From NCBI RefSeq assembly GCF_041410465.1, contig NZ_CP166961.1, positions 682,001 to 746,000 on the forward strand: a stretch of 64,000 bases of DNA, written 5' to 3'. The first letter of the stretch is position 1; each line of letters begins with the position of its first letter. Below are positions 1-64,000 of the stretch, piece by piece. The notes under the pieces were generated by a model that worked only from the letters and a program-made list of their open reading frames with translations, was not told where the DNA came from and ran no database searches. Source of the DNA: Thalassotalea sp. 273M-4. Its GTDB lineage: Bacteria > Pseudomonadota > Gammaproteobacteria > Enterobacterales > Alteromonadaceae. The position numbers and the translations under genes were made by a program.

Positions 1-384
1 TTTTATTGACTTAACTGCGACGTTTAACGCATTGGCCATAACCAAAACCGTGGCGGCTGCTGCATCATCAAAGACATGATTGCGGCTGCTACCTTTGCCA
101 CGGGTGACATGGATATAAATCGACAGGTTACTGCCCTGATTTTTAGCTATCACTTGTGTGATAATCTCTAGCCATTGGTTATGGGTATAGGGCGACTTGA
201 TTTCAAGCCTCGACAAAGAATAATCGAGTCGTTCGAGGTGTTGCTCAAGACGAAATGGGCATTTGTTGTAAATAGGAATAACTTCGTAAACACCGTCTGC
301 AAACAAAAAACCTCGGTCAAGGACCGAGATTTTTGCGTTATCTTTAGCGATATATTCGCCATTTAAAAAAACAATGTCGTTCAT
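1..384 (-). CDS. dat: D-alanine aminotransferase, N-terminal 128 residues (cut by window edge)
   Basis: Translating the minus strand from the ATG at 384 gives an open frame of 128 codons to base 1. It begins MNDIVFLNGEYIA and contains LDRGFLFADGVYE, a sequence typical of the N-terminal domain of class IV PLP aminotransferases, then the stretch IHVTRGKGSSRNH. These match the D-alanine transaminase group better than branched-chain aminotransferases. The family makes D-glutamate or D-alanine from 2-oxo acids, feeding peptidoglycan precursors. The gene starts 29 bases after the dacA stop on the same strand, so it is probably co-transcribed with dacA; a dacA-dat order is known from Shewanella-type genomes. 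The PLP lysine lies beyond the window. Aminodeoxychorismate lyase is an alternative, less likely given the wall-gene context. Confidence 0.8.
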   Translation of the reverse strand, partial: MNDIVFLNGEYIAKDNAKISVLDRGFLFADGVYEVIPIYNKCPFRLEQHLERLDYSLSRLEIKSPYTHNQWLEIITQVIAKNQGSNLSIYIHVTRGKGSSRNHVFDDAAAATVLVMANALNVAVKSIK

Positions 385-413
385 TTTAATATGACTAGAA
401 GACCCTCTAGCGA

Positions 414-1577
414 TTATAAAAACTGCAGTTTTACGTAATCAACTAAGCGGCTAAATAGGCTGCCTTCATTTACTTCTTGTAGGGTGACAAGCGGGTACTC
501 ACCAACGGTTTCACCATCAAGTTCTAACATCACCTTACCCACAACTTCACCTTTGCTGATAGGGGCTTTTAACTGACGGTCAAGTTTGAAATTGGCTTCT
601 AAGTTTTTACGCTGACCACGAGGAATGGTGATGGTGGTATCGGTTAAAATACCTAAATCCACTTCTTTAATATCACCCATCCATACACGGTTGGTGGCAA
701 AGCTTTCACCAGCTTGATATGGGGTAATGGTTTCAAAAAAGCGAAAACCATAATTTAACAGCTTCTTGCTTTCGATCTTACGAGCTTGTTCGCTTTTTGC
801 TCCCATCACCACACTGATCAAACGCATGCCATCTTTCGTCGCACTAGTCACTAAATTATAGCCTGCTTTTGAATGGTGGCCGGTTTTTAAGCCATCAACA
901 TTCATGCTCTTGTCCCATAATAGGCTGTTGCGGTTATATTGTTTGATGTTGTTATAAGTAAATGATTTTTGCTTATAAATCTTGTACTCATTAGGTACGT
1001 CACGGATCAAAGCTTGGGCTAAAGTTGCCATATCGCGAGGGGTAGTAAAATGCTCGGTACCACTTAAACCATGTGAATTTTGAAAATTACTGCTGTGCAT
1101 TTCTAATTGTTGTGCGTAGTTGTTCATTAAATCAGCAAAAGCACTTTCACTGCCGGCAATATGCTCTGCCATGGCGACACAAGCATCGTTACCTGAGGCA
1201 ACAATAATGCCTTGGTTTAGTAACTTAACCGGTACCTCGGTGCCAACTTCAATGAACATTTTTGATGAGTCAGGAAAGTTTTTCGCCCACGCTTTTTCCG
1301 AAATCATCACTGGGTCATCTTCACTGATGTTACCGACTTGGATTTCTTTGCCTATGATGTAACTGGTCATCATTTTGGTTAAACTGGCGGGTTCTAGTTG
1401 CACATCAGCATTACCCTCGGCAATTACCTTGCCAGTGGTGTAATCCATTAATATGTATCCTTCGGCATTAATTTGCGGTGGAGAAGGAATTAAGGTGGCA
1501 GCAAAGGTAACAAAAGAGCTAGTTACCATCAGGAGGCTACCGGTAAGAGTGATCATTTTTCGTGCAAATTGAGACAT
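414..1577 (-). CDS. dacA: D-alanyl-D-alanine carboxypeptidase (PBP5/6 type)
   Basis: 387 residues, the normal length for class C low-molecular-weight penicillin-binding proteins. It removes the terminal D-Ala from peptidoglycan pentapeptides in the periplasm and so controls cross-linking. Visible: a signal peptide (about residues 1-27), the three active-site motifs SLTK at 65-68, SGN at 128-130 and KTG at 231-233, a beta-rich C-terminal domain, and a C-terminal amphipathic segment (FSRLVDYVKLQFL) of the kind that anchors PBP5 to the membrane surface. It lies downstream of rlpA in the rodA/mrdA block and upstream of dat. About 190 bases separate it from rlpA and contain two TATAAT-like hexamers on the minus strand (around 1702-1707 and 1723-1728), so it may have its own promoter. 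Confidence 0.95.
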   Translation of the reverse strand: MSQFARKMITLTGSLLMVTSSFVTFAATLIPSPPQINAEGYILMDYTTGKVIAEGNADVQLEPASLTKMMTSYIIGKEIQVGNISEDDPVMISEKAWAKNFPDSSKMFIEVGTEVPVKLLNQGIIVASGNDACVAMAEHIAGSESAFADLMNNYAQQLEMHSSNFQNSHGLSGTEHFTTPRDMATLAQALIRDVPNEYKIYKQKSFTYNNIKQYNRNSLLWDKSMNVDGLKTGHHSKAGYNLVTSATKDGMRLISVVMGAKSEQARKIESKKLLNYGFRFFETITPYQAGESFATNRVWMGDIKEVDLGILTDTTITIPRGQRKNLEANFKLDRQLKAPISKGEVVGKVMLELDGETVGEYPLVTLQEVNEGSLFSRLVDYVKLQFL

Positions 1578-1765
1578 CTTCTACCTGTATACTTAGTGTT
1601 ATAAAAAGAGTTATAAAAATTGGTTTGTTGAACGAACTTTAATCGAACATACGCTCTAAATTAGCCCGAAGAGCTAGAACTAGAGCAAAAAATTGCCGTC
1701 CATTATATCAGCATTTTCTGGCATTATAAGACCTAATTCTGCCTTTATACTGCACAGATACAAAA

Positions 1766-2686
1766 TCACTTCAAAGCGCTGGTCTGATACGCTTCGCTAT
1801 AGCCTTGAGTTTTTAGGTGGTTTAAGTGAACTTCGGTTTCATCCATGCTGTCAATTGGTCCTAATTGAACGCGATAAAGTTCATTTTTTTCAGTTAAATT
1901 AACTTGTACCGGCATTAAAAAGCGTAATGCTTTAGCCGTACTTTGGGCTAAATGCCTATCTTTGGTCACTATCACATGAATGTATTTGGCTGGATTGGCG
2001 CTGGTATTAACCGCCTCTTTTGCCGTTAATGGTTTTATATTAGAAATACCCGATATAGGTTCTAACTGGCGAGCAGCAAGCGCGACAGTACGAGCATCTA
2101 TTTCGGTTCCCTTGTTATTTAGGTGTTTAAATTGGGCAATGTTGGAGGCGGTTATAGCTTCGACTTTCACTCTCGCAGTTCCTTGCTCTAGCATCCCCAA
2201 CTTGTAAGCGGCACTGTAGGATAAATCTATTAATCGGTCTTGATGAAAAGGACCGCGATCGTTGACTCGAACAATTACTTTTTTGTTGTTGTCTAAATTG
2301 GTTACCTGCACATAGGTGGGTAGAGGTAAAGATTTATGCGCCGCGCTAAAACCATACATATCGTAGATTTCACCATTTGAGGTAAGGTGGCCATGAAATT
2401 TTTGGCCATACCACGACGCTACGCCGGTTTCTTGATAGTTTTGTGCCGAGTCTAGAACCTGATAATTAACCCCAAACACTTGATAAGGTTTATTGCCACC
2501 AGGGCTTTTAGGTTCGAGTTTCGGTAAAGGCTCAATCAATTCGCTTGATGTGGGGAATCGCTTGGGAATACTGTCGTGAGTTTGTGAATAGCGCGATGTC
2601 GTACAACCGAACATTTGGCTTAAGACAAAGAGCACACACAAGGTTTTTAAAGATGATCGTAATGAGAATGGGGTATTGTTATTCAT
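1766..2686 (-). CDS. rlpA: RlpA-family septal ring lytic transglycosylase (lipoprotein)
   Basis: 306 residues. A lipoprotein signal ends at MFGC (Cys28), suggesting outer-membrane anchoring. Residues about 87-178 form the double-psi beta-barrel domain with the family's ASWYG, TSNGE and VNDRGPF stretches, including the conserved Asp of NDRGP. Residues about 233-304 look like a SPOR domain, which binds denuded glycan at division sites. In Pseudomonas aeruginosa RlpA cleaves glycan strands lacking stem peptides; in E. coli no activity is seen, so activity here is inferred. The gene sits directly after rodA, the usual place. The lipobox has Met rather than Leu at -3, which is tolerated. Confidence 0.93.
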   Translation of the reverse strand: MNNNTPFSLRSSLKTLCVLFVLSQMFGCTTSRYSQTHDSIPKRFPTSSELIEPLPKLEPKSPGGNKPYQVFGVNYQVLDSAQNYQETGVASWYGQKFHGHLTSNGEIYDMYGFSAAHKSLPLPTYVQVTNLDNNKKVIVRVNDRGPFHQDRLIDLSYSAAYKLGMLEQGTARVKVEAITASNIAQFKHLNNKGTEIDARTVALAARQLEPISGISNIKPLTAKEAVNTSANPAKYIHVIVTKDRHLAQSTAKALRFLMPVQVNLTEKNELYRVQLGPIDSMDETEVHLNHLKTQGYSEAYQTSALK

Positions 2687-2749
2687 TATTTTTTTAGCCG
2701 TAAATTATTATAATCAACTCGAAAACATCGAACGCTTTAACGCTATCGG

Positions 2750-3865
2750 TTACCTTAGCATTCGTCTGTGGGTGCTAATGGCCATAATAACCCCAAATGA
2801 GGCCATTAATGTTACCATCGATGTGCCGCCATAACTAACCAAGGGTAAGGGCACACCAACCACAGGTAATATGCCTGATACCATACCAATATTTACGAAA
2901 ACGTAAACAAAAAAGGTCAAGGTTAGGCTACCAGCCAACAATTTGGTGAACGCATCTTGCGCTTTAATTGAGATCCAAAGACCGCGACCCACAATAAATA
3001 GGTAAATCAACAGTAACGCAATAACCCCAATTAAACCAAACTCTTCGCTAAATACCGCAAAAATAAAATCGGTGTGCCGTTCTGGTAAAAACTCCAATTG
3101 CGATTGGGTGCCTTGTAACCATCCTTTGCCATGTATGCCACCCGAGCCGATGGCTATTTTTGATTGAATAATATGATAGCCTGAGCCCAGCGGATCTTCT
3201 TCTGGATTTAAAAAGGTCAATACCCGTTGTTTTTGATAATCTCGCATCAAAAACATCCATAATATGGGCATAAAGGCCGAGATAAGAGCGGCCGAAACGC
3301 CAATTAACTTCCAACTGGCACCAGCCAAAAACAACACAAAGATACCAGAACTTGCCACCAATAATGAGGTACCTAAATCGGGTTGTTTGGCGATCATTAA
3401 CGTTGGTAGCATCACGATACAAAAAGCAAAGACGATATATTTGGTCCGGGTTGGCATGTCGTAACGACTGATAAACCAGGCTATGGTCATTGGCATCACA
3501 AGCTTCATGATTTCAGACGGTTGAAACTTCATAAAACCTAAATCAAGCCAGCGTTGAGCGCCTTTGCCAACGTGGCCAAATAGCAATACCGCAAGCAGCA
3601 ATAGTAAGCCTAGAATAAAGCCAAAAACCGCCCAGCGTTGGTAATAACTCGGCGGAATTTGGGCAATAACAAACATCACCACTAGGCCTATGCCTAGACG
3701 AATCACTTGGCGCGTGACTAACGCCATGTCTTGACCTCCAGCACTGTAAATAACAAACAGGCCTAAAGTCATCAATACCAACAACGCTGACAACAAGGGC
3801 CAGTCGATGTGCAGAGTTTCAAAAATGGTCTTTTGTTTGGCTCGATCGTAAGATCCGTGCTGCAT
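2750..3865 (-). CDS. rodA: Rod-shape peptidoglycan glycosyltransferase RodA
   Basis: 371 residues, almost entirely hydrophobic, with about ten membrane segments; a SEDS-family protein. RodA polymerises lipid II into glycan strands in the elongasome with its partner transpeptidase PBP2, whose gene lies immediately upstream (26-base gap). The family signatures are visible: GKGAQRWLDLG after the second hairpin, FQPSEIMKL, and near the C-terminus GVPLPLVSYGGTS. The conserved Asp of the large periplasmic loop falls in the region FLPERHTDFIF. Length and order (mrdA-rodA-rlpA-dacA) are normal. Confidence 0.96.
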   Translation of the reverse strand: MQHGSYDRAKQKTIFETLHIDWPLLSALLVLMTLGLFVIYSAGGQDMALVTRQVIRLGIGLVVMFVIAQIPPSYYQRWAVFGFILGLLLLLAVLLFGHVGKGAQRWLDLGFMKFQPSEIMKLVMPMTIAWFISRYDMPTRTKYIVFAFCIVMLPTLMIAKQPDLGTSLLVASSGIFVLFLAGASWKLIGVSAALISAFMPILWMFLMRDYQKQRVLTFLNPEEDPLGSGYHIIQSKIAIGSGGIHGKGWLQGTQSQLEFLPERHTDFIFAVFSEEFGLIGVIALLLIYLFIVGRGLWISIKAQDAFTKLLAGSLTLTFFVYVFVNIGMVSGILPVVGVPLPLVSYGGTSMVTLMASFGVIMAISTHRRMLR

Positions 3866-3891
3866 GGCTCAATTACTCACTTAATACTAAT

Positions 3892-5814
3892 TTACTGTTG
3901 GCTCAAAAGTTTTCTGTTAGCAAAATACTGATCCATGATTTGCCTTGCGACCGGACCTGCATTTGAACCACCACCACCAACAGCAACGTTTTCGATGGCT
4001 ACCGCGACCACTATTTCGGGCTTGTCATAGGGGGCAAATGCAATAAACATCGCATTATCACGTTTTCTTTCTGCAATTTTACTGGCGTCATAATCGGCAT
4101 CTTGAGCTCGACCAACCACCTCTCCTGTACCAGACTTTCCGGCAGCATCGTAATCGGTATCCTTAAACGCACCAAACCCAGTACCCGCAGGATTGCGCAC
4201 GGTTTTATGCATGGCTTTTAAAATGGTATTCCAATGCTTATTATTTTGCAGTTGCACCGGTTTTTTTTCGACAACGTGATATGGCGTAATGACTTCATCA
4301 AAAATATAGCTTTCACTGACCGCCGTACTGGCGCTGGTGTACGTTTTTTCATGCATGGCAGCCAATAAATGGGGTTGTTTGACCTCCCCTTTGTTAATTA
4401 AAATCGATGTGGCTTGGGCAAGCTGCATCGGGGTAACGGTCCAATACCCTTGACCGATACCTATATTGACGGTATCACCATGGTACCAAGGCTGATTATA
4501 TCGGGCCCGTTTCCAACCTCGACTTGGCAAAACGCCAATGCTTTCTTCATAAATGTCGATACCGGTTGATTCACCAAAGCCAAATGAGGCCATTAAATCT
4601 GAAATTTTATCGATACCGACTTTATAAGCCAGATCATAAAAATAGGTATTACAAGAGCGCATGATTGCTTCTTCGAGGTTAACCCAGCCATGGCCCCATT
4701 TTAAATGGTCACGATACTTACGAGTGCCATTTGTTAATTTAAAAAAGCCGGGATCCCAAAGCTTGGTTGAGGGGGTAATAATGTGCTCATCTAACCCTAA
4801 AAGCCCTAAAAATGGCTTAATTGTAGACGCTGGCGGATACGTGCCTTTGGTCGCCCGGTTAATCAACGGGCGATCGCTATTTTGCAGCTTTTTATAATTT
4901 GTAGAAGAGATCCCGTGAACAAATAAATTACCGTCATAACTTGGGTTTGAATACAAGGCTAAAACGCCACCATCACGAGGGTCGATTGCGACAACGGCGC
5001 CACGTTTACCTGATAACGCGCGTTTGGCAATCATTTGTAATTCAATATCTAGGGTTAGGGTGATATCTTTGCCTGGTTTTGCTGGGGTGTAATCAAGCGT
5101 TCTTAATATTCGACCTTGATTATTTACTTCAACTTCTTGTGAACCAATGGTGCCGTGTAAAATATCTTCATAGTATTTTTCAAGCCCTAATTTACCTATA
5201 TCACGCGTGGCTTTGTAGTTTTCGCTGTTTCCCTGTCTTTCAATATTGATTAAATCGTCACGATTGATCTTTGCAACATAACCAAGAGAATGGGTGGTTA
5301 AATCACCAAACGGGTAATATCGTTTTAAGCGTGCATCAACAAAAACCCCTGGAAATAAATGTTGGTTCACAGAAAAACGAGCGACTTGCTCGTCGTTTAA
5401 TCGAGTGATCAATTCAATGGGTTTAAAACGGCGAGTTTCACGGCGTGTTTTTTGAAAATCCGCTATTTGCTCATCGGTTATGTCTATTATTTTACTCAGC
5501 TCGGTGAGCGTTTTGTCGATGTCTTTAACATCTTCAGGAATAATGGAAAGGCTATATACCGGTTTATTTTCGGCGAGTAGGACACCATTGCGGTCATAAA
5601 TCAATCCCCGATTGGGGGCGACGGGTAACAGTTTTATTCGGTTTTCGTTCGAACGGGTCTGATATTTTTCAAATGATTCTACCTCTAGGTAGTAAACATT
5701 GTTAAATAAAATCAAAATCATCGCAATTACCCCAATAAACGTTATTAGGGTTCTGCGAGCAAATAAATTTGCCTCCGCCGAGTGATTACGTATGGTGACT
5801 CGTTTTTTTACCAC
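3892..5814 (-). CDS. mrdA: Penicillin-binding protein 2 (elongation transpeptidase)
   Basis: 640 residues, class B PBP. One N-terminal membrane helix (about 21-44) is followed by a pedestal domain beginning with the NRGLIYDRNG motif near 68-77, then the transpeptidase domain with STIK at 330-333 (acylated serine 330), SCN at 387-389 and KSGT at 560-563. It cross-links lateral-wall peptidoglycan together with RodA. The stop of the upstream rlmH frame lies 6 bases before this ATG, so the genes are tightly packed. The C-terminus carries a glycine run (AVGGGGSNAGPVAR), as in other PBP2 proteins. Confidence 0.97.
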   Translation of the reverse strand: MVKKRVTIRNHSAEANLFARRTLITFIGVIAMILILFNNVYYLEVESFEKYQTRSNENRIKLLPVAPNRGLIYDRNGVLLAENKPVYSLSIIPEDVKDIDKTLTELSKIIDITDEQIADFQKTRRETRRFKPIELITRLNDEQVARFSVNQHLFPGVFVDARLKRYYPFGDLTTHSLGYVAKINRDDLINIERQGNSENYKATRDIGKLGLEKYYEDILHGTIGSQEVEVNNQGRILRTLDYTPAKPGKDITLTLDIELQMIAKRALSGKRGAVVAIDPRDGGVLALYSNPSYDGNLFVHGISSTNYKKLQNSDRPLINRATKGTYPPASTIKPFLGLLGLDEHIITPSTKLWDPGFFKLTNGTRKYRDHLKWGHGWVNLEEAIMRSCNTYFYDLAYKVGIDKISDLMASFGFGESTGIDIYEESIGVLPSRGWKRARYNQPWYHGDTVNIGIGQGYWTVTPMQLAQATSILINKGEVKQPHLLAAMHEKTYTSASTAVSESYIFDEVITPYHVVEKKPVQLQNNKHWNTILKAMHKTVRNPAGTGFGAFKDTDYDAAGKSGTGEVVGRAQDADYDASKIAERKRDNAMFIAFAPYDKPEIVVAVAIENVAVGGGGSNAGPVARQIMDQYFANRKLLSQQ

Positions 5815-5820
5815 CTTAAA

Positions 5821-6291
5821 CTACTCCCGGTGATATGGATGGTTATTATTAATACTCCAAGCACGGTATAAACTCTCTGCAACCATAATACGAACCATTG
5901 GGTGTGGTAAGGTTAGAGGCGATAAAGACCACTTTTGTTCCGATGCTTTAATACAAGCTGGCGCTAGACCTTCTGGTCCGCCAACCAATAAGGACACATC
6001 ACGGCCATCCATCTGCCATTTTTCGAGCTGAACGGCCAATTGTGGCGTAGTCCAAGGTTTCCCCTCTACCTCGAGGGTCACTATGCGGTTGCCTTTAGGC
6101 ACAGCCGCCAGAGTTTGTTCGCCTTCTTTTTCGAGAATCCGAGCGATATCGGCATTCTTACCCCGTTTACCTGGAGTAATTTCAATTAAATCAAAGGTTA
6201 AATCTCTTGGGAAACGTCGACTATATTCTTCAAAACCTTTGGCTATCCAACTCGGCATTTTGTTGCCGACGGCAATTAGGGTAAGACGCAT
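5821..6291 (-). CDS. rlmH: 23S rRNA (pseudouridine1915-N3)-methyltransferase
   Basis: 156 residues, the standard size of the SPOUT methyltransferase RlmH. It methylates pseudouridine 1915 in helix 69 of 23S rRNA on the assembled ribosome, using S-adenosylmethionine. Family features seen: the start [15 protein letters not shown], the cofactor-knot stretch LLVGGPEG, then [15 protein letters not shown] and the C-terminal [15 protein letters not shown] that completes the active site. It lies between rsfS (13-base gap) and mrdA, the usual gammaproteobacterial order. Confidence 0.97.
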
Positions 6292-6303
6292 AATAAGGTG
6301 TTC

Positions 6304-6621
6304 TTAAGCCCAAAGTTTTTCTAATTGATATAAATCGCGAATATCATCGGTCATCACATGAACAACCACATCGCCCAAGTCAATTAGACCCCATTCACCA
6401 ACGTCGGCCCCTTCAATACCAAGGATTTCAATGTTTTCTTTTTTGGCTTCGGTATTGATGTTTTCGGCGATAGAGCGAACGTGACGAGATGAATTACCTG
6501 AGCAGATGATCATACAATCGGTAAAGCTGGCTTTATCTGTCACGTCAAGGGTGACAATGTCTCTGGCTTTGATGTCTTCTAATTTTGTTTGTACAAATTC
6601 AACTAATTGTTCAGTTTGCAA
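6304..6621 (-). CDS. rsfS: Ribosomal silencing factor RsfS
   Basis: 105 residues of the DUF143 family. RsfS binds ribosomal protein uL14 on the free 50S subunit and blocks joining with 30S when nutrients are scarce. The sequence contains the conserved stretches SFTDCMIICSG and ILGIEGADVGEWGLIDLGDVVVHVM. It is followed by rlmH and preceded by nadD, as in E. coli. Nothing is unusual. Confidence 0.96.
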   Translation of the reverse strand: MQTEQLVEFVQTKLEDIKARDIVTLDVTDKASFTDCMIICSGNSSRHVRSIAENINTEAKKENIEILGIEGADVGEWGLIDLGDVVVHVMTDDIRDLYQLEKLWA

Positions 6622-6689
6622 GTGTGCTTTCCTCTGCAGAATTAACGGATAAAATTGCTTTTACAACCTGTTATTCTACAACAGTCGAG

Positions 6690-7340
6690 TCATTTAGCAT
6701 ACAGCTTGTTGCGTTTTATATAATCAAAAACCCGTTCTGGGACGAATAAGTTGGCCTCGTTGCTTGAATATAGCTTTTGTCTAATTTCAGTCGAAGAGAT
6801 ATCAATTTGTGAGGTTTGAGCAAGGTATATTTTGCCATTTGGCAAGTGGAACAAATCGTCTCTATTGCGAGTAAGTCGGCCTTGATAAAAAGCAGAGCTA
6901 AGCTGGTCGCTGTTATAACCTGGGCGAGTGGTGACGACAAAATGGCACAACTCAAGTAACTTCTCAGCTTGATACCAGCGCTCTAATGTTAATAACGAGT
7001 CGGTGCCAATAAAAAACAGTAAAGTGCTATTGGGGTATTGCGCTTTGTATTCTTGTAACGTGAGCAAGGTATACGAAGGACTATTGCGTCTTAACTCTCG
7101 ATCATCTAAAGCGAAGATGGGGTATTGTAAACAGACTTCTTCTACCATTTCTTTACGCTGTTCACTATTGGCCGAAGGTGTGCCTTTATGTGGAGGAATG
7201 TTGGCTGGTAATAAAAAAACCTTGTTTAAACGCAGTTGTGCAGCGACTTCTAAAATGGGTTGAATATGACCTTGATGAATGGGGTCAAAAGTGCCCCCAA
7301 AAATTCCAATAACGTCAGCGTTTGTCGGTTGCTCTGACAT
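6690..7340 (-). CDS. nadD: Nicotinate-nucleotide adenylyltransferase
   Basis: 216 residues. NadD joins nicotinate mononucleotide with ATP to give deamido-NAD, a late step of NAD synthesis. The nucleotidyltransferase signature GGTFDPIHQGH is at residues 15-25 (the HxGH pair is His22 and His25), and the C-terminal ISSTEIRQ motif that binds ATP phosphates is present. Located between holA and rsfS, the standard order. The start ATG at 7340 leaves a 44-base gap to the holA stop. Confidence 0.96.
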   Translation of the reverse strand: MSEQPTNADVIGIFGGTFDPIHQGHIQPILEVAAQLRLNKVFLLPANIPPHKGTPSANSEQRKEMVEEVCLQYPIFALDDRELRRNSPSYTLLTLQEYKAQYPNSTLLFFIGTDSLLTLERWYQAEKLLELCHFVVTTRPGYNSDQLSSAFYQGRLTRNRDDLFHLPNGKIYLAQTSQIDISSTEIRQKLYSSNEANLFVPERVFDYIKRNKLYAK

Positions 7341-7384
7341 GATGTTCCTTACCAGATGTTATCACGATTTTTATTTAAAATTTT

Positions 7385-8437
7385 TTAAGCTAATTCATCA
7401 AGGGGAAATAATTGCGTTACATCACCATGGTATAGGCTCATGCACACGTCTAGCAATAATAAGTAATCGTCAAAGTCACTGCTGGTTTTGGTTAATAAAT
7501 CAATTTTAGCTAAGCGTTGTTTGGCAATTTTTATATGCTCTGGCCGGATTGATTGTAATGCGTGTTGGTATAACGGTTTTTTCTTATCCCAAACCTTGTG
7601 TTCTTTGTACACATCCGCCCAGGTCATGCCTTGCGCTAATTGCTGTTGCATTTTTCCGAGTTGAGTTAATTCTTTGTGCAAGATCCAAATCACTTGGGCA
7701 CTGGCATTGCCCTCATTTTTTAATTGGCTAAGCATGTCGGCAACTTGATGTAAGTGACCACCAAGAAGCGCGTCGACCAGCTGAAATGGGGTGAACTTGG
7801 CTTGTCTGATCAGTAATTTTTCCAGAGTTTGCGCACTGATCGTTTGGTTGTTGAATAATATGGTCAGTTTTTGTAGCTCTTGTGCAAGCGCCGGAGCATT
7901 GCCACTAAAAAAATCCAACAGCATGGTTTGTGCTTGTGGGCTGACTTTTAGGTTAAATTGCTGACACTGTTGATTTAACCAAATTTGCAGTGACTTACCT
8001 TCAAGTTCATATAATGGAATATAACAACCGATTTTTTCTAGGCCCTTAAACCATTTCTTTCGACTTGCGGCTGAGTCCAACTTAGGGCCATGTATGAGCA
8101 ACATCACATCAAATTGCGGTTGCGAGTTAATTAAGGCAATAATATCCGCGATGATCTGGCTTGCTTGATTGTCGACTTTATTATTGACTAAATCAATTTC
8201 AATTAACCGTTGTTCGGAAAAAAGACTCAAAGATTGATACTCAGAAAAAACCTGATTCCAATCTAATTTGTCATCATTGGTAAATCGAATAAGTTCATCA
8301 AAGCCCTGCGCTTTCGCGCTGTTTTTTATTCGGTCTAAGGCGTCATTTTTCTGCCAAATCTCATCACCAAACACCAGCCAAACAGGTAACAATGGCTGGG
8401 CGAGTTGGGTGCTAAGTTTACTGTGATAAATGCGCAT
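7385..8437 (-). CDS. holA: DNA polymerase III subunit delta
   Basis: 350 residues, near the E. coli delta length of 343. Delta opens the beta sliding clamp as part of the clamp loader. The N-terminal stretch LPVWLVFGDEIW matches the family's opening strand (LVxGDE), and the C-terminal half is helical as expected for the collar domain. There is no intact Walker A motif, as is normal for delta. The first codon follows the lptE stop directly. Identification rests on position between lptE and nadD together with these features. Confidence 0.93.
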   Translation of the reverse strand: MRIYHSKLSTQLAQPLLPVWLVFGDEIWQKNDALDRIKNSAKAQGFDELIRFTNDDKLDWNQVFSEYQSLSLFSEQRLIEIDLVNNKVDNQASQIIADIIALINSQPQFDVMLLIHGPKLDSAASRKKWFKGLEKIGCYIPLYELEGKSLQIWLNQQCQQFNLKVSPQAQTMLLDFFSGNAPALAQELQKLTILFNNQTISAQTLEKLLIRQAKFTPFQLVDALLGGHLHQVADMLSQLKNEGNASAQVIWILHKELTQLGKMQQQLAQGMTWADVYKEHKVWDKKKPLYQHALQSIRPEHIKIAKQRLAKIDLLTKTSSDFDDYLLLLDVCMSLYHGDVTQLFPLDELA

Positions 8438-8940
8438 CTAAGGTTGAATCGTCGCCAGATTTCGTAAAATTCGATTGGCAGCTTCAGCGCGCATTTCAGT
8501 GCGAAGCAAAGTCAATTCACGTGATTTCGCCAAGGCTCGGTCTGGGTTGTCTTGATAATTGCGATGCAATTCAAATTCAAACTTTTGTTGTTCTTGGCCT
8601 TCAAATATGACTTCGTAATTGACCGTATAAGTAAGTTCATATTCTGCTACCTGACCATTTTCAAATAGCGAAAGGGTGCGTCTGTCTAAACCATCGTTTA
8701 GAATACGCAGCTCGGGAATACCAGCTGCGCTCTGTTTAACAATGTGCACATTATTAATGCTAAGATGGCGCTTAACTAAACGGGTTAATTCTCCATGTAC
8801 GTCGGTTGAACTGACGTACAAGGTTGTCATGCTTTCGGGCAATAAGTAATCGCCACGCAGTTTAAACCCACAGCCAGTTAATACACTAAGAGCAATGAGT
8901 ATCAACCCGTAAGACTTTAGATAAGCAACCATTTTATTCA

Positions 8941-8941
<1 letters not shown>
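8438..8941 (-). CDS. lptE: LPS-assembly lipoprotein LptE
   Basis: 167 residues. LptE plugs the LptD barrel and helps place lipopolysaccharide in the outer leaflet. A lipoprotein signal ends at VLTGC, followed by GFKLRGDYLLP, the family's characteristic start of the mature protein (GFxLRG). Its ATG overlaps the leuS stop by one base (TAATG), so translation is probably coupled. An alternative start three codons later (MVAYLK) cannot be excluded. The leuS-lptE-holA order is conserved in gammaproteobacteria. Confidence 0.95.
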
Positions 8942-11837
<2,896 letters not shown>

Positions 11838-12350
11838 ATGAATAAGCCAAATCAACAGTATCAAAATGTTTTTGATAAAATTTCTCGCTGGTTGAAAGAG
11901 GCCTCAAAAGATGAAAAGTTATCAATTATGAATTGGGTGCACCAAGCTGATGAATACATCAAAGCAGCGGAAGATATTTCGGTTAATGAATATCAATTGT
12001 CGGTGAAAGATTTTAAGCGAGATTTATTAGGTTTTTACAAGAGTTTAAAACAAGACGCTGAACAGTCACTGTATCTTAAATCGTTGCAAGAGGGGATGTG
12101 GCAGCACCTTGCTCATATGACCGATCAATCGCAAGTTGAATGGAGCGAATTGTTAGAAGACTTTAATCATGACGGGGTCTATCAAGCCGGGGAAGTCATC
12201 GGATTTGGTCAAATTATTTGTCAACAATGTCAACACCAAATTGACATTCATCATGCGACTACCATACTGCCTTGTCCGAAATGTCAGGGCAAAACCTTTA
12301 CCCGCAAAGGATTCGATTTGCAAAATGACGACACTGACCCTCAGAGCTGA
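11838..12350 (+). CDS. ybeL: YbeL-like zinc-ribbon protein (DUF1451)
   Basis: 170 residues. The N-terminal two thirds are helical and charged; the C-terminus has a four-cysteine zinc ribbon, CQQC (IICQQCQHQ) and CPKC (LPCPKCQGK), spaced as in rubredoxin-like ribbons. E. coli ybeL (DUF1451) has the same layout and lies next to leuS, so both domain and synteny agree. Molecular function is not known. The ATG follows GATATAACAA, without a strong Shine-Dalgarno sequence. Confidence 0.8.
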   Translation: MNKPNQQYQNVFDKISRWLKEASKDEKLSIMNWVHQADEYIKAAEDISVNEYQLSVKDFKRDLLGFYKSLKQDAEQSLYLKSLQEGMWQHLAHMTDQSQVEWSELLEDFNHDGVYQAGEVIGFGQIICQQCQHQIDIHHATTILPCPKCQGKTFTRKGFDLQNDDTDPQS

Positions 12351-12451
12351 TTATAAAAGCAACTAAGCAAATTTTATCGAGAGTATGTGGCTTGTTTAAA
12401 GCATCTGTTTTGCAATTTCCTACAGGACAGGGGTACACTGACCTTGTACTA

Positions 12452-12481
12452 CTCAAATCGACTGCGTAAAACCGATTTGAG
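12452..12481 (+). repeat. Perfect 9-bp inverted repeat between ybeL-like and Lon-like genes
   Basis: CTCAAATCG at 12452-12460 and CGATTTGAG at 12473-12481 are exact complements around a 12-base loop, followed by ATTTTCCC. It may act as a weak terminator for the upstream gene or as a structure in the leader of the Lon-like gene, whose ATG is 39 bases downstream. The poor U-run makes termination uncertain. Confidence 0.45.
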
Positions 12482-12520
12482 ATTTTCCCAAGTTGATATA
12501 TGAGAAGGATCGATATCAAT

Positions 12521-14914
12521 ATGAATGTTAACAACGATACGTTGAAAATTCCCGCCAATGAATTATCCGCCCACTTACCTGAGCATTTATTCTCAGAATG
12601 TGTGGTGGATGTAAAAGTTAAGCAAAAGTTTATTGGTCATGAGCGTGCAAAAGAGGCACTAAATTTTGGTTTGTCGATGCCATCTAACGGGTTTAACGTA
12701 TTCGCTAAGGGCGAGCCGGGTACCGGACGTCAGACTTTAATCAGTCAAATGTTAAGTGAGTTTGCGGCCAATCAGCAAACCGCAGATGATTGGTGTTACG
12801 TTAATAACTTTGACGACCATCAATGCCCGTTAACATTGTATTTAAATCCAGGTGAAGGCAAGCAACTGCAGTCTAAAATTAATACTTTAATTGATGACTT
12901 ACTTGATCTTTTTCCTGAGATTTTTGACAACCCTGGTTATCAAAGACGCAAAGCGGCGATCGACAGAGCCTTCAATCAGCGTTATGACGATGCCATTGCT
13001 ACCGTTGAATCTTATGCCTTAAGTAAAGATGTGGTGGTGTATGAAGATAACGGCGAAATTAATTTTTCTCCCGTCGTTAATGGTAAGCCATTAAACGACA
13101 GCGAGTTTTCAAATCTTGATGAAAACCAAAGAGCCGAATTTTATCAATTGCTTAGCGAGCTTGAAACCTTATTAAGTGAGAGCTTGTTAGAATTGCCATT
13201 GTGGAAGCGCGAATCGAGCGTGGCACTGCGTAAGCTTAAATTTGAAACCGCCGAGCAAAGTATTCGCCCACTTTTAAAAGAGTTGGAGCGAGAATTTGCC
13301 AGTAATATAGGCATTTTAAAATACTTACATCAAGTTAAAAACTTTATTACCGACATCGTGTTGGAGGTTTTAGTTGATGATAAGCCCGATAGCCCTCGAG
13401 ATGATAAAGCGTGCCGTAAAATTTTGGTTGAAAGGTTTATGCCAAACCTATTGGTCGCACGAACTCCTGGAGAAGGCGCTCCCGTGGTTTATGAACAAAA
13501 CCCAACCTTTCAAAATTTATTTGGTAATATCGACTATTCCACCATTCAAGGAGCCGCTTACACTAGCTATCGCTTGATCCGCGCCGGTGCCTTGCATCGC
13601 GCAAATGGTGGTTATTTGTTATTAGATGCCGAAAAGCTGTTAATGCAACCGATGATTTGGCAGCATTTAAAGCTGGCATTAAAAACCCAAGAGTTACAAA
13701 TATCGCATCCTCATTCTGAGTTAAGTCCGGGAGGCTTAACTTTGCAACCTGAAAAGATCCCGTTAAAAGTTAAGGTGATTTTATTGGGCTCCTCGGATAT
13801 TTATTATACCTTGCAAGAGTATGATCAAGAATTTACCGAACTGTTTCGTGTTCTGGCTGACTTTGATCGTCATGTGGTAAATAACCAAGAAAACCTGAAA
13901 GCTTACGCCATTTTAATTCGCCAACATGCTCAAAAGCATGGTTACCCCAATGTTAATGACAAAGCCGTAAGTTTATTAATTCGTTACTCGCTACGAAAAG
14001 CAGAACATCAGCAAAAACTATCAGCCAATATTGTGCAAATAAATGATTTATTAGATGAAGCGCATTTTCTCTGGCAAAAGGACGGCAGCCTTGGTGATAT
14101 AGAAGCACAGCATGTTGAAGCGGCGCTGGCGGCCAAAGATAGACGAACTGGGCGTCTTAGCGAAACTTGGTTACAAGAAATAAAAGAAAAGCAGGTGTTA
14201 ATTTCAACGCAAGGTGAAGAGGTTGGTCGCGTCAATGGTTTAACCGTATTAGAAATCGGTGACAGTGTTTTTGGTACCCCAGCCAGAGTCTCGGCCACCG
14301 TATATGCTGGGGCTCAAGGAGTTACCGACATTGAACGAGAAGCTGAGCTCGGCAAATCAATTCACTCGAAAGGGGTGTTGTTGTTAATTGGTTACCTAGG
14401 TCATAAATATGGTCAAAGTTTTCCCTTATCGATTTCTGCCAACATAGCGATAGAGCAATCATATGGCCATATTGATGGCGACAGTGCGTCTATGGCCGAA
14501 TTATGTGCGTTAATTTCTTCCATTACCCGATTACCGATTAAGCAGTCAATTGCAATGACCGGTTCGATAAACCAACATGGTGAAGTGCAATCGATTGGTG
14601 GGGTAAATGAAAAAATTGAGGGTTTTTACCGTCTTTGTAAAGATAAGGGCTTAACGGGGGAGCAAGGGGTTATTATCCCAAAAACCAACAAACTTAATTT
14701 GATGCTCGCTCCTGAGGTGATTAACGCGGTTGAGCAGGGAGATTTTACTATTTACGCGGTAGAAAACATCGATCAAGCGTTGGAAGTTTTATTTGACCAG
14801 CCGGCGGGTGAAATGAAGCGAGATGGCACTTATTCAAGACGCTCTATTCATGGTCAAGCTTTAGATAAGTTGTTGTATTTATCTGAAATGATTAATGGTT
14901 CAGAGGGTGATTAG
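12521..14914 (+). CDS. Lon-family ATP-dependent protease (YcbZ/LonB-like)
   Basis: 797 residues. The start is set at 12521 because AGAAGGA at 12503-12509 gives good spacing and overlaps the earlier ATG at 12500. N-terminal part: an AAA-like domain with GEPGTGRQT at residues 64-72, in the place of a Walker A loop but with Arg for the usual Lys. C-terminal part: a Lon-type Ser/Lys protease domain with GDSASMAE (catalytic Ser655 by alignment) and GGVNEKIEG (catalytic Lys698). The 43-residue Ser-Lys spacing equals that of E. coli Lon (Ser679/Lys722). No substrate-binding N-domain of Lon is present. Substrates are unknown; related proteins are annotated as Lon protease homologues. A small membrane-protein gene follows 11 bases later. 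Confidence 0.9.
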   Translation: MNVNNDTLKIPANELSAHLPEHLFSECVVDVKVKQKFIGHERAKEALNFGLSMPSNGFNVFAKGEPGTGRQTLISQMLSEFAANQQTADDWCYVNNFDDHQCPLTLYLNPGEGKQLQSKINTLIDDLLDLFPEIFDNPGYQRRKAAIDRAFNQRYDDAIATVESYALSKDVVVYEDNGEINFSPVVNGKPLNDSEFSNLDENQRAEFYQLLSELETLLSESLLELPLWKRESSVALRKLKFETAEQSIRPLLKELEREFASNIGILKYLHQVKNFITDIVLEVLVDDKPDSPRDDKACRKILVERFMPNLLVARTPGEGAPVVYEQNPTFQNLFGNIDYSTIQGAAYTSYRLIRAGALHRANGGYLLLDAEKLLMQPMIWQHLKLALKTQELQISHPHSELSPGGLTLQPEKIPLKVKVILLGSSDIYYTLQEYDQEFTELFRVLADFDRHVVNNQENLKAYAILIRQHAQKHGYPNVNDKAVSLLIRYSLRKAEHQQKLSANIVQINDLLDEAHFLWQKDGSLGDIEAQHVEAALAAKDRRTGRLSETWLQEIKEKQVLISTQGEEVGRVNGLTVLEIGDSVFGTPARVSATVYAGAQGVTDIEREAELGKSIHSKGVLLLIGYLGHKYGQSFPLSISANIAIEQSYGHIDGDSASMAELCALISSITRLPIKQSIAMTGSINQHGEVQSIGGVNEKIEGFYRLCKDKGLTGEQGVIIPKTNKLNLMLAPEVINAVEQGDFTIYAVENIDQALEVLFDQPAGEMKRDGTYSRRSIHGQALDKLLYLSEMINGSEGD

Positions 14915-14925
14915 AGGACGTTAAT

Positions 14926-15099
14926 ATGACCTTGTTTTGGATATTGATACTGGTATTTTTAGGGGTGATGGTGATGGTTGTTGTCGGCGAAAAATACGGA
15001 AAACCACTTGCCGTGAAAGAGCAGCAAAAATACAGCAAAGTGATTATTGTCTTGGTTTTTGTGGTGCTGATCAGTGCGTTAATAAAAGCCATGTTGTAA
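14926..15099 (+). CDS. Small two-helix membrane protein, 57 residues
   Basis: A short frame (MTLFWILILVFLG... to ...LISALIKAML) with an AGAGGA ribosome-binding site 7-8 bases upstream of the ATG at 14926. It has two hydrophobic stretches (about 2-20 and 38-56) separated by a charged loop rich in Lys and Glu. It begins 11 bases after the stop of the Lon-like protease, so the two are probably co-transcribed. I do not recognise the family. It could be a membrane partner or substrate adaptor of the protease, but this is only suggested by position. Confidence 0.7.
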   Translation: MTLFWILILVFLGVMVMVVVGEKYGKPLAVKEQQKYSKVIIVLVFVVLISALIKAML

Positions 15100-15335
15100 C
15101 CGTCTGGCGGGGAGCTAATTTGCCTTCTTGAAATCAACCAAAATGCAAAATGATTAAATAAGCGAAGAGCAACGCCGGTCTGTTTTTATATTTTGACCAA
15201 AAAGTTGTGTATCGTACTAAGTAAATTTTACTTCATTACGGGGTTTTGTTTTTAATTCCTTTAATATCAATGCTTTGGTGTTTTTGGCGCGAACTTTGTA
15301 TATATAGGTTTTTATACATACTTACAGGGAAATTT

Positions 15336-16091
15336 ATGTTTAAACAAATAACTTTATGCGCTCTTTCTGGTTTTATGTTGTCTGGCTGTGTTGTGCACAT
15401 TAGCGCGCAAAAAGCCGATGTTCAGCTAGAGCAACGCTTAGCTCTAGCAACAAGCGAAATTCAATCTTTAGAGATAGAACAAGGCAGTGGTGATATTCAT
15501 ATTGAAAGTGCCGAAGTGGATGAAATTCAAGTCACCGCAAAAGTTTATACCACCAAAGAGCGTAATTACCAATTGAGTCTAAGCAAGTCGAAAGAGCAAG
15601 CCGTACTTGTCGCTAAGCATCATTCAAGCAGTGGTTTTTGGCATGGCGATTCGCCCAGTATTGATTTATTCATTCGTCTGCCTAAAGAGTTATCACTTGC
15701 AATTGATGATGGTTCAGGTTCTATTTATATCCATAATATGGCTAACTTTGTTGAGATTGACGATGGCTCTGGCAATATTGAAATTAACAACCTTGATGCT
15801 GATTTAATTGTTGAAGATGGCTCAGGCGCCATTACCATTTCTCAGGTTAGTGGCGATTTGGATGTTACTGATGGTTCTGGTGCTATCTCTATTGTGGATG
15901 TTTTAGGTGCTGTCACGGTTAATGACGGTTCGGGTGAATTAACGATTAAGCATGTTGGTGGTCAGGTAACCATTGAAGATGGTTCAGGAGACATCGATGT
16001 CTTTGATGTTGGTGGTCTTAATATTACCAATAGCGGCTCTGGAAGGTTAAAAGTTGAAGGTGTTAAAGGAGAGTTTAATATCGACAGCTAA
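15336..16091 (+). CDS. Lipoprotein with seven 18-residue DGSG repeats (DUF4097-like)
   Basis: 251 residues from the ATG at 15336, chosen because ACAGGGA lies just upstream and a lipoprotein signal (LSGC, Cys18) follows; the frame is open further upstream without a signal. After a region of about 100 residues the protein is built of seven consecutive units of exactly 18 residues beginning at 125, 143, 161, 179, 197, 215 and 233, each opening with DGSG (the last SGSG), and ending at the C-terminus. The pattern x-DGSG-xIxIxxVxGxxxVx suggests a right-handed beta-helix, as in DUF4097 adhesin-like proteins. Probably periplasmic or outer-membrane attached. Function unknown. A strong terminator follows at 16171. 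Confidence 0.85.
   Translation: MFKQITLCALSGFMLSGCVVHISAQKADVQLEQRLALATSEIQSLEIEQGSGDIHIESAEVDEIQVTAKVYTTKERNYQLSLSKSKEQAVLVAKHHSSSGFWHGDSPSIDLFIRLPKELSLAIDDGSGSIYIHNMANFVEIDDGSGNIEINNLDADLIVEDGSGAITISQVSGDLDVTDGSGAISIVDVLGAVTVNDGSGELTIKHVGGQVTIEDGSGDIDVFDVGGLNITNSGSGRLKVEGVKGEFNIDS
15708..16088 (+). repeat. 54-bp tandem coding repeats (seven units)
   Basis: Each unit encodes 18 residues and starts with a GAT-GGT-TC(A/T)-GG(T/C/A)-like tract. The units are exactly in phase from 15708 to the stop codon. At DNA level they have diverged outside the DGSG codons, so this is an old, selected repeat rather than a recent slippage expansion. Confidence 0.85.
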
Positions 16092-16100
16092 TCCTTAAGA

Positions 16101-16136
16101 TGCATAAAAAGGCCAACGCTCTGGCTAATTTATGCA
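16101..16136 (+). repeat. Long imperfect hairpin after the repeat lipoprotein
   Basis: TGCATAAAAAGGCCA (16101-16115) and TGGCTAATTTATGCA (16122-16136) pair over 12 of 15 positions around a 6-base loop, with a 3-base internal mismatch. It lies 10 bases after the stop codon and 34 bases before a canonical terminator. It may protect the 3' end of the mRNA. Confidence 0.5.
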
Positions 16137-16170
16137 CGCTTTTGCACTCATTTTTATTGTTTACCTATTG

Positions 16171-16200
16171 GCTCTGCAGAATATCCTGCAGAGCTTTTTT
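16171..16200 (+). terminator. Rho-independent terminator of the repeat lipoprotein gene
   Basis: GCTCTGCAG (16171-16179) and CTGCAGAGC (16186-16194) form a perfect 9-bp stem, followed by six T. Confidence 0.85.
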
Positions 16201-16343
16201 ATCGCTTTGATAACCGATAATAGGCAAGAAAAGAAGCATAGATATAAATTCATTTAGGTGAAAATATATTCGATTGCATTGATCCATTAACATTTTTCTT
16301 ACGTTATAAGGGTGTTATTGTTTATTTATGATAATACTCCTCT

Positions 16344-16372
16344 TGCTCTGCTGTTTAAGCAGAGCATTTTTT
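16344..16372 (+). terminator. Second terminator, stem related to the first
   Basis: TGCTCTGCT (16344-16352) and AGCAGAGCA (16358-16366) form a perfect 9-bp stem with a 5-base loop, followed by TTTTTT. It shares the GCTCTGC core with the terminator 170 bases upstream. No protein gene ends here, so it may close a short untranslated transcript or catch read-through. Confidence 0.7.
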
Positions 16373-16384
16373 AATGCCAAAACG

Positions 16385-16409
16385 CCCCCTGTGCCCCCCC
16401 TATGCCCCC
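16385..16409 (-). other. C-run tract (G-runs on minus strand), possible G-quadruplex
   Basis: Runs of 5, 7 and 5 C at 16385-16389, 16394-16400 and 16405-16409, spaced by TGTG and TATG. The minus strand thus has G5-CATA-G7-CACA-G5. The seven-G run can supply two tracts of three, making a four-tract G-quadruplex possible. The rest of this intergenic region is strongly AT-rich, so the tract stands out. Confidence 0.5.
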
Positions 16410-16602
16410 ATATTCGTTTGTTTTATATTCTTATTTTCTCAAAGTAACGAATATACCTTAATTGCTTTAATAACCAAATCGGGATGTTTTAGCGGTTTTA
16501 AAAAATTTTTGTAAATTTACTCCAAAATAGATAAGTTAATGATATTAAGGCTAAAAAGTGATTAAAATTACATCTTGTTTACGTAATTTTACAGACAGTT
16601 GC

Positions 16603-16630
16603 TTGCATTAATTTTACAAACGGGTATGAT
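16603..16630 (+). promoter_or_regulatory. Sigma-70 promoter of the DEAD-box helicase gene
   Basis: TTGCAT (16603-16608), a 16-base spacer, then TATGAT (16625-16630) with a GCGC discriminator. Predicted start near 16637, giving a leader of about 295 bases. Confidence 0.6.
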
Positions 16631-16636
16631 GCGCAG

Positions 16637-16932
16637 ACTTTTTGTACGGCTTTACGATTATGCCGACAGAAATTAATGCTATATTGCATATTTCACGAAC
16701 AGATATTGTGGCTTAATCTTGGATTAGCGTGATTCGTGAACGGACCAATATATATACGTGGGTTTACATCCGCCAACTGACTTGCCTAGCTAACATTCGC
16801 TTAGCTCATGATCAAAAACAGTATTTGATCGCGCCATAAGTCTTCCGGTGGTTGACTCGATATTTTTCGCAGTGTTTATACCATCGACAGATCCTTGTTG
16901 GGTATTTTTCTGCCTTATTAGAAGACAATTTT
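16637..16932 (+). promoter_or_regulatory. Long structured 5' leader of the DEAD-box helicase
   Basis: About 295 untranslated bases. Visible stems: TTCACGAA (16692-16699) with TTCGTGAA (16733-16740), enclosing GCTTAATC (16711-16718) and GATTAGC (16722-16728); GCTAA (16789-16793) with TTAGC (16801-16805); GATCAAA (16810-16816) with TTTGATC (16824-16830). Long leaders are typical of cold-shock-induced genes such as E. coli deaD/csdA and cspA. A role in cold induction or autoregulation is inferred. An in-frame ATG at 16852 is open to the gene but lies outside the conserved protein. Confidence 0.6.
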
Positions 16933-18726
16933 ATGACTGATACAAACATCGCCATGCCTGGCTTTGAAGCTTTAGGCTTGCCTGAATTTTTATTATCTGC
17001 AGTAACTGAAATGGGTTTTACCCATCCTACGCCAATTCAGGCACAAACCATTAAACCATTATTAAATGGTCAACATGTTTTGGGTGAAGCACAAACAGGT
17101 ACAGGTAAAACCGCAGCATTTGGTTTACCGGCACTTGCCTTAATTGATCCTAGCATCCGTAAACCACAAATGATGGTGCTTGCACCAACTCGTGAATTAG
17201 CGATGCAGGTTGCCGAAGCTTTGGAAGCGTTTGCTAAAAACATCCGTGGCCTGCGCGTAGCAACGCTTTACGGTGGTCAATCTTACGGACCTCAATTATC
17301 TCAATTAGAGCGTGGTGCTCAAGTTATTGTTGGTACTCCTGGTCGACTTATGGATCACTTACGTCGTAAGTCGTTAAAGTTGGATTCTTTGGCTTTCTGT
17401 GCCCTTGATGAAGCAGATGAAATGCTTAATATGGGCTTCTTAGAAGACATCGAGTGGATCTTAGATCACTTACCAGAAAGCACTCAGATGGCCTTGTTTT
17501 CAGCAACCATGCCACCTGCGATTCGCAAAGTTGCTAATCGTTTCTTGGTTGACCCTGTGCATGTGAAAATTGAAACAGAGCGCAAAGCCAAAGCCAACAT
17601 CACGCAATTGGCATGGAAAGTAAGTGGTATCAATAAAAATACCGCGATTGAACGCATTGTTGAAACGTTTGACTACGATGCTTTATTGGTATTCGTTCGT
17701 ACGCGTAATGACACCATTACTGTCGCAGAACAACTTGAACGATTAGGCTACCCATGTGCGGCGCTAAATGGTGATATGAACCAAGCGCAACGTGAGCGTA
17801 CCGTTGAACAGTTAAAAAATGGTAAAATCTCGATTATGATCGCAACCGACGTTGTTGCTCGTGGTCTAGATATTCCTCGCATTGACTTAGTGATTAACTA
17901 CGATTTACCTGGTGACACAGAATCTTATGTTCACCGTATCGGTCGTACGGGTCGTGCCGGTCGTGAAGGTACCGCGATTTCGTTTGTTCGTCCTCGTGAA
18001 ATGTATAACTTACGTCACTATGAGCGTGCAACATCAGGTACTATTAATACCTTTGATTTGCCAACAGTACAAGAACTTGGTCAAATTCGTATTGAGCGTT
18101 GTCGTAAGTCTCTTATTGAGTCGGTTGAAAGCAAGCAACTAGACAAAATGCGTGAAATTTTAACGCAAATGGCTGAGCAATCAGACGTGAGTGTCGAAGA
18201 TTTAGCGGCTGCTTTGTTACTTGAAAAGCAAATGAAGCAACCGTTTCAACCAAAAGAAGATCCAAAACCGCGCAGAGATCGTGAAGCCCGTGATCGCAAT
18301 GACCGCGGTGAGCGTAAAGGCCGTGATCGTAATGATCGTAATGATCGTAATGATCGTGCAGATCGTGGCGATCGCAGTGAGCGTCGTAGTGAACGTCGCA
18401 AGCCAGCAGCAAATCGTCCAGATATTGACTGGCAAACTTACCGCATTGAAGTGGGTAAAGAAGATGGTGTACGTCCAGGTGACATCGTAGGGGCAATTGC
18501 CAATGAAATCGCTTTAGATAGCGCTTACATCGGTCAAATTAACCTAAACGATAACCATGCCTTAGTGCAACTTCCAAAAGGAATGCCAAAGGATGCTTAT
18601 GAGCAACTACGCCGTGTACGTGTACGCAGAAAACAATTAGACATTTCGGTATTCGATGGTCAAATCGAAGTGCGTCAAAGTCGCCCGAGAAATGACCGTT
18701 CTCGCCCGGCACGTAACCGTCACTAA
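16933..18726 (+). CDS. deaD: DEAD-box ATP-dependent RNA helicase DeaD/CsdA
   Basis: 597 residues from the ATG at 16933 (MTDTNIAMPGFEALGL), where the family resemblance starts; an upstream in-frame ATG at 16852 would add 27 unsupported residues. Motifs: Q motif near 33-38, AQTGTGKT with Walker A about 54-60, DEAD at 159-162, SAT, and RIGRTGRAGREG. A basic, low-complexity linker made of RDRNDR-type units is followed by a DbpA-like RNA-binding domain (YRIEVGKEDGVRPGDIVGAI). CsdA unwinds structured RNA, helps 50S assembly and mRNA decay at low temperature. It is preceded by a long structured leader and ended by a strong bidirectional terminator. Confidence 0.95.
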   Translation: MTDTNIAMPGFEALGLPEFLLSAVTEMGFTHPTPIQAQTIKPLLNGQHVLGEAQTGTGKTAAFGLPALALIDPSIRKPQMMVLAPTRELAMQVAEALEAFAKNIRGLRVATLYGGQSYGPQLSQLERGAQVIVGTPGRLMDHLRRKSLKLDSLAFCALDEADEMLNMGFLEDIEWILDHLPESTQMALFSATMPPAIRKVANRFLVDPVHVKIETERKAKANITQLAWKVSGINKNTAIERIVETFDYDALLVFVRTRNDTITVAEQLERLGYPCAALNGDMNQAQRERTVEQLKNGKISIMIATDVVARGLDIPRIDLVINYDLPGDTESYVHRIGRTGRAGREGTAISFVRPREMYNLRHYERATSGTINTFDLPTVQELGQIRIERCRKSLIESVESKQLDKMREILTQMAEQSDVSVEDLAAALLLEKQMKQPFQPKEDPKPRRDREARDRNDRGERKGRDRNDRNDRNDRADRGDRSERRSERRKPAANRPDIDWQTYRIEVGKEDGVRPGDIVGAIANEIALDSAYIGQINLNDNHALVQLPKGMPKDAYEQLRRVRVRRKQLDISVFDGQIEVRQSRPRNDRSRPARNRH

Positions 18727-18760
18727 TCACCTAGTGAAATAGGCTAAGATAAAGTGAAAC

Positions 18761-18791
18761 AAAAATAGCGCCATTAGGCGCTATTTTTTTT
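18761..18791. terminator. Bidirectional terminator between deaD and can
   Basis: AAAAATAGCGCC (18761-18772), loop ATTA, GGCGCTATTTTTTT (18777-18790). The A-run before and T-run after the stem let it serve both converging genes. Confidence 0.9.
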
Positions 18792-18813
18792 ATTCAAGTG
18801 TTAACCGCAGCAA

Positions 18814-19413
18814 CTAGCTTAAGCCAGAGACACTCACATTAAGATCTTTTAAAACACCATCTTTGATGTTGTAGATAAAGCCGTGCACACTGATTTTTTG
18901 TTGGTTTTTCCAAGCGTTAATTAAAATGGTGGTTTTAGCAACATTCATTACCTGCTCCATAACATTCAATTCGCACATTCTGTCGATTTTAGCTTTGCCT
19001 TCAAGGCTTTTTACTTCGGCTTTATTCAACCGATAGACATCATTGATGTGTCGTAACCAATTATCGATCAAGCCGTGTTGTTGATTATCCATCGAGGCCG
19101 CAACGCCCCCGCAACCATAATGACCACAGACAATAATATGTTTTACCTTTAATACATCAACGGCATATTGCAACACCGACAAACAATTTAAATCGGTATG
19201 CACAACAACGTTAGCGATATTGCGGTGAACAAAGATCTCACCTGGTTGTAAGCCTAACAGTTGATTGGCTGGGACTCTGGAGTCAGAACATCCAATCCAC
19301 AGATATTCTGGCGATTGCTGTTGAGATAACTGGTCAAAAAAATCAGGTGTTTGTTGCTTAATTTCTTCAGCCCATTTCTTATTATTTTCAAAAAGGTGTG
19401 TTAGGGAAGTCAT
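18814..19413 (-). CDS. can: Beta-class carbonic anhydrase
   Basis: 199 residues; interconverts CO2 and bicarbonate in the cytoplasm. The zinc ligands and catalytic pair are visible: CSDSRVP (zinc Cys, catalytic Asp and Arg) and CGHYGCGG (zinc His and Cys). The stretch HRNIANVV is typical of the E. coli Can/CynT group. Transcribed toward deaD, sharing its terminator. Normal length (E. coli Can has 220). Confidence 0.95.
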   Translation of the reverse strand: MTSLTHLFENNKKWAEEIKQQTPDFFDQLSQQQSPEYLWIGCSDSRVPANQLLGLQPGEIFVHRNIANVVVHTDLNCLSVLQYAVDVLKVKHIIVCGHYGCGGVAASMDNQQHGLIDNWLRHINDVYRLNKAEVKSLEGKAKIDRMCELNVMEQVMNVAKTTILINAWKNQQKISVHGFIYNIKDGVLKDLNVSVSGLS

Positions 19414-19695
19414 ATTGGTATTAGAAAATGATATGTTTTGCTATTGTCGGAAAATCTTACGCCATTGTAAAGTTTATTCCGACTGGTAAGAGCATCGCCA
19501 GCAAGTTATTACTTACTTGGCATCTTAGATTGCAAAAAGCGCAGATGATAAATCCGCTAAATGGGGTTGGTATAACCCGACGTACCACCGAAGAGAATAT
19601 GGCTATATTTACCATGTCGATAATAAGGCAAAACGGTGCAAATTGTTTATGCTAGAGGTAAAATAACATTTTATAAAATGATTTTGGAGACATAT

Positions 19696-19974
19696 ATGGC
19701 AAATGCATGCGCTCGACATATTTTGGTTAAAGACAAAGCGTTGGCGGAAAAGCTAAAGAAGCAACTTGAAAAAGGGGAAGACTTTGGCAAATTAGCTAAA
19801 AAACACTCTCTTTGTCCTTCAGGTAAAAAAGGTGGCGATTTAGGTGAATTTCGTCGTGGTCAAATGGTTAAAGCGTTTGATGATGTGGTGTTTAAAAAAG
19901 AAGTACTAAAAATACATGGGCCAGTAAAAACCCAATTTGGCTTTCATTTAATTCAAACCATTTATCGTAGTTAA
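19696..19974 (+). CDS. ppiC: Parvulin-type peptidyl-prolyl isomerase PpiC
   Basis: 92 residues from the ATG at 19696, set by TTGGAGA at 19684-19690 and by the family start [11 protein letters not shown]; the frame is open upstream. Single-domain cytoplasmic parvulin; motifs [39 protein letters not shown] and TQFGFHLI match E. coli PpiC (93 residues). Accelerates cis-trans isomerisation of prolyl bonds. Transcribed alone, convergent with the small membrane protein gene downstream. Confidence 0.95.
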
Positions 19975-19983
19975 ATTCCCTGT

Positions 19984-20151
19984 TTAGCGTTCGTTTTCTT
20001 CTTCTTTATCAAACGCTTCATTTCTTTTTTTGATGCGTTCGAGTTGCCCTTTGGTGAGTTTAAATTTGGTTGCACTTTTGTAGATGTAATAAAGCCCACC
20101 AACAATAAACAATACGGCAAAAGCAATAAAGGCGACGATAAACCAACTCAT
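19984..20151 (-). CDS. Small membrane protein, DUF2897-like
   Basis: 55 residues from the ATG at 20151, which has AGGAGAACAAC directly upstream; the frame is open to 20223 but the extension crosses a hairpin and has no ribosome-binding site. One membrane helix (about residues 3-25, WFIVAFIAFAVLFIVGG) followed by a basic cytoplasmic tail ending in acidic residues. The layout resembles DUF2897 proteins of Alteromonadales; function unknown. It lies just downstream of trpA on the same strand, separated by a hairpin. Confidence 0.7.
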   Translation of the reverse strand: MSWFIVAFIAFAVLFIVGGLYYIYKSATKFKLTKGQLERIKKRNEAFDKEEENER

Positions 20152-20165
20152 GTTGTTCTCCTTTA

Positions 20166-20186
20166 GGGCCGAAAGTTTTTCGGCCC
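20166..20186 (-). repeat. GC-rich hairpin between trpA and the small membrane protein gene
   Basis: GGGCCGAAA (20166-20174) and TTTCGGCCC (20178-20186) pair perfectly with a 3-base loop. On the minus strand it is followed by TAAAGGAG, so the U-run is poor and the ribosome-binding site of the next gene begins at once. It may be an attenuating terminator or an mRNA-processing structure at the end of the trp operon. Confidence 0.55.
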
Positions 20187-20229
20187 TCTGTTTAGTGTAG
20201 CAAGTTAGGTTTTCTAAACACAACCTTGT

Positions 20230-21069
20230 TTAGCTGTTTTCACCTTTATTGGTTGCTGCCTTCATGGTACGAACGAATGAAGATAATTGAGCAAGCATTT
20301 TGTCTTCATCTGCAAGGTTTTGTTCGATGATCTTGACCACCGCGCTGCCACTAATGGCCCCTTTAGCGCCTCTGCTCAGAGCATCTTTAACGTGCTCTGG
20401 GGTTGAAATCCCAAAACCTAAAATCGGCTCAGGAGCTTGGTAAGTTTGGAGCGAACGTAACAAGGCATTACTTGGCATGTCGGCGACAACTTCAGTACCT
20501 GTTACCCCAGCTCTGCTAAGCACATAGGTGTAGCCTTGGGTTTTTGACGATACTTGCTCTAAAGTGTCGGCGCTGGCATTTGGCGGGGCAATAAATATTG
20601 GGGCTATATGATGTTTTAGCGCCGCATGGGTAAAAGGCGTGCTTTCACGCATGGGCACATCGGCAATTAAGATAGAATCTACCCCTGCCGCTTGCATTTG
20701 TGCATAAAATTTATCGATGCCACGGGCAAACACCAAATTAGCATAAAGCAATAAGCCAATAGGGATGTTGGCATCGTATTGACGAATTTGGCGAATTATG
20801 TCAATACAATCATCGGTATTAACCTGAGCATCTAACGCTCGCTTTGCGGCTTTTTGAATGGTTAAACCATCGGCGCTCGGATCTGAAAATGGGATCCCAA
20901 GCTCTAGAGCATCGGCACCGGCATCTATAAGAGTCTTAATGATCTTAATCGATTGCGCTTTACCTGGATCTCCTAAGGTGACAAATGGAATAAAGGCGCC
21001 TTGTTGTTTCGTTTTTAACTCGGCAAAACGACGTTGATAGCGTATAGCGGTGGTTAGTTGATTTTCCAT
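20230..21069 (-). CDS. trpA: Tryptophan synthase alpha chain
   Basis: 279 residues, TIM barrel. Cleaves indole-3-glycerol phosphate to indole, which passes through a tunnel to TrpB. The catalytic Glu is in [17 protein letters not shown] (the ELGxPFSDP signature), the catalytic Asp in [11 protein letters not shown]; the phosphate-binding GFGIS stretch is near the C-terminus. Its ATG overlaps the trpB stop by one base (TAATG), keeping alpha and beta in equal amounts. Last gene of the trp operon. Confidence 0.97.
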
Positions 21070-22277
21070 TATCTGTTCTCCCGGTAATTTTCACCGCTTA
21101 AAATACTTTGTACATGGGCAAGGTCTTTATCGCCACGCCCAGAAAGATTAACCAAAATAATGGTTTTTTCTGTTGCTTGTTCTGCCAATTTCATCGCATA
21201 AGCTAAAGCATGCGATGATTCTAAGGCTGGGATAATGCCTTCTGATTTAGACAAGGCTTGAAACGCCGCCAAAGCTTCATCGTCGTTGATGGCAACATAT
21301 TGAGCGCGGCCTGAATCCTTTAATTGCGCATGTTGTGGCCCTACCGCTGGGTAATCTAGACCTGCAGAGACCGAATAAGACTCTTCTATTTGGCCATCTT
21401 GATTTTGCATAATGTAGGTATATGCACCATGAAGCATACCTTTCGTGCCAGCAACAAGGGTTGCACCATGATGCTTGCTATCGACCCCTTTACCACCGGC
21501 TTCAACACCAATCAATTTGACCGACAAATCAGCAATAAAATCATTAAACATACCGATTGAATTTGACCCACCGCCAACACAGGCAACAACATAATCGGGT
21601 AATCTGTTTTCATCGGCTAATATTTGCTGTTTCGCTTCTTCACCAATCATTTTTTGAAATTCTCGAACCATGGTTGGAAAAGGGTGCGGGCCGGCGGCTG
21701 TACCTAACAAGTAATGAGCACTATCATAGTTTGCCGACCAATCGCGCAAGGCTTCATTTACCGCATCTTTAAGGGTACCAGAGCCAGCGGTCACAGGAAT
21801 GACTTCAGCGCCCATTAAGCGCATTCTAAATACATTCGGCTCTTGGCGCTCACAATCGACTTTGCCCATATAAATGCGACACTTTAACCCTAATAAAGCA
21901 CAAGCTAAAGCGGTGGCAACACCGTGTTGGCCAGCCCCCGTTTCTGCAATAATATCGGTTTTGCCCATGCGTTTGGCCAACAGCGCTTGGCCTAAAACTT
22001 GGTTGGTTTTATGGGCCCCGCCGTGCAATAGGTCTTCACGCTTTAAGTAAATTTTAGCCAATGGATTGTTGACTAAATTTCGACACAGGGTGAGTGGGGT
22101 TGGACGACCGGCATAGCGGTTTAGCAGTTGCTCGAATTCGTTTTTAAATTCTTCATCGCTTTGAGATTGAACAAAAGCGGCTTCCAGCTGTTCTAGCGCA
22201 GGGACCAGTAATTCGCTGACGAACATGCCACCGAAATCGCCAAAATAGGGATTTAACGTTGAAGTTGATTGAGTCAT
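21069..22277 (-). CDS. trpB: Tryptophan synthase beta chain
   Basis: 402 residues, PLP enzyme; condenses indole with serine to tryptophan. The PLP lysine is Lys90 in [21 protein letters not shown] and the glycine-rich phosphate loop VGGGSNSIG are present. Starts 14 bases after trpCF and overlaps trpA by one base. Normal in all respects. Confidence 0.97.
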
Positions 22278-22291
22278 AAGTTCAGTCTCTC

Positions 22292-23695
22292 TTAATACTG
22301 TCTTAACAGGCCGAAAGCCTGAGAAATTTTATCATCATCTTTTTGCCCTGGGGCTGACTCCAAGCCGGAGTTCAAATCCAAACCAAAAAGGTCAAAATCG
22401 TTCATTGCTCGTATCGCATTAGCTAAATTGTCTGGACTAAGCCCACCGGCTAAAAAGCAGGTTGATAAATCGCTATTGGTTTGATTAAGTAATTGCCAAT
22501 CAAATGTTTTTCCACTACCACCTTGCTTGTTGTCTAATAAATAAAAATCGGCATTGGCATCGGCATCAGGGAGTGTTATCGCGTTATTGACACTGACGGC
22601 TTTAATGATTTTAAGCTCTGGGGTGTTAGCAAGTGCGATTTTTAATTGCTCGATGTATAACCCATCTTCGTTACCGTGTAATTGCACAGCATATAAATTT
22701 AATTTTGTCACCGCATCAACAATAAGCTCGATCGGTTGGTTAACAAAGACCCCAACATAACGAATGGCCTGCTGAGTGTTATCTGCCACGTGTTTTTGTA
22801 ATTCAATAGCTTGCTCAATATTAAGCTGTCGTGGTGATTGCTGAGCAAATATTAAACCTGCATAAACCCCTCCTTGTTCAATGACTTGGATAACATCTTT
22901 AGCTCGGGTAAGTCCGCAAACTTTGTGCTGACCATAAATCAGTTTGCGACAGGCAAAATCGATGTCCTGTTCGGCCATGATTGAGCTACCAACTAAAAAT
23001 CCATCCACAGCCGGTGCAATTTCTCTGACTTGTTTGTTGGTATAAAGACCGGATTCTGACAGTACTAACCTGTCTTCTGGGATCATAGGTGCAAGTTCAA
23101 AGGTACGGCTTATATCGGTTGTTAGATCACGTAAGTTACGGTTATTAATACCAATTAATCGAGCATTTAAAGCAATAGCACGCTCAGTTTCTGGCTTATT
23201 AGATACTTCGGTTAAAATCGCCATATTGTAATATTCAGCGACCTTAGCCAAGGCTTTATATTGCTCATCATCTAACACGCTAAGCATCAGTAATATGGCA
23301 TCCGCACCATAGTATCGACCTAAATGGATTTGATACTCATCAATGAAAAAATCTTTATTTAGTACTGGGCAGTCAACGCTGTCAGCGACCTGTTTTAAGT
23401 ACTGATGATGACCTTGAAAATATTTTTCGTCAGTGAGCACTGAAATCGCGCTGGCGTAGCCTTGATAAATTTTACTGATCGCGACCGGATCAAAGTGCTG
23501 GCGAATTAAACCTTTTGAGGGCGACGCTTTTTTACACTCCAAAATAAAGCTTGCTTGAGGCTTTGACAAGGCCTGATACATGTCTTTTGTTGTCGGTTTC
23601 ATCTGGTCAATAAAACTTGCCAGCGGCATTTCTTGTTTTAACCGTTCAATTTCGGTTAACTTGTCTGAAACTATCTTTTGTAAAATATTAACCAT
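22292..23695 (-). CDS. trpC: Bifunctional indole-3-glycerol-phosphate synthase / phosphoribosylanthranilate isomerase
   Basis: 467 residues from the ATG at 23695 ([12 protein letters not shown]); an upstream in-frame start at 23734 lies inside trpD. TrpC domain, about 1-255: [13 protein letters not shown] (catalytic Lys), [34 protein letters not shown]. TrpF domain, about 256-467: [10 protein letters not shown] (catalytic Cys), [33 protein letters not shown]. The fusion is the usual gammaproteobacterial form. It overlaps the end of trpD by 8 bases. Catalyses two successive steps of tryptophan synthesis. Confidence 0.97.
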
Positions 23696-24695
23696 GACTG
23701 ATCTGCGCCATTTTTTGAATCGTTTGTGCAGCAAGACCAGAGGCTAAAACCTGTTTCACTTGCTCACTTGCGTTTAAGTAAGAAGTGGCCTTTTCGGCCA
23801 AATAAAGTAGGGCGGCAGCATTTAAGATCACCGCATCACGGTGCGCCTGCTGCCCTTTACCCGTTAAGATAGCGCGAGTAAATTCGGCATTTTGTTCAGG
23901 TGTACCACCTTCTATGTCTTTTATCGGGTGCCTTTTTAAGCCAAAATCTTCGGGATTGATCTTGAGCGGTTTAATTTTGCCATCTTGTATTTCTAGCACG
24001 GTAGAATCACCATGAATGGCCAATTCGTCTAGACCACTACCATGTACGACCCAGGCTCGCTCTACGCCAGTGAGCACCAGTGCTTTGGCCATCGGTTCTA
24101 ATAAAGCCTCACTGTAGACACCAAGTAGCATCACTTTTGGTGAGGCCGGATTTACAAGAGGTCCCAAGATATTGAATATGGTTCGCACCCCCATGGCTTG
24201 ACGAACTGGGCCGGCGTGTTTAAAGCCAGTGTGGTATTTAGGGGCAAATAAAAAACATAAATTGGTTTGGTCAATACACTTCGCCGCAACTTCCGGCGTC
24301 ATATTGAGATTAACCTCAAACGCTTCCAACAAATCCGCTGAACCTGATTTACTGGAAACACTGCGGTTACCATGTTTGGCGACTTTAAGACCACAACACG
24401 CAGCAACAATAGCCGCCGTAGTTGAAATATTAATGGTGTTAGCGCCATCTCCGCCAGTTCCTACGCAGTCGACTAAAGGGTAGGGCATGCGCGGAAAAGC
24501 GGTCGCAGCTTGTCTAATAGCAACTGCGGCTCCGGCTATTTCGTCAGGGCTTTCGCCTTTCATTTTTAATGCTGTAAGCACCGCCGCTAAGCGTTCTGGC
24601 GCAACGTTACCGTTAACCACATCAGCAAAAAACTCTTGGGCTTGCGGCATCGATAAATCGTGTTGGTCTATAAGTTGCTGTAATAGATTGTTCAT
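23688..24695 (-). CDS. trpD: Anthranilate phosphoribosyltransferase
   Basis: 335 residues from the ATG at 24695, which is preceded by GCAGGAATAACAAG; the earlier in-frame start at 24734 is inside trpG. Transfers phosphoribosyl from PRPP to anthranilate. Motifs: GTGGDGANTINIST (PRPP binding), KHGNRSVSSKSGSADLLEA, NILGPLVNP. It is separate from trpG, unlike the E. coli trpGD fusion. The gap from the trpG stop is 4 bases. Confidence 0.96.
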   Translation of the reverse strand: MNNLLQQLIDQHDLSMPQAQEFFADVVNGNVAPERLAAVLTALKMKGESPDEIAGAAVAIRQAATAFPRMPYPLVDCVGTGGDGANTINISTTAAIVAACCGLKVAKHGNRSVSSKSGSADLLEAFEVNLNMTPEVAAKCIDQTNLCFLFAPKYHTGFKHAGPVRQAMGVRTIFNILGPLVNPASPKVMLLGVYSEALLEPMAKALVLTGVERAWVVHGSGLDELAIHGDSTVLEIQDGKIKPLKINPEDFGLKRHPIKDIEGGTPEQNAEFTRAILTGKGQQAHRDAVILNAAALLYLAEKATSYLNASEQVKQVLASGLAAQTIQKMAQISHG

Positions 24696-24699
24696 CTTG

Positions 24700-25299
24700 T
24701 TATTCCTGCAATTGCTGATCGAGCAAAAAGTCAAAGCTTTGCTTAATGAGTTGACTGCCTTTTGAGGTTAAAAGTGACTCTGGGTGAAATTGAAACCCCA
24801 AGGTTTTATCTTTTTTGTTCGCAACGGCCATAGGCAACTGCTTGTATTCTGCCAGCAATTCAAGTTGCTCTGGCATGATGGTTGCCACCAAAGAATGGTA
24901 CCTGGCGACCGGCAGCGGTGAAGGTAGGTTAATAAATGGTCCCTGTTGTTGATGGGTGATGAGTGACGCTTTGCCATGAACAATCTCACCTGCACGGTCG
25001 ACTTTTCCGCCGTAATGTTCGACTAGCGCTTGGTGACCCAAACAAATACCAAAAATGGGAATTTTACCGACCGCCAATTTAATCAACGCCATTAAACAGC
25101 CAGCGTTTTGAGGATCGCCAGGGCCTGGAGATAACACTAAAATGACCGGCTCTTGCTGTTGCTGGATTTGCTCAAAAATATAATTGGCATCAATGGTGTT
25201 ACGATAAATGATGGGCTCAAAGCCAAGCGCCTTAAATTCGTCAACTAAGTTGTAGGTAAATGAGTCCAGGTTATCGAGCATAAACAATTTTACCGACAT
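24700..25299 (-). CDS. trpG: Anthranilate synthase component II (glutamine amidotransferase)
   Basis: 199 residues. Supplies ammonia from glutamine to TrpE. Class I amidotransferase triad: Cys in FGICLGHQALVE, and His-Glu in FQFHPESLLT. Begins LFMLDNLDSFTYNLVDEF, typical of TrpG. The ATG follows the trpE stop after one base, so translation is coupled with trpE as expected for a 1:1 complex. Confidence 0.96.
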   Translation of the reverse strand: MSVKLFMLDNLDSFTYNLVDEFKALGFEPIIYRNTIDANYIFEQIQQQQEPVILVLSPGPGDPQNAGCLMALIKLAVGKIPIFGICLGHQALVEHYGGKVDRAGEIVHGKASLITHQQQGPFINLPSPLPVARYHSLVATIMPEQLELLAEYKQLPMAVANKKDKTLGFQFHPESLLTSKGSQLIKQSFDFLLDQQLQE

Positions 25300-25300
25300 T

Positions 25301-26932
25301 TTACTGTTCTCCGTTATCGTAGGTTGCTAAAAGCTGATTTTTCGCTTGATTGGCTATTTGAATCGCTTTAATGACAGCTTGCGCTTTTTGTCTGGTTTCA
25401 TCCGCTTCAGCCTGAGGCGTTGAGTCAAAAACAACACCAGCACCTGCTTGGACATGGGCAATGGAGGATTTGACAAAAGCAGACCGAATGACGATACATG
25501 TGTCCATGTCTCCGTCGCCATTTAAATAGCCAACGGCGCCGCCATAACTGCCGCGTCGCTTGCCTTCTATTTTACGAATTAGCTCGGTCGCTTTTACTTT
25601 GGGCGCTCCTGATAGGGTGCCCATATTCATGCAAGCTTGATAAGCATGCAAGGCATCAAGGTCATCAGAAAGGCTACCACACACTCGTGAGACTAAATGC
25701 ATGACATGCGAGTAACGATCAACTTTTAGCAGTTCAGCAACGTGACGAGTCCCTCCTTTTGACACCCGAGCAATGTCATTACGTGCTAAATCGACTAGCA
25801 TCAAATGTTCGGCTTTTTCTTTCTCATCGTTTCGAAGTTCAAGCTCAATTCGACCATCTAAATCTAAATTGTATTCGCCATTGTCTTTAAACCCTCGGCC
25901 TCGGGTGCCGGCGATAGGATAGAGTTCGACTTGACGCGTTTTTTGGGTAAATTTTAATGCCGACTCTGGTGAGGCGCCAAACAACACAAAGTTGTCATCC
26001 TTAATATAAAACATATATGGGCTTGGGTTGGTTTGTTTTAACGCCTGATACGCTTTGATTGGATCGGTGCATGGCAATGAGAAGGTTCTAGAAGGCACAA
26101 CTTGAAAAATATCACCGGCAAGAATGTGCTCTTTTAAAGAATCTACTTGTTGGCAAAATTCGAGGTCAGAAATATCTTCTTTGGCCTTGGGTTGCGTTTC
26201 GGTCAATGACAAGTCTAGCCTTGCAAACAAGTACGGGGTGGCACAAAGGCTTTGTAAATACTCTATTTGTTGCAACAAGCTTTGTTGACATTGCTGCTGA
26301 TTGGAGCCACTAAAGACATTGGCGAGGATTTCGGTTGTTTGTTGTTTATGATCGATAATCAGCAGCGTTTCAGCCAAATAAAACACATAATCAGGACACA
26401 CGTTGTCGCTGTCTTTCACTGTCGGCAGTTCTTCGGCTAATGAAATCAGATCAAAGGCAAATATACCGCCTAAAAATATGGCAAAGGGATGCTCTTCTAT
26501 CGCGTCAAGGGATTGGATTTCCCTTAAAACCTGCATCGGGTTGTTGCTTTTTAAGCGGCTAAGTTCATCCAATGGCTGTGTTTGTTCTGCAAAGCTTAAC
26601 TTTAGAAAGTCATTTGAACTGGCTTTAAAAGTGACATCCTTGTTGAATTTAGGGGCGGCAAAACGCTGCTGTAAGAATGCAATAACAGCTTCACCATTTT
26701 TGCTTTTGGCCGCGATGGAGACCTCTTGACCATGACATTCTATTTTAACGGCAGGGTCGACTAAAATCAGACTTTTTAAAGCCCGTTTATCGCTAATTTC
26801 TGCCGATTCTAATAACAAGGTATTGCTGGTTTTTGCTGACAGGTGTTGAAAAAGAGCCAAAGGATCTGGTTGATAAGGCGCACCAACGCTGTGACTATTA
26901 ACAAAGCCAGGGGTCAATTGAGGCATAAACAT
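25301..26932 (-). CDS. trpE: Anthranilate synthase component I
   Basis: 543 residues. Converts chorismate to anthranilate. The feedback tryptophan site LLLESAEISDK is present near the N-terminus, and the chorismate-binding core contains PYMFYI, GTRGRG, ELRNDEKEKAEHLMLVDLARND, SGAPKVKA and the C-terminal AGAGVVFDSTPQAE. The ATG at 26932 is supported by GAGGG nine bases upstream and overlaps the stop of a 24-codon ORF (TAATG). Transcription should pass through the trpL attenuator at 27171-27294. Confidence 0.97.
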   Translation of the reverse strand: MFMPQLTPGFVNSHSVGAPYQPDPLALFQHLSAKTSNTLLLESAEISDKRALKSLILVDPAVKIECHGQEVSIAAKSKNGEAVIAFLQQRFAAPKFNKDVTFKASSNDFLKLSFAEQTQPLDELSRLKSNNPMQVLREIQSLDAIEEHPFAIFLGGIFAFDLISLAEELPTVKDSDNVCPDYVFYLAETLLIIDHKQQTTEILANVFSGSNQQQCQQSLLQQIEYLQSLCATPYLFARLDLSLTETQPKAKEDISDLEFCQQVDSLKEHILAGDIFQVVPSRTFSLPCTDPIKAYQALKQTNPSPYMFYIKDDNFVLFGASPESALKFTQKTRQVELYPIAGTRGRGFKDNGEYNLDLDGRIELELRNDEKEKAEHLMLVDLARNDIARVSKGGTRHVAELLKVDRYSHVMHLVSRVCGSLSDDLDALHAYQACMNMGTLSGAPKVKATELIRKIEGKRRGSYGGAVGYLNGDGDMDTCIVIRSAFVKSSIAHVQAGAGVVFDSTPQAEADETRQKAQAVIKAIQIANQAKNQLLATYDNGEQ

Positions 26933-27006
26933 TATAATTTTCCCTCAGTATTTATTGGCACTAGGGACATGGTTGTCGTGTTTTGTATGCGAAAATCTGT
27001 GTTCAT
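26932..27006 (-). CDS. Candidate 24-residue leader ORF translationally coupled to trpE
   Basis: The ATG at 27006 has a good ribosome-binding site (CACAGGA, 7 bases from the start). The frame runs 24 codons (MNTDFRIQNTTTMSLV..., ending EGKL) and its TAA shares a base with the trpE ATG (TAATG). It lies after the attenuator, within a 238-base stretch that is absent in the compact E. coli trp leader. It contains no Trp codon. It may control trpE translation by coupling, or encode a small peptide. I do not recognise the sequence; it could also be chance. Confidence 0.5.
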   Translation of the reverse strand: MNTDFRIQNTTTMSLVPINTEGKL

Positions 27007-27170
27007 GGTTTTATCCTGTGAGCGTCTAAGTGATTAACTGGTGCTATTACATTGTTATTACCAGAGTAACCAAGCTTGCAATGTGTTATTACTGTTTTTG
27101 CCTCTAACTTCCTGATTGTAAACGAATTTACGATGTGCTTAGATTGTTTTTCGGTGCCAACTATAAAGCC

Positions 27171-27243
27171 AAAAAACAAAAAACCCGCTTGTGATAAGCG
27201 GGTTTCGATAAATTTTGCCTGTCACAAAGCTCACAACCCGTTA
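27171..27243 (-). terminator. trp operon attenuator and antiterminator segments
   Basis: Minus strand: segment 3 (complement of 27196-27205, AAACCCGCTT) pairs with segment 4 (complement of 27181-27190, AAGCGGGTTT) over 10 bp with a 5-base loop, followed by TTTGTTTTTT: a classical terminator. Segment 2 (CGGGTT, 27240-27235) begins right after the trpL stop and is complementary to AACCCG of segment 3, giving the alternative antiterminator. CATAAC just after the Trp codons (27255-27250) can pair with GTTGTG of segment 2, forming the 1:2 protector hairpin. Confidence 0.93.
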
Positions 27244-27294
27244 TGTTGAGTTATGCCACCACCAAATTGAAATCATGTTTTGAAGTTGAGCCAT
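27241..27294 (-). CDS. trpL: trp operon leader peptide with three consecutive Trp codons
   Basis: 17 residues, MAQLQNMISIWWWHNST, with TGG TGG TGG at codons 11-13 (27264-27256). Ribosome stalling on these codons when charged tRNA-Trp is scarce would free segment 2 to form the antiterminator, as known for E. coli trpL (two Trp codons). A TATAAA hexamer at 27338-27333 (minus) would start transcription about 30 bases before the ATG; no convincing -35 box or TrpR operator was found. It is too short for ordinary gene callers. Confidence 0.93.
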   Translation of the reverse strand: MAQLQNMISIWWWHNST

Positions 27295-27368
27295 TGTGCG
27301 TGTCCGTAAGTTTATTTTTACCGTTTTACTTATTTATAGGCGCTGTTGTTACCACCAACTTGAACAAG

Positions 27369-27414
27369 GTTTACTGATTAAATACCTGTTCATTTTATCG
27401 GGATATCAGTAAAC
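27369..27414. repeat. 10-bp inverted repeat in the trpL / rnm divergent region
   Basis: GTTTACTGAT (27369-27378) and ATCAGTAAAC (27405-27414) are exact complements separated by 26 bases. The arms lie upstream of the likely trp promoter and of rnm. A dimeric regulator binding both arms, or a long hairpin, is possible. It does not resemble the TrpR operator. Confidence 0.45.
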
Positions 27415-27463
27415 TGTAGTTACAATTATAGGAAACAGCATTATTGCAGTGAAGTCAACCTAA

Positions 27464-28330
27464 ATGAGCGAAAAAAATCAGGTTAATATGGAACCTTTAC
27501 GAGTTGATTTACACAGCCATACCAATTGCTCTGACGGTCACTTAACTCCGCAAGAGTTGATTGATAGAGCGTGTAACTATCAGTTGGATCAGTTAGCCAT
27601 TACTGATCATGATACAGTGTCTGGATTTGAACAAGCTAGCCAGTATATTAATGAAAATCAGCTGCCCTTAACGCTTATTTCTGGCATTGAGATTTCGACC
27701 TTATGGCAAAATTTTGAAATACATATTGTCGGGCTAGGGCTTGATGTTAAACACCCTAAGGTGCAGGCATTAATTTCACGCCAACAGCAAAGTCGAGAGC
27801 TACGGGCTCAATTAATGGCTGAAAAACTAGCAAAAGCCGGCTTTGAAGACTGTCTTTTACAGGCGCAAGAGTTGGCTCAAGATGGGAGCATTACCAGAGC
27901 TCATTTTGCTCGTGTTTTACAGCATCGAGGGGTGGTTAATACGATGCAAAAAGCGTTCGATAAATATATCGGTAAAGGGCGTCGTGCTTACGTTAAACCT
28001 CAATGGTGTCGCGTTGACGAAGCGGTTGATGTTATCAAAGCAGCCGGTGGTTACAGTGTTATCGCACACCCATTAAAGTATGATTTATCAACCAAATGGT
28101 TACGTCGATTAATTATTGATTTTAAAGACGTTGGTGGTGATGCTATGGAAGTTGCATCTTGTCAATTAAACCAACAACAGAGAAAATTATTGATTGAGCT
28201 ATGTCATCAATATGATTTACAAGGTTCAATAGGTTCAGATTTTCACTTTCCCACGCCTTGGAGTGATTTAGGGCGAAATTTAACCTTACCCGAACCGCTG
28301 CCATTGGTTTGGCAAAATTGGACCCAATAA
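27464..28330 (+). CDS. rnm: PHP-domain 5'-3' exoribonuclease RNase AM (YciV/TrpH)
   Basis: 288 residues. PHP phosphoesterase: metal ligands in DLHSHTNCSDGH, AITDHDTVSG, SGIEIS, IAHPLKY and GSDFHFP. In E. coli this protein (YciV, Rnm) trims 5' ends of 5S, 16S and 23S rRNA and digests short RNAs; it was earlier called TrpH from its place beside trp. Here it is likewise divergent from trpL and followed by yciO, so synteny supports the call. An internal start at 27488 (MEPLRVDL) is also possible. Confidence 0.9.
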   Translation: MSEKNQVNMEPLRVDLHSHTNCSDGHLTPQELIDRACNYQLDQLAITDHDTVSGFEQASQYINENQLPLTLISGIEISTLWQNFEIHIVGLGLDVKHPKVQALISRQQQSRELRAQLMAEKLAKAGFEDCLLQAQELAQDGSITRAHFARVLQHRGVVNTMQKAFDKYIGKGRRAYVKPQWCRVDEAVDVIKAAGGYSVIAHPLKYDLSTKWLRRLIIDFKDVGGDAMEVASCQLNQQQRKLLIELCHQYDLQGSIGSDFHFPTPWSDLGRNLTLPEPLPLVWQNWTQ

Positions 28331-28346
28331 ATATTAAGGATTAAAG

Positions 28347-28967
28347 ATGAGTCAGTTTTTTTACATGCATCCAGACAATCCGCAGCAACGATTAATCAAA
28401 CAAGCTGTGGACATTATACATAACGGTGGCGTTGTGGTTTACCCTACCGACTCAGGCTATGCGCTGGGCTGTCATATAGGTGACAAAAAAGCCTTAGAAA
28501 GGATTTGTCGGATAAAAAATATAAAGAAAGATCATAACTTTACCTTGTTGTGCCAAGATTTATCTGAGCTTTCAGTCTATGCCCGTGTTGATAACACAAA
28601 TTTTCGCTTATTAAAAAATAATACCCCAGGTCCATATACCTTTATCTTTAAAGGGACCAAAGAAGTACCAAAGCGGTTGTTAAATCCCAAACGAAATACC
28701 ATAGGTATTCGTATCCCCAATAACAAAATTGCGATGGATTTATTGCAAGCCTTAGGTGAACCGTTAATGTCAACGACCCTCATCTTGCCGGATCAAGAAC
28801 ATGCTGAACATGATCCAGAGCAAATCAGAGATATGCTAGAAAAGCAGGTGGATTTGATTTTAAATGGTGGTTATTTGGGCGAGAAACCAACAACAGTGAT
28901 TGACTTATCGGAAGATTTTCCAACGATCATTCGAGTTGGTGAAGGCGATCCTACGCCTTTTGAATAA
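28347..28967 (+). CDS. yciO: YciO, Sua5/YrdC-family protein
   Basis: 206 residues. YrdC-like fold that binds RNA and nucleotides; relatives make threonylcarbamoyl-adenylate for tRNA t6A. Visible family stretches: GGVVVYPTDSGYALGC, KALERICRIK, NFTLLCQDLSEL, TPGPYTFIF, TIGIRIPNNK. YciO itself is weakly active and its role is unsettled. AAGGATTAAAG precedes the ATG; 16 bases separate it from rnm, suggesting an operon. Confidence 0.92.
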   Translation: MSQFFYMHPDNPQQRLIKQAVDIIHNGGVVVYPTDSGYALGCHIGDKKALERICRIKNIKKDHNFTLLCQDLSELSVYARVDNTNFRLLKNNTPGPYTFIFKGTKEVPKRLLNPKRNTIGIRIPNNKIAMDLLQALGEPLMSTTLILPDQEHAEHDPEQIRDMLEKQVDLILNGGYLGEKPTTVIDLSEDFPTIIRVGEGDPTPFE

Positions 28968-28984
28968 CCAAGTAAGGGAAGAAC

Positions 28985-29836
28985 GTGTTGAGCGAGCTCA
29001 TTACCAAGAACCAACACAATTTGGCTAAAAGCGACGAAAAATCGGGCGCATCGGTTATGGTGCAGCAGGTTTTGCCATTGGCTTTAGTGCATGGTAAAGC
29101 GGTTATTGAGCAGCCAAAAGATTTATTTATCCCGCCAGATGCGCTTGAAGTTATCTTAGAAGCTTTTGAAGGGCCGCTGGATTTATTGTTGTACCTTATT
29201 CGCAAACAAAAATTTGATATTCTCGATTTGCCCGTTGCTGAGATAACCCGACAATATATGGATTATGTCCAGGTGATGAAGTACGTCAAGCTTGAATTAG
29301 CGGCTGAATACTTGGTAATGGCGGCCATCTTAGCGGAAATAAAGTCAAGATTATTGCTTCCTAAAACCACGATAGAAGAGGATGAGGAAGATCCAAGGGC
29401 TGAACTTGTTCGACGCTTGCAAGAATACGAAGTGATTAAAAAAGCAGCCGAGAATATAGACGCCATGCCTCGCTTGGAACGAGACTATTTTGAAGGGGGA
29501 GCCGAGTTGCCAGAGGCCTTCGCCCCAAAAATTATTCACAGCGAAGTCTCATTACAAGACTTGGTATTCGCTTTGCGCGGTGTATTAAAGCGGGCACAAG
29601 CATTTGAGCATCATCACATTCAACGCGAACAGTTGTCTACCCGAGAACGCATGGCTTATATATTGACCTGCCTAAAACAGCAACGTTATATAGAATTTAG
29701 TCAATTGTTTGAACATCACGAAGGACGCTCTGGGGTTGTGGTGACATTCTTAGCTGTACTTGAGTTGATCAAAGAGTCATTAATTGACTGTATTCAAGCG
29801 CAAGCCTATGGCCCAATCCAAGTCAAACTTAAATAG
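28985..29836 (+). CDS. scpA: Segregation and condensation protein A
   Basis: 283 residues with a GTG start at 28985, preceded by AAGGGAAG; the next codon TTG is a second candidate. Kleisin partner of SMC in chromosome condensation. The family core begins at FEGPLDLLLYLIRKQKFDILDLPVAEIT; the C-terminal winged helix that contacts SMC includes AVLELIKESLI. The first 50 residues are an extension not typical of shorter ScpA. It lies in the rnm-yciO-scpA-scpB-rluB run. Confidence 0.95.
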   Translation: MLSELITKNQHNLAKSDEKSGASVMVQQVLPLALVHGKAVIEQPKDLFIPPDALEVILEAFEGPLDLLLYLIRKQKFDILDLPVAEITRQYMDYVQVMKYVKLELAAEYLVMAAILAEIKSRLLLPKTTIEEDEEDPRAELVRRLQEYEVIKKAAENIDAMPRLERDYFEGGAELPEAFAPKIIHSEVSLQDLVFALRGVLKRAQAFEHHHIQREQLSTRERMAYILTCLKQQRYIEFSQLFEHHEGRSGVVVTFLAVLELIKESLIDCIQAQAYGPIQVKLK

Positions 29837-29862
29837 GGATAAAAGGAAATTTACCACACGCT

Positions 29863-30423
29863 ATGAAAACTGTGTCGCCGTCTGAGTTGGTTTCAATCAT
29901 TGAAGCCATGTTATTTGTTAGCAATAAACCGCTTTCGGTTAAGCAAATTTATCAAACCCTAAGTGAAGAGGTTAAATTAACCCAAAAACATGTGCTTAGT
30001 GCTTTACAACAACTAGAAAAAGACTATGATCAGCGCGGTATAGAGTTAGTACAGGTTGCCTCTGGCTATCGATTTCAAGCGATTAACCGCTATAGTGATT
30101 ACATCGCCTTGTTATTTAAAGAAAAAGCCCCCCGTTATTCACGGGCATTATTGGAAACATTGTCATTAATTGCTTATAAGCAACCGATTACCCGTGGTGA
30201 AATTGAAGATATTCGCGGTGTTGCGGTAAGTAGTTATATAATAAGAACTCTACAAGAAAGAAATTGGATTCAGGTCGTTGGACATAAAGACGTTCCGGGA
30301 CGCCCCGGTTTGTACGGCACAACGAAAGAGTTTTTAGATTATTTTACATTAACATCGTTGTCCGAATTGCCCGAATTAATGCCCGTCAGTGATCTGAATA
30401 TTGCCGCCGATGATGGCGAATAG
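29863..30423 (+). CDS. scpB: Segregation and condensation protein B
   Basis: 186 residues with two winged-helix domains; a ScpB dimer binds ScpA and completes the SMC condensin complex. Motifs: IEAMLFVSNKPLSV at the start and the highly conserved LLETLSLIAYKQPITRGEIE with RGVAVSS, and VPGRPGLYGTT. The AAGGA upstream is about 15 bases from the ATG, a long spacing, so translation may depend partly on coupling to scpA. Confidence 0.95.
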   Translation: MKTVSPSELVSIIEAMLFVSNKPLSVKQIYQTLSEEVKLTQKHVLSALQQLEKDYDQRGIELVQVASGYRFQAINRYSDYIALLFKEKAPRYSRALLETLSLIAYKQPITRGEIEDIRGVAVSSYIIRTLQERNWIQVVGHKDVPGRPGLYGTTKEFLDYFTLTSLSELPELMPVSDLNIAADDGE

Positions 30424-30465
30424 AGTTCAGTAAGTAAATTTACTGAATCAGAATGAGTTTATTAA

Positions 30466-31344
30466 ATGTCTGAAAAATTGCAGAAAGTATTAGCCCGAGC
30501 AGGTAAAGGCTCGCGTCGAGAAATGGAAGCCGTAATAAGTGCCGGCCGAGTCAGTGTTGATGGTAAAGTAGCTTACCTTGGTGATCGTGTTGAAGGGACA
30601 GAACAAATACGATTAGATGGTCACCCTGTTAAGATAGCACAAAGTGATGAACAACCTTGTCGAGTGTTAGTGTACAACAAGCCTGAAGGTGAGATGTGTA
30701 CACGTAAAGATCCCGAGGGAAGACCGACTGTCTTTGACCGTTTACCACCGATTGATGGCAGTCGTTGGGTTGCTGTCGGTCGTCTTGATATAAACACTTC
30801 AGGTATGCTTATTTTCACTAACGATGGTGAACTCGCTAATCGCTTAATGCACCCGTCGCATGAAGTTGAGCGAGAGTATGCGGTACGTGTATTTTGTACC
30901 GATGTGGAAATTAATGAAGCCATGTTGCAAACGCTTCGCCATGGGGTGAAGTTAGAAGACGGTATGGCCAAGTTCAATAAAATTATCTACAAGGGCGGTG
31001 AGGGACGTAACCACTGGTTCCATGTGGTCTTAACCGAAGGTCGTAATCGGGAGGTTCGTCGCCTGTGGGAAAGCCAAGGGGTGCAAGTCAGTCGCCTTAT
31101 TCGTGTTCGTTATGGTGACATGCAAATGGATCGCAGATTGCCTTTAGGTGGTTGGATAGAGCTGGGCCTAAAAGACGTTAACTACTACCGTAAATTGGTA
31201 CAATTACCTGTAGAAACCAAATCAAAAGTGAAAGTTGACGAGAAGAAAATCGACAATAATAAAAGTCGAAAAATTCGTAAGAACGTCAAAAAACACCAAC
31301 AACGTCAGGCACAGGGGCAACAAACCCGCCGACGTCGAAAATAG
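30466..31344 (+). CDS. rluB: 23S rRNA pseudouridine2605 synthase RluB
   Basis: 292 residues. N-terminal S4 RNA-binding domain ([21 protein letters not shown]), then the RsuA-type catalytic domain with the nucleophilic Asp in [18 protein letters not shown]. It isomerises U2605 of 23S rRNA. The C-terminal tail is very basic ([18 protein letters not shown]), as in other RluB. Ends with a strong terminator at 31348. Confidence 0.95.
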
Positions 31345-31347
31345 ACC

Positions 31348-31375
31348 AAAGCCCAGCTAAGCTGGGCTTTTTTTT
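31348..31375 (+). terminator. Terminator after rluB
   Basis: AAAGCCCAGC (31348-31357), loop TAA, GCTGGGCTTT (31361-31370), then TTTTT. Closes the rnm-rluB run. Confidence 0.92.
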
Positions 31376-31470
31376 ATAAAATATCCGAGCACTGTCAACA
31401 ATTACGGTATCGTTGAATCTATTTATGTAAACGAATAGCAGGTAAATTTTTCTTTGTTTTATACCAATCC

Positions 31471-31504
31471 GATTAAATTTTTGCTCACCAGCGATAATTT
31501 AATC
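31471..31504. repeat. 9-bp inverted repeat in intergenic DNA, possible decayed short repeat
   Basis: GATTAAATT (31471-31479) and AATTTAATC (31496-31504) flank 16 bases; just before it lies ATACCAATCC. The arrangement resembles short non-coding repeats of some marine gammaproteobacteria, but I find no second copy in this window, so it is only a candidate. Confidence 0.25.
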
Positions 31505-31574
31505 CAAGGGGTAGTATTCGTGGCATGAGCACAGGGTCACAAAAATGCTGGTAAAGTAGAACACAGGAAGAGAA

Positions 31575-31982
31575 CTAAGGTTGGGCATTAAAGTTAACCG
31601 ACTTTTGTACTTCAATACCGCAGTTTTCGCCATACGAAATATACACCGTGTGTTGCTTGGCTTGTTTCGCTTTTACAAAGTAACCGGCTTTTTCAATGCC
31701 ATCTTCAACAAAAAGATCCAACGCTATAGTTAAGTCAGGGGTGTCGGTATCACCTAAAACCAACATAATACTTTGCAATGTATGACCGTTAATTTCTTGT
31801 GATGGCGTAATGAGTACGGAGTAAGTATCTTCAACAAGGCTTGGCACTATACTGATGTGATCAGCATATTTTGCATCGCGTAAGCGTTTTTCTTGTTCCG
31901 AGATCAGGCAATTTGCGTTTGCCGAAAAAATACCGAGAATACATAGGCCAGATAAGGCTTTCAACAAAATCATCTTACTCAT
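31575..31982 (-). CDS. Small secreted protein of unknown function
   Basis: 135 residues from the ATG at 31982, which follows AGAGAGTCAA; the frame is open to 32048 but the extension is AT-rich and Lys/Asn-rich. A signal peptide (KMILLKALSGLCILGIFSANA) should be cleaved before Asn-Cys. The mature part has two cysteines, one at its start and one in SYGENCG, that could form a disulfide. A long hydrophilic stretch of predicted beta strands follows. I do not recognise the family. Confidence 0.7.
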   Translation of the reverse strand: MSKMILLKALSGLCILGIFSANANCLISEQEKRLRDAKYADHISIVPSLVEDTYSVLITPSQEINGHTLQSIMLVLGDTDTPDLTIALDLFVEDGIEKAGYFVKAKQAKQHTVYISYGENCGIEVQKSVNFNAQP

Positions 31983-32184
31983 TTGACTCTCTATTTTATT
32001 TTTATTTTTATTGATTTTAGGTGTATTTATTACAACCCTATTAATCAATAACTTAGGTTATTAAGATGGGTAAAGCAAATATTATAGAGATCTAATTTAG
32101 ATAATTTTGTTTGCCTAAAAAGGCTAATAAGCAATATCTAGAAAACAAATTTAAAGGCAAAGAAGCATATTTTACAAGGTATTT

Positions 32185-32598
32185 TTACGCTTGTTTGGCG
32201 ACCGGATTGGGGGGGCTATTTTCTGCTAATTGGGCCCCTTGGTTTTCCCTTTTAGGTGATATTCTATGGCTCGCTTGGCTTGCCATCAGATGCGCAGCAA
32301 AGCGTTTGTGCTTGGCTGAAGCGAACCAATCTTTGCTAATGATGTTACGCTGCAATGCGCCTTGAAACACTCTTACGGGGTATTGGGCGTAGTAATATTG
32401 TGTGGCCTTAATATGAGCGTCGGTATTTGGCGTTTGTTGGCAACGTTGTTGTTTAAGCTCACTAACTAGGGCTTGTAATAACTGAGGCTGAATGTCGGTC
32501 ACTAACCAATCAATAAATTGATTATATTGTTTGGCCTGATAAAGCTTATACGCCATAAAAACCAAAGCCACGCTGGCAGCCAGTATCAAAAATTCCAT
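32185..32598 (-). CDS. Membrane-anchored protein of unknown function
   Basis: 137 residues. One N-terminal membrane helix (EFLILAASVALVFMAYKLY), then a soluble helical domain (DWLVTDIQPQLLQALVSELKQQR) and a C-terminal basic, Ala/Gln-rich tail. A plus-strand frame at 32111-32365 overlaps it but has no ribosome-binding site, so the minus frame is preferred. Function unknown; it precedes no obvious operon partner. The start is ATG at 32598. Confidence 0.6.
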   Translation of the reverse strand: MEFLILAASVALVFMAYKLYQAKQYNQFIDWLVTDIQPQLLQALVSELKQQRCQQTPNTDAHIKATQYYYAQYPVRVFQGALQRNIISKDWFASAKHKRFAAHLMASQASHRISPKRENQGAQLAENSPPNPVAKQA

Positions 32599-32689
32599 TG
32601 GTCGGTATCTCGGTCAATATAATCAAAAACAGCAAGCATTCTAACACAAGTTTCTGGTTGAAAAAGACTTGCCTTACTGAACTCGTTAA

Positions 32690-33193
32690 TTATCCTATCG
32701 ACGGTTTAAAATAGGCACCTTCGAGCATTAACAACTTAGCTTTTAGACCTATGCCACCAGCATAGCCAGTTAGAGTTTGGTCTTTACCGATAACGCGATG
32801 ACACGGTACTATGATGGCTACTTTATTGGCGCCATTAGCGGTTCCCACCGCCCTTATTGCTTTTGGATTATCGATTTGCTGAGCAAGTTCTAAATAACTT
32901 ATGGTTTTACCACAAGGTATGGTGGTCAGTTGTTGCCAAACCTTTTGTTGAAATGGTGTTCCTTGCTGGGCAATAGGTAAGTCAAATGAGGTTCTTTGTC
33001 CTGAAAAATATTCAATAAGCTGTTGTTTTGCATTGTGTAAATGCACAGGTGCCTGGTTATCAATTGGCTTATAGCCAGGTTTTATTTGTGCTGGCGCTTT
33101 GCCCTGTTGAAAAGCCACTTGTTGCAAGCCGTGTTGGTTGGCGATGATGGCTATATCGCCATACTCGGTGGTAAGAATATCAAAATAAATCAT
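32690..33193 (-). CDS. ogt: Methylated-DNA-protein-cysteine methyltransferase (Ogt type)
   Basis: 167 residues. Removes O6-alkyl groups from guanine by transfer to its own cysteine. The acceptor Cys131 is in VPCHRVIG; the DNA-recognition helix contains AIRAVGTANGANK with the Arg finger. No N-terminal Ada regulatory domain. It follows the alkA-like gene with a 9-base gap, so the pair is co-expressed and covers two types of alkylation damage. Confidence 0.94.
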   Translation of the reverse strand: MIYFDILTTEYGDIAIIANQHGLQQVAFQQGKAPAQIKPGYKPIDNQAPVHLHNAKQQLIEYFSGQRTSFDLPIAQQGTPFQQKVWQQLTTIPCGKTISYLELAQQIDNPKAIRAVGTANGANKVAIIVPCHRVIGKDQTLTGYAGGIGLKAKLLMLEGAYFKPSIG

Positions 33194-33202
33194 CTTAAAG
33201 CC

Positions 33203-34168
33203 TTAATGCGTTAACGATTGCCATAAATAGATGGCGGCATAAGCTCGCCAAGGTCGCCATGACTGTGCAACAACAATGATTTGCTTAGGTGTCACTTTAG
33301 TTCCATGTTTGCTGAGCGCCTTTATGAGCCCTAAATCGCTGGCCGGAAGCGCATCATTCATCTTAAGTCCACGCATGGCAATATAGTTGGCAGTCCAAGG
33401 TCCAATGCCTTTGACTGCACATAATTGTTGGGTAAATCTTTCATAGTCAGAATCGGTATTTTTGTTGAGCGCAAAAACGTCCGGGAATTGGCGATAAAAA
33501 ACAGCCCAATTTTGTAATGTTGTGATCCGAGTTTGGGTTAAGCCTATCTCGTTAAAGTTGGCGTTTGCTAAGCGCAGGTCCGTTGGAAAAAAATAACCAA
33601 GCTCATTTGGGTATTGTACCAAGGCGCTGTTCTGGACCTTATCACCATAACGATGAGCAATGCGTTTGGCAATGGTGGTGGCCGCCTTAACCGAAATTTG
33701 TTGGCCAAGAATGGCCCGAACAGAAAACTCAAATAGATCCCAACAACCAGGAAGTCGCAGACCTGGATACTTAGCCATAATGGGCTTTAGTTGTTGATCT
33801 TGGCTTAGGTGCTGGTGAATACGGTTAAGATCGCAGTCTAAATCAAACATTTTACGAACTTTTTCAATAATATCATCAATGTATTTGTATTCTGACAGTT
33901 CGATATAGAGTCTCAAATGTTGCTCTTGCTCAGGTTTCGATACTTCAATCCAACCTTCAATGTCTTTATAGCAAATTGTTCGTTGGTATGTATGCTCAAC
34001 GTATTCAACTTTAGGGATCATCCTCTGTTTAAAAAAGTTAAGCATCAAAGGCCAATTAAGATCGCCTTGAAAAGGTAAAACATATACTTGCCCTTTACCA
34101 TTTTTGGCGGCCAGATTATTTTGATTGATTACGTTAATTTCAACCTTAGGGTCGAAGTGTTTGCTCAC
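33203..34168 (-). CDS. alkA: DNA-3-methyladenine glycosylase II (AlkA-like)
   Basis: 321 residues. Has the AlkA N-domain (VLPFQGDLNWPLMLNFFKQR, ICYKDIEGWIEV) and the helix-hairpin-helix GPD glycosylase domain (FSVRAILGQQISVKAA, VKGIGPWTANYIAMRGL), with the catalytic Asp278 in LPASDLGL. Excises alkylated purines. It lacks the Ada-type methyl-receiving module fused to AlkA in some proteobacteria. Operon with ogt. Confidence 0.92.
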   Translation of the reverse strand: MSKHFDPKVEINVINQNNLAAKNGKGQVYVLPFQGDLNWPLMLNFFKQRMIPKVEYVEHTYQRTICYKDIEGWIEVSKPEQEQHLRLYIELSEYKYIDDIIEKVRKMFDLDCDLNRIHQHLSQDQQLKPIMAKYPGLRLPGCWDLFEFSVRAILGQQISVKAATTIAKRIAHRYGDKVQNSALVQYPNELGYFFPTDLRLANANFNEIGLTQTRITTLQNWAVFYRQFPDVFALNKNTDSDYERFTQQLCAVKGIGPWTANYIAMRGLKMNDALPASDLGLIKALSKHGTKVTPKQIIVVAQSWRPWRAYAAIYLWQSLTH

Positions 34169-34255
34169 TTTGTATCGCTCACTTTAAGGTTTTAAGCTCA
34201 TAGCTTTAAACCGATTTTTATCAGGTTGAATTATCAGATTGATTGTTCAACCCCG

Positions 34256-34930
34256 TTAAATGATGTTTTGTTGTTGCATCAGTTCGGCAATACGCTGTGC
34301 TAAAGCTCGATACCCAGCCTCGTTAAAATGAACCGGATCCGATTTCATTTCGGGACTTCGCATTAGCTCAGCAATGATCCCATCTTCAAGAACCAATTGA
34401 TGCTCATCACTAAGTTCATGGTAAAAGCTCGCAGAGGACGAAAATAAGCTTTTTTCTGGTACCGCAACCAGCATCACCTGAATACCTTGCTGTTTTGCTA
34501 AAGAGATCATATCGCTTAAGTTTCGCTTAGTCTGGTCAAGGTCTTTATTTTGTAATATGTCATTACCGCCCTCAAGTAATATGAGTAAATCCGGCTGATG
34601 AGTGCTTAACGCTTGTGGTAAACGCCTCAGACCTTGAGCGGTTGTTTCACCACTGATCCCCGCATTGATAACATCTACTTCAATAAGTTGGGCTAACACA
34701 CTGGGGTAACTAAAACTTTTATCCACGCCTTTGCCGGCCGTTAAACTGTCACCAAAGGCTAAAATTTTAGCATCGTAAGGTAGCGGGTTTAATTGAGGTT
34801 GTGAGCATGCACTTAGCAAGGATAGGACAAAGCCAAGAAATACTAGATAGCGTAAAAAGATGCTTGTTCTTTGTTTATTCTTTTGATTATTAAGATGATT
34901 ACTGCCATTGGGCCAATATGTAACTTTCAT
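34256..34930 (-). CDS. SGNH-family esterase/lysophospholipase lipoprotein (TesA-like)
   Basis: 224 residues from the ATG at 34930 (preceded by GGGAAGCAGG); an earlier in-frame TTG at 34951 is less likely. A lipoprotein signal ends at LLSAC (Cys42), with an unusually long 28-residue hydrophilic stretch before the hydrophobic core. Catalytic blocks: AFGDSLTAG (Ser62), NAGISGETT, EGGNDIL and SDPVHFNEAGY (Asp-His). TesA of E. coli is periplasmic and soluble; here membrane anchoring is predicted. Substrate (lysophospholipid, thioester or ester) cannot be fixed from sequence. Confidence 0.88.
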   Translation of the reverse strand: MKVTYWPNGSNHLNNQKNKQRTSIFLRYLVFLGFVLSLLSACSQPQLNPLPYDAKILAFGDSLTAGKGVDKSFSYPSVLAQLIEVDVINAGISGETTAQGLRRLPQALSTHQPDLLILLEGGNDILQNKDLDQTKRNLSDMISLAKQQGIQVMLVAVPEKSLFSSSASFYHELSDEHQLVLEDGIIAELMRSPEMKSDPVHFNEAGYRALAQRIAELMQQQNII

Positions 34931-35249
34931 TTGACCTGCTTCCCTATTCAATTTAAACCTATGTTGTTTATGCTACGCGAAATTGTTTTTACTTTACATC
35001 ACGAAATATTCGGATCGAAAAAATACTTAGTTCTTTGACCTATTTGTGCCGCCCTCAGCGTCCTGATATATGCGCTATCACCTAGTGTAAAAGCAAATTT
35101 GTTAAGGCAATGGCATTTAACAACATATTTATTTACATAAAAATTCCTAACAATTGGCCAAATATGAGCAACAAAAGATGATCTAGGATGGTTCTTTATT
35201 CATACTAACTTCCATTGTGTGATCATTATTTATTGGGAAATGAAACGAT
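34931..35249. other. Divergent intergenic region esterase / FG-GAP gene
   Basis: About 320 AT-rich bases. It should contain the promoters of both flanking genes. I found no strong hairpin, repeat or small ORF. Confidence 0.4.
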
Positions 35250-36800
35250 ATGAGGTTGATTAATCGGCATCAAGAACTCGCTAGCGAAAAATCTATAATG
35301 CTGTTTTTTAGAGGTTTTATATCGACAGCGTTACTCTGTTACTTATTTTTTAATAAAGCGTGGGCGCAAGATTACTTTGTCTTTAATCAATATGACATTG
35401 TGGCGCCTTTTAATATTTCACAAGCGCCATTAAGTGCTAATTTATTGCCAAACTATGGTAATGAACTGATATTAATCGGTGAGAAAAACGGGGATCATAA
35501 GCTCGCATTATTTGCTTGGACCGAAGACAGTCAATCTTACCAAATGCTGCGACAAGTAGACCTCCCAAAAACTTTCTTCTCATTCGATTTAGGCGAGGTC
35601 GATGCAGACGGTTTGCAATCACTATACTTTTTAACCAGCAACCAAGTTATGCAGTTTAAACCCACAGCAGATGAATTCTATCAGCCCATTTTAGACGTCC
35701 AATCTATCTACATAAATTCACACGCGCACTACTTACGGCAAGCTGATTTTGTTGTTGATATTAATAAAGATGGCCTTGCCGATGTGGTCTTAGCCGACTT
35801 TGCTCATTTAAATGTTTATATACAGCAATCCAACACTCAGTTTATCGCACAAAAGATCCCTATATCACCAACCGTAGAAATTTTTGATGGCAGCGTCAGC
35901 TATACTGAAAAACCATATTATTTTGTCGATATGACGATGGATAACTTACAAGATATTGTCCTTTCTGGTGATGGCGAGTTGCAGGTTTATGTACAGCAAA
36001 AACAAGGCAAGTTTGACCTTAACGGTAAAAGTATTTCGATAAACCCATCCATTACTGGGGTGAATTGGTGGGATACCCGCGGGGCAGATGGTCAAAATTT
36101 AGATCAAAGTAATTTAAAGCACCGAACCATTGAACATCTTATCGATATCAATAATGACAACCTGCCTGATATGGTGGTGCAATATACTCAAAGCTCTGGG
36201 GTATTGGATAAAAGTAACGACTATGAAATATATCTCGCCAGCGTCGTCAAAGGGGAGTTAGTGTATCCTGCTCAAGCCAGTTCTTTGGTTAAAGCTCAAG
36301 GCACATTAACCGATCTTGATTTTATTGATATCGATAATGATGCGCAAAAGGAAATCATGACCTCATCTTTTGATATTTCGGTATCGCAAATTATTTCAGC
36401 GTTATTAACCGGCAGTGTTGATCAGGATGTACTCATATATGCCCTTAATAGCGATAATGAATACCAAACCAAAATCAGCAAAGAAGTGGAATTAACGTTT
36501 AACTTAACCTCGGGTAAAAGTGGTTCACCGGTGATTAAAATGACCGACCTTAATGGCGATGGGGTGAAAGATTTGGTGTTGTCTTCTTCAGAGCAAAAGC
36601 TCAGTGTCTATCCAGGAAAAGCTAAAGGTAACCTGTTACATAAAAAAGCCCAAAAGCTTGCGGTAAAACTCCCTAAAAATGGCGCATTGCTAAGCAGTGA
36701 AGATTTAGATCAAGATGGGCGTTCAGAGCTTTTAGTGCGCTATAGCTTAGAAGATGGGGAAGATATGCAGTCAAGATTATTGGTGGTTAAGGTTGAGTAA
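35250..36800 (+). CDS. Secreted FG-GAP/VCBS repeat protein
   Basis: 516 residues from ATG 35250 (GGGAAATGAAACGAT upstream); an internal ATG at 35298 (MLFFRGF) would place the signal peptide at the very N-terminus and is a real alternative. Signal peptide ending near NKAWAQ. The mature protein has several calcium-binding FG-GAP signatures: DINKDGLADVV, DINNDNLPDMV, DLNGDGVKDLV and DLDQDGRSELL, the pattern of a beta-propeller. Probably periplasmic or surface-located. No catalytic domain is seen. Its stop overlaps the start of the alkyltransferase-like gene. Confidence 0.8.
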   Translation: MRLINRHQELASEKSIMLFFRGFISTALLCYLFFNKAWAQDYFVFNQYDIVAPFNISQAPLSANLLPNYGNELILIGEKNGDHKLALFAWTEDSQSYQMLRQVDLPKTFFSFDLGEVDADGLQSLYFLTSNQVMQFKPTADEFYQPILDVQSIYINSHAHYLRQADFVVDINKDGLADVVLADFAHLNVYIQQSNTQFIAQKIPISPTVEIFDGSVSYTEKPYYFVDMTMDNLQDIVLSGDGELQVYVQQKQGKFDLNGKSISINPSITGVNWWDTRGADGQNLDQSNLKHRTIEHLIDINNDNLPDMVVQYTQSSGVLDKSNDYEIYLASVVKGELVYPAQASSLVKAQGTLTDLDFIDIDNDAQKEIMTSSFDISVSQIISALLTGSVDQDVLIYALNSDNEYQTKISKEVELTFNLTSGKSGSPVIKMTDLNGDGVKDLVLSSSEQKLSVYPGKAKGNLLHKKAQKLAVKLPKNGALLSSEDLDQDGRSELLVRYSLEDGEDMQSRLLVVKVE

Positions 36801-37176
36801 GAAAGAAAACCAAGAAAAACGGGCACAAGCTGTCGTAACGTCATCACCACATTATCAACCAATATGGCACATTGTGCAGCTCATTCCTAAAGGTCGTGTC
36901 GCCACTTATGGACAAATAGCTGATCTAGCGGGTTTGCCAGGGCGTTCGCGTTTCGTGGGAAAGGCTTTAGCCAATGCGCCAAGTTCATTAAACCTGCCTT
37001 GGTTTAGAGTGATTAATTCACAAGGGAAAATATCATTTTTGCCAAATTCTACGCGCTATAAAGCACAGTATGAGCTATTACAAACAGACGGCATTGTGCT
37101 GTTAAATGGCAAAATTAAACTGTCGGAATTTCAATGGCAGCCTGACTTGCCTCAATTACTGCAACTACCTTATTAA
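36793..37176 (+). CDS. Alkyltransferase-like protein (ATL, MGMT family without acceptor Cys)
   Basis: 127 residues. I place the start at TTG 36793 (LSKKEN), 5 bases before the end of the stop codon of the FG-GAP gene; the earlier ATG at 36754 lies deep in that gene. The MGMT DNA-binding domain is clear (GRVATYGQIADLAG, SRFVGKALANAP), but the PCHRV acceptor motif reads PWFRV, with Trp in place of the alkyl-accepting Cys. ATL proteins bind O6-alkylguanine and recruit nucleotide-excision repair rather than repairing directly. E. coli YbaZ is the known example. Confidence 0.88.
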   Translation: MSKKENQEKRAQAVVTSSPHYQPIWHIVQLIPKGRVATYGQIADLAGLPGRSRFVGKALANAPSSLNLPWFRVINSQGKISFLPNSTRYKAQYELLQTDGIVLLNGKIKLSEFQWQPDLPQLLQLPY

Positions 37177-37213
37177 CATGCATTTTTATTGTGGTGATTT
37201 TCGTCACACCGTT

Positions 37214-37816
37214 TTAGTAACACAAAGGGCAGTAATTAGGTTGTTGTTCAACACGACTTAGCCATGCTTTAATCGCAGGGTAGTTTTTAATATCTACCCC
37301 CCCTTCATAGGCAACATGGGTATAAGCATATAAACTGATGTCAGCAACCGTATATTGCTCATTTACTAAAAAGGTTTTGTCGGCTAAGTGCTGCTCCATA
37401 ACATCGAGAGCATGGTAACTTTGTTGTTGTTTTTGCTTTAACTCTTGTTGTCTATCTTGTGGCGAGTCCAAATACAACTTTATGTAACGCGCCACCGCAA
37501 TATTGGGCTCATGATAATACTGCTCAAAAAATTGCCAACGTAATACTTGGGCAAATAACCAAGGGTCTTTGGGCACGAGTTCAGAGTCTTTAGCAAGGTA
37601 ATTAATGATGGCGTTTGATTCGGTTAAAATACTGCCATCTTCACGCTGTAGCAAAGGGATTTTGCCTTGGGGATTAAGGGCAAGAAATTCAGGGGTTCGG
37701 GTATCACCTTGGGTGATGTCCATTTCTCGCCAAGTATATGCTTGTCCAAGGTTAGAGCAGACGAGTTGAAGTTTGTAGCAATTACCCGATTTGCTATCAC
37801 CATATAAAATCATCAC
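37214..37816 (-). CDS. Glutathione S-transferase family protein
   Basis: 200 residues. Thioredoxin-like N-domain (MILYGDSKSGNCYKLQLVCSNLG with the SGNCYK active-site region, NPQGKIPLL with the cis-Pro, LTESNAIINYLA with the glutathione-binding Glu-Ser) and helical C-domain (VNEQYTVADISLYAYTHVA). A general detoxification GST; substrate unknown. Transcribed alone, convergent with the ATL gene. Confidence 0.9.
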   Translation of the reverse strand: MMILYGDSKSGNCYKLQLVCSNLGQAYTWREMDITQGDTRTPEFLALNPQGKIPLLQREDGSILTESNAIINYLAKDSELVPKDPWLFAQVLRWQFFEQYYHEPNIAVARYIKLYLDSPQDRQQELKQKQQQSYHALDVMEQHLADKTFLVNEQYTVADISLYAYTHVAYEGGVDIKNYPAIKAWLSRVEQQPNYCPLCY

Positions 37817-37910
37817 TATTCCTATTATCGTATATTTATTGCACGATAATTATACTGTACAAATAAATCAGAAACTTGCAAACGATTTTAAAGACTAATA
37901 AGCAAAGCAT

Positions 37911-37945
37911 TAAGAAAAGGGCTGCAAACTTAAATTTACAGCCCT
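37911..37945 (-). terminator. Terminator after the YeeE/YedE gene pair
   Basis: AGGGCTG (37918-37924) and CAGCCCT (37939-37945) form the stem; on the minus strand TTTCTT follows. Closes the sulfur-transport operon. Confidence 0.75.
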
Positions 37946-37952
37946 AATGATA

Positions 37953-38372
37953 TTACGATTGTCGTTTACTAGCGATTGGTGCACACAGTAAACCAACCAA
38001 CATGGCGGCGACAAAATACAGTAAATCGGCCGTCGGGTAAGACAAACTGGCAATCGCAGGGCCTGGACATAAACCTGCCAAACCCCAACCAATACCAAAT
38101 AAAACAGCGCCTACAATTAACGGCTTATCGATATCTGTTTTGCTCGGTAGACTAAACTTTTTGCTAAGTATTGGCTTATCCTGGTGTTTGACGATAAGAA
38201 AATACCCAGGAACAAACACCAATAAGGCGCCACCCATCACAAATGCCAAATCAATTTGCCAGTTGCCAGTAATATCTAAAAAGCCCATGACTTTTTCAGG
38301 ATCTACCATGCCCGAAATAGCGAGGCCTAAACCAAATAAAATACCGCTAATTAATGCAATAATCTGAGTCAT
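37953..38372 (-). CDS. YeeE/YedE-family sulfur transporter, second half-size subunit (DUF6691-like)
   Basis: 139 residues, about four membrane helices. Has the family's G-x-CPGPA motif (GWGLAGLCPGPAIASL), whose Cys is needed for thiosulfate uptake in full-length YeeE/TsuA. Together with the preceding 137-residue gene it makes the two halves of one transporter, as in PmpA/PmpB-type pairs. Nine bases separate the two frames. Probable substrate is thiosulfate or another sulfane-sulfur compound. Controlled presumably by the adjacent ArsR-type regulator. Confidence 0.85.
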   Translation of the reverse strand: MTQIIALISGILFGLGLAISGMVDPEKVMGFLDITGNWQIDLAFVMGGALLVFVPGYFLIVKHQDKPILSKKFSLPSKTDIDKPLIVGAVLFGIGWGLAGLCPGPAIASLSYPTADLLYFVAAMLVGLLCAPIASKRQS

Positions 38373-38381
38373 TTTTGCTTC

Positions 38382-38795
38382 CTAAATAAACTGATTTCTA
38401 AGATAAACCGTAACAACAGCCACGACCATAAATATACAGGTTGCAATGATAGAGCGTTGAGATAATCGACCCATACCACAAATGCCATGACCACTGGTAC
38501 AGCCGTTACCGATACGAGTACCAAAGCCAACTAGAAAGCCAGCAATAATCATTAGCCAAGTAGGGGTTGAGAAGCTCTGTACTATCGTCGCGCCAAAATA
38601 GTTAACCGCGATAAACGCTCCCAGCAACATGCCAAGAACGAATAAAAATCGCCATAATATGTCTTTTTGTTTTGGGCTAATTAATCCGGTTAATATTCCG
38701 CTGATCCCAGCAATTTTGCCATTAAATAACAACAGGAGTAGGGCAGAAATACCCAGTAAAACACCGCCGATTAAAGCGTTATAAGGGATGGTCAT
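38382..38795 (-). CDS. YeeE/YedE-family sulfur transporter, first half-size subunit
   Basis: 137 residues from the ATG at 38795 (MTIPYNALIGG); an in-frame GTG at 38804 is also possible and neither has a strong ribosome-binding site. About four membrane helices and the signature GFGTRIGNGCTSGHGICG, with the conserved Cys that shuttles thiosulfate in TsuA. First structural gene after the regulator (23 bases), so the three genes form one transcription unit. Confidence 0.87.
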   Translation of the reverse strand: MTIPYNALIGGVLLGISALLLLLFNGKIAGISGILTGLISPKQKDILWRFLFVLGMLLGAFIAVNYFGATIVQSFSTPTWLMIIAGFLVGFGTRIGNGCTSGHGICGMGRLSQRSIIATCIFMVVAVVTVYLRNQFI

Positions 38796-38818
38796 AGTAT
38801 TCACTTATATGTATATGG

Positions 38819-39118
38819 TTAAGGTTTCGGACAGTACAATTCATGCAATGTACCAATGAGGTGTGCGATATTGCTATCGGCAAGGCTATAAAAGACTTGT
38901 TGCGATGACTTTCGATCGCAAATTAATCCATGCGATTTTAAAACTTTTAAGTGTTGAGAAAACGCAGACTGACTTAACGTTGAATTTTGTTGTAGTTCTG
39001 CAACGCTCATTTCCCCATCGATTAACTGACATAAAACCATCAATCGATCAGGATGTGCCATTGTTTTCAATAGGTTAGAAACTTCTTTTGCATTTTCTTG
39101 CATTAGATCAAAGTCCAA
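38819..39118 (-). CDS. ArsR-family persulfide-responsive repressor (BigR/SqrR/YgaV type)
   Basis: 99 residues. The TTG start at 39118 is set by AGGAG exactly 7 bases upstream (39130-39126); the ATG at 39103 has none. Winged helix with MAHPDRLMVLCQLIDGEMSV and LSQSAFSQHLKVLKSHGLI. It has exactly the two cysteines that characterise BigR/SqrR: Cys30 in LMVLCQL and Cys96 in ELYCPK. In that family they form a tetrasulfide bridge with persulfides, releasing DNA. No metal-binding motif of ArsR or SmtB is present. Neighbours (sulfur transporters, rhodanese enzyme) fit the role. Confidence 0.88.
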   Translation of the reverse strand: MDFDLMQENAKEVSNLLKTMAHPDRLMVLCQLIDGEMSVAELQQNSTLSQSAFSQHLKVLKSHGLICDRKSSQQVFYSLADSNIAHLIGTLHELYCPKP

Positions 39119-39206
39119 ATGTCGACTCCTTTTAAATTAATACCTGCCGTTAGGCTCTGTTTTGTCAGTATTATTTTGTAAAAAGACTCCTAATAGCAAG
39201 CACAGT

Positions 39207-39288
39207 GTATGCTAAATTTTATATTAGTCAACACTTATAGAGGTCAGTCTAAATTAGTGTTATCTAAATTAGTAATATCTAATTTGGT
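39207..39288. promoter_or_regulatory. Operator array of the sulfur regulator: three 15-bp direct repeats
   Basis: TCTAAATTAGT at 39248-39258, TCTAAATTAGT at 39263-39273 and TCTAATTTGGT at 39278-39288 are spaced exactly 15 bases apart. A related element, CTAAATTTTATATTAGT, lies near 39211-39227. The core CTAAATTAG is nearly palindromic. The array lies between the divergent repressor and the CoA-disulfide-reductase gene, so one protein could control both. Binding by the BigR-type regulator is inferred. Confidence 0.7.
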
Positions 39289-39352
39289 GTGATACAGTGC
39301 CATCATCATTCGTTTGGATCTTTACGATCATGTATAAAAATTTGAGGTAGAT

Positions 39353-41011
39353 ATGAAGAAAATAGTCATTGTAGGTGGCGTTGCCGGTGGAGCCTCTGCC
39401 GCTGCGAGAGCAAGAAGGTTGTCAGAGTCGGCAGACATTATCATGTTTGAGCGTGGCCCGTATGTCTCATTTGCAAACTGTGGTTTGCCTTATCATATTG
39501 GTGGCGATATTCGCCAACGAGAGGCACTCATTTTACAAACTGATGAAAGTTTTGATCAACGCTTTAATGTAAAAGTTAAATCACACACCGAAGTTATGGC
39601 AATTGATCGTGAAAACAAACGAGTCCGAGTGACCAACTTACTTACCCAAGAGCAATACGAGCAGCCTTATGATGTCTTGTTATTAAGCCCAGGTGCTAAA
39701 CCGTTAATGCCACCGATTACCGGTTTAACCAATCCTTACACCTTTTCTTTGCGCAATATTCCCGACATGGACGCGATTATTGCCAAGTTAGAAAGTCAGA
39801 CGGTAAAACATGCCACCGTTGTGGGCGGCGGTTTTATTGGCTTAGAGATGCTCGAAGCGTTTCATCAGCGTGGTATTGATACCACTTTGGTTGAATTGGC
39901 AGATCAAGTTATGGTGAGTATTGATAAAGAAATGGCTGGCTTTGTACATGCAGAACTTAATGAGCGAGGTATTGACTTAAAGTTAAGCCAAAAGTTGGTA
40001 GAGGTACAATCAAACGAAGCGCATACAGGCCACAATCTTACCCTGCAACTCGACTCAGGCCAACAGGTGTTAACGGATATGTTAATAATGGCAACGGGGG
40101 TCGCGCCAGAAACTGGGTTGGCAAAACAAGCCGGTTTAAAACTTGGTGAGCTTGGCGGAATTTGGGTTAATGGACATATGCAAACCAGTGATCCGAGTAT
40201 CTACGCCGTTGGTGATGCTATTGAAACCATTGATTTTGTCACTAAAACACCGACCTTAGTGCCACTGGCCGGCCCAGCAAACCGACAAGGTCGGATGGCC
40301 GCTGATAATATGCTTGGCGCCAGTGAGTCATATCAGGGGACTCAAGGCACGGCGATCTGCAAAGTTTTTGATTTAGCAGTAGGCTCAACAGGTAAAAATG
40401 AGAAACAATTAAAACGTGCCAATATCGCCTATGAAAAAGTCTACGTCCATACCGCAAGCCATGCAAGCTACTACCCAGGTGCAGAAATTGTCTCTTTAAA
40501 GCTGTTATTTGCCCCTGACACTGGGATTATTTTAGGTGCACAAGCCGTCGGCAAAGACGGTGTTGATAAACGTATCGATGTGCTGTCGGTTGCGATGAAA
40601 ACTAAAATGACGGTTGCGCAATTGCAACATGTCGAGCTCTGTTATGCTCCGCCTTTTGGTAGTGCTAAGGATGTGATTAACCAAGCCGCTTTTGTCGCCA
40701 CCAATATTTTGCGAGGTGATATTAAGCCCGTACATTTTGATCAAGTAGATAATGTAACGTCGAAACAACTATGGCTAGATGTTCGTAAACCGATAGAGCT
40801 TGAACGAGTAGGGCAGATAGCGGGAGCGATAAATATTGAAGTTGACGAATTACGACAACGCCTAAATGAGCTCCCCAAAGACAAAGAAATTTTAGTGTAT
40901 TGTCAGGTTGGTTTGCGCGGTAATGTTGCTTGTCGTATGTTGGCCAATCATGGCTTTAAGGTGAAAAACTTGGTGGGTGGCTATCGAACCTATCTTTTTA
41001 GTCAAAAATAA
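39353..41011 (+). CDS. CoA-disulfide reductase-like FAD enzyme with C-terminal rhodanese domain
   Basis: 552 residues; GAGGT lies 5 bases before the ATG. FAD domain IVGGVAGGASAAARARR; redox Cys43 in FANCGLPYHIGG; NAD domain VVGGGFIGLEM; FAD loop YAVGDAIE. The last 90 residues or so form a rhodanese with active-site Cys517 in VYCQVGLRG. This is the CDR-RHD layout (for example Shewanella Npsr and Bacillus CoADR-RHD), which reduces CoA persulfides or polysulfide with NAD(P)H. It is divergent from the persulfide regulator and its transporters. Physiological substrate is inferred from the family. Confidence 0.9.
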   Translation: MKKIVIVGGVAGGASAAARARRLSESADIIMFERGPYVSFANCGLPYHIGGDIRQREALILQTDESFDQRFNVKVKSHTEVMAIDRENKRVRVTNLLTQEQYEQPYDVLLLSPGAKPLMPPITGLTNPYTFSLRNIPDMDAIIAKLESQTVKHATVVGGGFIGLEMLEAFHQRGIDTTLVELADQVMVSIDKEMAGFVHAELNERGIDLKLSQKLVEVQSNEAHTGHNLTLQLDSGQQVLTDMLIMATGVAPETGLAKQAGLKLGELGGIWVNGHMQTSDPSIYAVGDAIETIDFVTKTPTLVPLAGPANRQGRMAADNMLGASESYQGTQGTAICKVFDLAVGSTGKNEKQLKRANIAYEKVYVHTASHASYYPGAEIVSLKLLFAPDTGIILGAQAVGKDGVDKRIDVLSVAMKTKMTVAQLQHVELCYAPPFGSAKDVINQAAFVATNILRGDIKPVHFDQVDNVTSKQLWLDVRKPIELERVGQIAGAINIEVDELRQRLNELPKDKEILVYCQVGLRGNVACRMLANHGFKVKNLVGGYRTYLFSQK

Positions 41012-41014
41012 TAA

Positions 41015-41042
41015 CATAAAAAGCCCGGCGCGAACCGGGCTT
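41015..41042 (-). terminator. Terminator of the hsp20 gene (probably also used by the plus-strand enzyme gene)
   Basis: AAGCCCGG (41021-41028) and CCGGGCTT (41035-41042) form an 8-bp stem with a 6-base loop; on the minus strand TTTTTATG follows. On the plus strand GCAAAAA follows, so it is mainly a minus-strand terminator between converging genes. Confidence 0.8.
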
Positions 41043-41085
41043 GCAAAAATAGGGAAGTAAAATTTAAATAGCGAGCAATTCAGGC

Positions 41086-41544
41086 TTATTCTGCAGAGCT
41101 TTCCAATAAGCTCTTACCATTAATGGCAATCTTACGTGGTTTTAAAGCTTCTGGAATTTCTCGCTCGAGGTCAATATGCAACAACCCGTTTTCCATTTGT
41201 GCACTGATCACTTTGACATGATCGGCAAGTTGGAATTTACGTTCAAAATTGCGTTCAGCAATGCCTTGATATAAGAACGTTCGGTTGTTGTCTTTATCGT
41301 TATTGGTTTTGGTACCCGTTACGATTAAAGCGTTATCTTTGGATTCAATATCTAGCTCACTTTCAACAAAACCGGCCACCGCCATGGTAATACGATATTT
41401 ATCGTCGGCTATTGATTCAATGTTGTAAGGAGGATAAGCAGGTTGTTTTTCTGCTCGTGTGGCTTTATCCATTAATGAAGCTAAATGCTCAGCACCAATA
41501 AATGAACGGTAAAGTGGGCTAAAATCTGTTGTAAATGTTCGCAT
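41086..41544 (-). CDS. ibpA: Small heat-shock protein, IbpA type (Hsp20)
   Basis: 152 residues from the ATG at 41544, because AGGA (41555-41552) is 7 bases away, whereas the ATG at 41550 is too close. N-terminus FSPLYRSFIGAEHL is that of IbpA/IbpB; the alpha-crystallin domain runs from about residue 40 to 130 (YRITMAVAGF, GIAERNFERKFQLAD, NGLLHIDLEREIPEAL). It holds aggregating proteins for refolding by DnaK/ClpB. The upstream region carries a sigma-32-type promoter and a ROSE-like thermosensor. Only one ibp gene is visible. Confidence 0.95.
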   Translation of the reverse strand: MRTFTTDFSPLYRSFIGAEHLASLMDKATRAEKQPAYPPYNIESIADDKYRITMAVAGFVESELDIESKDNALIVTGTKTNNDKDNNRTFLYQGIAERNFERKFQLADHVKVISAQMENGLLHIDLEREIPEALKPRKIAINGKSLLESSAE

Positions 41545-41681
41545 AATCATATCCTATCTATTTAGCAATATGTGAATCAGAACGTTGCGATGGTTCTGAA
41601 CGTTAAAAGTGCCTTTCACGTTGAACAGGCGGTTTAAAAATCCGATATTAAAGCGGATTGTAGACCCTTTATGGCGACTAC
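41545..41681 (-). promoter_or_regulatory. ROSE-like RNA thermometer in the ibpA leader
   Basis: The 3' end of the leader holds TTGCT (41568-41564) facing the Shine-Dalgarno AGGA (41555-41552) across an 8-base loop. This is the ROSE signature U-U-G-C-U with a bulged G against AGGA. Upstream stems: TCAGAAC/GTTCTGA (about 41598-41576) and TTGTAG/CTACAA at the 5' end. In E. coli ibpA and rhizobial hsp genes such leaders block translation until heating. Confidence 0.7.
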
Positions 41682-41687
41682 AATTAA

Positions 41688-41716
41688 TAGATGGGAGCGA
41701 ACAAATATTTTTCAAG
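41688..41716 (-). promoter_or_regulatory. Sigma-32 (RpoH) promoter of ibpA
   Basis: Minus strand CTTGAAA (41716-41710), 13 bases, TCCCATCTA (41696-41688). This matches the heat-shock consensus CTTGAAA-N13/14-CCCCATnT closely. Start of transcription near 41681 gives a leader of about 137 bases. Confidence 0.8.
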
Positions 41717-41855
41717 GGAAAAGATAAAAAAAAGAAAAATATTTTTTATCTTATTGTTTTTTTAGGGTTTGTGTCGAACTTTTTTAAGTTTAGACTTTGC
41801 CTGTCTTGGCGTGTCAGCAAAGGTGACACACCAAGGCAGCAACGATATTGGCTTG

Positions 41856-42536
41856 TTAGTCTGCGCTTGTTGGCGCCGCGACTGCTTCGCTATCGCCTGT
41901 TGTTAATGAGGTTTCTTCATCTTCCTCAGCGGCACTTGGCGATGGTTCTGTGCCATTAACCGCTTCTTGCACTGCCATCAACGCTTCATCGTATTTAGGG
42001 TGAGTTGAAATATTACTAACCAATTCTTTATAGGTGATTTTATTATGCTTATCAATCACAATGATTGCCCGGCTTAATAACCCCATATCTTTAATTAATA
42101 AGCCATATTTGGCGCCAAAGTCACGCCATACTGAATCGGATAAAACTTTCAGTTGGTCGACAGACTCAGCTTGGCAAAAACGTTTTTGGGCAAACGGTAA
42201 GTCGTTACTGATGGTCAACATCACTACATCTTCTGGTAAATTAGCAACCTCTTCGTTAAACCGCTTGGTTTGCAATGAGCAAACCCCTGTGTCTAAACTT
42301 GGCACCACTGAAATCATCACTGTTTTACCTTTAAAGTCAGACAGGGTAACCGGAGAAAATCTTTCGTCGACAACTTTAAAATCCGGTGCTTGTTGACCCA
42401 CTTCAACTTGGTCACCCAATAAAGTGATGAGTTTACCCCCTGCGGTAACTAAACCAGAGGTTTTATGTAAGTCTTCATGGGCTTGCGCATGGAAACACAG
42501 CGCTAAAACGATGGTGGTGATAATTTTCTTGTGCAT
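41856..42536 (-). CDS. tpx: Thiol peroxidase (Tpx) with signal peptide and acidic tail
   Basis: 226 residues from the ATG at 42536 (GGGG 7-10 bases upstream); the frame is open further up without support. Tpx-type peroxiredoxin: peroxidatic Cys86 in SVVPSLDTGVCSLQT and resolving Cys121 in KRFCQAE, 35 residues apart as in Tpx. Unlike E. coli Tpx (168 residues, no signal), it has a clear N-terminal signal peptide (IITTIVLALCFHAQA) and a C-terminal acidic, low-complexity tail of about 30 residues (AAEEDEETSLTTG). Probably periplasmic; its reductant there is unknown. Confidence 0.88.
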   Translation of the reverse strand: MHKKIITTIVLALCFHAQAHEDLHKTSGLVTAGGKLITLLGDQVEVGQQAPDFKVVDERFSPVTLSDFKGKTVMISVVPSLDTGVCSLQTKRFNEEVANLPEDVVMLTISNDLPFAQKRFCQAESVDQLKVLSDSVWRDFGAKYGLLIKDMGLLSRAIIVIDKHNKITYKELVSNISTHPKYDEALMAVQEAVNGTEPSPSAAEEDEETSLTTGDSEAVAAPTSAD

Positions 42537-43105
42537 GGTTATTCCCCATTTTATGCATTTGCGAGCCGTGTTAAAACGTTCAGGCTTTGGTATGAGCAAC
42601 GTTCTGACTCGACGGTAAAAATTTTTAGCTCTCACAATAATGTGAATGTATTTTTAGCGATAACAAACCCACTTCGTACATCTTGCTTACAGGGTTTGCC
42701 ATCGTGGTCACTAATTGAATGTATATCTGCTACTAATATATCAGCCTTAGTTCGGTTTACCTAACTTACCGATAACGCTTCCAATTGCTATTACCTTGTT
42801 TATTCATGGTCTAAAAATCTAATATTGGTAACGCTATACAGTATAACCTTGGATATTCGTTATTAAAAAGCTTTGCTATGAACTTAGCCAAAACCGATAC
42901 GAATCAAGTAACGATTAAGGCTAAGCTTTCGTTCACTTTCAACACGTTAAATAAGTAGGGGGTCAATAGGATGCCATAGAGAGCGCGTTTAAGCATTATC
43001 TCAAGGCGCCCTATTTTAAGCCACTTTGGCCATGGAAAATTAAAACACTGACAGGCAACAAGTCTGAGCTAATGGTCAACAGACTTGTTGTTGATGGCGA
43101 CTCGT
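42537..43105. other. Intergenic region with an 11-bp inverted repeat
   Basis: 569 bases. CAACAAGTCTG (43056-43066) and CAGACTTGTTG (43080-43090) pair perfectly with a 13-base loop, 16 bases past the permease stop; there is no U-run on either strand. A 49-codon plus-strand stretch at 42970-43119 is open but has no start. No other feature was found apart from the tpx promoter area. Confidence 0.4.
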
Positions 43106-44320
43106 TTATACCGTTCTAGTTGCAATCGCCGGAGAAATTAAAGTCGCTTTACGGGCCGGGTAAAGCACCGCGACTTGGCCAACAATATAGAGAATGACAA
43201 CCCCTAACCCAATAAGCCAAGGGTTAATGGGGGACATTGACAGGGTGTTTACCAACCAAATGTTGAGTGCAATAGCCCCCGCTGCACCTAAGGCCACACC
43301 AAAGCTGGATATGATAAAGTTTTCAATCATAAAAAAGCTTAAAATTTGACTTTGGGTTGCTCCAAGGGCCCGACGAGTGCCAATTTGTTTGGTGCGACGA
43401 TTGATACTAAACATCGCTAAACCAACAATACCAAAGCCTGTAATCAAGGTTAAAGTAATCACCACAACGGTTAAAATTTTATTCACCGCATTGTGACCGC
43501 GATAACTGCGCTCTCTGACGTCGTTCATGCTGGTCACTCGACGAATGATCCTGCCCTGATTGCTGTTTGCTAGCGCTGCTTCAATTTGTGGCATTAATTC
43601 ATCACGGCGCCCTGGTTCGGTTCGTATCATAAAGCGACCACCCGATGTTTCCATTTTAAACGGTACTAACATGCTTCTTTCGACATTGCCCCAGCTATGC
43701 CAAGGTGCTTGCAAGGTATCAACAATACCAATGATTTGAATCGCCTGATGTTCTGCGATATAGACGGTTTTACCCACCGCTCCTTGCCAATCATCAGGAA
43801 ATAAGCTTTCAGCCATGGCTTTGCTGACAATGGTTTTTGCCGGCCAACCCGATTGGGATTGATCTCGCCATTGAATATCGGTGGGGGCAAAATTTTGACC
43901 TGAGATTAATTCTATGCCCATGGTGTTGATGGCATGATCATCTACCATATATACCGCAACCCCAACCGTGTCTTTGCCTTCGCCTGCTTCGGTTTGCAAG
44001 CCCATAGACCAACCTCCGCCACTTAAAGGGATAGCGTTAATTTGAATCGCATCAACGACCCCAGGAGTCTGTCGGATTAGTGCCAAATCGTCTTCTAAAT
44101 TCACTTGCTGGTTATAATCTTGCGCAAAAATAGTGTTGGTTAAATGAAAAATATTGTCTTCATCTAATCCGCTAGGGCGTTGCATTTGTTGATTGCGTTC
44201 TTGGATCATAAAAATGGCATTGACCATGATGGTTAAGGTCAAGGCTATTTGTAAAGCGATAAGCACCGCACCCACCTTGTTGCGCATTAAAGCGCGAAAA
44301 ATTAATCCAAATTCTGACAT
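43106..44320 (-). CDS. ABC transporter permease (MacB/FtsX family), second
   Basis: 404 residues. One N-terminal membrane helix, a large periplasmic domain (MacB_PCD-like, about 45-270) and three C-terminal helices (FtsX domain, with the RTKQIGTRRALGATQSQI coupling stretch). Together with the upstream permease it probably forms a heterodimer using the one ATPase. Such systems work as mechanotransmitters for export of peptides, toxins or lipoproteins; the substrate here is not evident. Ten bases separate it from the first permease. Confidence 0.9.
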   Translation of the reverse strand: MSEFGLIFRALMRNKVGAVLIALQIALTLTIMVNAIFMIQERNQQMQRPSGLDEDNIFHLTNTIFAQDYNQQVNLEDDLALIRQTPGVVDAIQINAIPLSGGGWSMGLQTEAGEGKDTVGVAVYMVDDHAINTMGIELISGQNFAPTDIQWRDQSQSGWPAKTIVSKAMAESLFPDDWQGAVGKTVYIAEHQAIQIIGIVDTLQAPWHSWGNVERSMLVPFKMETSGGRFMIRTEPGRRDELMPQIEAALANSNQGRIIRRVTSMNDVRERSYRGHNAVNKILTVVVITLTLITGFGIVGLAMFSINRRTKQIGTRRALGATQSQILSFFMIENFIISSFGVALGAAGAIALNIWLVNTLSMSPINPWLIGLGVVILYIVGQVAVLYPARKATLISPAIATRTV

Positions 44321-44330
44321 TATTTGCCTC

Positions 44331-45641
44331 CTACTGCGCTTTAAGTTGTTGTGATGGTTGTACGTTACAGGCTCGCCATGTGGGGTATATGCCAGCTAAA
44401 ATAGTGCAAACAATGGCAATGATTAGAGCCAATATAAACATTGGAATGTCTAGGGAAGTGAGTCCGGTTAAGATGTCGCCATACAGGGCATCAATGCCTT
44501 TTAAGCCCAGCCAAGCAAACAATAAGCCCATAACCCCACCAGCAAGGCCAATACATGCCGATTCAATAATGTACTGCAAGAACAAGGTTTGTTTGCTGGC
44601 TCCCAAGGCTTGGCGCAGGCCAATTTCTGAAGCTTTACCAAGAAATTTTGATAACAACAAACCAACGGTATTTAACAAGCAAACAATTAAGAACATCAAT
44701 GACATTGTCATCATCATAATCGCATCATCAGCAACCACTTCTTGTTGTTCTAACCACTCGGTCACATTGGGTAAGCGGTTGTTGGTCGGGCGTTGAAATC
44801 GGCCCAAATCTTTTTGTTGTTCGGTGTAAGCATTTAAAAAGCTCATATAGTCGTTTTTGGCGCTAAGGTTGGGCAGTTCAACCCAAAACTGCAACCACAC
44901 ACATTCGGATTGTAAGAAAGCGTCAAAACCATCACCAACGGGCTTCCAACAGTTGGTGTTACCACTACGACCGATCTTTTGCTCGGTGAGCATCGAAAAC
45001 GGGACAAAAATTTCTTCGGAATCATTAAATGCCCCCGTCGAAATGTCATAAAACCTTGGTTTAGGATCCCAATAATCAATTACCCCAACCACTTTGTAGT
45101 AGTAACCGTTTATCTTAATCGTACGGCCAACCGAATTTTCGCCGCCAAATACTCGCTGATTAACCTCACGATTAAGCACAACCACCTGTTCTTTATTAAT
45201 ATCACTGTTATGATCCCAAGAATCACCATAAATAAACGGCACATCGAACATGCTGAAAAAGTCAGCTGAGTTTGCTCTGGCAGTTACCATAAAAGGTAAA
45301 GAACCTTGTGTTTCTGGTTCTATGACCCCATTCGCTTGTGCTTGAATACTCTGTTTTGCTGCCATCTTTGCTTCAAATAAAGCGATACCATCACGATAGG
45401 TTACTTGATTAGGTGGGCTACCATCGTCACGAAAGGGCTGATTCAGATCCCAACTGTCGAGCTGCACATTGTGCAAAACCGAACTTTTGTGAGGAATTGG
45501 GTTCGATGACATTAAATAGTTCACCGTAACTGTGGTCATGGTCGCGCCGATGCCAAGACCTATGGCAATGACCATAAGTAATGATAAGCCCCAATGTTTA
45601 AAAATGCTGATCCACGCCAGACGTAAATAATAAGTAAACAT
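44331..45641 (-). CDS. ABC transporter permease (MacB/FtsX family), first
   Basis: 436 residues from the ATG at 45641 (GGGAGTGAAT upstream); the open extension to 45692 overlaps the ATPase gene. Same layout as its neighbour: helix 1 (about 13-37), periplasmic domain, three C-terminal helices with ASEIGLRQALGASKQTL. The two permeases share the fold but are clearly different in sequence, so they are old paralogues. Three Cys in the periplasmic domain (around GNTNCWKPVG, LQSECVW) may form a disulfide. Confidence 0.9.
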   Translation of the reverse strand: MFTYYLRLAWISIFKHWGLSLLMVIAIGLGIGATMTTVTVNYLMSSNPIPHKSSVLHNVQLDSWDLNQPFRDDGSPPNQVTYRDGIALFEAKMAAKQSIQAQANGVIEPETQGSLPFMVTARANSADFFSMFDVPFIYGDSWDHNSDINKEQVVVLNREVNQRVFGGENSVGRTIKINGYYYKVVGVIDYWDPKPRFYDISTGAFNDSEEIFVPFSMLTEQKIGRSGNTNCWKPVGDGFDAFLQSECVWLQFWVELPNLSAKNDYMSFLNAYTEQQKDLGRFQRPTNNRLPNVTEWLEQQEVVADDAIMMMTMSLMFLIVCLLNTVGLLLSKFLGKASEIGLRQALGASKQTLFLQYIIESACIGLAGGVMGLLFAWLGLKGIDALYGDILTGLTSLDIPMFILALIIAIVCTILAGIYPTWRACNVQPSQQLKAQ

Positions 45642-45651
45642 ATTCACTCCC

Positions 45652-46362
45652 TTATGCAATCGCTTGAGTGGACGTGTGGATACGGCTATCAATGCTATCT
45701 ACTTCGCTGACAATACCGTCTTTTACCCAAATTTTGCGTTTTGCCCGATTGGCCAATTCATTGTCATGCGTCACCATGATAATTGTTGTGCCTTGGCTAT
45801 TGATCTCTTCTAATAGGCTCATCACACTTTGTGCCATGTGGGTATCTAAGTTTCCCGTAGGTTCATCGGCCAATAAAAACCTCGGCTCAGTCGCTAACGC
45901 ACGAGCTATGGCAACACGTTGTTGTTGACCACCAGACAATTGGCTTGGCAGGTGTTTCATCCTTGAACCTAACCCTACTAAATCAAGATGATGCGCAATA
46001 CGTTCTTTGCGCTCTGCACTTTTTAAACCGCGATAGCGCAAGGGCACATCGACATTATCAAATAGATTTAAATCGGGAATTAAATTAAAACTTTGAAAAA
46101 TAAAACCGATTTTTTCGTTTCTTAATTTAGACCGTTGCTTATCGTTTAATTGGCTTATCGCTAACCCATCAAGGTCGTATTCACCCGCAGTGAAGGTTTC
46201 AAGTAATCCTGCAATATTTAAAAAGGTGGTTTTACCCGAACCCGAAGGGCCGGTCACACTGACAAAATCACCTTCGTTAACCTGTAGATTGAAATCGCGC
46301 AGAGCGTGCGTTTGAATGTTATCGGTGGTGAATACTTTGCTGATACTTTTCATTGTTAACAT
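45652..46362 (-). CDS. ABC transporter ATP-binding protein (MacB/LolD group)
   Basis: 236 residues. Walker A GPSGSGKTTF, Q loop FIFQSFNLI, signature LSGGQQQRVAIARAL, Walker B FLLADEPTGNLD, H-loop VTHD. A single nucleotide-binding domain that would dimerise under the two permeases. AGGAAAACAAT precedes the ATG at 46362. Confidence 0.95.
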   Translation of the reverse strand: MLTMKSISKVFTTDNIQTHALRDFNLQVNEGDFVSVTGPSGSGKTTFLNIAGLLETFTAGEYDLDGLAISQLNDKQRSKLRNEKIGFIFQSFNLIPDLNLFDNVDVPLRYRGLKSAERKERIAHHLDLVGLGSRMKHLPSQLSGGQQQRVAIARALATEPRFLLADEPTGNLDTHMAQSVMSLLEEINSQGTTIIMVTHDNELANRAKRKIWVKDGIVSEVDSIDSRIHTSTQAIA

Positions 46363-46401
46363 ATTGTTTTCCTTGCTTTATAAAGTGATGCCAGGTTGTC
46401 T

Positions 46402-47679
46402 TTATTGGTTTAGTAAAATGGTTTCGGCGTTGTCGAACATATCGGTGCCGGAGATAATAATTTGTTGCCCTTTTTTAAGTCCGGATAAAATCTCAACACG
46501 ACTTAAGCTTCTGGCACCAACTTCAATAGGGGTTTTATAAGCAATACCGTCGTTGACAACATAGGCAAAGCGTCCATTACTGCTGTCAAGAAATTGTCCG
46601 CGTTTTACTTGTAATACGTTTTCTCTAGACTCGAGTAAAATGCGACTGCTTAAACGTTGGTTTTGTCTCAGTCCTGGTGGTACTTGCTGATTGAAACGCA
46701 CTCGACCAGTGACCTGATTGTTCAGTATTTCGGGGGAAATTGTCACCAGTCGAGCACTAAACGGTTGCTGTTCTACGTTAATTTCTACGTCCATACCAAT
46801 GGCCAAGTCGTCGGCATAGCTTTCTGGGATCGCGACTTCTATCTCAAATTGTGATAAATCGACGACCATTAAAATCGGCTGATTTTTGCTGAGGTAAGTT
46901 TTGTTTTCGACATTTAAATTACCGACAATGCCATCCACAGGTGAAACAATGTACAAAGCGTCAACTTGGCGTTGTAAATCGCTCACCAATAACGTTTGTC
47001 GCTGGATTTGTAAGTCAATCGAATGCAGGTCAAAGGCTTGGCTTTCCTTGTCTAAATTGGCATCAGCAACCGCATGTTCGTATTGTAATTTTGCATTGGC
47101 TAAATCATCTTGAGCTTTTTCAAAGTCAATCTGGCTGATTGCGTTTTTATGGTAGGCCTTGTCTGCTCTGCGCTTTTCTCTATCTGCCGTGGTGAGAGCG
47201 ACCTGCGCTAAATCCACCGCTTTTTGAGCAATAAGCTGTTGTTTTTTTGATTGGATTTGGGCGCGTTTATAACTGGTTTGTAAATTTTCCAAACTGGCTT
47301 TTTCTTGTTGATAGCGTGAAGTCAGCTCAGGGCTGTCTAAACTGGCTAAAAGATCACCCGAAGATACTTCACTGCCGGCGTCGATATGAAGGGTGATGGT
47401 GCCTTCTGCAGGAGCGTAGATGGTTGGGCTGATGGCGGCTACGACACGTCCTTGCACTGAAACGTCGCGAATAAAATCGCCAATATCAATGTGTCCTAGT
47501 CTTACCCGTTCCATCGAGATAGATTTATCGGCTTTGCTCCAGCGACTTGCTGCCGGCGCCAACTGCCATATTGCGATGATAACCGTTATGGCAATAATCA
47601 ATAGTGTATATAATGTGCGTCGATAACCTGGTGGTTTAATAACAACCTGGTCTTGTGCACTGGTATCTGCGATTTTCAT
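46402..47679 (-). CDS. Periplasmic adaptor (HlyD/MacA-like membrane fusion protein)
   Basis: 425 residues. One N-terminal membrane helix (about 21-44), then lipoyl-like halves flanking a long coiled coil (about 110-220) and beta-barrel domains; VSPVDGIVGNLNVENKTYL and VVDLSQFEIEV are typical. First gene of the four-gene unit adaptor-ATPase-permease-permease, a MacAB-like exporter that should dock to a TolC-type channel encoded elsewhere. GGGGGAATTT precedes the ATG. No regulator gene is adjacent. Confidence 0.9.
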   Translation of the reverse strand: MKIADTSAQDQVVIKPPGYRRTLYTLLIIAITVIIAIWQLAPAASRWSKADKSISMERVRLGHIDIGDFIRDVSVQGRVVAAISPTIYAPAEGTITLHIDAGSEVSSGDLLASLDSPELTSRYQQEKASLENLQTSYKRAQIQSKKQQLIAQKAVDLAQVALTTADREKRRADKAYHKNAISQIDFEKAQDDLANAKLQYEHAVADANLDKESQAFDLHSIDLQIQRQTLLVSDLQRQVDALYIVSPVDGIVGNLNVENKTYLSKNQPILMVVDLSQFEIEVAIPESYADDLAIGMDVEINVEQQPFSARLVTISPEILNNQVTGRVRFNQQVPPGLRQNQRLSSRILLESRENVLQVKRGQFLDSSNGRFAYVVNDGIAYKTPIEVGARSLSRVEILSGLKKGQQIIISGTDMFDNAETILLNQ

Positions 47680-47852
47680 AAATTCCCCCGAACTTGATTC
47701 ACAGTCGTTTTGTTATTTATGATTAGTCGCATGCAATCTGCAAAAGGTTGTAATTTAATTAATATATTTTTAACATTTGCGCGGATAATTATCGGTCTTG
47801 TCGCCTAATGACGAAAGATACACTTTAATTTTGGTGTCTATATGGAGAGTTT

Positions 47853-48743
47853 ATGACAAATCGTCGAACCCACGCGAGCATTGGCTTGCGAGAGTTTTTT
47901 AGTGAACAATGGCAATATTTTACCTCAGCGCTGGCGACAAAATCTGACGACAAAAAATGGCAGAAAAAAAATAAACAGCGTTTACAGCAAACAATAGAGT
48001 CTGTCGTTGATGGTACCGATGCGAAGGTTCGTATGATCAGTGGTTATAAAGAAAAACTTCGGCGTTGTAGTCAAAGTCAAATTCAATATGTTGATGAGAT
48101 GATAAAAGCATTTGAAGCGCCGTTGAGCTTATCAAAAACTGAGTTTAACAAGTCGGATTTATTGCAATCGATGTTTTATCGCTTTCATGAGCTTAGTCGT
48201 ATTCTTGATAGTGATAAAACGTTGACCCAATGGCAGTTGCAAAACAGAGACCATCATGGCGATATTTATGGCTTATTAAAAGCGAGAGTGACTCAAAAGC
48301 AGGTATTAGCACCGACACTTATCGGCGATAATGTGGTGAATAATGTTCAGCAACAGCAGCTAGTCATTAGTGGTATAAGCTTGGTTGGTTTGGTTCGAAA
48401 TGAAGATGCTTTAGCGCAACAGTTAAAAGCGTATTGTCATCAGCAAATTATCGAGCAATTAAAGTTACAGTTGGCGCCAATACTGGCTAGTGCGAAAGGG
48501 GTGGCGTGTCCTCTAAGCCCTGAAGATGTTGCCAGCCCAGAAGCCTATTTGTCACATTTACAACAATTAATGAGCGAGCCAGAAACGATATTAAGCCTCG
48601 AAAGCTGTCAGTACGAAACCAATCGTTTTGGCTTGTTGGCTAATGAGCATATTGAAGCCGATAGAAGGTTTAGATTTAACCGAATAAAATTAATCAACGA
48701 ACAGAGTTACTTGCTGTTACCGATTAAGTTTACCGTATTATAA
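47853..48743 (+). CDS. Unrecognised 296-residue cytoplasmic protein
   Basis: ATGGAGAGTTT precedes the ATG, a good ribosome-binding site. No signal peptide and no membrane helix. The sequence is helical and basic in the N-terminal third (DDKKWQKKNKQRLQQTIES, YKEKLRRCSQSQIQ) and Gln/Leu-rich further on. The C-terminal part (ADRRFRFNRIKLINEQSYLLLPIKFTVL) looks like a small beta unit. I find no motif that gives a function. It is divergent from the ABC adaptor and convergent with lnt, so context says little. Confidence 0.75.
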   Translation: MTNRRTHASIGLREFFSEQWQYFTSALATKSDDKKWQKKNKQRLQQTIESVVDGTDAKVRMISGYKEKLRRCSQSQIQYVDEMIKAFEAPLSLSKTEFNKSDLLQSMFYRFHELSRILDSDKTLTQWQLQNRDHHGDIYGLLKARVTQKQVLAPTLIGDNVVNNVQQQQLVISGISLVGLVRNEDALAQQLKAYCHQQIIEQLKLQLAPILASAKGVACPLSPEDVASPEAYLSHLQQLMSEPETILSLESCQYETNRFGLLANEHIEADRRFRFNRIKLINEQSYLLLPIKFTVL

Positions 48744-48803
48744 GTTTGCGACTCAGCGCTATTTGGCTTTATTAAGGCGCTTAAACGCGGCTTTAGGCTG
48801 GCT

Positions 48804-50393
48804 TTATACATTGGCGTTCGCGCGGTACTTAAAGTAGATAAATTTGCTGAACAAGCCGAATAAGAACAGGGCCAAGATGACTTTGTACAAGTAATTGGCG
48901 TAGTGACGATAAGGGGTATGGCTCGTTACTAAAGATATGTTATTCGATAAAATTGCTTGTTCAAACTGAGCGATGTCGGCGCTAATCTCACCTTTGTGGT
49001 CAATAAGTGCGGTTAAGCCATTGTTGGTCGCTCTTAACATTGGCAAGCCAAACTCAAGGGCGCGCATGCGGGCTATTTCTAAATGTTGATGAGGCCCGTG
49101 TGAATCACCAAACCATGCGTCATTACTCACGGTTAATAACACATCTGTTTGTTCGTTTATGTTAGCCGCCAATTGTTTTGGGAACGCTATTTCAAAGCAA
49201 ATCAGGGGCGCAATATGTAAGCCATTGGCCATAATATTGGTTTGACTAAAATCGCCTCGACTGAACGACGACATCGGTAAATTAAATAATGGTGCAATGG
49301 GTCTGAGCAGATCTTCAAACGGTACAAACTCACCAATGGGCAGCAAATGGTGTTTGTCATAATGATTAGCATTGCGATAATAATAATCGCCGCTAATATC
49401 GTCAGGGTGCTTTTTACCAAGCACTAATAACCGATTAAAAAAGCTCTTTGAATGAATATCAAAATTAATCACCCCAGTAATTAAGCTACTGTTGTTATCT
49501 ACCGCTTTTTGATCCAACATCATCAAGGTATCTTGAGCGAGAGGTTCCAGCCTTGGAATCGCCGCCTCCGGCCAAATAATTAACTGGTGATCAGTGTACA
49601 AGTCGGTTGTCATCTCGACATACAAATCGATAATACGTTGTTCTTGCTCTTCATCCCAGCGAAGTTCTTGTTTGATATTACCTTGCACCAAAGCGACACT
49701 TACTGTTTGCTGTCTATCATGGGTAAAGGTTTGTGCGCCTGCAACCAAGACTGACAATGCAATGGTTGCGATCACCAGCGTATTGGCCAATATATGGCGA
49801 CGATAGAGGATGTTGACAGAGCTGACACAAAGCAGCATCAAACAAAAGGTAATGCCGGTTTCACCCACAATAGGGGCAAGAGCTGATAGGGGGGAGTCAA
49901 TTTGGCTGTAACCTAGGGATAGCCAAGGAAATCCCGTTAAAAAATGGGCACGACAGTACTCTGCTAACAACCAGAAAAAGGGTAAATAATAGAGGTTTAT
50001 TTGCTGTTGCCTTGTAAATTTCGCACTACACCAAGCCGCCAATGCGGGATATAGCGCTAAATAAAGACAAAGCAACGCCATTAATAATAACGAGATGATT
50101 AATGGCATGCCGCCAAATTGGGCAATACTAACGTGAACCCAACTAATGCCAACACTAAACCAGCCAAAACCAAAAACTAAGCCTTGGTAAAAAACGTGCT
50201 TAGGGGGTTGGTTGCGAAGTTGAGTTAGCCAAAAGGATACACACAGTAAGGTCAGTGGCCAAATCGAAAATGGTGCAAACGCGAAAACCATTAAGCCACC
50301 AGCAACAAAACTTGGCAGATAGCGAAATAAAAGGGCTATAACAGCATGAGCTTTGTTGCTAGGCTTAGTGGTTTGCATTGCGCTTTCTTGCAT
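48804..50393 (-). CDS. lnt: Apolipoprotein N-acyltransferase
   Basis: 529 residues. Several N-terminal membrane helices and a periplasmic nitrilase-like domain: catalytic Glu in IIWPEAAIP, the Lys region following, and Cys in LICFEIAFP; then VSNDAWFGDSHGP. Adds the third acyl chain to lipoproteins, allowing Lol sorting. It follows corC by 5 bases. The start may be at the first ATG (50393) or five codons in. Confidence 0.95.
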   Translation of the reverse strand: MQESAMQTTKPSNKAHAVIALLFRYLPSFVAGGLMVFAFAPFSIWPLTLLCVSFWLTQLRNQPPKHVFYQGLVFGFGWFSVGISWVHVSIAQFGGMPLIISLLLMALLCLYLALYPALAAWCSAKFTRQQQINLYYLPFFWLLAEYCRAHFLTGFPWLSLGYSQIDSPLSALAPIVGETGITFCLMLLCVSSVNILYRRHILANTLVIATIALSVLVAGAQTFTHDRQQTVSVALVQGNIKQELRWDEEQEQRIIDLYVEMTTDLYTDHQLIIWPEAAIPRLEPLAQDTLMMLDQKAVDNNSSLITGVINFDIHSKSFFNRLLVLGKKHPDDISGDYYYRNANHYDKHHLLPIGEFVPFEDLLRPIAPLFNLPMSSFSRGDFSQTNIMANGLHIAPLICFEIAFPKQLAANINEQTDVLLTVSNDAWFGDSHGPHQHLEIARMRALEFGLPMLRATNNGLTALIDHKGEISADIAQFEQAILSNNISLVTSHTPYRHYANYLYKVILALFLFGLFSKFIYFKYRANANV

Positions 50394-50398
50394 TATTT

Positions 50399-51280
50399 TT
50401 ATCTTTCAGTGGCTAATTTACCATTAACCTCATGTTCTTTAGGGACGGTAACTTGCAGTTGCTGAATTCGACGTCGGTCAGATAATACCACTTTAAAGTC
50501 AAAATCATTAACCCGAATGCTTTCACCGCGTTGTGGTACATGACCAAATTTGTGCACCAGCATACCGCCGATGGTATCAGCAGCGTTATCGTCAAACGCA
50601 CAGTTAAAATACTGTTCAAAGTCTTCGATGTTGGTTAACGCTTTTACTTGGTATACGTTAGAACATAATGGGCGAATTTCGCGCTCGAGCATATCGTCAT
50701 GCTCATCTTCGATTTCACCAACAATCAATTCTAGAATGTCTTCAATGGTAACCAAGCCAGACACACCACCGTATTCATCAACGACGACGGCCATGTGGTA
50801 ACGCTGTTGGCGAAACTCTTTTAATAAAGGTTCCACCTTTTTGCTCTCAGGGACAATAATCGCAGGGCGAAGAATATCTCTTAAATTGAAATCTTTGCTG
50901 CTTTTGTTAAAGCCATGTGCCAGCAAATCTTTTGCTAATAATACCCCCTCAATGTCATCAATACTGTCATTGATCACAGGAAAACGAGAGTGGGCAGATT
51001 CCAATACGATTGGTAAAAACTCCTCAACAGTTTGGTCCACATCAATCGTGACCATATGTGAGCGTGGGATCATGATATCGCGTACACGCATATCAGATAC
51101 TTCCAGCACACCTTCAAGCATTAATTTCGTTGAGGATTTTATTAAATCACGGTCTTCAGCATCGTTTAATACTTCAACCAGTTCTTCTTTGTTTTTCGGT
51201 TCTCCGGCAAATACTTGCGCAATTTTGTCTAAAATTGACCTAGAAGAACCGATGCTAGATTGGGAATTGTCATCGCTCAT
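50399..51280 (-). CDS. corC: CorC/HlyC-family CBS-domain protein (YbeX)
   Basis: 293 residues. Two CBS domains (about 70-190, with [15 protein letters not shown] and [29 protein letters not shown]) and a C-terminal transporter-associated domain. E. coli YbeX/CorC was linked to magnesium/cobalt efflux and more recently to ribosome maturation. No membrane domain, as in E. coli. Part of the lnt-corC-ybeY-ybeZ-miaB unit. Confidence 0.94.
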
Positions 51281-51306
51281 AGAGCTTTTTGGTTACCTTA
51301 CGTTAG

Positions 51307-51786
51307 TTAATCATTGGTAGAGTCTTGATAAGGATCTGGGATCCCTATTTGTTCAAGTAAAGCCACTTCAATGGCTTCCATTTCTACCGCTTCATCATCT
51401 CTTATATGATCATAACCTAACAAATGCAAGCATCCGTGTACGATCATATGCGCCCAATGGTTATTTAAGGGCTTATTTTGATTTTTTGCTTCTGTTTCAA
51501 CGACCTCGGCACAAATAACAAGGTCGCCTAACAATTCCATTTCAATGCCTTCTGGCACTTCAAATGGAAAAGATAACACATTCGTTGGTTTATCTTTATG
51601 TCGATATTGATGGTTTAATTGCTGTGATTCTTCACGATCAACTAAGCGTACGGTTAATTCAAAATCTCGTGCATATTTACCTAACACCAAGTCTACCCAT
51701 GTCTGAATTTGTTGGTCACTTGGTAACTTTGGGTGCTCAGATGCACGTTGAATATCAACATAAATATTAAATGTGTTATCTATCAT
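51307..51786 (-). CDS. ybeY: Endoribonuclease YbeY
   Basis: 159 residues. Zinc-binding signature [11 protein letters not shown] (H-x3-H-x5-H) near residue 115-125, with upstream [12 protein letters not shown]. Involved in 16S rRNA 3'-end maturation and late 30S quality control. It starts 9 bases after ybeZ. Confidence 0.96.
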
Positions 51787-51795
51787 AATATTTTC

Positions 51796-52788
51796 TTAGC
51801 TGTGATTGTTGTCATAGCGTTCATACGCTTCAACGATGCGAGCAACCACCTGATGGCGCACAACATCTTTGGCCTGAAAGAAATTAAAGCTTATGCCTTT
51901 AATGTCTTGTAATACTTCAATCGCATGGCGTAAGCCAGAGCGCTGTCCTTTTGGTAAATCAACTTGAGTGATGTCGCCGGTGATCACAGCTTTTGAGTTA
52001 AAACCAATTCGAGTTAGGAACATTTTCATTTGTTCCACGGTGGTGTTTTGACTCTCATCTAAGATAATAAAGGCATCGTTTAAAGTTCGACCACGCATAT
52101 AAGCAAGTGGCGCAACTTCGATAACATTACGTTCAATAAGCTTTTCGACTTTTTCAAAGCCCAGCATTTCAAATAATGCATCGTATAGAGGACGTAAGTA
52201 CGGGTCAACTTTTTGTGATAAGTCTCCCGGTAAAAAGCCCAGTTTTTCGCCCGCTTCAACGGCTGGACGAGTTAATAAAATACGTCGAACTTCTTGTCGT
52301 TCTAATGCATCTACAGCACAAGCAACCGCTAAATAGGTTTTACCAGTACCCGCAACACCGACGCCAAAGGTAATGTCGTTACTTAAGACCTGCTGTACAT
52401 ACGATGCTTGGTTATCGTTTCGAGGTTTAATAATGCCTCGTTTGGTCTTAATGGTGACCATTTTCTCATATTCTTTATCGACATCGCTAGACTGATCGAG
52501 CACTTTTGCGTCGATAATGGCCAGATGTATGTGCTCTGGACTTACTTGACCAATTTTACCTTTAACCGGAGCGGTTTCGACGTACAAGTTGGTTAAAACT
52601 TGCGAAGCGGCAATACAATGAGGTTCATTGCCCAAAACTTTAAAAACATTGCCTCGGTAACTGATCTCGACACCTAAGCGACTTTCTATTTTTCGTAAGT
52701 TGTCATCTAAAGGGCCGCATAAACTGGCCAGGCGGTTGTTATCAAGTGGCTCCAGAGTTACCTGGTGGCTGTTTTTAGATTGGGTCAA
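51796..52788 (-). CDS. ybeZ: PhoH-like ATPase YbeZ
   Basis: 330 residues. P-loop GVAGTGKTYLA, Walker B FIILDESQNTT, and the PhoH core MKMFLTRIGFNSKAVITGD. The N-terminal region contains a KH-like segment. Works with YbeY in rRNA processing. Preceded by miaB on the same strand with a 131-base gap that contains no gene. Confidence 0.95.
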   Translation of the reverse strand: MTQSKNSHQVTLEPLDNNRLASLCGPLDDNLRKIESRLGVEISYRGNVFKVLGNEPHCIAASQVLTNLYVETAPVKGKIGQVSPEHIHLAIIDAKVLDQSSDVDKEYEKMVTIKTKRGIIKPRNDNQASYVQQVLSNDITFGVGVAGTGKTYLAVACAVDALERQEVRRILLTRPAVEAGEKLGFLPGDLSQKVDPYLRPLYDALFEMLGFEKVEKLIERNVIEVAPLAYMRGRTLNDAFIILDESQNTTVEQMKMFLTRIGFNSKAVITGDITQVDLPKGQRSGLRHAIEVLQDIKGISFNFFQAKDVVRHQVVARIVEAYERYDNNHS

Positions 52789-52919
52789 AATGTTCGGTCC
52801 TTGTAAATATCTTTACAGCATATACGCTGATTAGTGGCTTCATTTTATCACTTTGGATGATAAAACGCATTAACCAGGCCGAAGCCTGGTTAATCATCAT
52901 ACGCGCTTTCATCCATGGG

Positions 52920-54362
52920 TTATGGCGTGTAGGTGCCAACCCCAAGGTCATCGGTTTGCTTACCACTTTTTTGATGATGCTGGTTTGCCAAAATATCGGC
53001 AGGCGAGTGCGCAATACGCAAGCCCATTTCGTCTTCTGTGCGAACCAATTCACCACGTAATGAATTACTAAATACATCGGTAATCTTTACGTCAACAAAC
53101 TTACCAATAACCGTATGTGGTGCTTGGAAGTTAACAATACGGTTGTTTTCAGTACGACCGCGTAATTCCATCGGATCTTTCTTTGATGGGCCTTCAACTA
53201 AAATACGCTGTTCGGTACCTAACATACGACGAGCAATGGTCAAGGCCTGAGTATTGATTCGGTCTTGTAAGATTTGCAAGCGTTGTTTCTTGGTTTCATC
53301 CGACACGTCATCAATTGCATCGGCAGCTGGGGTACCAGGTCGAGCACTGTAGATAAAGCTGAAACTGATATCAAAATCAATGGCTCTGATCAGGTTCATA
53401 GTATCTTCAAAGTCTTGATCGGTTTCACCCGGGTAACCAACAATAAAGTCAGATGACATACATAAATTTGGACGCACTTTTTTCAATGCACGAATCTTTG
53501 ATTTGTACTCAATTGCCGTATGGTTTCGTTTCATCATAGTTAAGATGCGATCAGAACCACTTTGTACGGGTAAGTGTAAGTGGTCAACTAATTCAGGCAC
53601 ATCATTATAGGCATCAATAATATCTTGCGTAAACTCAACAGGATGCGATGTGGTATAACGAATACGGTCAATACCATCAATGGTCGCTACCATGCGCAAT
53701 AAATCAGAGAAACGACAAATGTCACCATCGTGCGTTGCACCGCGGTAGGCATTGACGTTTTGGCCTAATAAGTTTACTTCGCGTACGCCTTGTTCTGCTA
53801 ATTGTGCAATTTCGTATAGCACGTCATCAAGCGGACGACTCACTTCCTCACCACGAGTATAAGGCACAACACAGAAGGTACAATATTTACTGCATCCTTC
53901 CATAATCGAAACGAATGCCGTTGGGCCTTCAGCTTTTGGCTCAGGCAAACGGTCAAATTTTTCAATTTCAGGAAAACTCACATCAACCACTGAATTATGC
54001 TCACTGCTAACCTGATTAATCATTTCCGGCAAACGGTGCAATGTTTGAGGGCCGAATACGATGTCAACAAATGGTGCGCGCTGACGAATAGCATCACCTT
54101 CTTGTGATGCCACACAGCCACCAACCCCGATGATCAAATCTGGTTTGGTGTTTTTCATCGTTTTCCAACGGCCTAGCTGATGGAATACTTTCTCTTGAGC
54201 TTTTTCACGAATAGAGCAGGTATTGAGTAACAACACATCTGCTTCCTCAGGTTCTTTAACCTCAATAAAGCCGTGCGTAGAATCCAATAAATCTGCCATT
54301 TTCTGCGAGTCATACTCGTTCATTTGACAGCCCCAAGTTTTAATATAAAGCTTTTTGCTCAT
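52920..54362 (-). CDS. miaB: tRNA-2-methylthio-N6-dimethylallyladenosine synthase
   Basis: 480 residues from the ATG at 54362 ([18 protein letters not shown]); an earlier in-frame TTG at 54377 is less likely. UPF0004 domain with cluster-binding Cys (first in TWGCQMN), radical-SAM motif CSKYCTFC, C-terminal TRAM domain. Adds methylthio groups at A37 of tRNAs reading UNN codons. It lies next to a tRNA cluster in E. coli as well, though none of the Leu(UAG), Gln(UUG) or Met(CAU) tRNAs nearby is a standard substrate. Confidence 0.96.
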
Positions 54363-54538
54363 TATCACGTCGCCCAATTAAATGCGTTTATAAACAGTTT
54401 CTACCTAAATTAACGAATAAATTAGATAAAAAGGACGCGTATTTTACTCTTTCTTGAGCACTGGCGCTACTGTTGCCAGCGTTTTAATTTGTAATTAAAT
54501 GGTTAATCACTGATGTCAAAAAATAATTTCTAAGGAAA

Positions 54539-54577
54539 TAAAAAAGGGAAATATCACGAATATTAGCGATATTTCCC
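54539..54577 (-). terminator. Terminator of the small secreted protein gene
   Basis: GGGAAATATC (54546-54555) and GATATTTCCC (54568-54577) form a perfect 10-bp stem; TTTTTTATTT follows on the minus strand. Confidence 0.88.
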
Positions 54578-54598
54578 AAAGGGTAGATGGGTTTGCGT

Positions 54599-54892
54599 TT
54601 ATTGAGCCGTTTCTGGTTGCATCACATGTGGGATGGCGTCTTGTTTTAAAGCAACGGTTTGATGCAGGTGTAGTCGTGCACCAATATAATCGATGCCTTG
54701 TTGGGCTTGTTCGCGAATATCAAGGGCAAGTTGATAGTTTATATTTTCTATCGCTAAATGGGTTTGCTTGTTAACAAGATCAACGGAATCAACATAAGTA
54801 ACGGTATAGCGATCCATCATCTCGTTACTGGCTAATGCGCTCGTTGATGCAAAAAGTAATACACTGGCTGCGGTGGCTAATAAGGTTTTCAT
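54599..54892 (-). CDS. Small secreted protein of unknown function, 97 residues
   Basis: Signal peptide (TLLATAASVLLFASTSALA) with cleavage before SNEMM. The mature protein of about 75 residues is polar and helical (HLAIENINYQLALDIREQAQQG), with no Cys. It ends in a strong terminator. It is probably transcribed alone. I do not recognise it. Confidence 0.75.
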   Translation of the reverse strand: MKTLLATAASVLLFASTSALASNEMMDRYTVTYVDSVDLVNKQTHLAIENINYQLALDIREQAQQGIDYIGARLHLHQTVALKQDAIPHVMQPETAQ

Positions 54893-55275
54893 AGTGACTT
54901 CCTGAGTTTTCTAATAGTGAATGATTTTCACAATACGGCTAACTTTGTGAGCGACTTGTTAAATAAGATAGCGTTAATTAAAAAATGGTTGCAGCGAGGA
55001 TGTAAGCAAGTATTACAAAAGTAAGGTTTAGTTAGCTTTTGTTACATTCATTGTTGAAACTGTCGTTTGTCGTGAAAAACAGACCATTTGCCTCAGAGCT
55101 TGGGTTTATCTTTTATGGTACTGAAAATAATGGGTTTTTTACTTAGGTTGGTGGTTTTTATAACGCGATAAAAAACCAAGACGGACTAGTTTTTTTACGA
55201 CAAAGAAATAATCGCTACTGCTTTTAAGACAATAATTGTTACTATTGTGGTAAATATAAAAAATGTGGAATATTT
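54893..55275. other. Divergent intergenic region upstream of ubiF
   Basis: 383 AT-rich bases. An imperfect inverted repeat (GGTTTTTAT and ATAAAAAACC, about 55153-55177) is the only structure noticed. Promoters for both flanking genes should lie here; none is clear. Confidence 0.35.
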
Positions 55276-56451
55276 GTGAGTTCAGTTGATTGTTTAATTA
55301 TTGGTGGTGGTATGGTTGGTGCAACAACGGCCATCGCATTAGCCGATTTAGGCTTAAAAGTGGTTTTGGTTGAAGCAAAGCCTGCCGAGCCATTTTCCCA
55401 AGAACAACCTTTTGACTTAAGAGTTTCTGCCATCTCTTTAGGATCTATCGCCTTATTACAGCAATACCAAATATGGCCACAAATAAAACAGTGGCGCAGT
55501 TGTGAATACAAACATCTGGGGGTGTGGGAAGATGAATTCGCTTATGCCCAATTTAGCAGTGATGAAATAGATCAGCCTTACTTAGGCCATATTGTTGAAA
55601 ATCGATTGCTGCAATTATCGGCCTGGCAGCAATTAGAAAATAGAGACAATGTCGAACTTGTGTGCCCAGCTATGTTGCAAAGCATCGAGCAAGATGCACA
55701 CAGCATTACAGCGATTCTAGCCGAGCGAAAAATTACGGCTAAATTGCTGATTGGCGCAGATGGTGCTAATTCAAAAGTAAGACAATTAGCCAATATTGGT
55801 ATCACCGGCTGGGATTATCAACAAAGCGCGATGCTGATAAATGTTAAAACCGAGTCCGCGCAACAAGATATCACCTGGCAACAGTTTAGGCCAACGGGGC
55901 CGGTCGCATTTTTACCTATGCCAGGACATCATGGCTCGTTAGTTTGGTATCATCAACGCGAGCACATAAAATACTTATCGAGCCTATCAAATACTCGCTT
56001 AGCAGATGAGATCATGGCCTGTTTTCCAGAAAAACTTGGACCCATTGAAGTACTTAACAAAGCTCCGTTTTCGTTGACTCGACGACATGCTAATCAATAT
56101 ACCAAAGGGCGGGTTGTTTTATTGGGCGATAGTGCGCATACCATTAACCCCTTGGCCGGCCAAGGGGTTAACCTTGGTTTTAAAGATGTTAAAGAATTTA
56201 TTGATTGCATTAATGAGGCGATAAGTGAAGGTGTTGCATTTGACTCGCCACAAGTACTTGATACCTATGAACGTCGCCGACGAAAAGATAATTTACTGAT
56301 GATGAGTGCGATGGATGCACTTTATGCTGGCTTTAGTCGCGATTTTGGCCCACTGAAATTGGTGCGAAATCTTGGTTTATTTGTCGCTCATCGAAGTGGA
56401 CTGTTAAAAAGAAAGGCGCTAGCTTACGCGTGTGGTGTTGATCGCCATTAA
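55276..56451 (+). CDS. ubiF: FAD-dependent ubiquinone hydroxylase (UbiF type)
   Basis: 391 residues with a GTG start at 55276 (weak ribosome-binding site). Class A flavin monooxygenase of the UbiH/VisC/UbiF family: dinucleotide fold IIGGGMVGATTAIALADLG, LLIGADGANSKVRQ, and LLGDSAHTINPLAGQGVNLGFKD. UbiF hydroxylates 2-octaprenyl-3-methyl-6-methoxybenzoquinol in ubiquinone synthesis. In E. coli ubiF lies between miaB and the Met/Leu/Gln tRNA cluster, and the same arrangement here favours UbiF over UbiH or UbiI. Confidence 0.82.
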   Translation: MSSVDCLIIGGGMVGATTAIALADLGLKVVLVEAKPAEPFSQEQPFDLRVSAISLGSIALLQQYQIWPQIKQWRSCEYKHLGVWEDEFAYAQFSSDEIDQPYLGHIVENRLLQLSAWQQLENRDNVELVCPAMLQSIEQDAHSITAILAERKITAKLLIGADGANSKVRQLANIGITGWDYQQSAMLINVKTESAQQDITWQQFRPTGPVAFLPMPGHHGSLVWYHQREHIKYLSSLSNTRLADEIMACFPEKLGPIEVLNKAPFSLTRRHANQYTKGRVVLLGDSAHTINPLAGQGVNLGFKDVKEFIDCINEAISEGVAFDSPQVLDTYERRRRKDNLLMMSAMDALYAGFSRDFGPLKLVRNLGLFVAHRSGLLKRKALAYACGVDRH

Positions 56452-56476
56452 CGGGGCAAAAAAAGCGCCTTAAACG

Positions 56477-56523
56477 AAAAAAACTCCGAACCAAACGTTA
56501 GACATTTGTTTCGGAGTTTTTTC
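56477..56523. terminator. Bidirectional terminator between ubiF and the tRNA cluster
   Basis: AAAAAAACTCCGAA (56477-56490) pairs with TTCGGAGTTTTTT (56510-56522) around a 19-base loop that can pair further (CAAA/TTTG). T-runs occur on both strands. Confidence 0.85.
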
Positions 56524-56549
56524 TTTTGTTTAGTCTGCGAATAAACTAA

Positions 56550-56634
<85 letters not shown>

Positions 56635-56653
56635 AGGTAGTTCATGCAAAGCA

Positions 56654-56730
56654 TGGTGGCTACGCCCTGATTTGAACAGGGGACCCCATCATTATGAGTG
56701 ATGTGCTCTAACCAGCTGAGCTACGTAGCC
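56654..56730 (-). tRNA. tRNA-Met (elongator, anticodon CAU)
   Basis: 77 bases with encoded CCA, starting GGCTACGTAGCTCAG. Anticodon loop CTCATAA. Close to E. coli metT, so elongator type rather than initiator. Confidence 0.96.
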
Positions 56731-56816
56731 AATATCTTATTAGGATAAGACAAAAAAGCCTTTCGACTTTTACTTCAAAATGGACTTTAAAAAGGATTTA
56801 AAATGAATTTTGAAAG

Positions 56817-56891
56817 TGGCTGGAGTACAAGGATTTGAACCTTGGAATGACGGGATCAAAACCCGCTGCCTTACCGCTTGGCTATACTCCA
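56817..56891 (-). tRNA. tRNA-Gln (anticodon UUG)
   Basis: 75 bases with encoded CCA, starting TGGAGTATAGCCAAGCGG. Anticodon loop TTTTGAT in stem CGGG/CCCG. U1-A72 start is typical of bacterial tRNA-Gln. Confidence 0.96.
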
Positions 56892-56896
56892 GCAAA

Positions 56897-56981
<85 letters not shown>

Positions 56982-57406
56982 AAACCGAGTGGGCATTATA
57001 GTGATGAGAAAATAAAGCGCAAGCATTTTTTTTGCTTTAGTCGCAAAAAAATTGTCGTCAAAATGTAAAACCAAGGTGGCTATATGAAAAAGCGAATAAA
57101 GACAGGCGGATATTAAAGCCAATAAAAAAATATGATTAATCTAGGGGGCGGCGCGTTTTCAAAACATCGGCCAATATTCAAAAGCCTGATAAAAATCGAC
57201 GTATTAGGTTTCGTTCGAGGTGATAGTTATTTAAATGTGCACACAATATTCGGTGCTAAATCATCGGCTCGGCTTAAATTAGCGAAATTAAAACAACTGG
57301 GTAAATGCTGCTAAGCGCTCATTTTAACCAATAAAAATGAAGTAAAATAAAACTGAGAAAGTGAAAGATTATAGGATATAGATTGAAGAAGGTAATAGGA
57401 TAAACA
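56982..57406. other. Spacer between the two tRNA blocks
   Basis: 425 bases. Contains the promoter of the downstream block near 56995-57022. A 60-codon plus-strand frame (57132-57314) has no convincing ribosome-binding site or family and is not called. No terminator is clear for the upstream block. Confidence 0.5.
56995..57022 (-). promoter_or_regulatory. Promoter of the downstream tRNA block
   Basis: Minus strand TTGCGC (57022-57017), 16-base spacer, TATAAT (57000-56995), then GCCCACTCGG, a GC-rich discriminator typical of stringently controlled stable-RNA promoters. Confidence 0.8.
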
Positions 57407-57491
<85 letters not shown>

Positions 57492-57587
57492 AGGTAGTTT
57501 ACTGCCTTAAATAAAGGCAAAAAAAAAGCCATTAGGCTTTTCAATATTCAATTACATTAAACTAAATTGAATTTAATTTGGAAGAAG

Positions 57588-57662
57588 TGGCTGGAGTACA
57601 AGGATTTGAACCTTGGAATGACGGGATCAAAACCCGCTGCCTTACCGCTTGGCTATACTCCA
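57588..57662 (-). tRNA. tRNA-Gln (anticodon UUG)
   Basis: 75 bases with encoded CCA, same as the other Gln copies by eye. Preceded on the transcript by another Gln gene 47 bases away. Confidence 0.96.
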
Positions 57663-57709
57663 ACTTTAAACTTCCAACATTGCAACCAATCTCATTATAA
57701 TAAAGAAAT

Positions 57710-57784
57710 TGGCTGGAGTACAAGGATTTGAACCTTGGAATGACGGGATCAAAACCCGCTGCCTTACCGCTTGGCTATACTCCA
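57710..57784 (-). tRNA. tRNA-Gln (anticodon UUG)
   Basis: 75 bases with encoded CCA, same as the other Gln copies by eye. Confidence 0.96.
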
Positions 57785-57793
57785 ACAATGTTA

Positions 57794-57878
<85 letters not shown>

Positions 57879-57882
57879 GATA

Positions 57883-57959
57883 TGGTGGCTACGCCCTGAT
57901 TTGAACAGGGGACCCCATCATTATGAGTGATGTGCTCTAACCAGCTGAGCTACGTAGCC
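57883..57959 (-). tRNA. tRNA-Met (elongator, anticodon CAU)
   Basis: 77 bases with encoded CCA, same as the other Met copy by eye. First tRNA of the upstream block. Confidence 0.96.
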
Positions 57960-58309
57960 ATACCATGCTTTGCTTAGTTGCCCTAAGCAAGTGCGGCGTA
58001 TTATGCAAATCTGACCTGCACTCGTCAACTATTTTTTTGCAAAAAAAGTGACTTTTTTTCTGTTTGCTTAAAGACTCAACAAATCGGTTTAAATATAACC
58101 AGAGGTGAGAGGGGATGCGGCATTGATATCGCATTAGATGGTTTTTAATGTCGCTCAATTTTGCAAACAAGCTATTTTTTCAGTCGCTATACCACCTTAG
58201 TTTAGGACTAATTTTTACCTAATGAGAATATTGGCAAACGTTGACATGGGCATCATGCGATTATCTGCGGTGAACGCGATGCACTTGAGAATTTGCTAGG
58301 ATAACAAAA
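57960..58309. other. Region between the tRNA cluster and the RND pump gene
   Basis: 350 bases containing the promoter of the upstream tRNA block and the likely 3' untranslated end of the RND operon. I found no clear terminator for the RND gene and no supported ORF. Confidence 0.5.
58000..58028 (-). promoter_or_regulatory. Promoter of the upstream tRNA block
   Basis: Minus strand TTGACG (58028-58023), 17-base spacer, CATAAT (58005-58000), then ACGCCGC. Close to the sigma-70 consensus with a GC-rich discriminator. Start of transcription lies about 35 bases before the Met gene. Confidence 0.85.
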
Positions 58310-61300
58310 TCAGAGTACATCGTGTTGCTCTATTTTGGCGCTAAAGGGGCGATGTTTGGCAAACAAGTAGAAACTTGCTGGTACCAAATAAAAAGATAAC
58401 AATGTGGTTAAAACTGTCCCGCCAGCGACCGCAATCGCAAAAGGTGGCCAAAAACCCCCACCGGATAAAATCAACGGCAAAAAGCCAAACGCCGTGGTAA
58501 TGGTGGTGGAGCTAATGTGGCGTGTACAACTTAATACGGCTGTTCGAATCGCGTCTATATTGCCTTTGACCGCTTGCGCACTGGTTTTTAACTCGGCCAA
58601 AATGACAATCGCAGAGTTTATGGCTAACCCCATTAGGCCTAAAAGCGCGATAATGACGGTAAAACCAAAAGGATAATTAAAGACAAATACACTAAGCAAG
58701 CCGAGGCCGGTTGACATCAAGGCTGAGGTAAAAATAATCAAAGAGATCCGAAAAGAATTAAACGACATAACCACGACCGCAATAAGTAAGGTGAAAATCA
58801 CCCCGACACTGCTGAGTAATTTCCCTACCGCTTTATCGCGTGCATCGGCCTCACCACCAATTTCAAGGCTATAGCCCATAGGCAAAGCAAAACCAGATTG
58901 GGTCAGTTTTTGATTGAGCCTATTTAATACCACAGAAGGTAAAATATCGGCACGCAGATAACCTTCTATCACATTGACCCGTTTGCCATTGCGATGTGGG
59001 ATGGCACCAAGGGTAGGACTGATATGAACCTGACTTACTGCCGATAAAGGAATAAAGTCTTGTTGCTGAGCAGAGATAACTGGAAAGTTATCAAGGTGGG
59101 CAAGTGATAAAGCCAATTCTTTAGCGCCTTTTACGCGCACATTAATCGATTCCGTGGCTTCAATAATCGAACCTTGGCTGCTTCCATCAAGCCCTGTCTC
59201 AAGCTGTTTGGCGATATCGGATAAATTTAAATTTAACGAAGCCATAGTATCTTCATCTACCGAGAGCCAAATTTTGGGCATGCCAGAGCTCAAGGTTGCA
59301 CGGGTATGAGTCACATCTTCTGTACTCACTAACATCCGCCTTACTTCATTACCTAAGCGTTGTAACTGATCTAAGTTTGGGCCATAGAGTCGAATTTCTA
59401 TCGGTGCGTTAAATGGTGGTCCTTGTTCTAATTTACGCACCATAATTTGAGCTTGGGGAAATAAGTCATCGAATTGTTTTTGTAATAACGGAATTAATTG
59501 ATTGGCTGCGTCGAAGTCGGTGGTGGTGATCATCGCTTGAGCATAGTTTGGCATACCGTCTTTATTACTGATCAGGTTGTAATAAAATGAAGGTGCACTG
59601 CGACCGATAAACCATTGACTGCTTTTTATTTCGGGGTGTTGTTGTAGCTTTTTGCTGATTTTTTCGGTCATCGACCGGGTCGCAAAAAGACTGGTTTGTG
59701 CTGGCATGTAGACTTCAATTTGAAACATGTCACGATCAGATGAAGGGAAAAATTGTTCATCAAGCTGTTGCGCGACCCAAAAACCCGTACAGGGTAAAAT
59801 GAGCACCAATAAAATGGTGATTTTAGGGTTGGCAAAAGTAAAGTTCAAACTCTGGTTAAACCCCTTTTCGAACCGATTAAAGGCCAAACCATGATGATAC
59901 CAACGGCAGTGTTCTGGGCTGACCTTGATAAATCGACCAGACAATCCTGCTACCACGGTATGAGAAATTACATACGAACCAATAAGGGCAAAAATGACGC
60001 TTAAAGCGATACCGCCAACAAACTCACCAGCATCGCCAGGCATTAAAACGATGGGCATAAACGCTAATATGGTGGTTAATGTCGAACCTAATAAAGGCAT
60101 CCAGAGGTGGCGTATTGCCCGACTAAGAGCGTCAATGCCGCGAATTCCTTGTTGCTTATTTTGCTTTATGGTATCGGCCATCACAATGGCATTATCGACC
60201 ATAATACCAAGGGCTACCACCAAACCGGTTACCGACATTTGGTGAATGGGTAAGCCGTAATAATTCATTACTGTTAAGGTGAACATCACGGTTAATGGCA
60301 AGGAAAGCACCACAATCAATGCAGAGCGCACACCTAAGGTAAAAAATAACACCAAAGCGATTAGGGTAAAGCCCATAATGACATTATTAACCAGATCCGC
60401 CAGTCGGTTTTCGGTGTAGTGATTTTGATTAAACAAGACGTCGACGGCGATGCTATTAGGTAATTGTTGTTGGAATAAAGCAAGTTGTTGCGCCACCTTG
60501 TTTGACCATATATCGACTCGATACTCCTGGACCATTCGAGTGGCGACAACTAGCGCCGGTTGGCCATTGACTATGGCCATTTCGCTAAGAGGGGATTGTA
60601 ATTGCTTACTTACCGTAGCTAGATCACCAACGGTTAAGGTGCTAGAGGGCGATGCGTAAACCGGAATGGCTCGTATACGTTCTAGTGAGTCGAGGGCGCC
60701 ACGGATCTCGATTTGCATTTGGTTATGCTCATTGACTAACTTACCGGCAGGTACTTTGGCATCGGCTTGGCGTATCGCTTGGCTAATTTGTTGCAATGAA
60801 ATGGAGGCCATTGCGGCTTTATCTTGATCGACCTGAACTAACACTTCTTCGTTATTTTGACCGTATATCTCAACAATATCCGTATTTGGCACCAGTCGAA
60901 GTTGAGCCTGTAGCTCCTTGGCGTATCGAGCTAAGGTGATCATGTTGGGGGGGCTGCTTCCTTGCCAATTAAGAGCAATGAGTTGGGTGTAGGCAAACGA
61001 GCGCTCATCATCGAGAGTTGGGGTTGAGGTGCCTGGTGGGAGGTCAACGCTGACATCGTTCAGTAGGTCTCTGATCCTCGAAAAAACTTGCTCAGAGTCG
61101 TTAACCTCACCTTTAAGTTTGACCTGAATAAGCGATATTTGCGCTCTAGAGCTCGAAGCGGTGTATTCTATCTCGGCCAGTTTTTGGATTTTGTGTTCAA
61201 TTTTCTCAGTCACTAAAGTTTCCACTCTTTCGGCACTGGCACCTGGAAAGTGGGTAATGATACTGGCAAAACGATTGGTCATTGAGGGATCTTCCATCCG

Positions 61301-61399
61301 CGGCAATAGATGCAACGATGCAAGGCCAGAGACCATTAATAAAGCAATGATTAAGGTGATAAAGCGGCCATTTTTTACCAATAAATCTATCATCTTCAT
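58310..61399 (-). CDS. RND efflux transporter permease (AcrB/HAE-like)
   Basis: 1029 residues, the standard RND size, with twelve expected membrane helices: TM1 near 15-32, the TM2-6 block about 330-480, TM7 near 525, TM8-12 about 855-1005. Conserved pieces include GLVVALGIMVDNAIVMADTI in TM4 (with the proton-relay Asp) and ALLGLMGLAINSAIVILAEL in TM10. The two large periplasmic loops are present (LPRMEDPSMTNRFASI at the start of the first). Drug or organic-compound export driven by protons is expected. Translated 6 bases after the adaptor; repressed presumably by the divergent TetR protein. No TolC gene is present here. Confidence 0.93.
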   Translation of the reverse strand: MKMIDLLVKNGRFITLIIALLMVSGLASLHLLPRMEDPSMTNRFASIITHFPGASAERVETLVTEKIEHKIQKLAEIEYTASSSRAQISLIQVKLKGEVNDSEQVFSRIRDLLNDVSVDLPPGTSTPTLDDERSFAYTQLIALNWQGSSPPNMITLARYAKELQAQLRLVPNTDIVEIYGQNNEEVLVQVDQDKAAMASISLQQISQAIRQADAKVPAGKLVNEHNQMQIEIRGALDSLERIRAIPVYASPSSTLTVGDLATVSKQLQSPLSEMAIVNGQPALVVATRMVQEYRVDIWSNKVAQQLALFQQQLPNSIAVDVLFNQNHYTENRLADLVNNVIMGFTLIALVLFFTLGVRSALIVVLSLPLTVMFTLTVMNYYGLPIHQMSVTGLVVALGIMVDNAIVMADTIKQNKQQGIRGIDALSRAIRHLWMPLLGSTLTTILAFMPIVLMPGDAGEFVGGIALSVIFALIGSYVISHTVVAGLSGRFIKVSPEHCRWYHHGLAFNRFEKGFNQSLNFTFANPKITILLVLILPCTGFWVAQQLDEQFFPSSDRDMFQIEVYMPAQTSLFATRSMTEKISKKLQQHPEIKSSQWFIGRSAPSFYYNLISNKDGMPNYAQAMITTTDFDAANQLIPLLQKQFDDLFPQAQIMVRKLEQGPPFNAPIEIRLYGPNLDQLQRLGNEVRRMLVSTEDVTHTRATLSSGMPKIWLSVDEDTMASLNLNLSDIAKQLETGLDGSSQGSIIEATESINVRVKGAKELALSLAHLDNFPVISAQQQDFIPLSAVSQVHISPTLGAIPHRNGKRVNVIEGYLRADILPSVVLNRLNQKLTQSGFALPMGYSLEIGGEADARDKAVGKLLSSVGVIFTLLIAVVVMSFNSFRISLIIFTSALMSTGLGLLSVFVFNYPFGFTVIIALLGLMGLAINSAIVILAELKTSAQAVKGNIDAIRTAVLSCTRHISSTTITTAFGFLPLILSGGGFWPPFAIAVAGGTVLTTLLSFYLVPASFYLFAKHRPFSAKIEQHDVL

Positions 61400-61405
61400 G
61401 CGCGA

Positions 61406-62599
61406 CTACTGAATCCTTACCGTTTGTCCTGGCACCAATCTTTGTACACCAGAGACTAAAAACATTAACGAACTGTCTAAATCCGCTTTGATATAAGCTT
61501 TATCCGTTTCAGTATGCAAAACGTCGACGCTTTGAGTGACTAAGGTAAAAAGTTCATTGCCCTCATTAGGGCTATCTGTTGTCAAAGATAAGGTATAAAT
61601 ATTCCAAGTTCCTCGCACTCCGTTAGTAAGGGCTGAAATTGGGATCCAATAACCTGGTTCAGGGTAATATTGGGCAAATTCAAAATAGGCCTTCTGATTA
61701 TCAAACACCTCAAGTTGAGCAGGGATCGCAAAGCGTAATTGCACGGTACGACTGGCTTGATTGATTTGAGTGTTGATGGCAACGTGGTCAACCAAGAACG
61801 CACTACTGTTGATGATTAAGCTATATTGCGACTGTTGTTTAATGCTAGCAATAAGGTGTTGTGGCACACCAACTTTAAGCTCGTAAGCGCCACTTTGCTG
61901 GATTTCAAAAGCGACTTGTTGACTATTAACCACCTCGCCAATATTGATGAAGCGTTTATTTATGATGCCAGTGTAAGGCGCACGAATTTGGGTGCGATCT
62001 ATCTGATATTGTTTGGCCATAATACTGGCTTGCAGTTGCTGTTTGCTTGCGCTTAGCGATTTTAATTGGCTTTTGACTTCATCGACCACTTGTTCAGAGC
62101 TGTAACCTTTTGGCTGTAATGATTGGACTCTGGCTAGGTTGGCATTGGCCAAACTGATTTGTGCCTCAACTTGGTGTAGTTGGGCCTGCAACTGTTTGGC
62201 TTCTATCTCTAAAAGCTCGCTATTTAGAATGGCCAACACTTGCCCTTGTTCGACTTTTTCACCTTCAAATACCGCAATCTGATCCACTCGTCCAGAGACT
62301 TCAACATTGACTTTAGCTCGTTGTTGACTTTGAATGACGCCGCTAAACCTTCGTATGACTTGATAACCCTGTTGTGGCTCTAAGGAGTGGGCGGCCACTT
62401 TGTGATGGTAAGCTGACTCGACATTGTTGGCTGCATTATTGTTCGGGTTACAGCCCATTAGTGCAACAAGGGTTAAGGCAGCGAGCAAGAGTCGAAACAT
62501 CCCGTGGTTAATAACGACGGCGTTTATTTGTTTACTTAAACCTTGGTTGAAAAAGGCAAACTGGTTGTTTAGGTTGTGCCATGGCAAATAAGCAATCAT
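61406..62599 (-). CDS. RND efflux periplasmic adaptor lipoprotein
   Basis: 397 residues from ATG 62599, which has GGAG 4 bases upstream. A lipoprotein signal (FRLLLAALTLVALMGC) begins only at residue 34, so either the protein has an unusually long N-region or translation starts at ATG 62500, where no ribosome-binding site is seen. Mature part: lipoyl halves (GRVDQIAVFEGEKVEQGQVLAILNS; IRAPYTGIINKRFINIGEVV), an alpha-hairpin between them and beta-barrel domains. Connects the RND pump to an outer-membrane channel. Confidence 0.9.
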   Translation of the reverse strand: MIAYLPWHNLNNQFAFFNQGLSKQINAVVINHGMFRLLLAALTLVALMGCNPNNNAANNVESAYHHKVAAHSLEPQQGYQVIRRFSGVIQSQQRAKVNVEVSGRVDQIAVFEGEKVEQGQVLAILNSELLEIEAKQLQAQLHQVEAQISLANANLARVQSLQPKGYSSEQVVDEVKSQLKSLSASKQQLQASIMAKQYQIDRTQIRAPYTGIINKRFINIGEVVNSQQVAFEIQQSGAYELKVGVPQHLIASIKQQSQYSLIINSSAFLVDHVAINTQINQASRTVQLRFAIPAQLEVFDNQKAYFEFAQYYPEPGYWIPISALTNGVRGTWNIYTLSLTTDSPNEGNELFTLVTQSVDVLHTETDKAYIKADLDSSLMFLVSGVQRLVPGQTVRIQ

Positions 62600-62649
62600 A
62601 AATCTCCATCGGCTTAAAGGTAAAAAATACAGTGTAGAGTTAGTTTAGG

Positions 62650-62680
62650 AAAATCAAACTAGACTGTCTAGTTTGATTTT
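62650..62680. promoter_or_regulatory. 31-bp perfect palindrome, probable TetR operator
   Basis: Arms at 62650-62664 and 62666-62680 are exact reverse complements around one central T; the core reads CAAACTAGAC-T-GTCTAGTTTG. It lies between the divergent adaptor and TetR genes and overlaps a TTGATT -35 candidate on the minus strand (with TACACT 15 bases on). Autoregulation and control of the pump are inferred. Confidence 0.8.
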
Positions 62681-62760
62681 TTTTGATTCTTTGATACATT
62701 AAAACCATTGTTTGTTTATACGGCATAATCCGATAACAATTTTTCAGCAGGAGCAAGGCA

Positions 62761-63399
62761 TTGTCAGCGACCAAAACCTGTGGCAACGAGCCACCTAAAA
62801 GTAAAAGCGAGCTTAAGCGAGAGCGTATTTTATTGGCCGCATCGCAATTATTTTGTCAGCTTGGATTTTCTGCGACCAGTATGGACAACGTCGCTCAGCA
62901 AGCAGGGGTGAGCAAGCAGACGGTTTACAGTCATTTTGGCAATAAAGACGAACTGTTTAAAATGGCGGTAACATCGCGTTGCGAGGCCTTTCAAATGAGC
63001 GCCATGTCGAACATCACCCTTGATGATGCCAAAACAACTCTTAACCGTTTTTCCAAAGCCTTTATGCAATTATTGTTATCAGATGAAGGGATGGCCATCC
63101 ACCGTATTTGTATTTTTGAATCGCAAACAAATCCGCATATTTCACAGTTGTTTTTTAGCGCAGGGCCTGAGCCTATTATCGCAGAGTTGACCCGCTTGTT
63201 AAGCTATTATCACAACCAAGGTGTGTTAGTGATCGATGATTGTCATTGTGCCGCGATTCAGTTGTTGTCGATGCTCAGGGGAGAAGCGATGATGCGTAAA
63301 GAATACAACACCCCGACCCAATTAAGTGTCGATGCTATCGATAACTATCTAAAACATTGTGTGCAACTCTTTTTAACAGGGTACCAATATAAAGGTTAA
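62761..63399 (+). CDS. TetR/AcrR-family transcriptional regulator
   Basis: 212 residues with a TTG start at 62761, placed by AGGAG about 8 bases upstream. DNA-binding HTH at about residues 20-65 (ILLAASQLFCQLGFSATSMDNVAQQAGVSKQTVYSHFGNKDELF in pieces). The C-terminal ligand domain is of the TetR_C AefR type. It is divergent from the RND pump genes across a palindromic operator, the standard arrangement for a local pump repressor. Ligand unknown. Confidence 0.92.
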   Translation: MSATKTCGNEPPKSKSELKRERILLAASQLFCQLGFSATSMDNVAQQAGVSKQTVYSHFGNKDELFKMAVTSRCEAFQMSAMSNITLDDAKTTLNRFSKAFMQLLLSDEGMAIHRICIFESQTNPHISQLFFSAGPEPIIAELTRLLSYYHNQGVLVIDDCHCAAIQLLSMLRGEAMMRKEYNTPTQLSVDAIDNYLKHCVQLFLTGYQYKG

Positions 63400-63638
63400 A
63401 GTATGGGCTGGGCCATGCTAAGAGCCCACTTTGAGAAATTAAATACAACAATTTTTGATTTAGGGTTGAAATTGCATTTAGCAAGACATATATCTTTTTT
63501 TAACATTCAAGATAAGTTTTTGTTGGGTTTTTGCTCAACAAGCAAAAAAAATTCAAATTTTCCCTTGTATTGTTTTTATCTATCAGTTTAGTCTTATGAC
63601 TCTCATAATATTAAGGCCTGCATTTTAGGAGTATTAAA

Positions 63639-64000
63639 ATGAGCCAAAACGTACAACCATTAAACAAAAGTGCGCACGCAAATTTAAAGATCAAACCTCA
63701 AGCCAACTTCGCTCATGTTGCTTCTCAGCATTTAGCGCCAGTTGTGGTTCAAGAATTTGCTCGAGCAGCAGCAGAATTTCCAGTTGTTTTTGTTAAAAAC
63801 AGTGAAAATGACACTTTCCAACCTGTAGCTTTATTTGGTGTTAAGCCAGGTGAAAACTTATACACAGCAACTGCTCGTTGGGAAGGTGTTTACGCGCCTG
63901 CCGCCGTTACTCATTTCCCATTATCTTTGGTTCCTGAAAGCAAAGATTCAAATAAATTTATGGTCGTTATTGCTACCGAGACTTCGGTTGTAAACGAAGA
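63639..64000 (+). CDS. SapC-family protein, N-terminal part (cut by window edge)
   Basis: Open from the ATG at 63639 (TTAGGAG 7 bases upstream) to the window end, 120 codons. The sequence FAHVASQHLAPVVVQEFARAAAEFPVVF followed by QPVALFGVKPGENLY matches in pattern the SapC family (PF07277), which is common in marine gammaproteobacteria and sits near S-layer or TonB-dependent receptor genes. Function unproven. Codon use is very regular, suggesting high expression. Confidence 0.75.
   Translation, partial: MSQNVQPLNKSAHANLKIKPQANFAHVASQHLAPVVVQEFARAAAEFPVVFVKNSENDTFQPVALFGVKPGENLYTATARWEGVYAPAAVTHFPLSLVPESKDSNKFMVVIATETSVVNE

Follow-up and report, generated by a model that had tools for sequence, protein, structure and literature searches.

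The window, a stretch of 64,000 nucleotides from Thalassotalea sp. 273M-4, carries on its minus strand a 24-codon open reading frame (MNTDFRIQNTTTMSLVPINTEGKL*, 26932..27006) that lies between the trp attenuator and trpE, and whose stop codon overlaps the start codon of trpE (TAATG). The best reading of this ORF is a coupled leader ORF, a kind already known, which here stands behind a trp attenuator. On balance we favour the view that it is a relay leader handing ribosomes to trpE, that its start was probably inherited from an older trpE start, and that the peptide itself is unimportant.

All elements of the leader region are on the minus strand. The trpL leader peptide (MAQLQNMISIWWWHNST*, 27241..27294) contains three adjacent Trp codons (WWW) and is followed by the terminator hairpin of the trp attenuator with a T-run after it (27180..27206). 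A terminator search between 26900 and 27500 found this one terminator-like hairpin (27206-27180), the mean for shuffled sequences being 0.4. The Rfam model Trp_leader (RF00513) matches at 27267-27175 with 33.2 bits, below its cut-off of 41, and comparison of the trpL peptide with NCBIfam and Pfam gave one sub-threshold TrpLE match only (10.5 bits versus 25). One promoter-like site, TTCACT-17-TATAAT, is found at 27453-27425 on the minus strand, which is not above chance (shuffle mean 2.2). The trpE gene, encoding anthranilate synthase component I (25301..26932, Pfam PF00425 and PF04715), has a TrpG-like gene as its next neighbor (25299-24700, minus strand). The original prediction of 238 bases between the attenuator and trpE agrees with the interval as measured from the trp terminator (27170 to 26933). 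Trp repressor (PF01371) was not found above cut-off in any of the 15 genus genomes, in which there were two weak sub-cut-off matches; the E. coli and B. subtilis controls were positive. In another part of the window nine tRNA genes (56553-57959, minus strand) were noticed, several of them with equal scores, as if they were repeated copies.

The ORF proved to have the predicted architecture, on the minus strand: an AGGA ribosome site (27014..27017), seven bases, an ATG, and a TAA stop (26934-26932) whose last A is also the first base of the trpE ATG (26932-26930). It was also correctly predicted to contain no Trp codon and thus not to be a second trp attenuator of the usual kind; there is no terminator after the ORF either, and in both respects it differs from RF00513, to which the trpL part looks alike at a score below the cut-off. 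A second motif, GAGGG (26942..26946), is the ribosome site of trpE and lies inside the 24-codon ORF. Both ribosome-site motifs and the stop-start overlap are present; translation of the ORF, its coupling to trpE and its origin are what we infer. In common with translationally coupled leader ORFs, the ORF has the stop/start overlap as well as a ribosome site and start of its own, the latter recognized by motif only. Search of the 24-codon ORF against NCBIfam and Pfam gave no family match.

Translational coupling can operate by reinitiation or by RNA unfolding (PMC12548453, excerpt). The coupled short upstream ORFs described in that excerpt are like the window ORF in being short and co-oriented with the downstream gene, in their TAATG (-1) spacing, in having their own ribosome site and in possibly delivering ribosomes; the window ORF differs in that it sits after a complete trp attenuator and in that its coupling is deduced. 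The same excerpt offers a parallel within the trp operon, the E. coli trpE-trpD junction, which has the same -1 nt stop-start spacing, but there a complete enzyme gene, not a 24-codon ORF, stands upstream. In Salmonella, translation of the short ORF mgtQ ahead of mgtB frees a sequestered downstream ribosome site (PMC8092293, excerpt). According to this source mgtQ has 8 codons and requires ribosome-destabilising Asp and Glu codons, whereas the window ORF implies nothing alike.

RNA folding predicted a hairpin (26924..27007, minus strand) formed by the first codons of the ORF and the trpE start region. In the 96-base fold the paired stretches are 27007-27000/26931-26924 and 26997-26991/26942-26936, and most of the trpE ribosome site is engaged in pairing. 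The z-score of this fold was -1.99, with 10 of 200 shuffles equally stable, and that of a 171-base fold was ordinary (+0.57). When the first codons of the ORF were forced open, the trpE start was unpaired with a mean probability of 0.63 instead of about 0.34 in three segments out of four; in the fourth, of 321 bases, the opening changed nothing. By the 96-base prediction the trpE start and ribosome site would be in part hidden by pairing with the first codons of the ORF. In the mechanism that we favour, ribosomes would load at the AGGA-ATG (27017-27004), translate the 24 codons and, while doing so, melt the hairpin that pairs the first codons with the trpE start and ribosome site. They would then halt at the UAA overlapping the trpE AUG and start trpE there, and the ORF peptide would not be the product that matters. 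Such a mechanism agrees with coupling by RNA unfolding and reinitiation, and with the case of mgtQ and mgtB. Among the three options offered by the original prediction (coupling to trpE, response to another amino acid, small peptide) coupling is the best supported, by the overlap, the ORF's own ribosome site, the predicted hairpin, the short ORFs with a stop on or beside the trpE start in 5 of 14 congeners and the overlaps of a DAHP synthase gene with trpE in the family.

The window's genome (G000; G and L are genome and locus labels) was compared with 14 congeners. When trpE was searched in 97 genomes, the window's among them, 89 had a match with an E value of 1e-100 or better; from the search of named genomes the best 80 of 580 confirmed stretches were used. 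The trpE starts were set by a fixed rule in 103 distinct loci. A TrpE tree of 34 rows placed the window inside the genus clade (99/98) and resolved no sister for it, and a clade uniting the window with G006 and G011 was neither supported nor rejected (p-AU 0.15). A short ORF with its stop on the trpE start or at most 2 bases from it was found in 6 of the 15 genus genomes (G000, G002, G006, G007, G011, G013), of which G007, G011 and G013 were counted through their named copies L004, L005 and L003, identical in this region. Two types can be seen beside the window ORF: 33-codon ORFs ending 1-2 bases before trpE (G002, G007, G013), and ORFs of 22 and 27 codons with an ATGA overlap onto trpE (G006 and G011, respectively). 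The latter length is counted from the ribosome site; extended upstream, the L005 frame has 41 codons. An in-frame indel of 15 bases distinguishes the G006 ORF from that of G011, and the ORFs of L090 and L091 share their first 13 codons exactly. Five congeners (G003, G004, G005, G009, G010) have a second leader peptide, described below, and no ORF overlapping trpE. By the rule used, three others (G001, G008, G012) have neither, and G014 has no overlapping ORF. The original prediction had regarded a frame or start unconserved in close relatives as evidence against the ORF: this is what was found in most congeners, not in all, and none of them is a truly close relative because the TrpE of the nearest one is 71% identical to that of the window.

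Overlap of trpE by an upstream gene also occurs elsewhere in the family. In 12 of the 103 distinct loci (L006, L011, L013, L099 and L107 among them) a long upstream ORF overlaps trpE by ATGA. At L107 the overlapping gene is a DAHP synthase (NF006421, 454.6 bits, cut-off 335), and the other eleven are alike over the stretch compared. Short ORFs without a ribosome-site motif overlap trpE at L031 and L043, and a few more ORFs end slightly further off. Derivation of the window ORF from the C-terminus of the DAHP synthase that overlaps trpE in sister genera was also considered and is unsupported: the alignment p-values were 0.07 for the window, 0.42 for L090 and 0.76 for L091.

The start of the ORF points to its possible origin. 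Its context, AGGN(1-3)AAACCATGA, was found at four places in the 3.37 Mb genome, one of them being the 24-codon ORF, and the same context (AGG-N(1-3)-AAACC-ATGA) opens trpE in G003, G004, G005, G009 and G010, as well as the G006 and G011 ORFs. Because it recurs at five congener trpE starts, the start of the ORF probably descends from a trpE start and was separated from trpE by a change of frame. The change would have occurred in the unconserved 5′ end of trpE, and trpE would now begin at the overlapping downstream ATG. Profiles of the congener start region ranked the ORF start third of 29 window matches (3.2 bits) when made from six sequences and sixth of 28 (2.0 bits) when made from three; with a profile made from L090 and L091 alone it was not in the six best of 15 window matches. 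These matches are weak and not significant.

The same origin is compatible with the ORF being a relic only: the leftover of an older trpE start, perhaps translated, with trpE initiating on its own GAGGG and the ORF having no regulatory effect. Since trpE has this ribosome site, it may not need the ORF, and the start context common to the congener trpE starts, the hardly conserved peptide and the three congeners lacking both the second leader peptide and an overlapping ORF are all in line with a relic. This reading does not explain as readily why ORF stops lie on or beside the trpE start in several genus lineages, nor the predicted burial of the trpE start, and we consider it rather unlikely.

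The peptide encoded by the ORF was aligned with those of congener ORFs and with TrpE N-termini in eight comparisons; all p-values are uncorrected. The likeness was greatest to the ORFs of L091 (p 0.0006; 0.016 with the tail fixed) and L090 (0.005; 0.059 tail fixed), followed by L083 (0.011; 0.042 tail fixed) and the TrpE N-termini of L088 (0.022; 0.051 tail fixed) and L086 (0.030; 0.094 tail fixed). There was no resemblance to L084 (p 0.46), L085 (p 0.28) or the L094 N-terminus. The stop-at-start ORFs of G002, G007 and G013 (L083, L084, L085) thus have little or no likeness to the window ORF. The L091 ORF matched no family in NCBIfam or Pfam.

These likenesses bear on another explanation, which we think improbable, namely that the ORF codes for the N-terminal tail of TrpE, joined to it by a -1 frameshift on GGGAAAA or by one A absent from the assembly. 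GGGAAAA (26938..26944, minus strand) is an in-phase X XXY YYZ heptamer from which a -1 shift would lead exactly into the trpE frame, and such a heptamer occurs within the last 8 codons in only 2 of the 70 window frames of at least 100 codons. The ORF resembles the L088 TrpE tail at the p-values given above, N, T and Q are also abundant in the TrpE tails of several relatives, and L090 has A AAA AAA (A7). L091, however, has no such heptamer near the stop, so the heptamer is not kept across relatives with the same overlap. A plain sequencing error is opposed by the equal relative frame and overlapping stop/start in two separate assemblies, G006 and G011.

A chance ORF that is not translated appears very unlikely. 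We made dinucleotide shuffles of the interval and counted ATG ORFs of at least 20 codons whose stop overlapped, abutted or ended 1 base before the trpE ATG. Such an ORF arose in 2.3% of 20,000 shuffles when no ribosome site was required and in 0.21% when a ribosome-site-like motif was; these percentages are not formal p-values because the feature was picked after being seen. The first number leaves some room for chance, against which stand the second and the shared start context. Least probable of all is a sensing leader or functional micropeptide responding to a signal or an amino acid other than Trp. The second leader peptide of the relatives shows that a leader peptide under strong conservation can occupy the slot, but the window has no such peptide, and its ORF has neither a regulatory codon run nor a second terminator and is little conserved. 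The suggested response to another amino acid is therefore unsupported, and so is a conserved functional peptide, a clearly resembling ORF being present only in G006 and G011 and some congeners having no such ORF.

The second leader peptide of the relatives is encoded by a small ORF ending in ...WF(I/L/M)WWL(Q/L)P(I/L)YAG-stop, which in the loci read precedes trpE or a DAHP synthase-trpE pair (e.g. L107, L088, L018, L037). The pattern WWLxPxYAG-stop was found in 7 of the 15 genus genomes and, in the family, in 80 of 295 sampled genomes from 17 of 52 genera, at one site each; there was no hit to the reversed control pattern among the matches listed for the family genomes. A looser pattern applied to 394 genomes of the order matched nine of them, all in the family and one (G216) chance-like, with none in the 359 genomes of the order outside the family. 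This tryptophan-rich mini-peptide matched no family searched: two forms of it were compared with Pfam and NCBIfam. In the region upstream of trpE at L036 (Pseudoalteromonas sp. T1lg88) we observed by eye a tandem of two WWW leaders resembling trpL, with a terminator-like repeat after each.

We collected 86 copies of the second peptide from distinct loci, covering part of the 80 family sites. The first W is kept in all 86 and the F in 85, both at positions left free in the search pattern. An in-frame ATG is present in every copy and yields a peptide of 20 or 18 residues. The stop is TGA in 82 and TAA in 4, TAG having been excluded by the pattern, and in 84 a C follows it directly. Strict use of TGA was ruled out by the four TAA copies and by L111, an intact copy with TAG. 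The numbers of variable columns at codon positions 1, 2 and 3 were 4, 1 and 9 of 12 each, several codons being fixed by the pattern itself. For this reason the loci were re-examined with trpE as the anchor. WFxWW was present within 1800 bases upstream in 52 of 110 such loci, a number that counts named and unnamed copies of some genomes both; 50 had the full pattern, and the other two were L111, intact with its TAG, and the degenerate copy of G014. The kept residues and the varying third codon positions indicate that the second peptide is translated and that its sequence matters.

The position of the second peptide was examined in a set of 85 copies. In 77 of them a trpL WWW motif is found upstream at a distance of up to 500 bases. 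The gap between the stop and the next long frame is 28-45 bases in 75 copies and 28-39 in 72 of these; in 23 this frame begins with MII(I/V)LK, as DAHP synthase does. Around the peptide no conserved RNA structure was apparent (RNAalifold -3.75 with 43 of the 86 rows; mean z +0.46 for 18 of the 86 sequences against mononucleotide shuffles). Rfam searches of six loci gave Trp_leader in five, one Leu_leader and one RsaJ, all below their cut-offs.

In the window's genome the second-peptide motif had no match, the interval between the trp terminator and trpE included. At 27079-27050 the window reads W-L-L-W-stop where relatives read W-F-I-W-W. This stretch (27050..27079, minus strand) was noticed by eye before being scored; nhmmer with the genus profile gave it 4.1 bits, and 2 of 1000 shuffles were as good. 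The same profile gave 2.1 bits in one of six other congeners without the peptide and no match in five, while G014 scored 22.1 bits. The stretch is possibly a decayed trace of the second peptide, to which these figures weakly point. In G014 (locus L098) WFIWW is kept, the PIYAG end is lost and the frame runs 44 bases into trpE; here the second peptide is apparently caught in decay.

A leader for comparison is the arrest peptide TnaC, which has 24 residues with W12 and Pro24, placing its W 13 codons before the stop (PMC8429421, excerpt). As far as this excerpt goes, the second peptide is like TnaC in being a short leader with a Trp-Phe pair, a mostly UGA stop and a tryptophan context; it is unlike TnaC in that its first W lies 12 codons before the stop, its end is YAG, it has no WFNID motif and it precedes biosynthetic genes. 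A Trp_leader before trpE has been reported in Shewanella, with no second ORF mentioned in the excerpted text (PMC2659441). Descriptions of the 24-codon ORF or of the second peptide were not found in the open-licence literature by title and abstract opening, which does not establish their absence from print.

Ribosome arrest by the second peptide is a conjecture. As a tentative proposal, possible though doubtful, the slot ahead of trpE or the DAHP synthase-trpE pair would in this family be a second, translation-level tryptophan control, in which the nascent peptide of 18-20 residues, ending in WFxWWLxPxYAG-stop, makes ribosomes pause some 33 bases short of the next start and in this way controls access to that start; the window lineage would have lost the peptide and kept the ribosome relay ORF. 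If this is right, the conserved second leader peptide of the relatives would give a new candidate, easy to assay, for control of a biosynthetic operon by a nascent chain. If the apparent decay in the window and G014 is read correctly, the genus would offer intact, decaying and lost stages of the second leader for direct testing. And if the 24-codon ORF is indeed a relay leader, anthranilate synthase in this organism would be set by two serial layers, the attenuation of transcription at trpL and a second leader ORF that delivers ribosomes.
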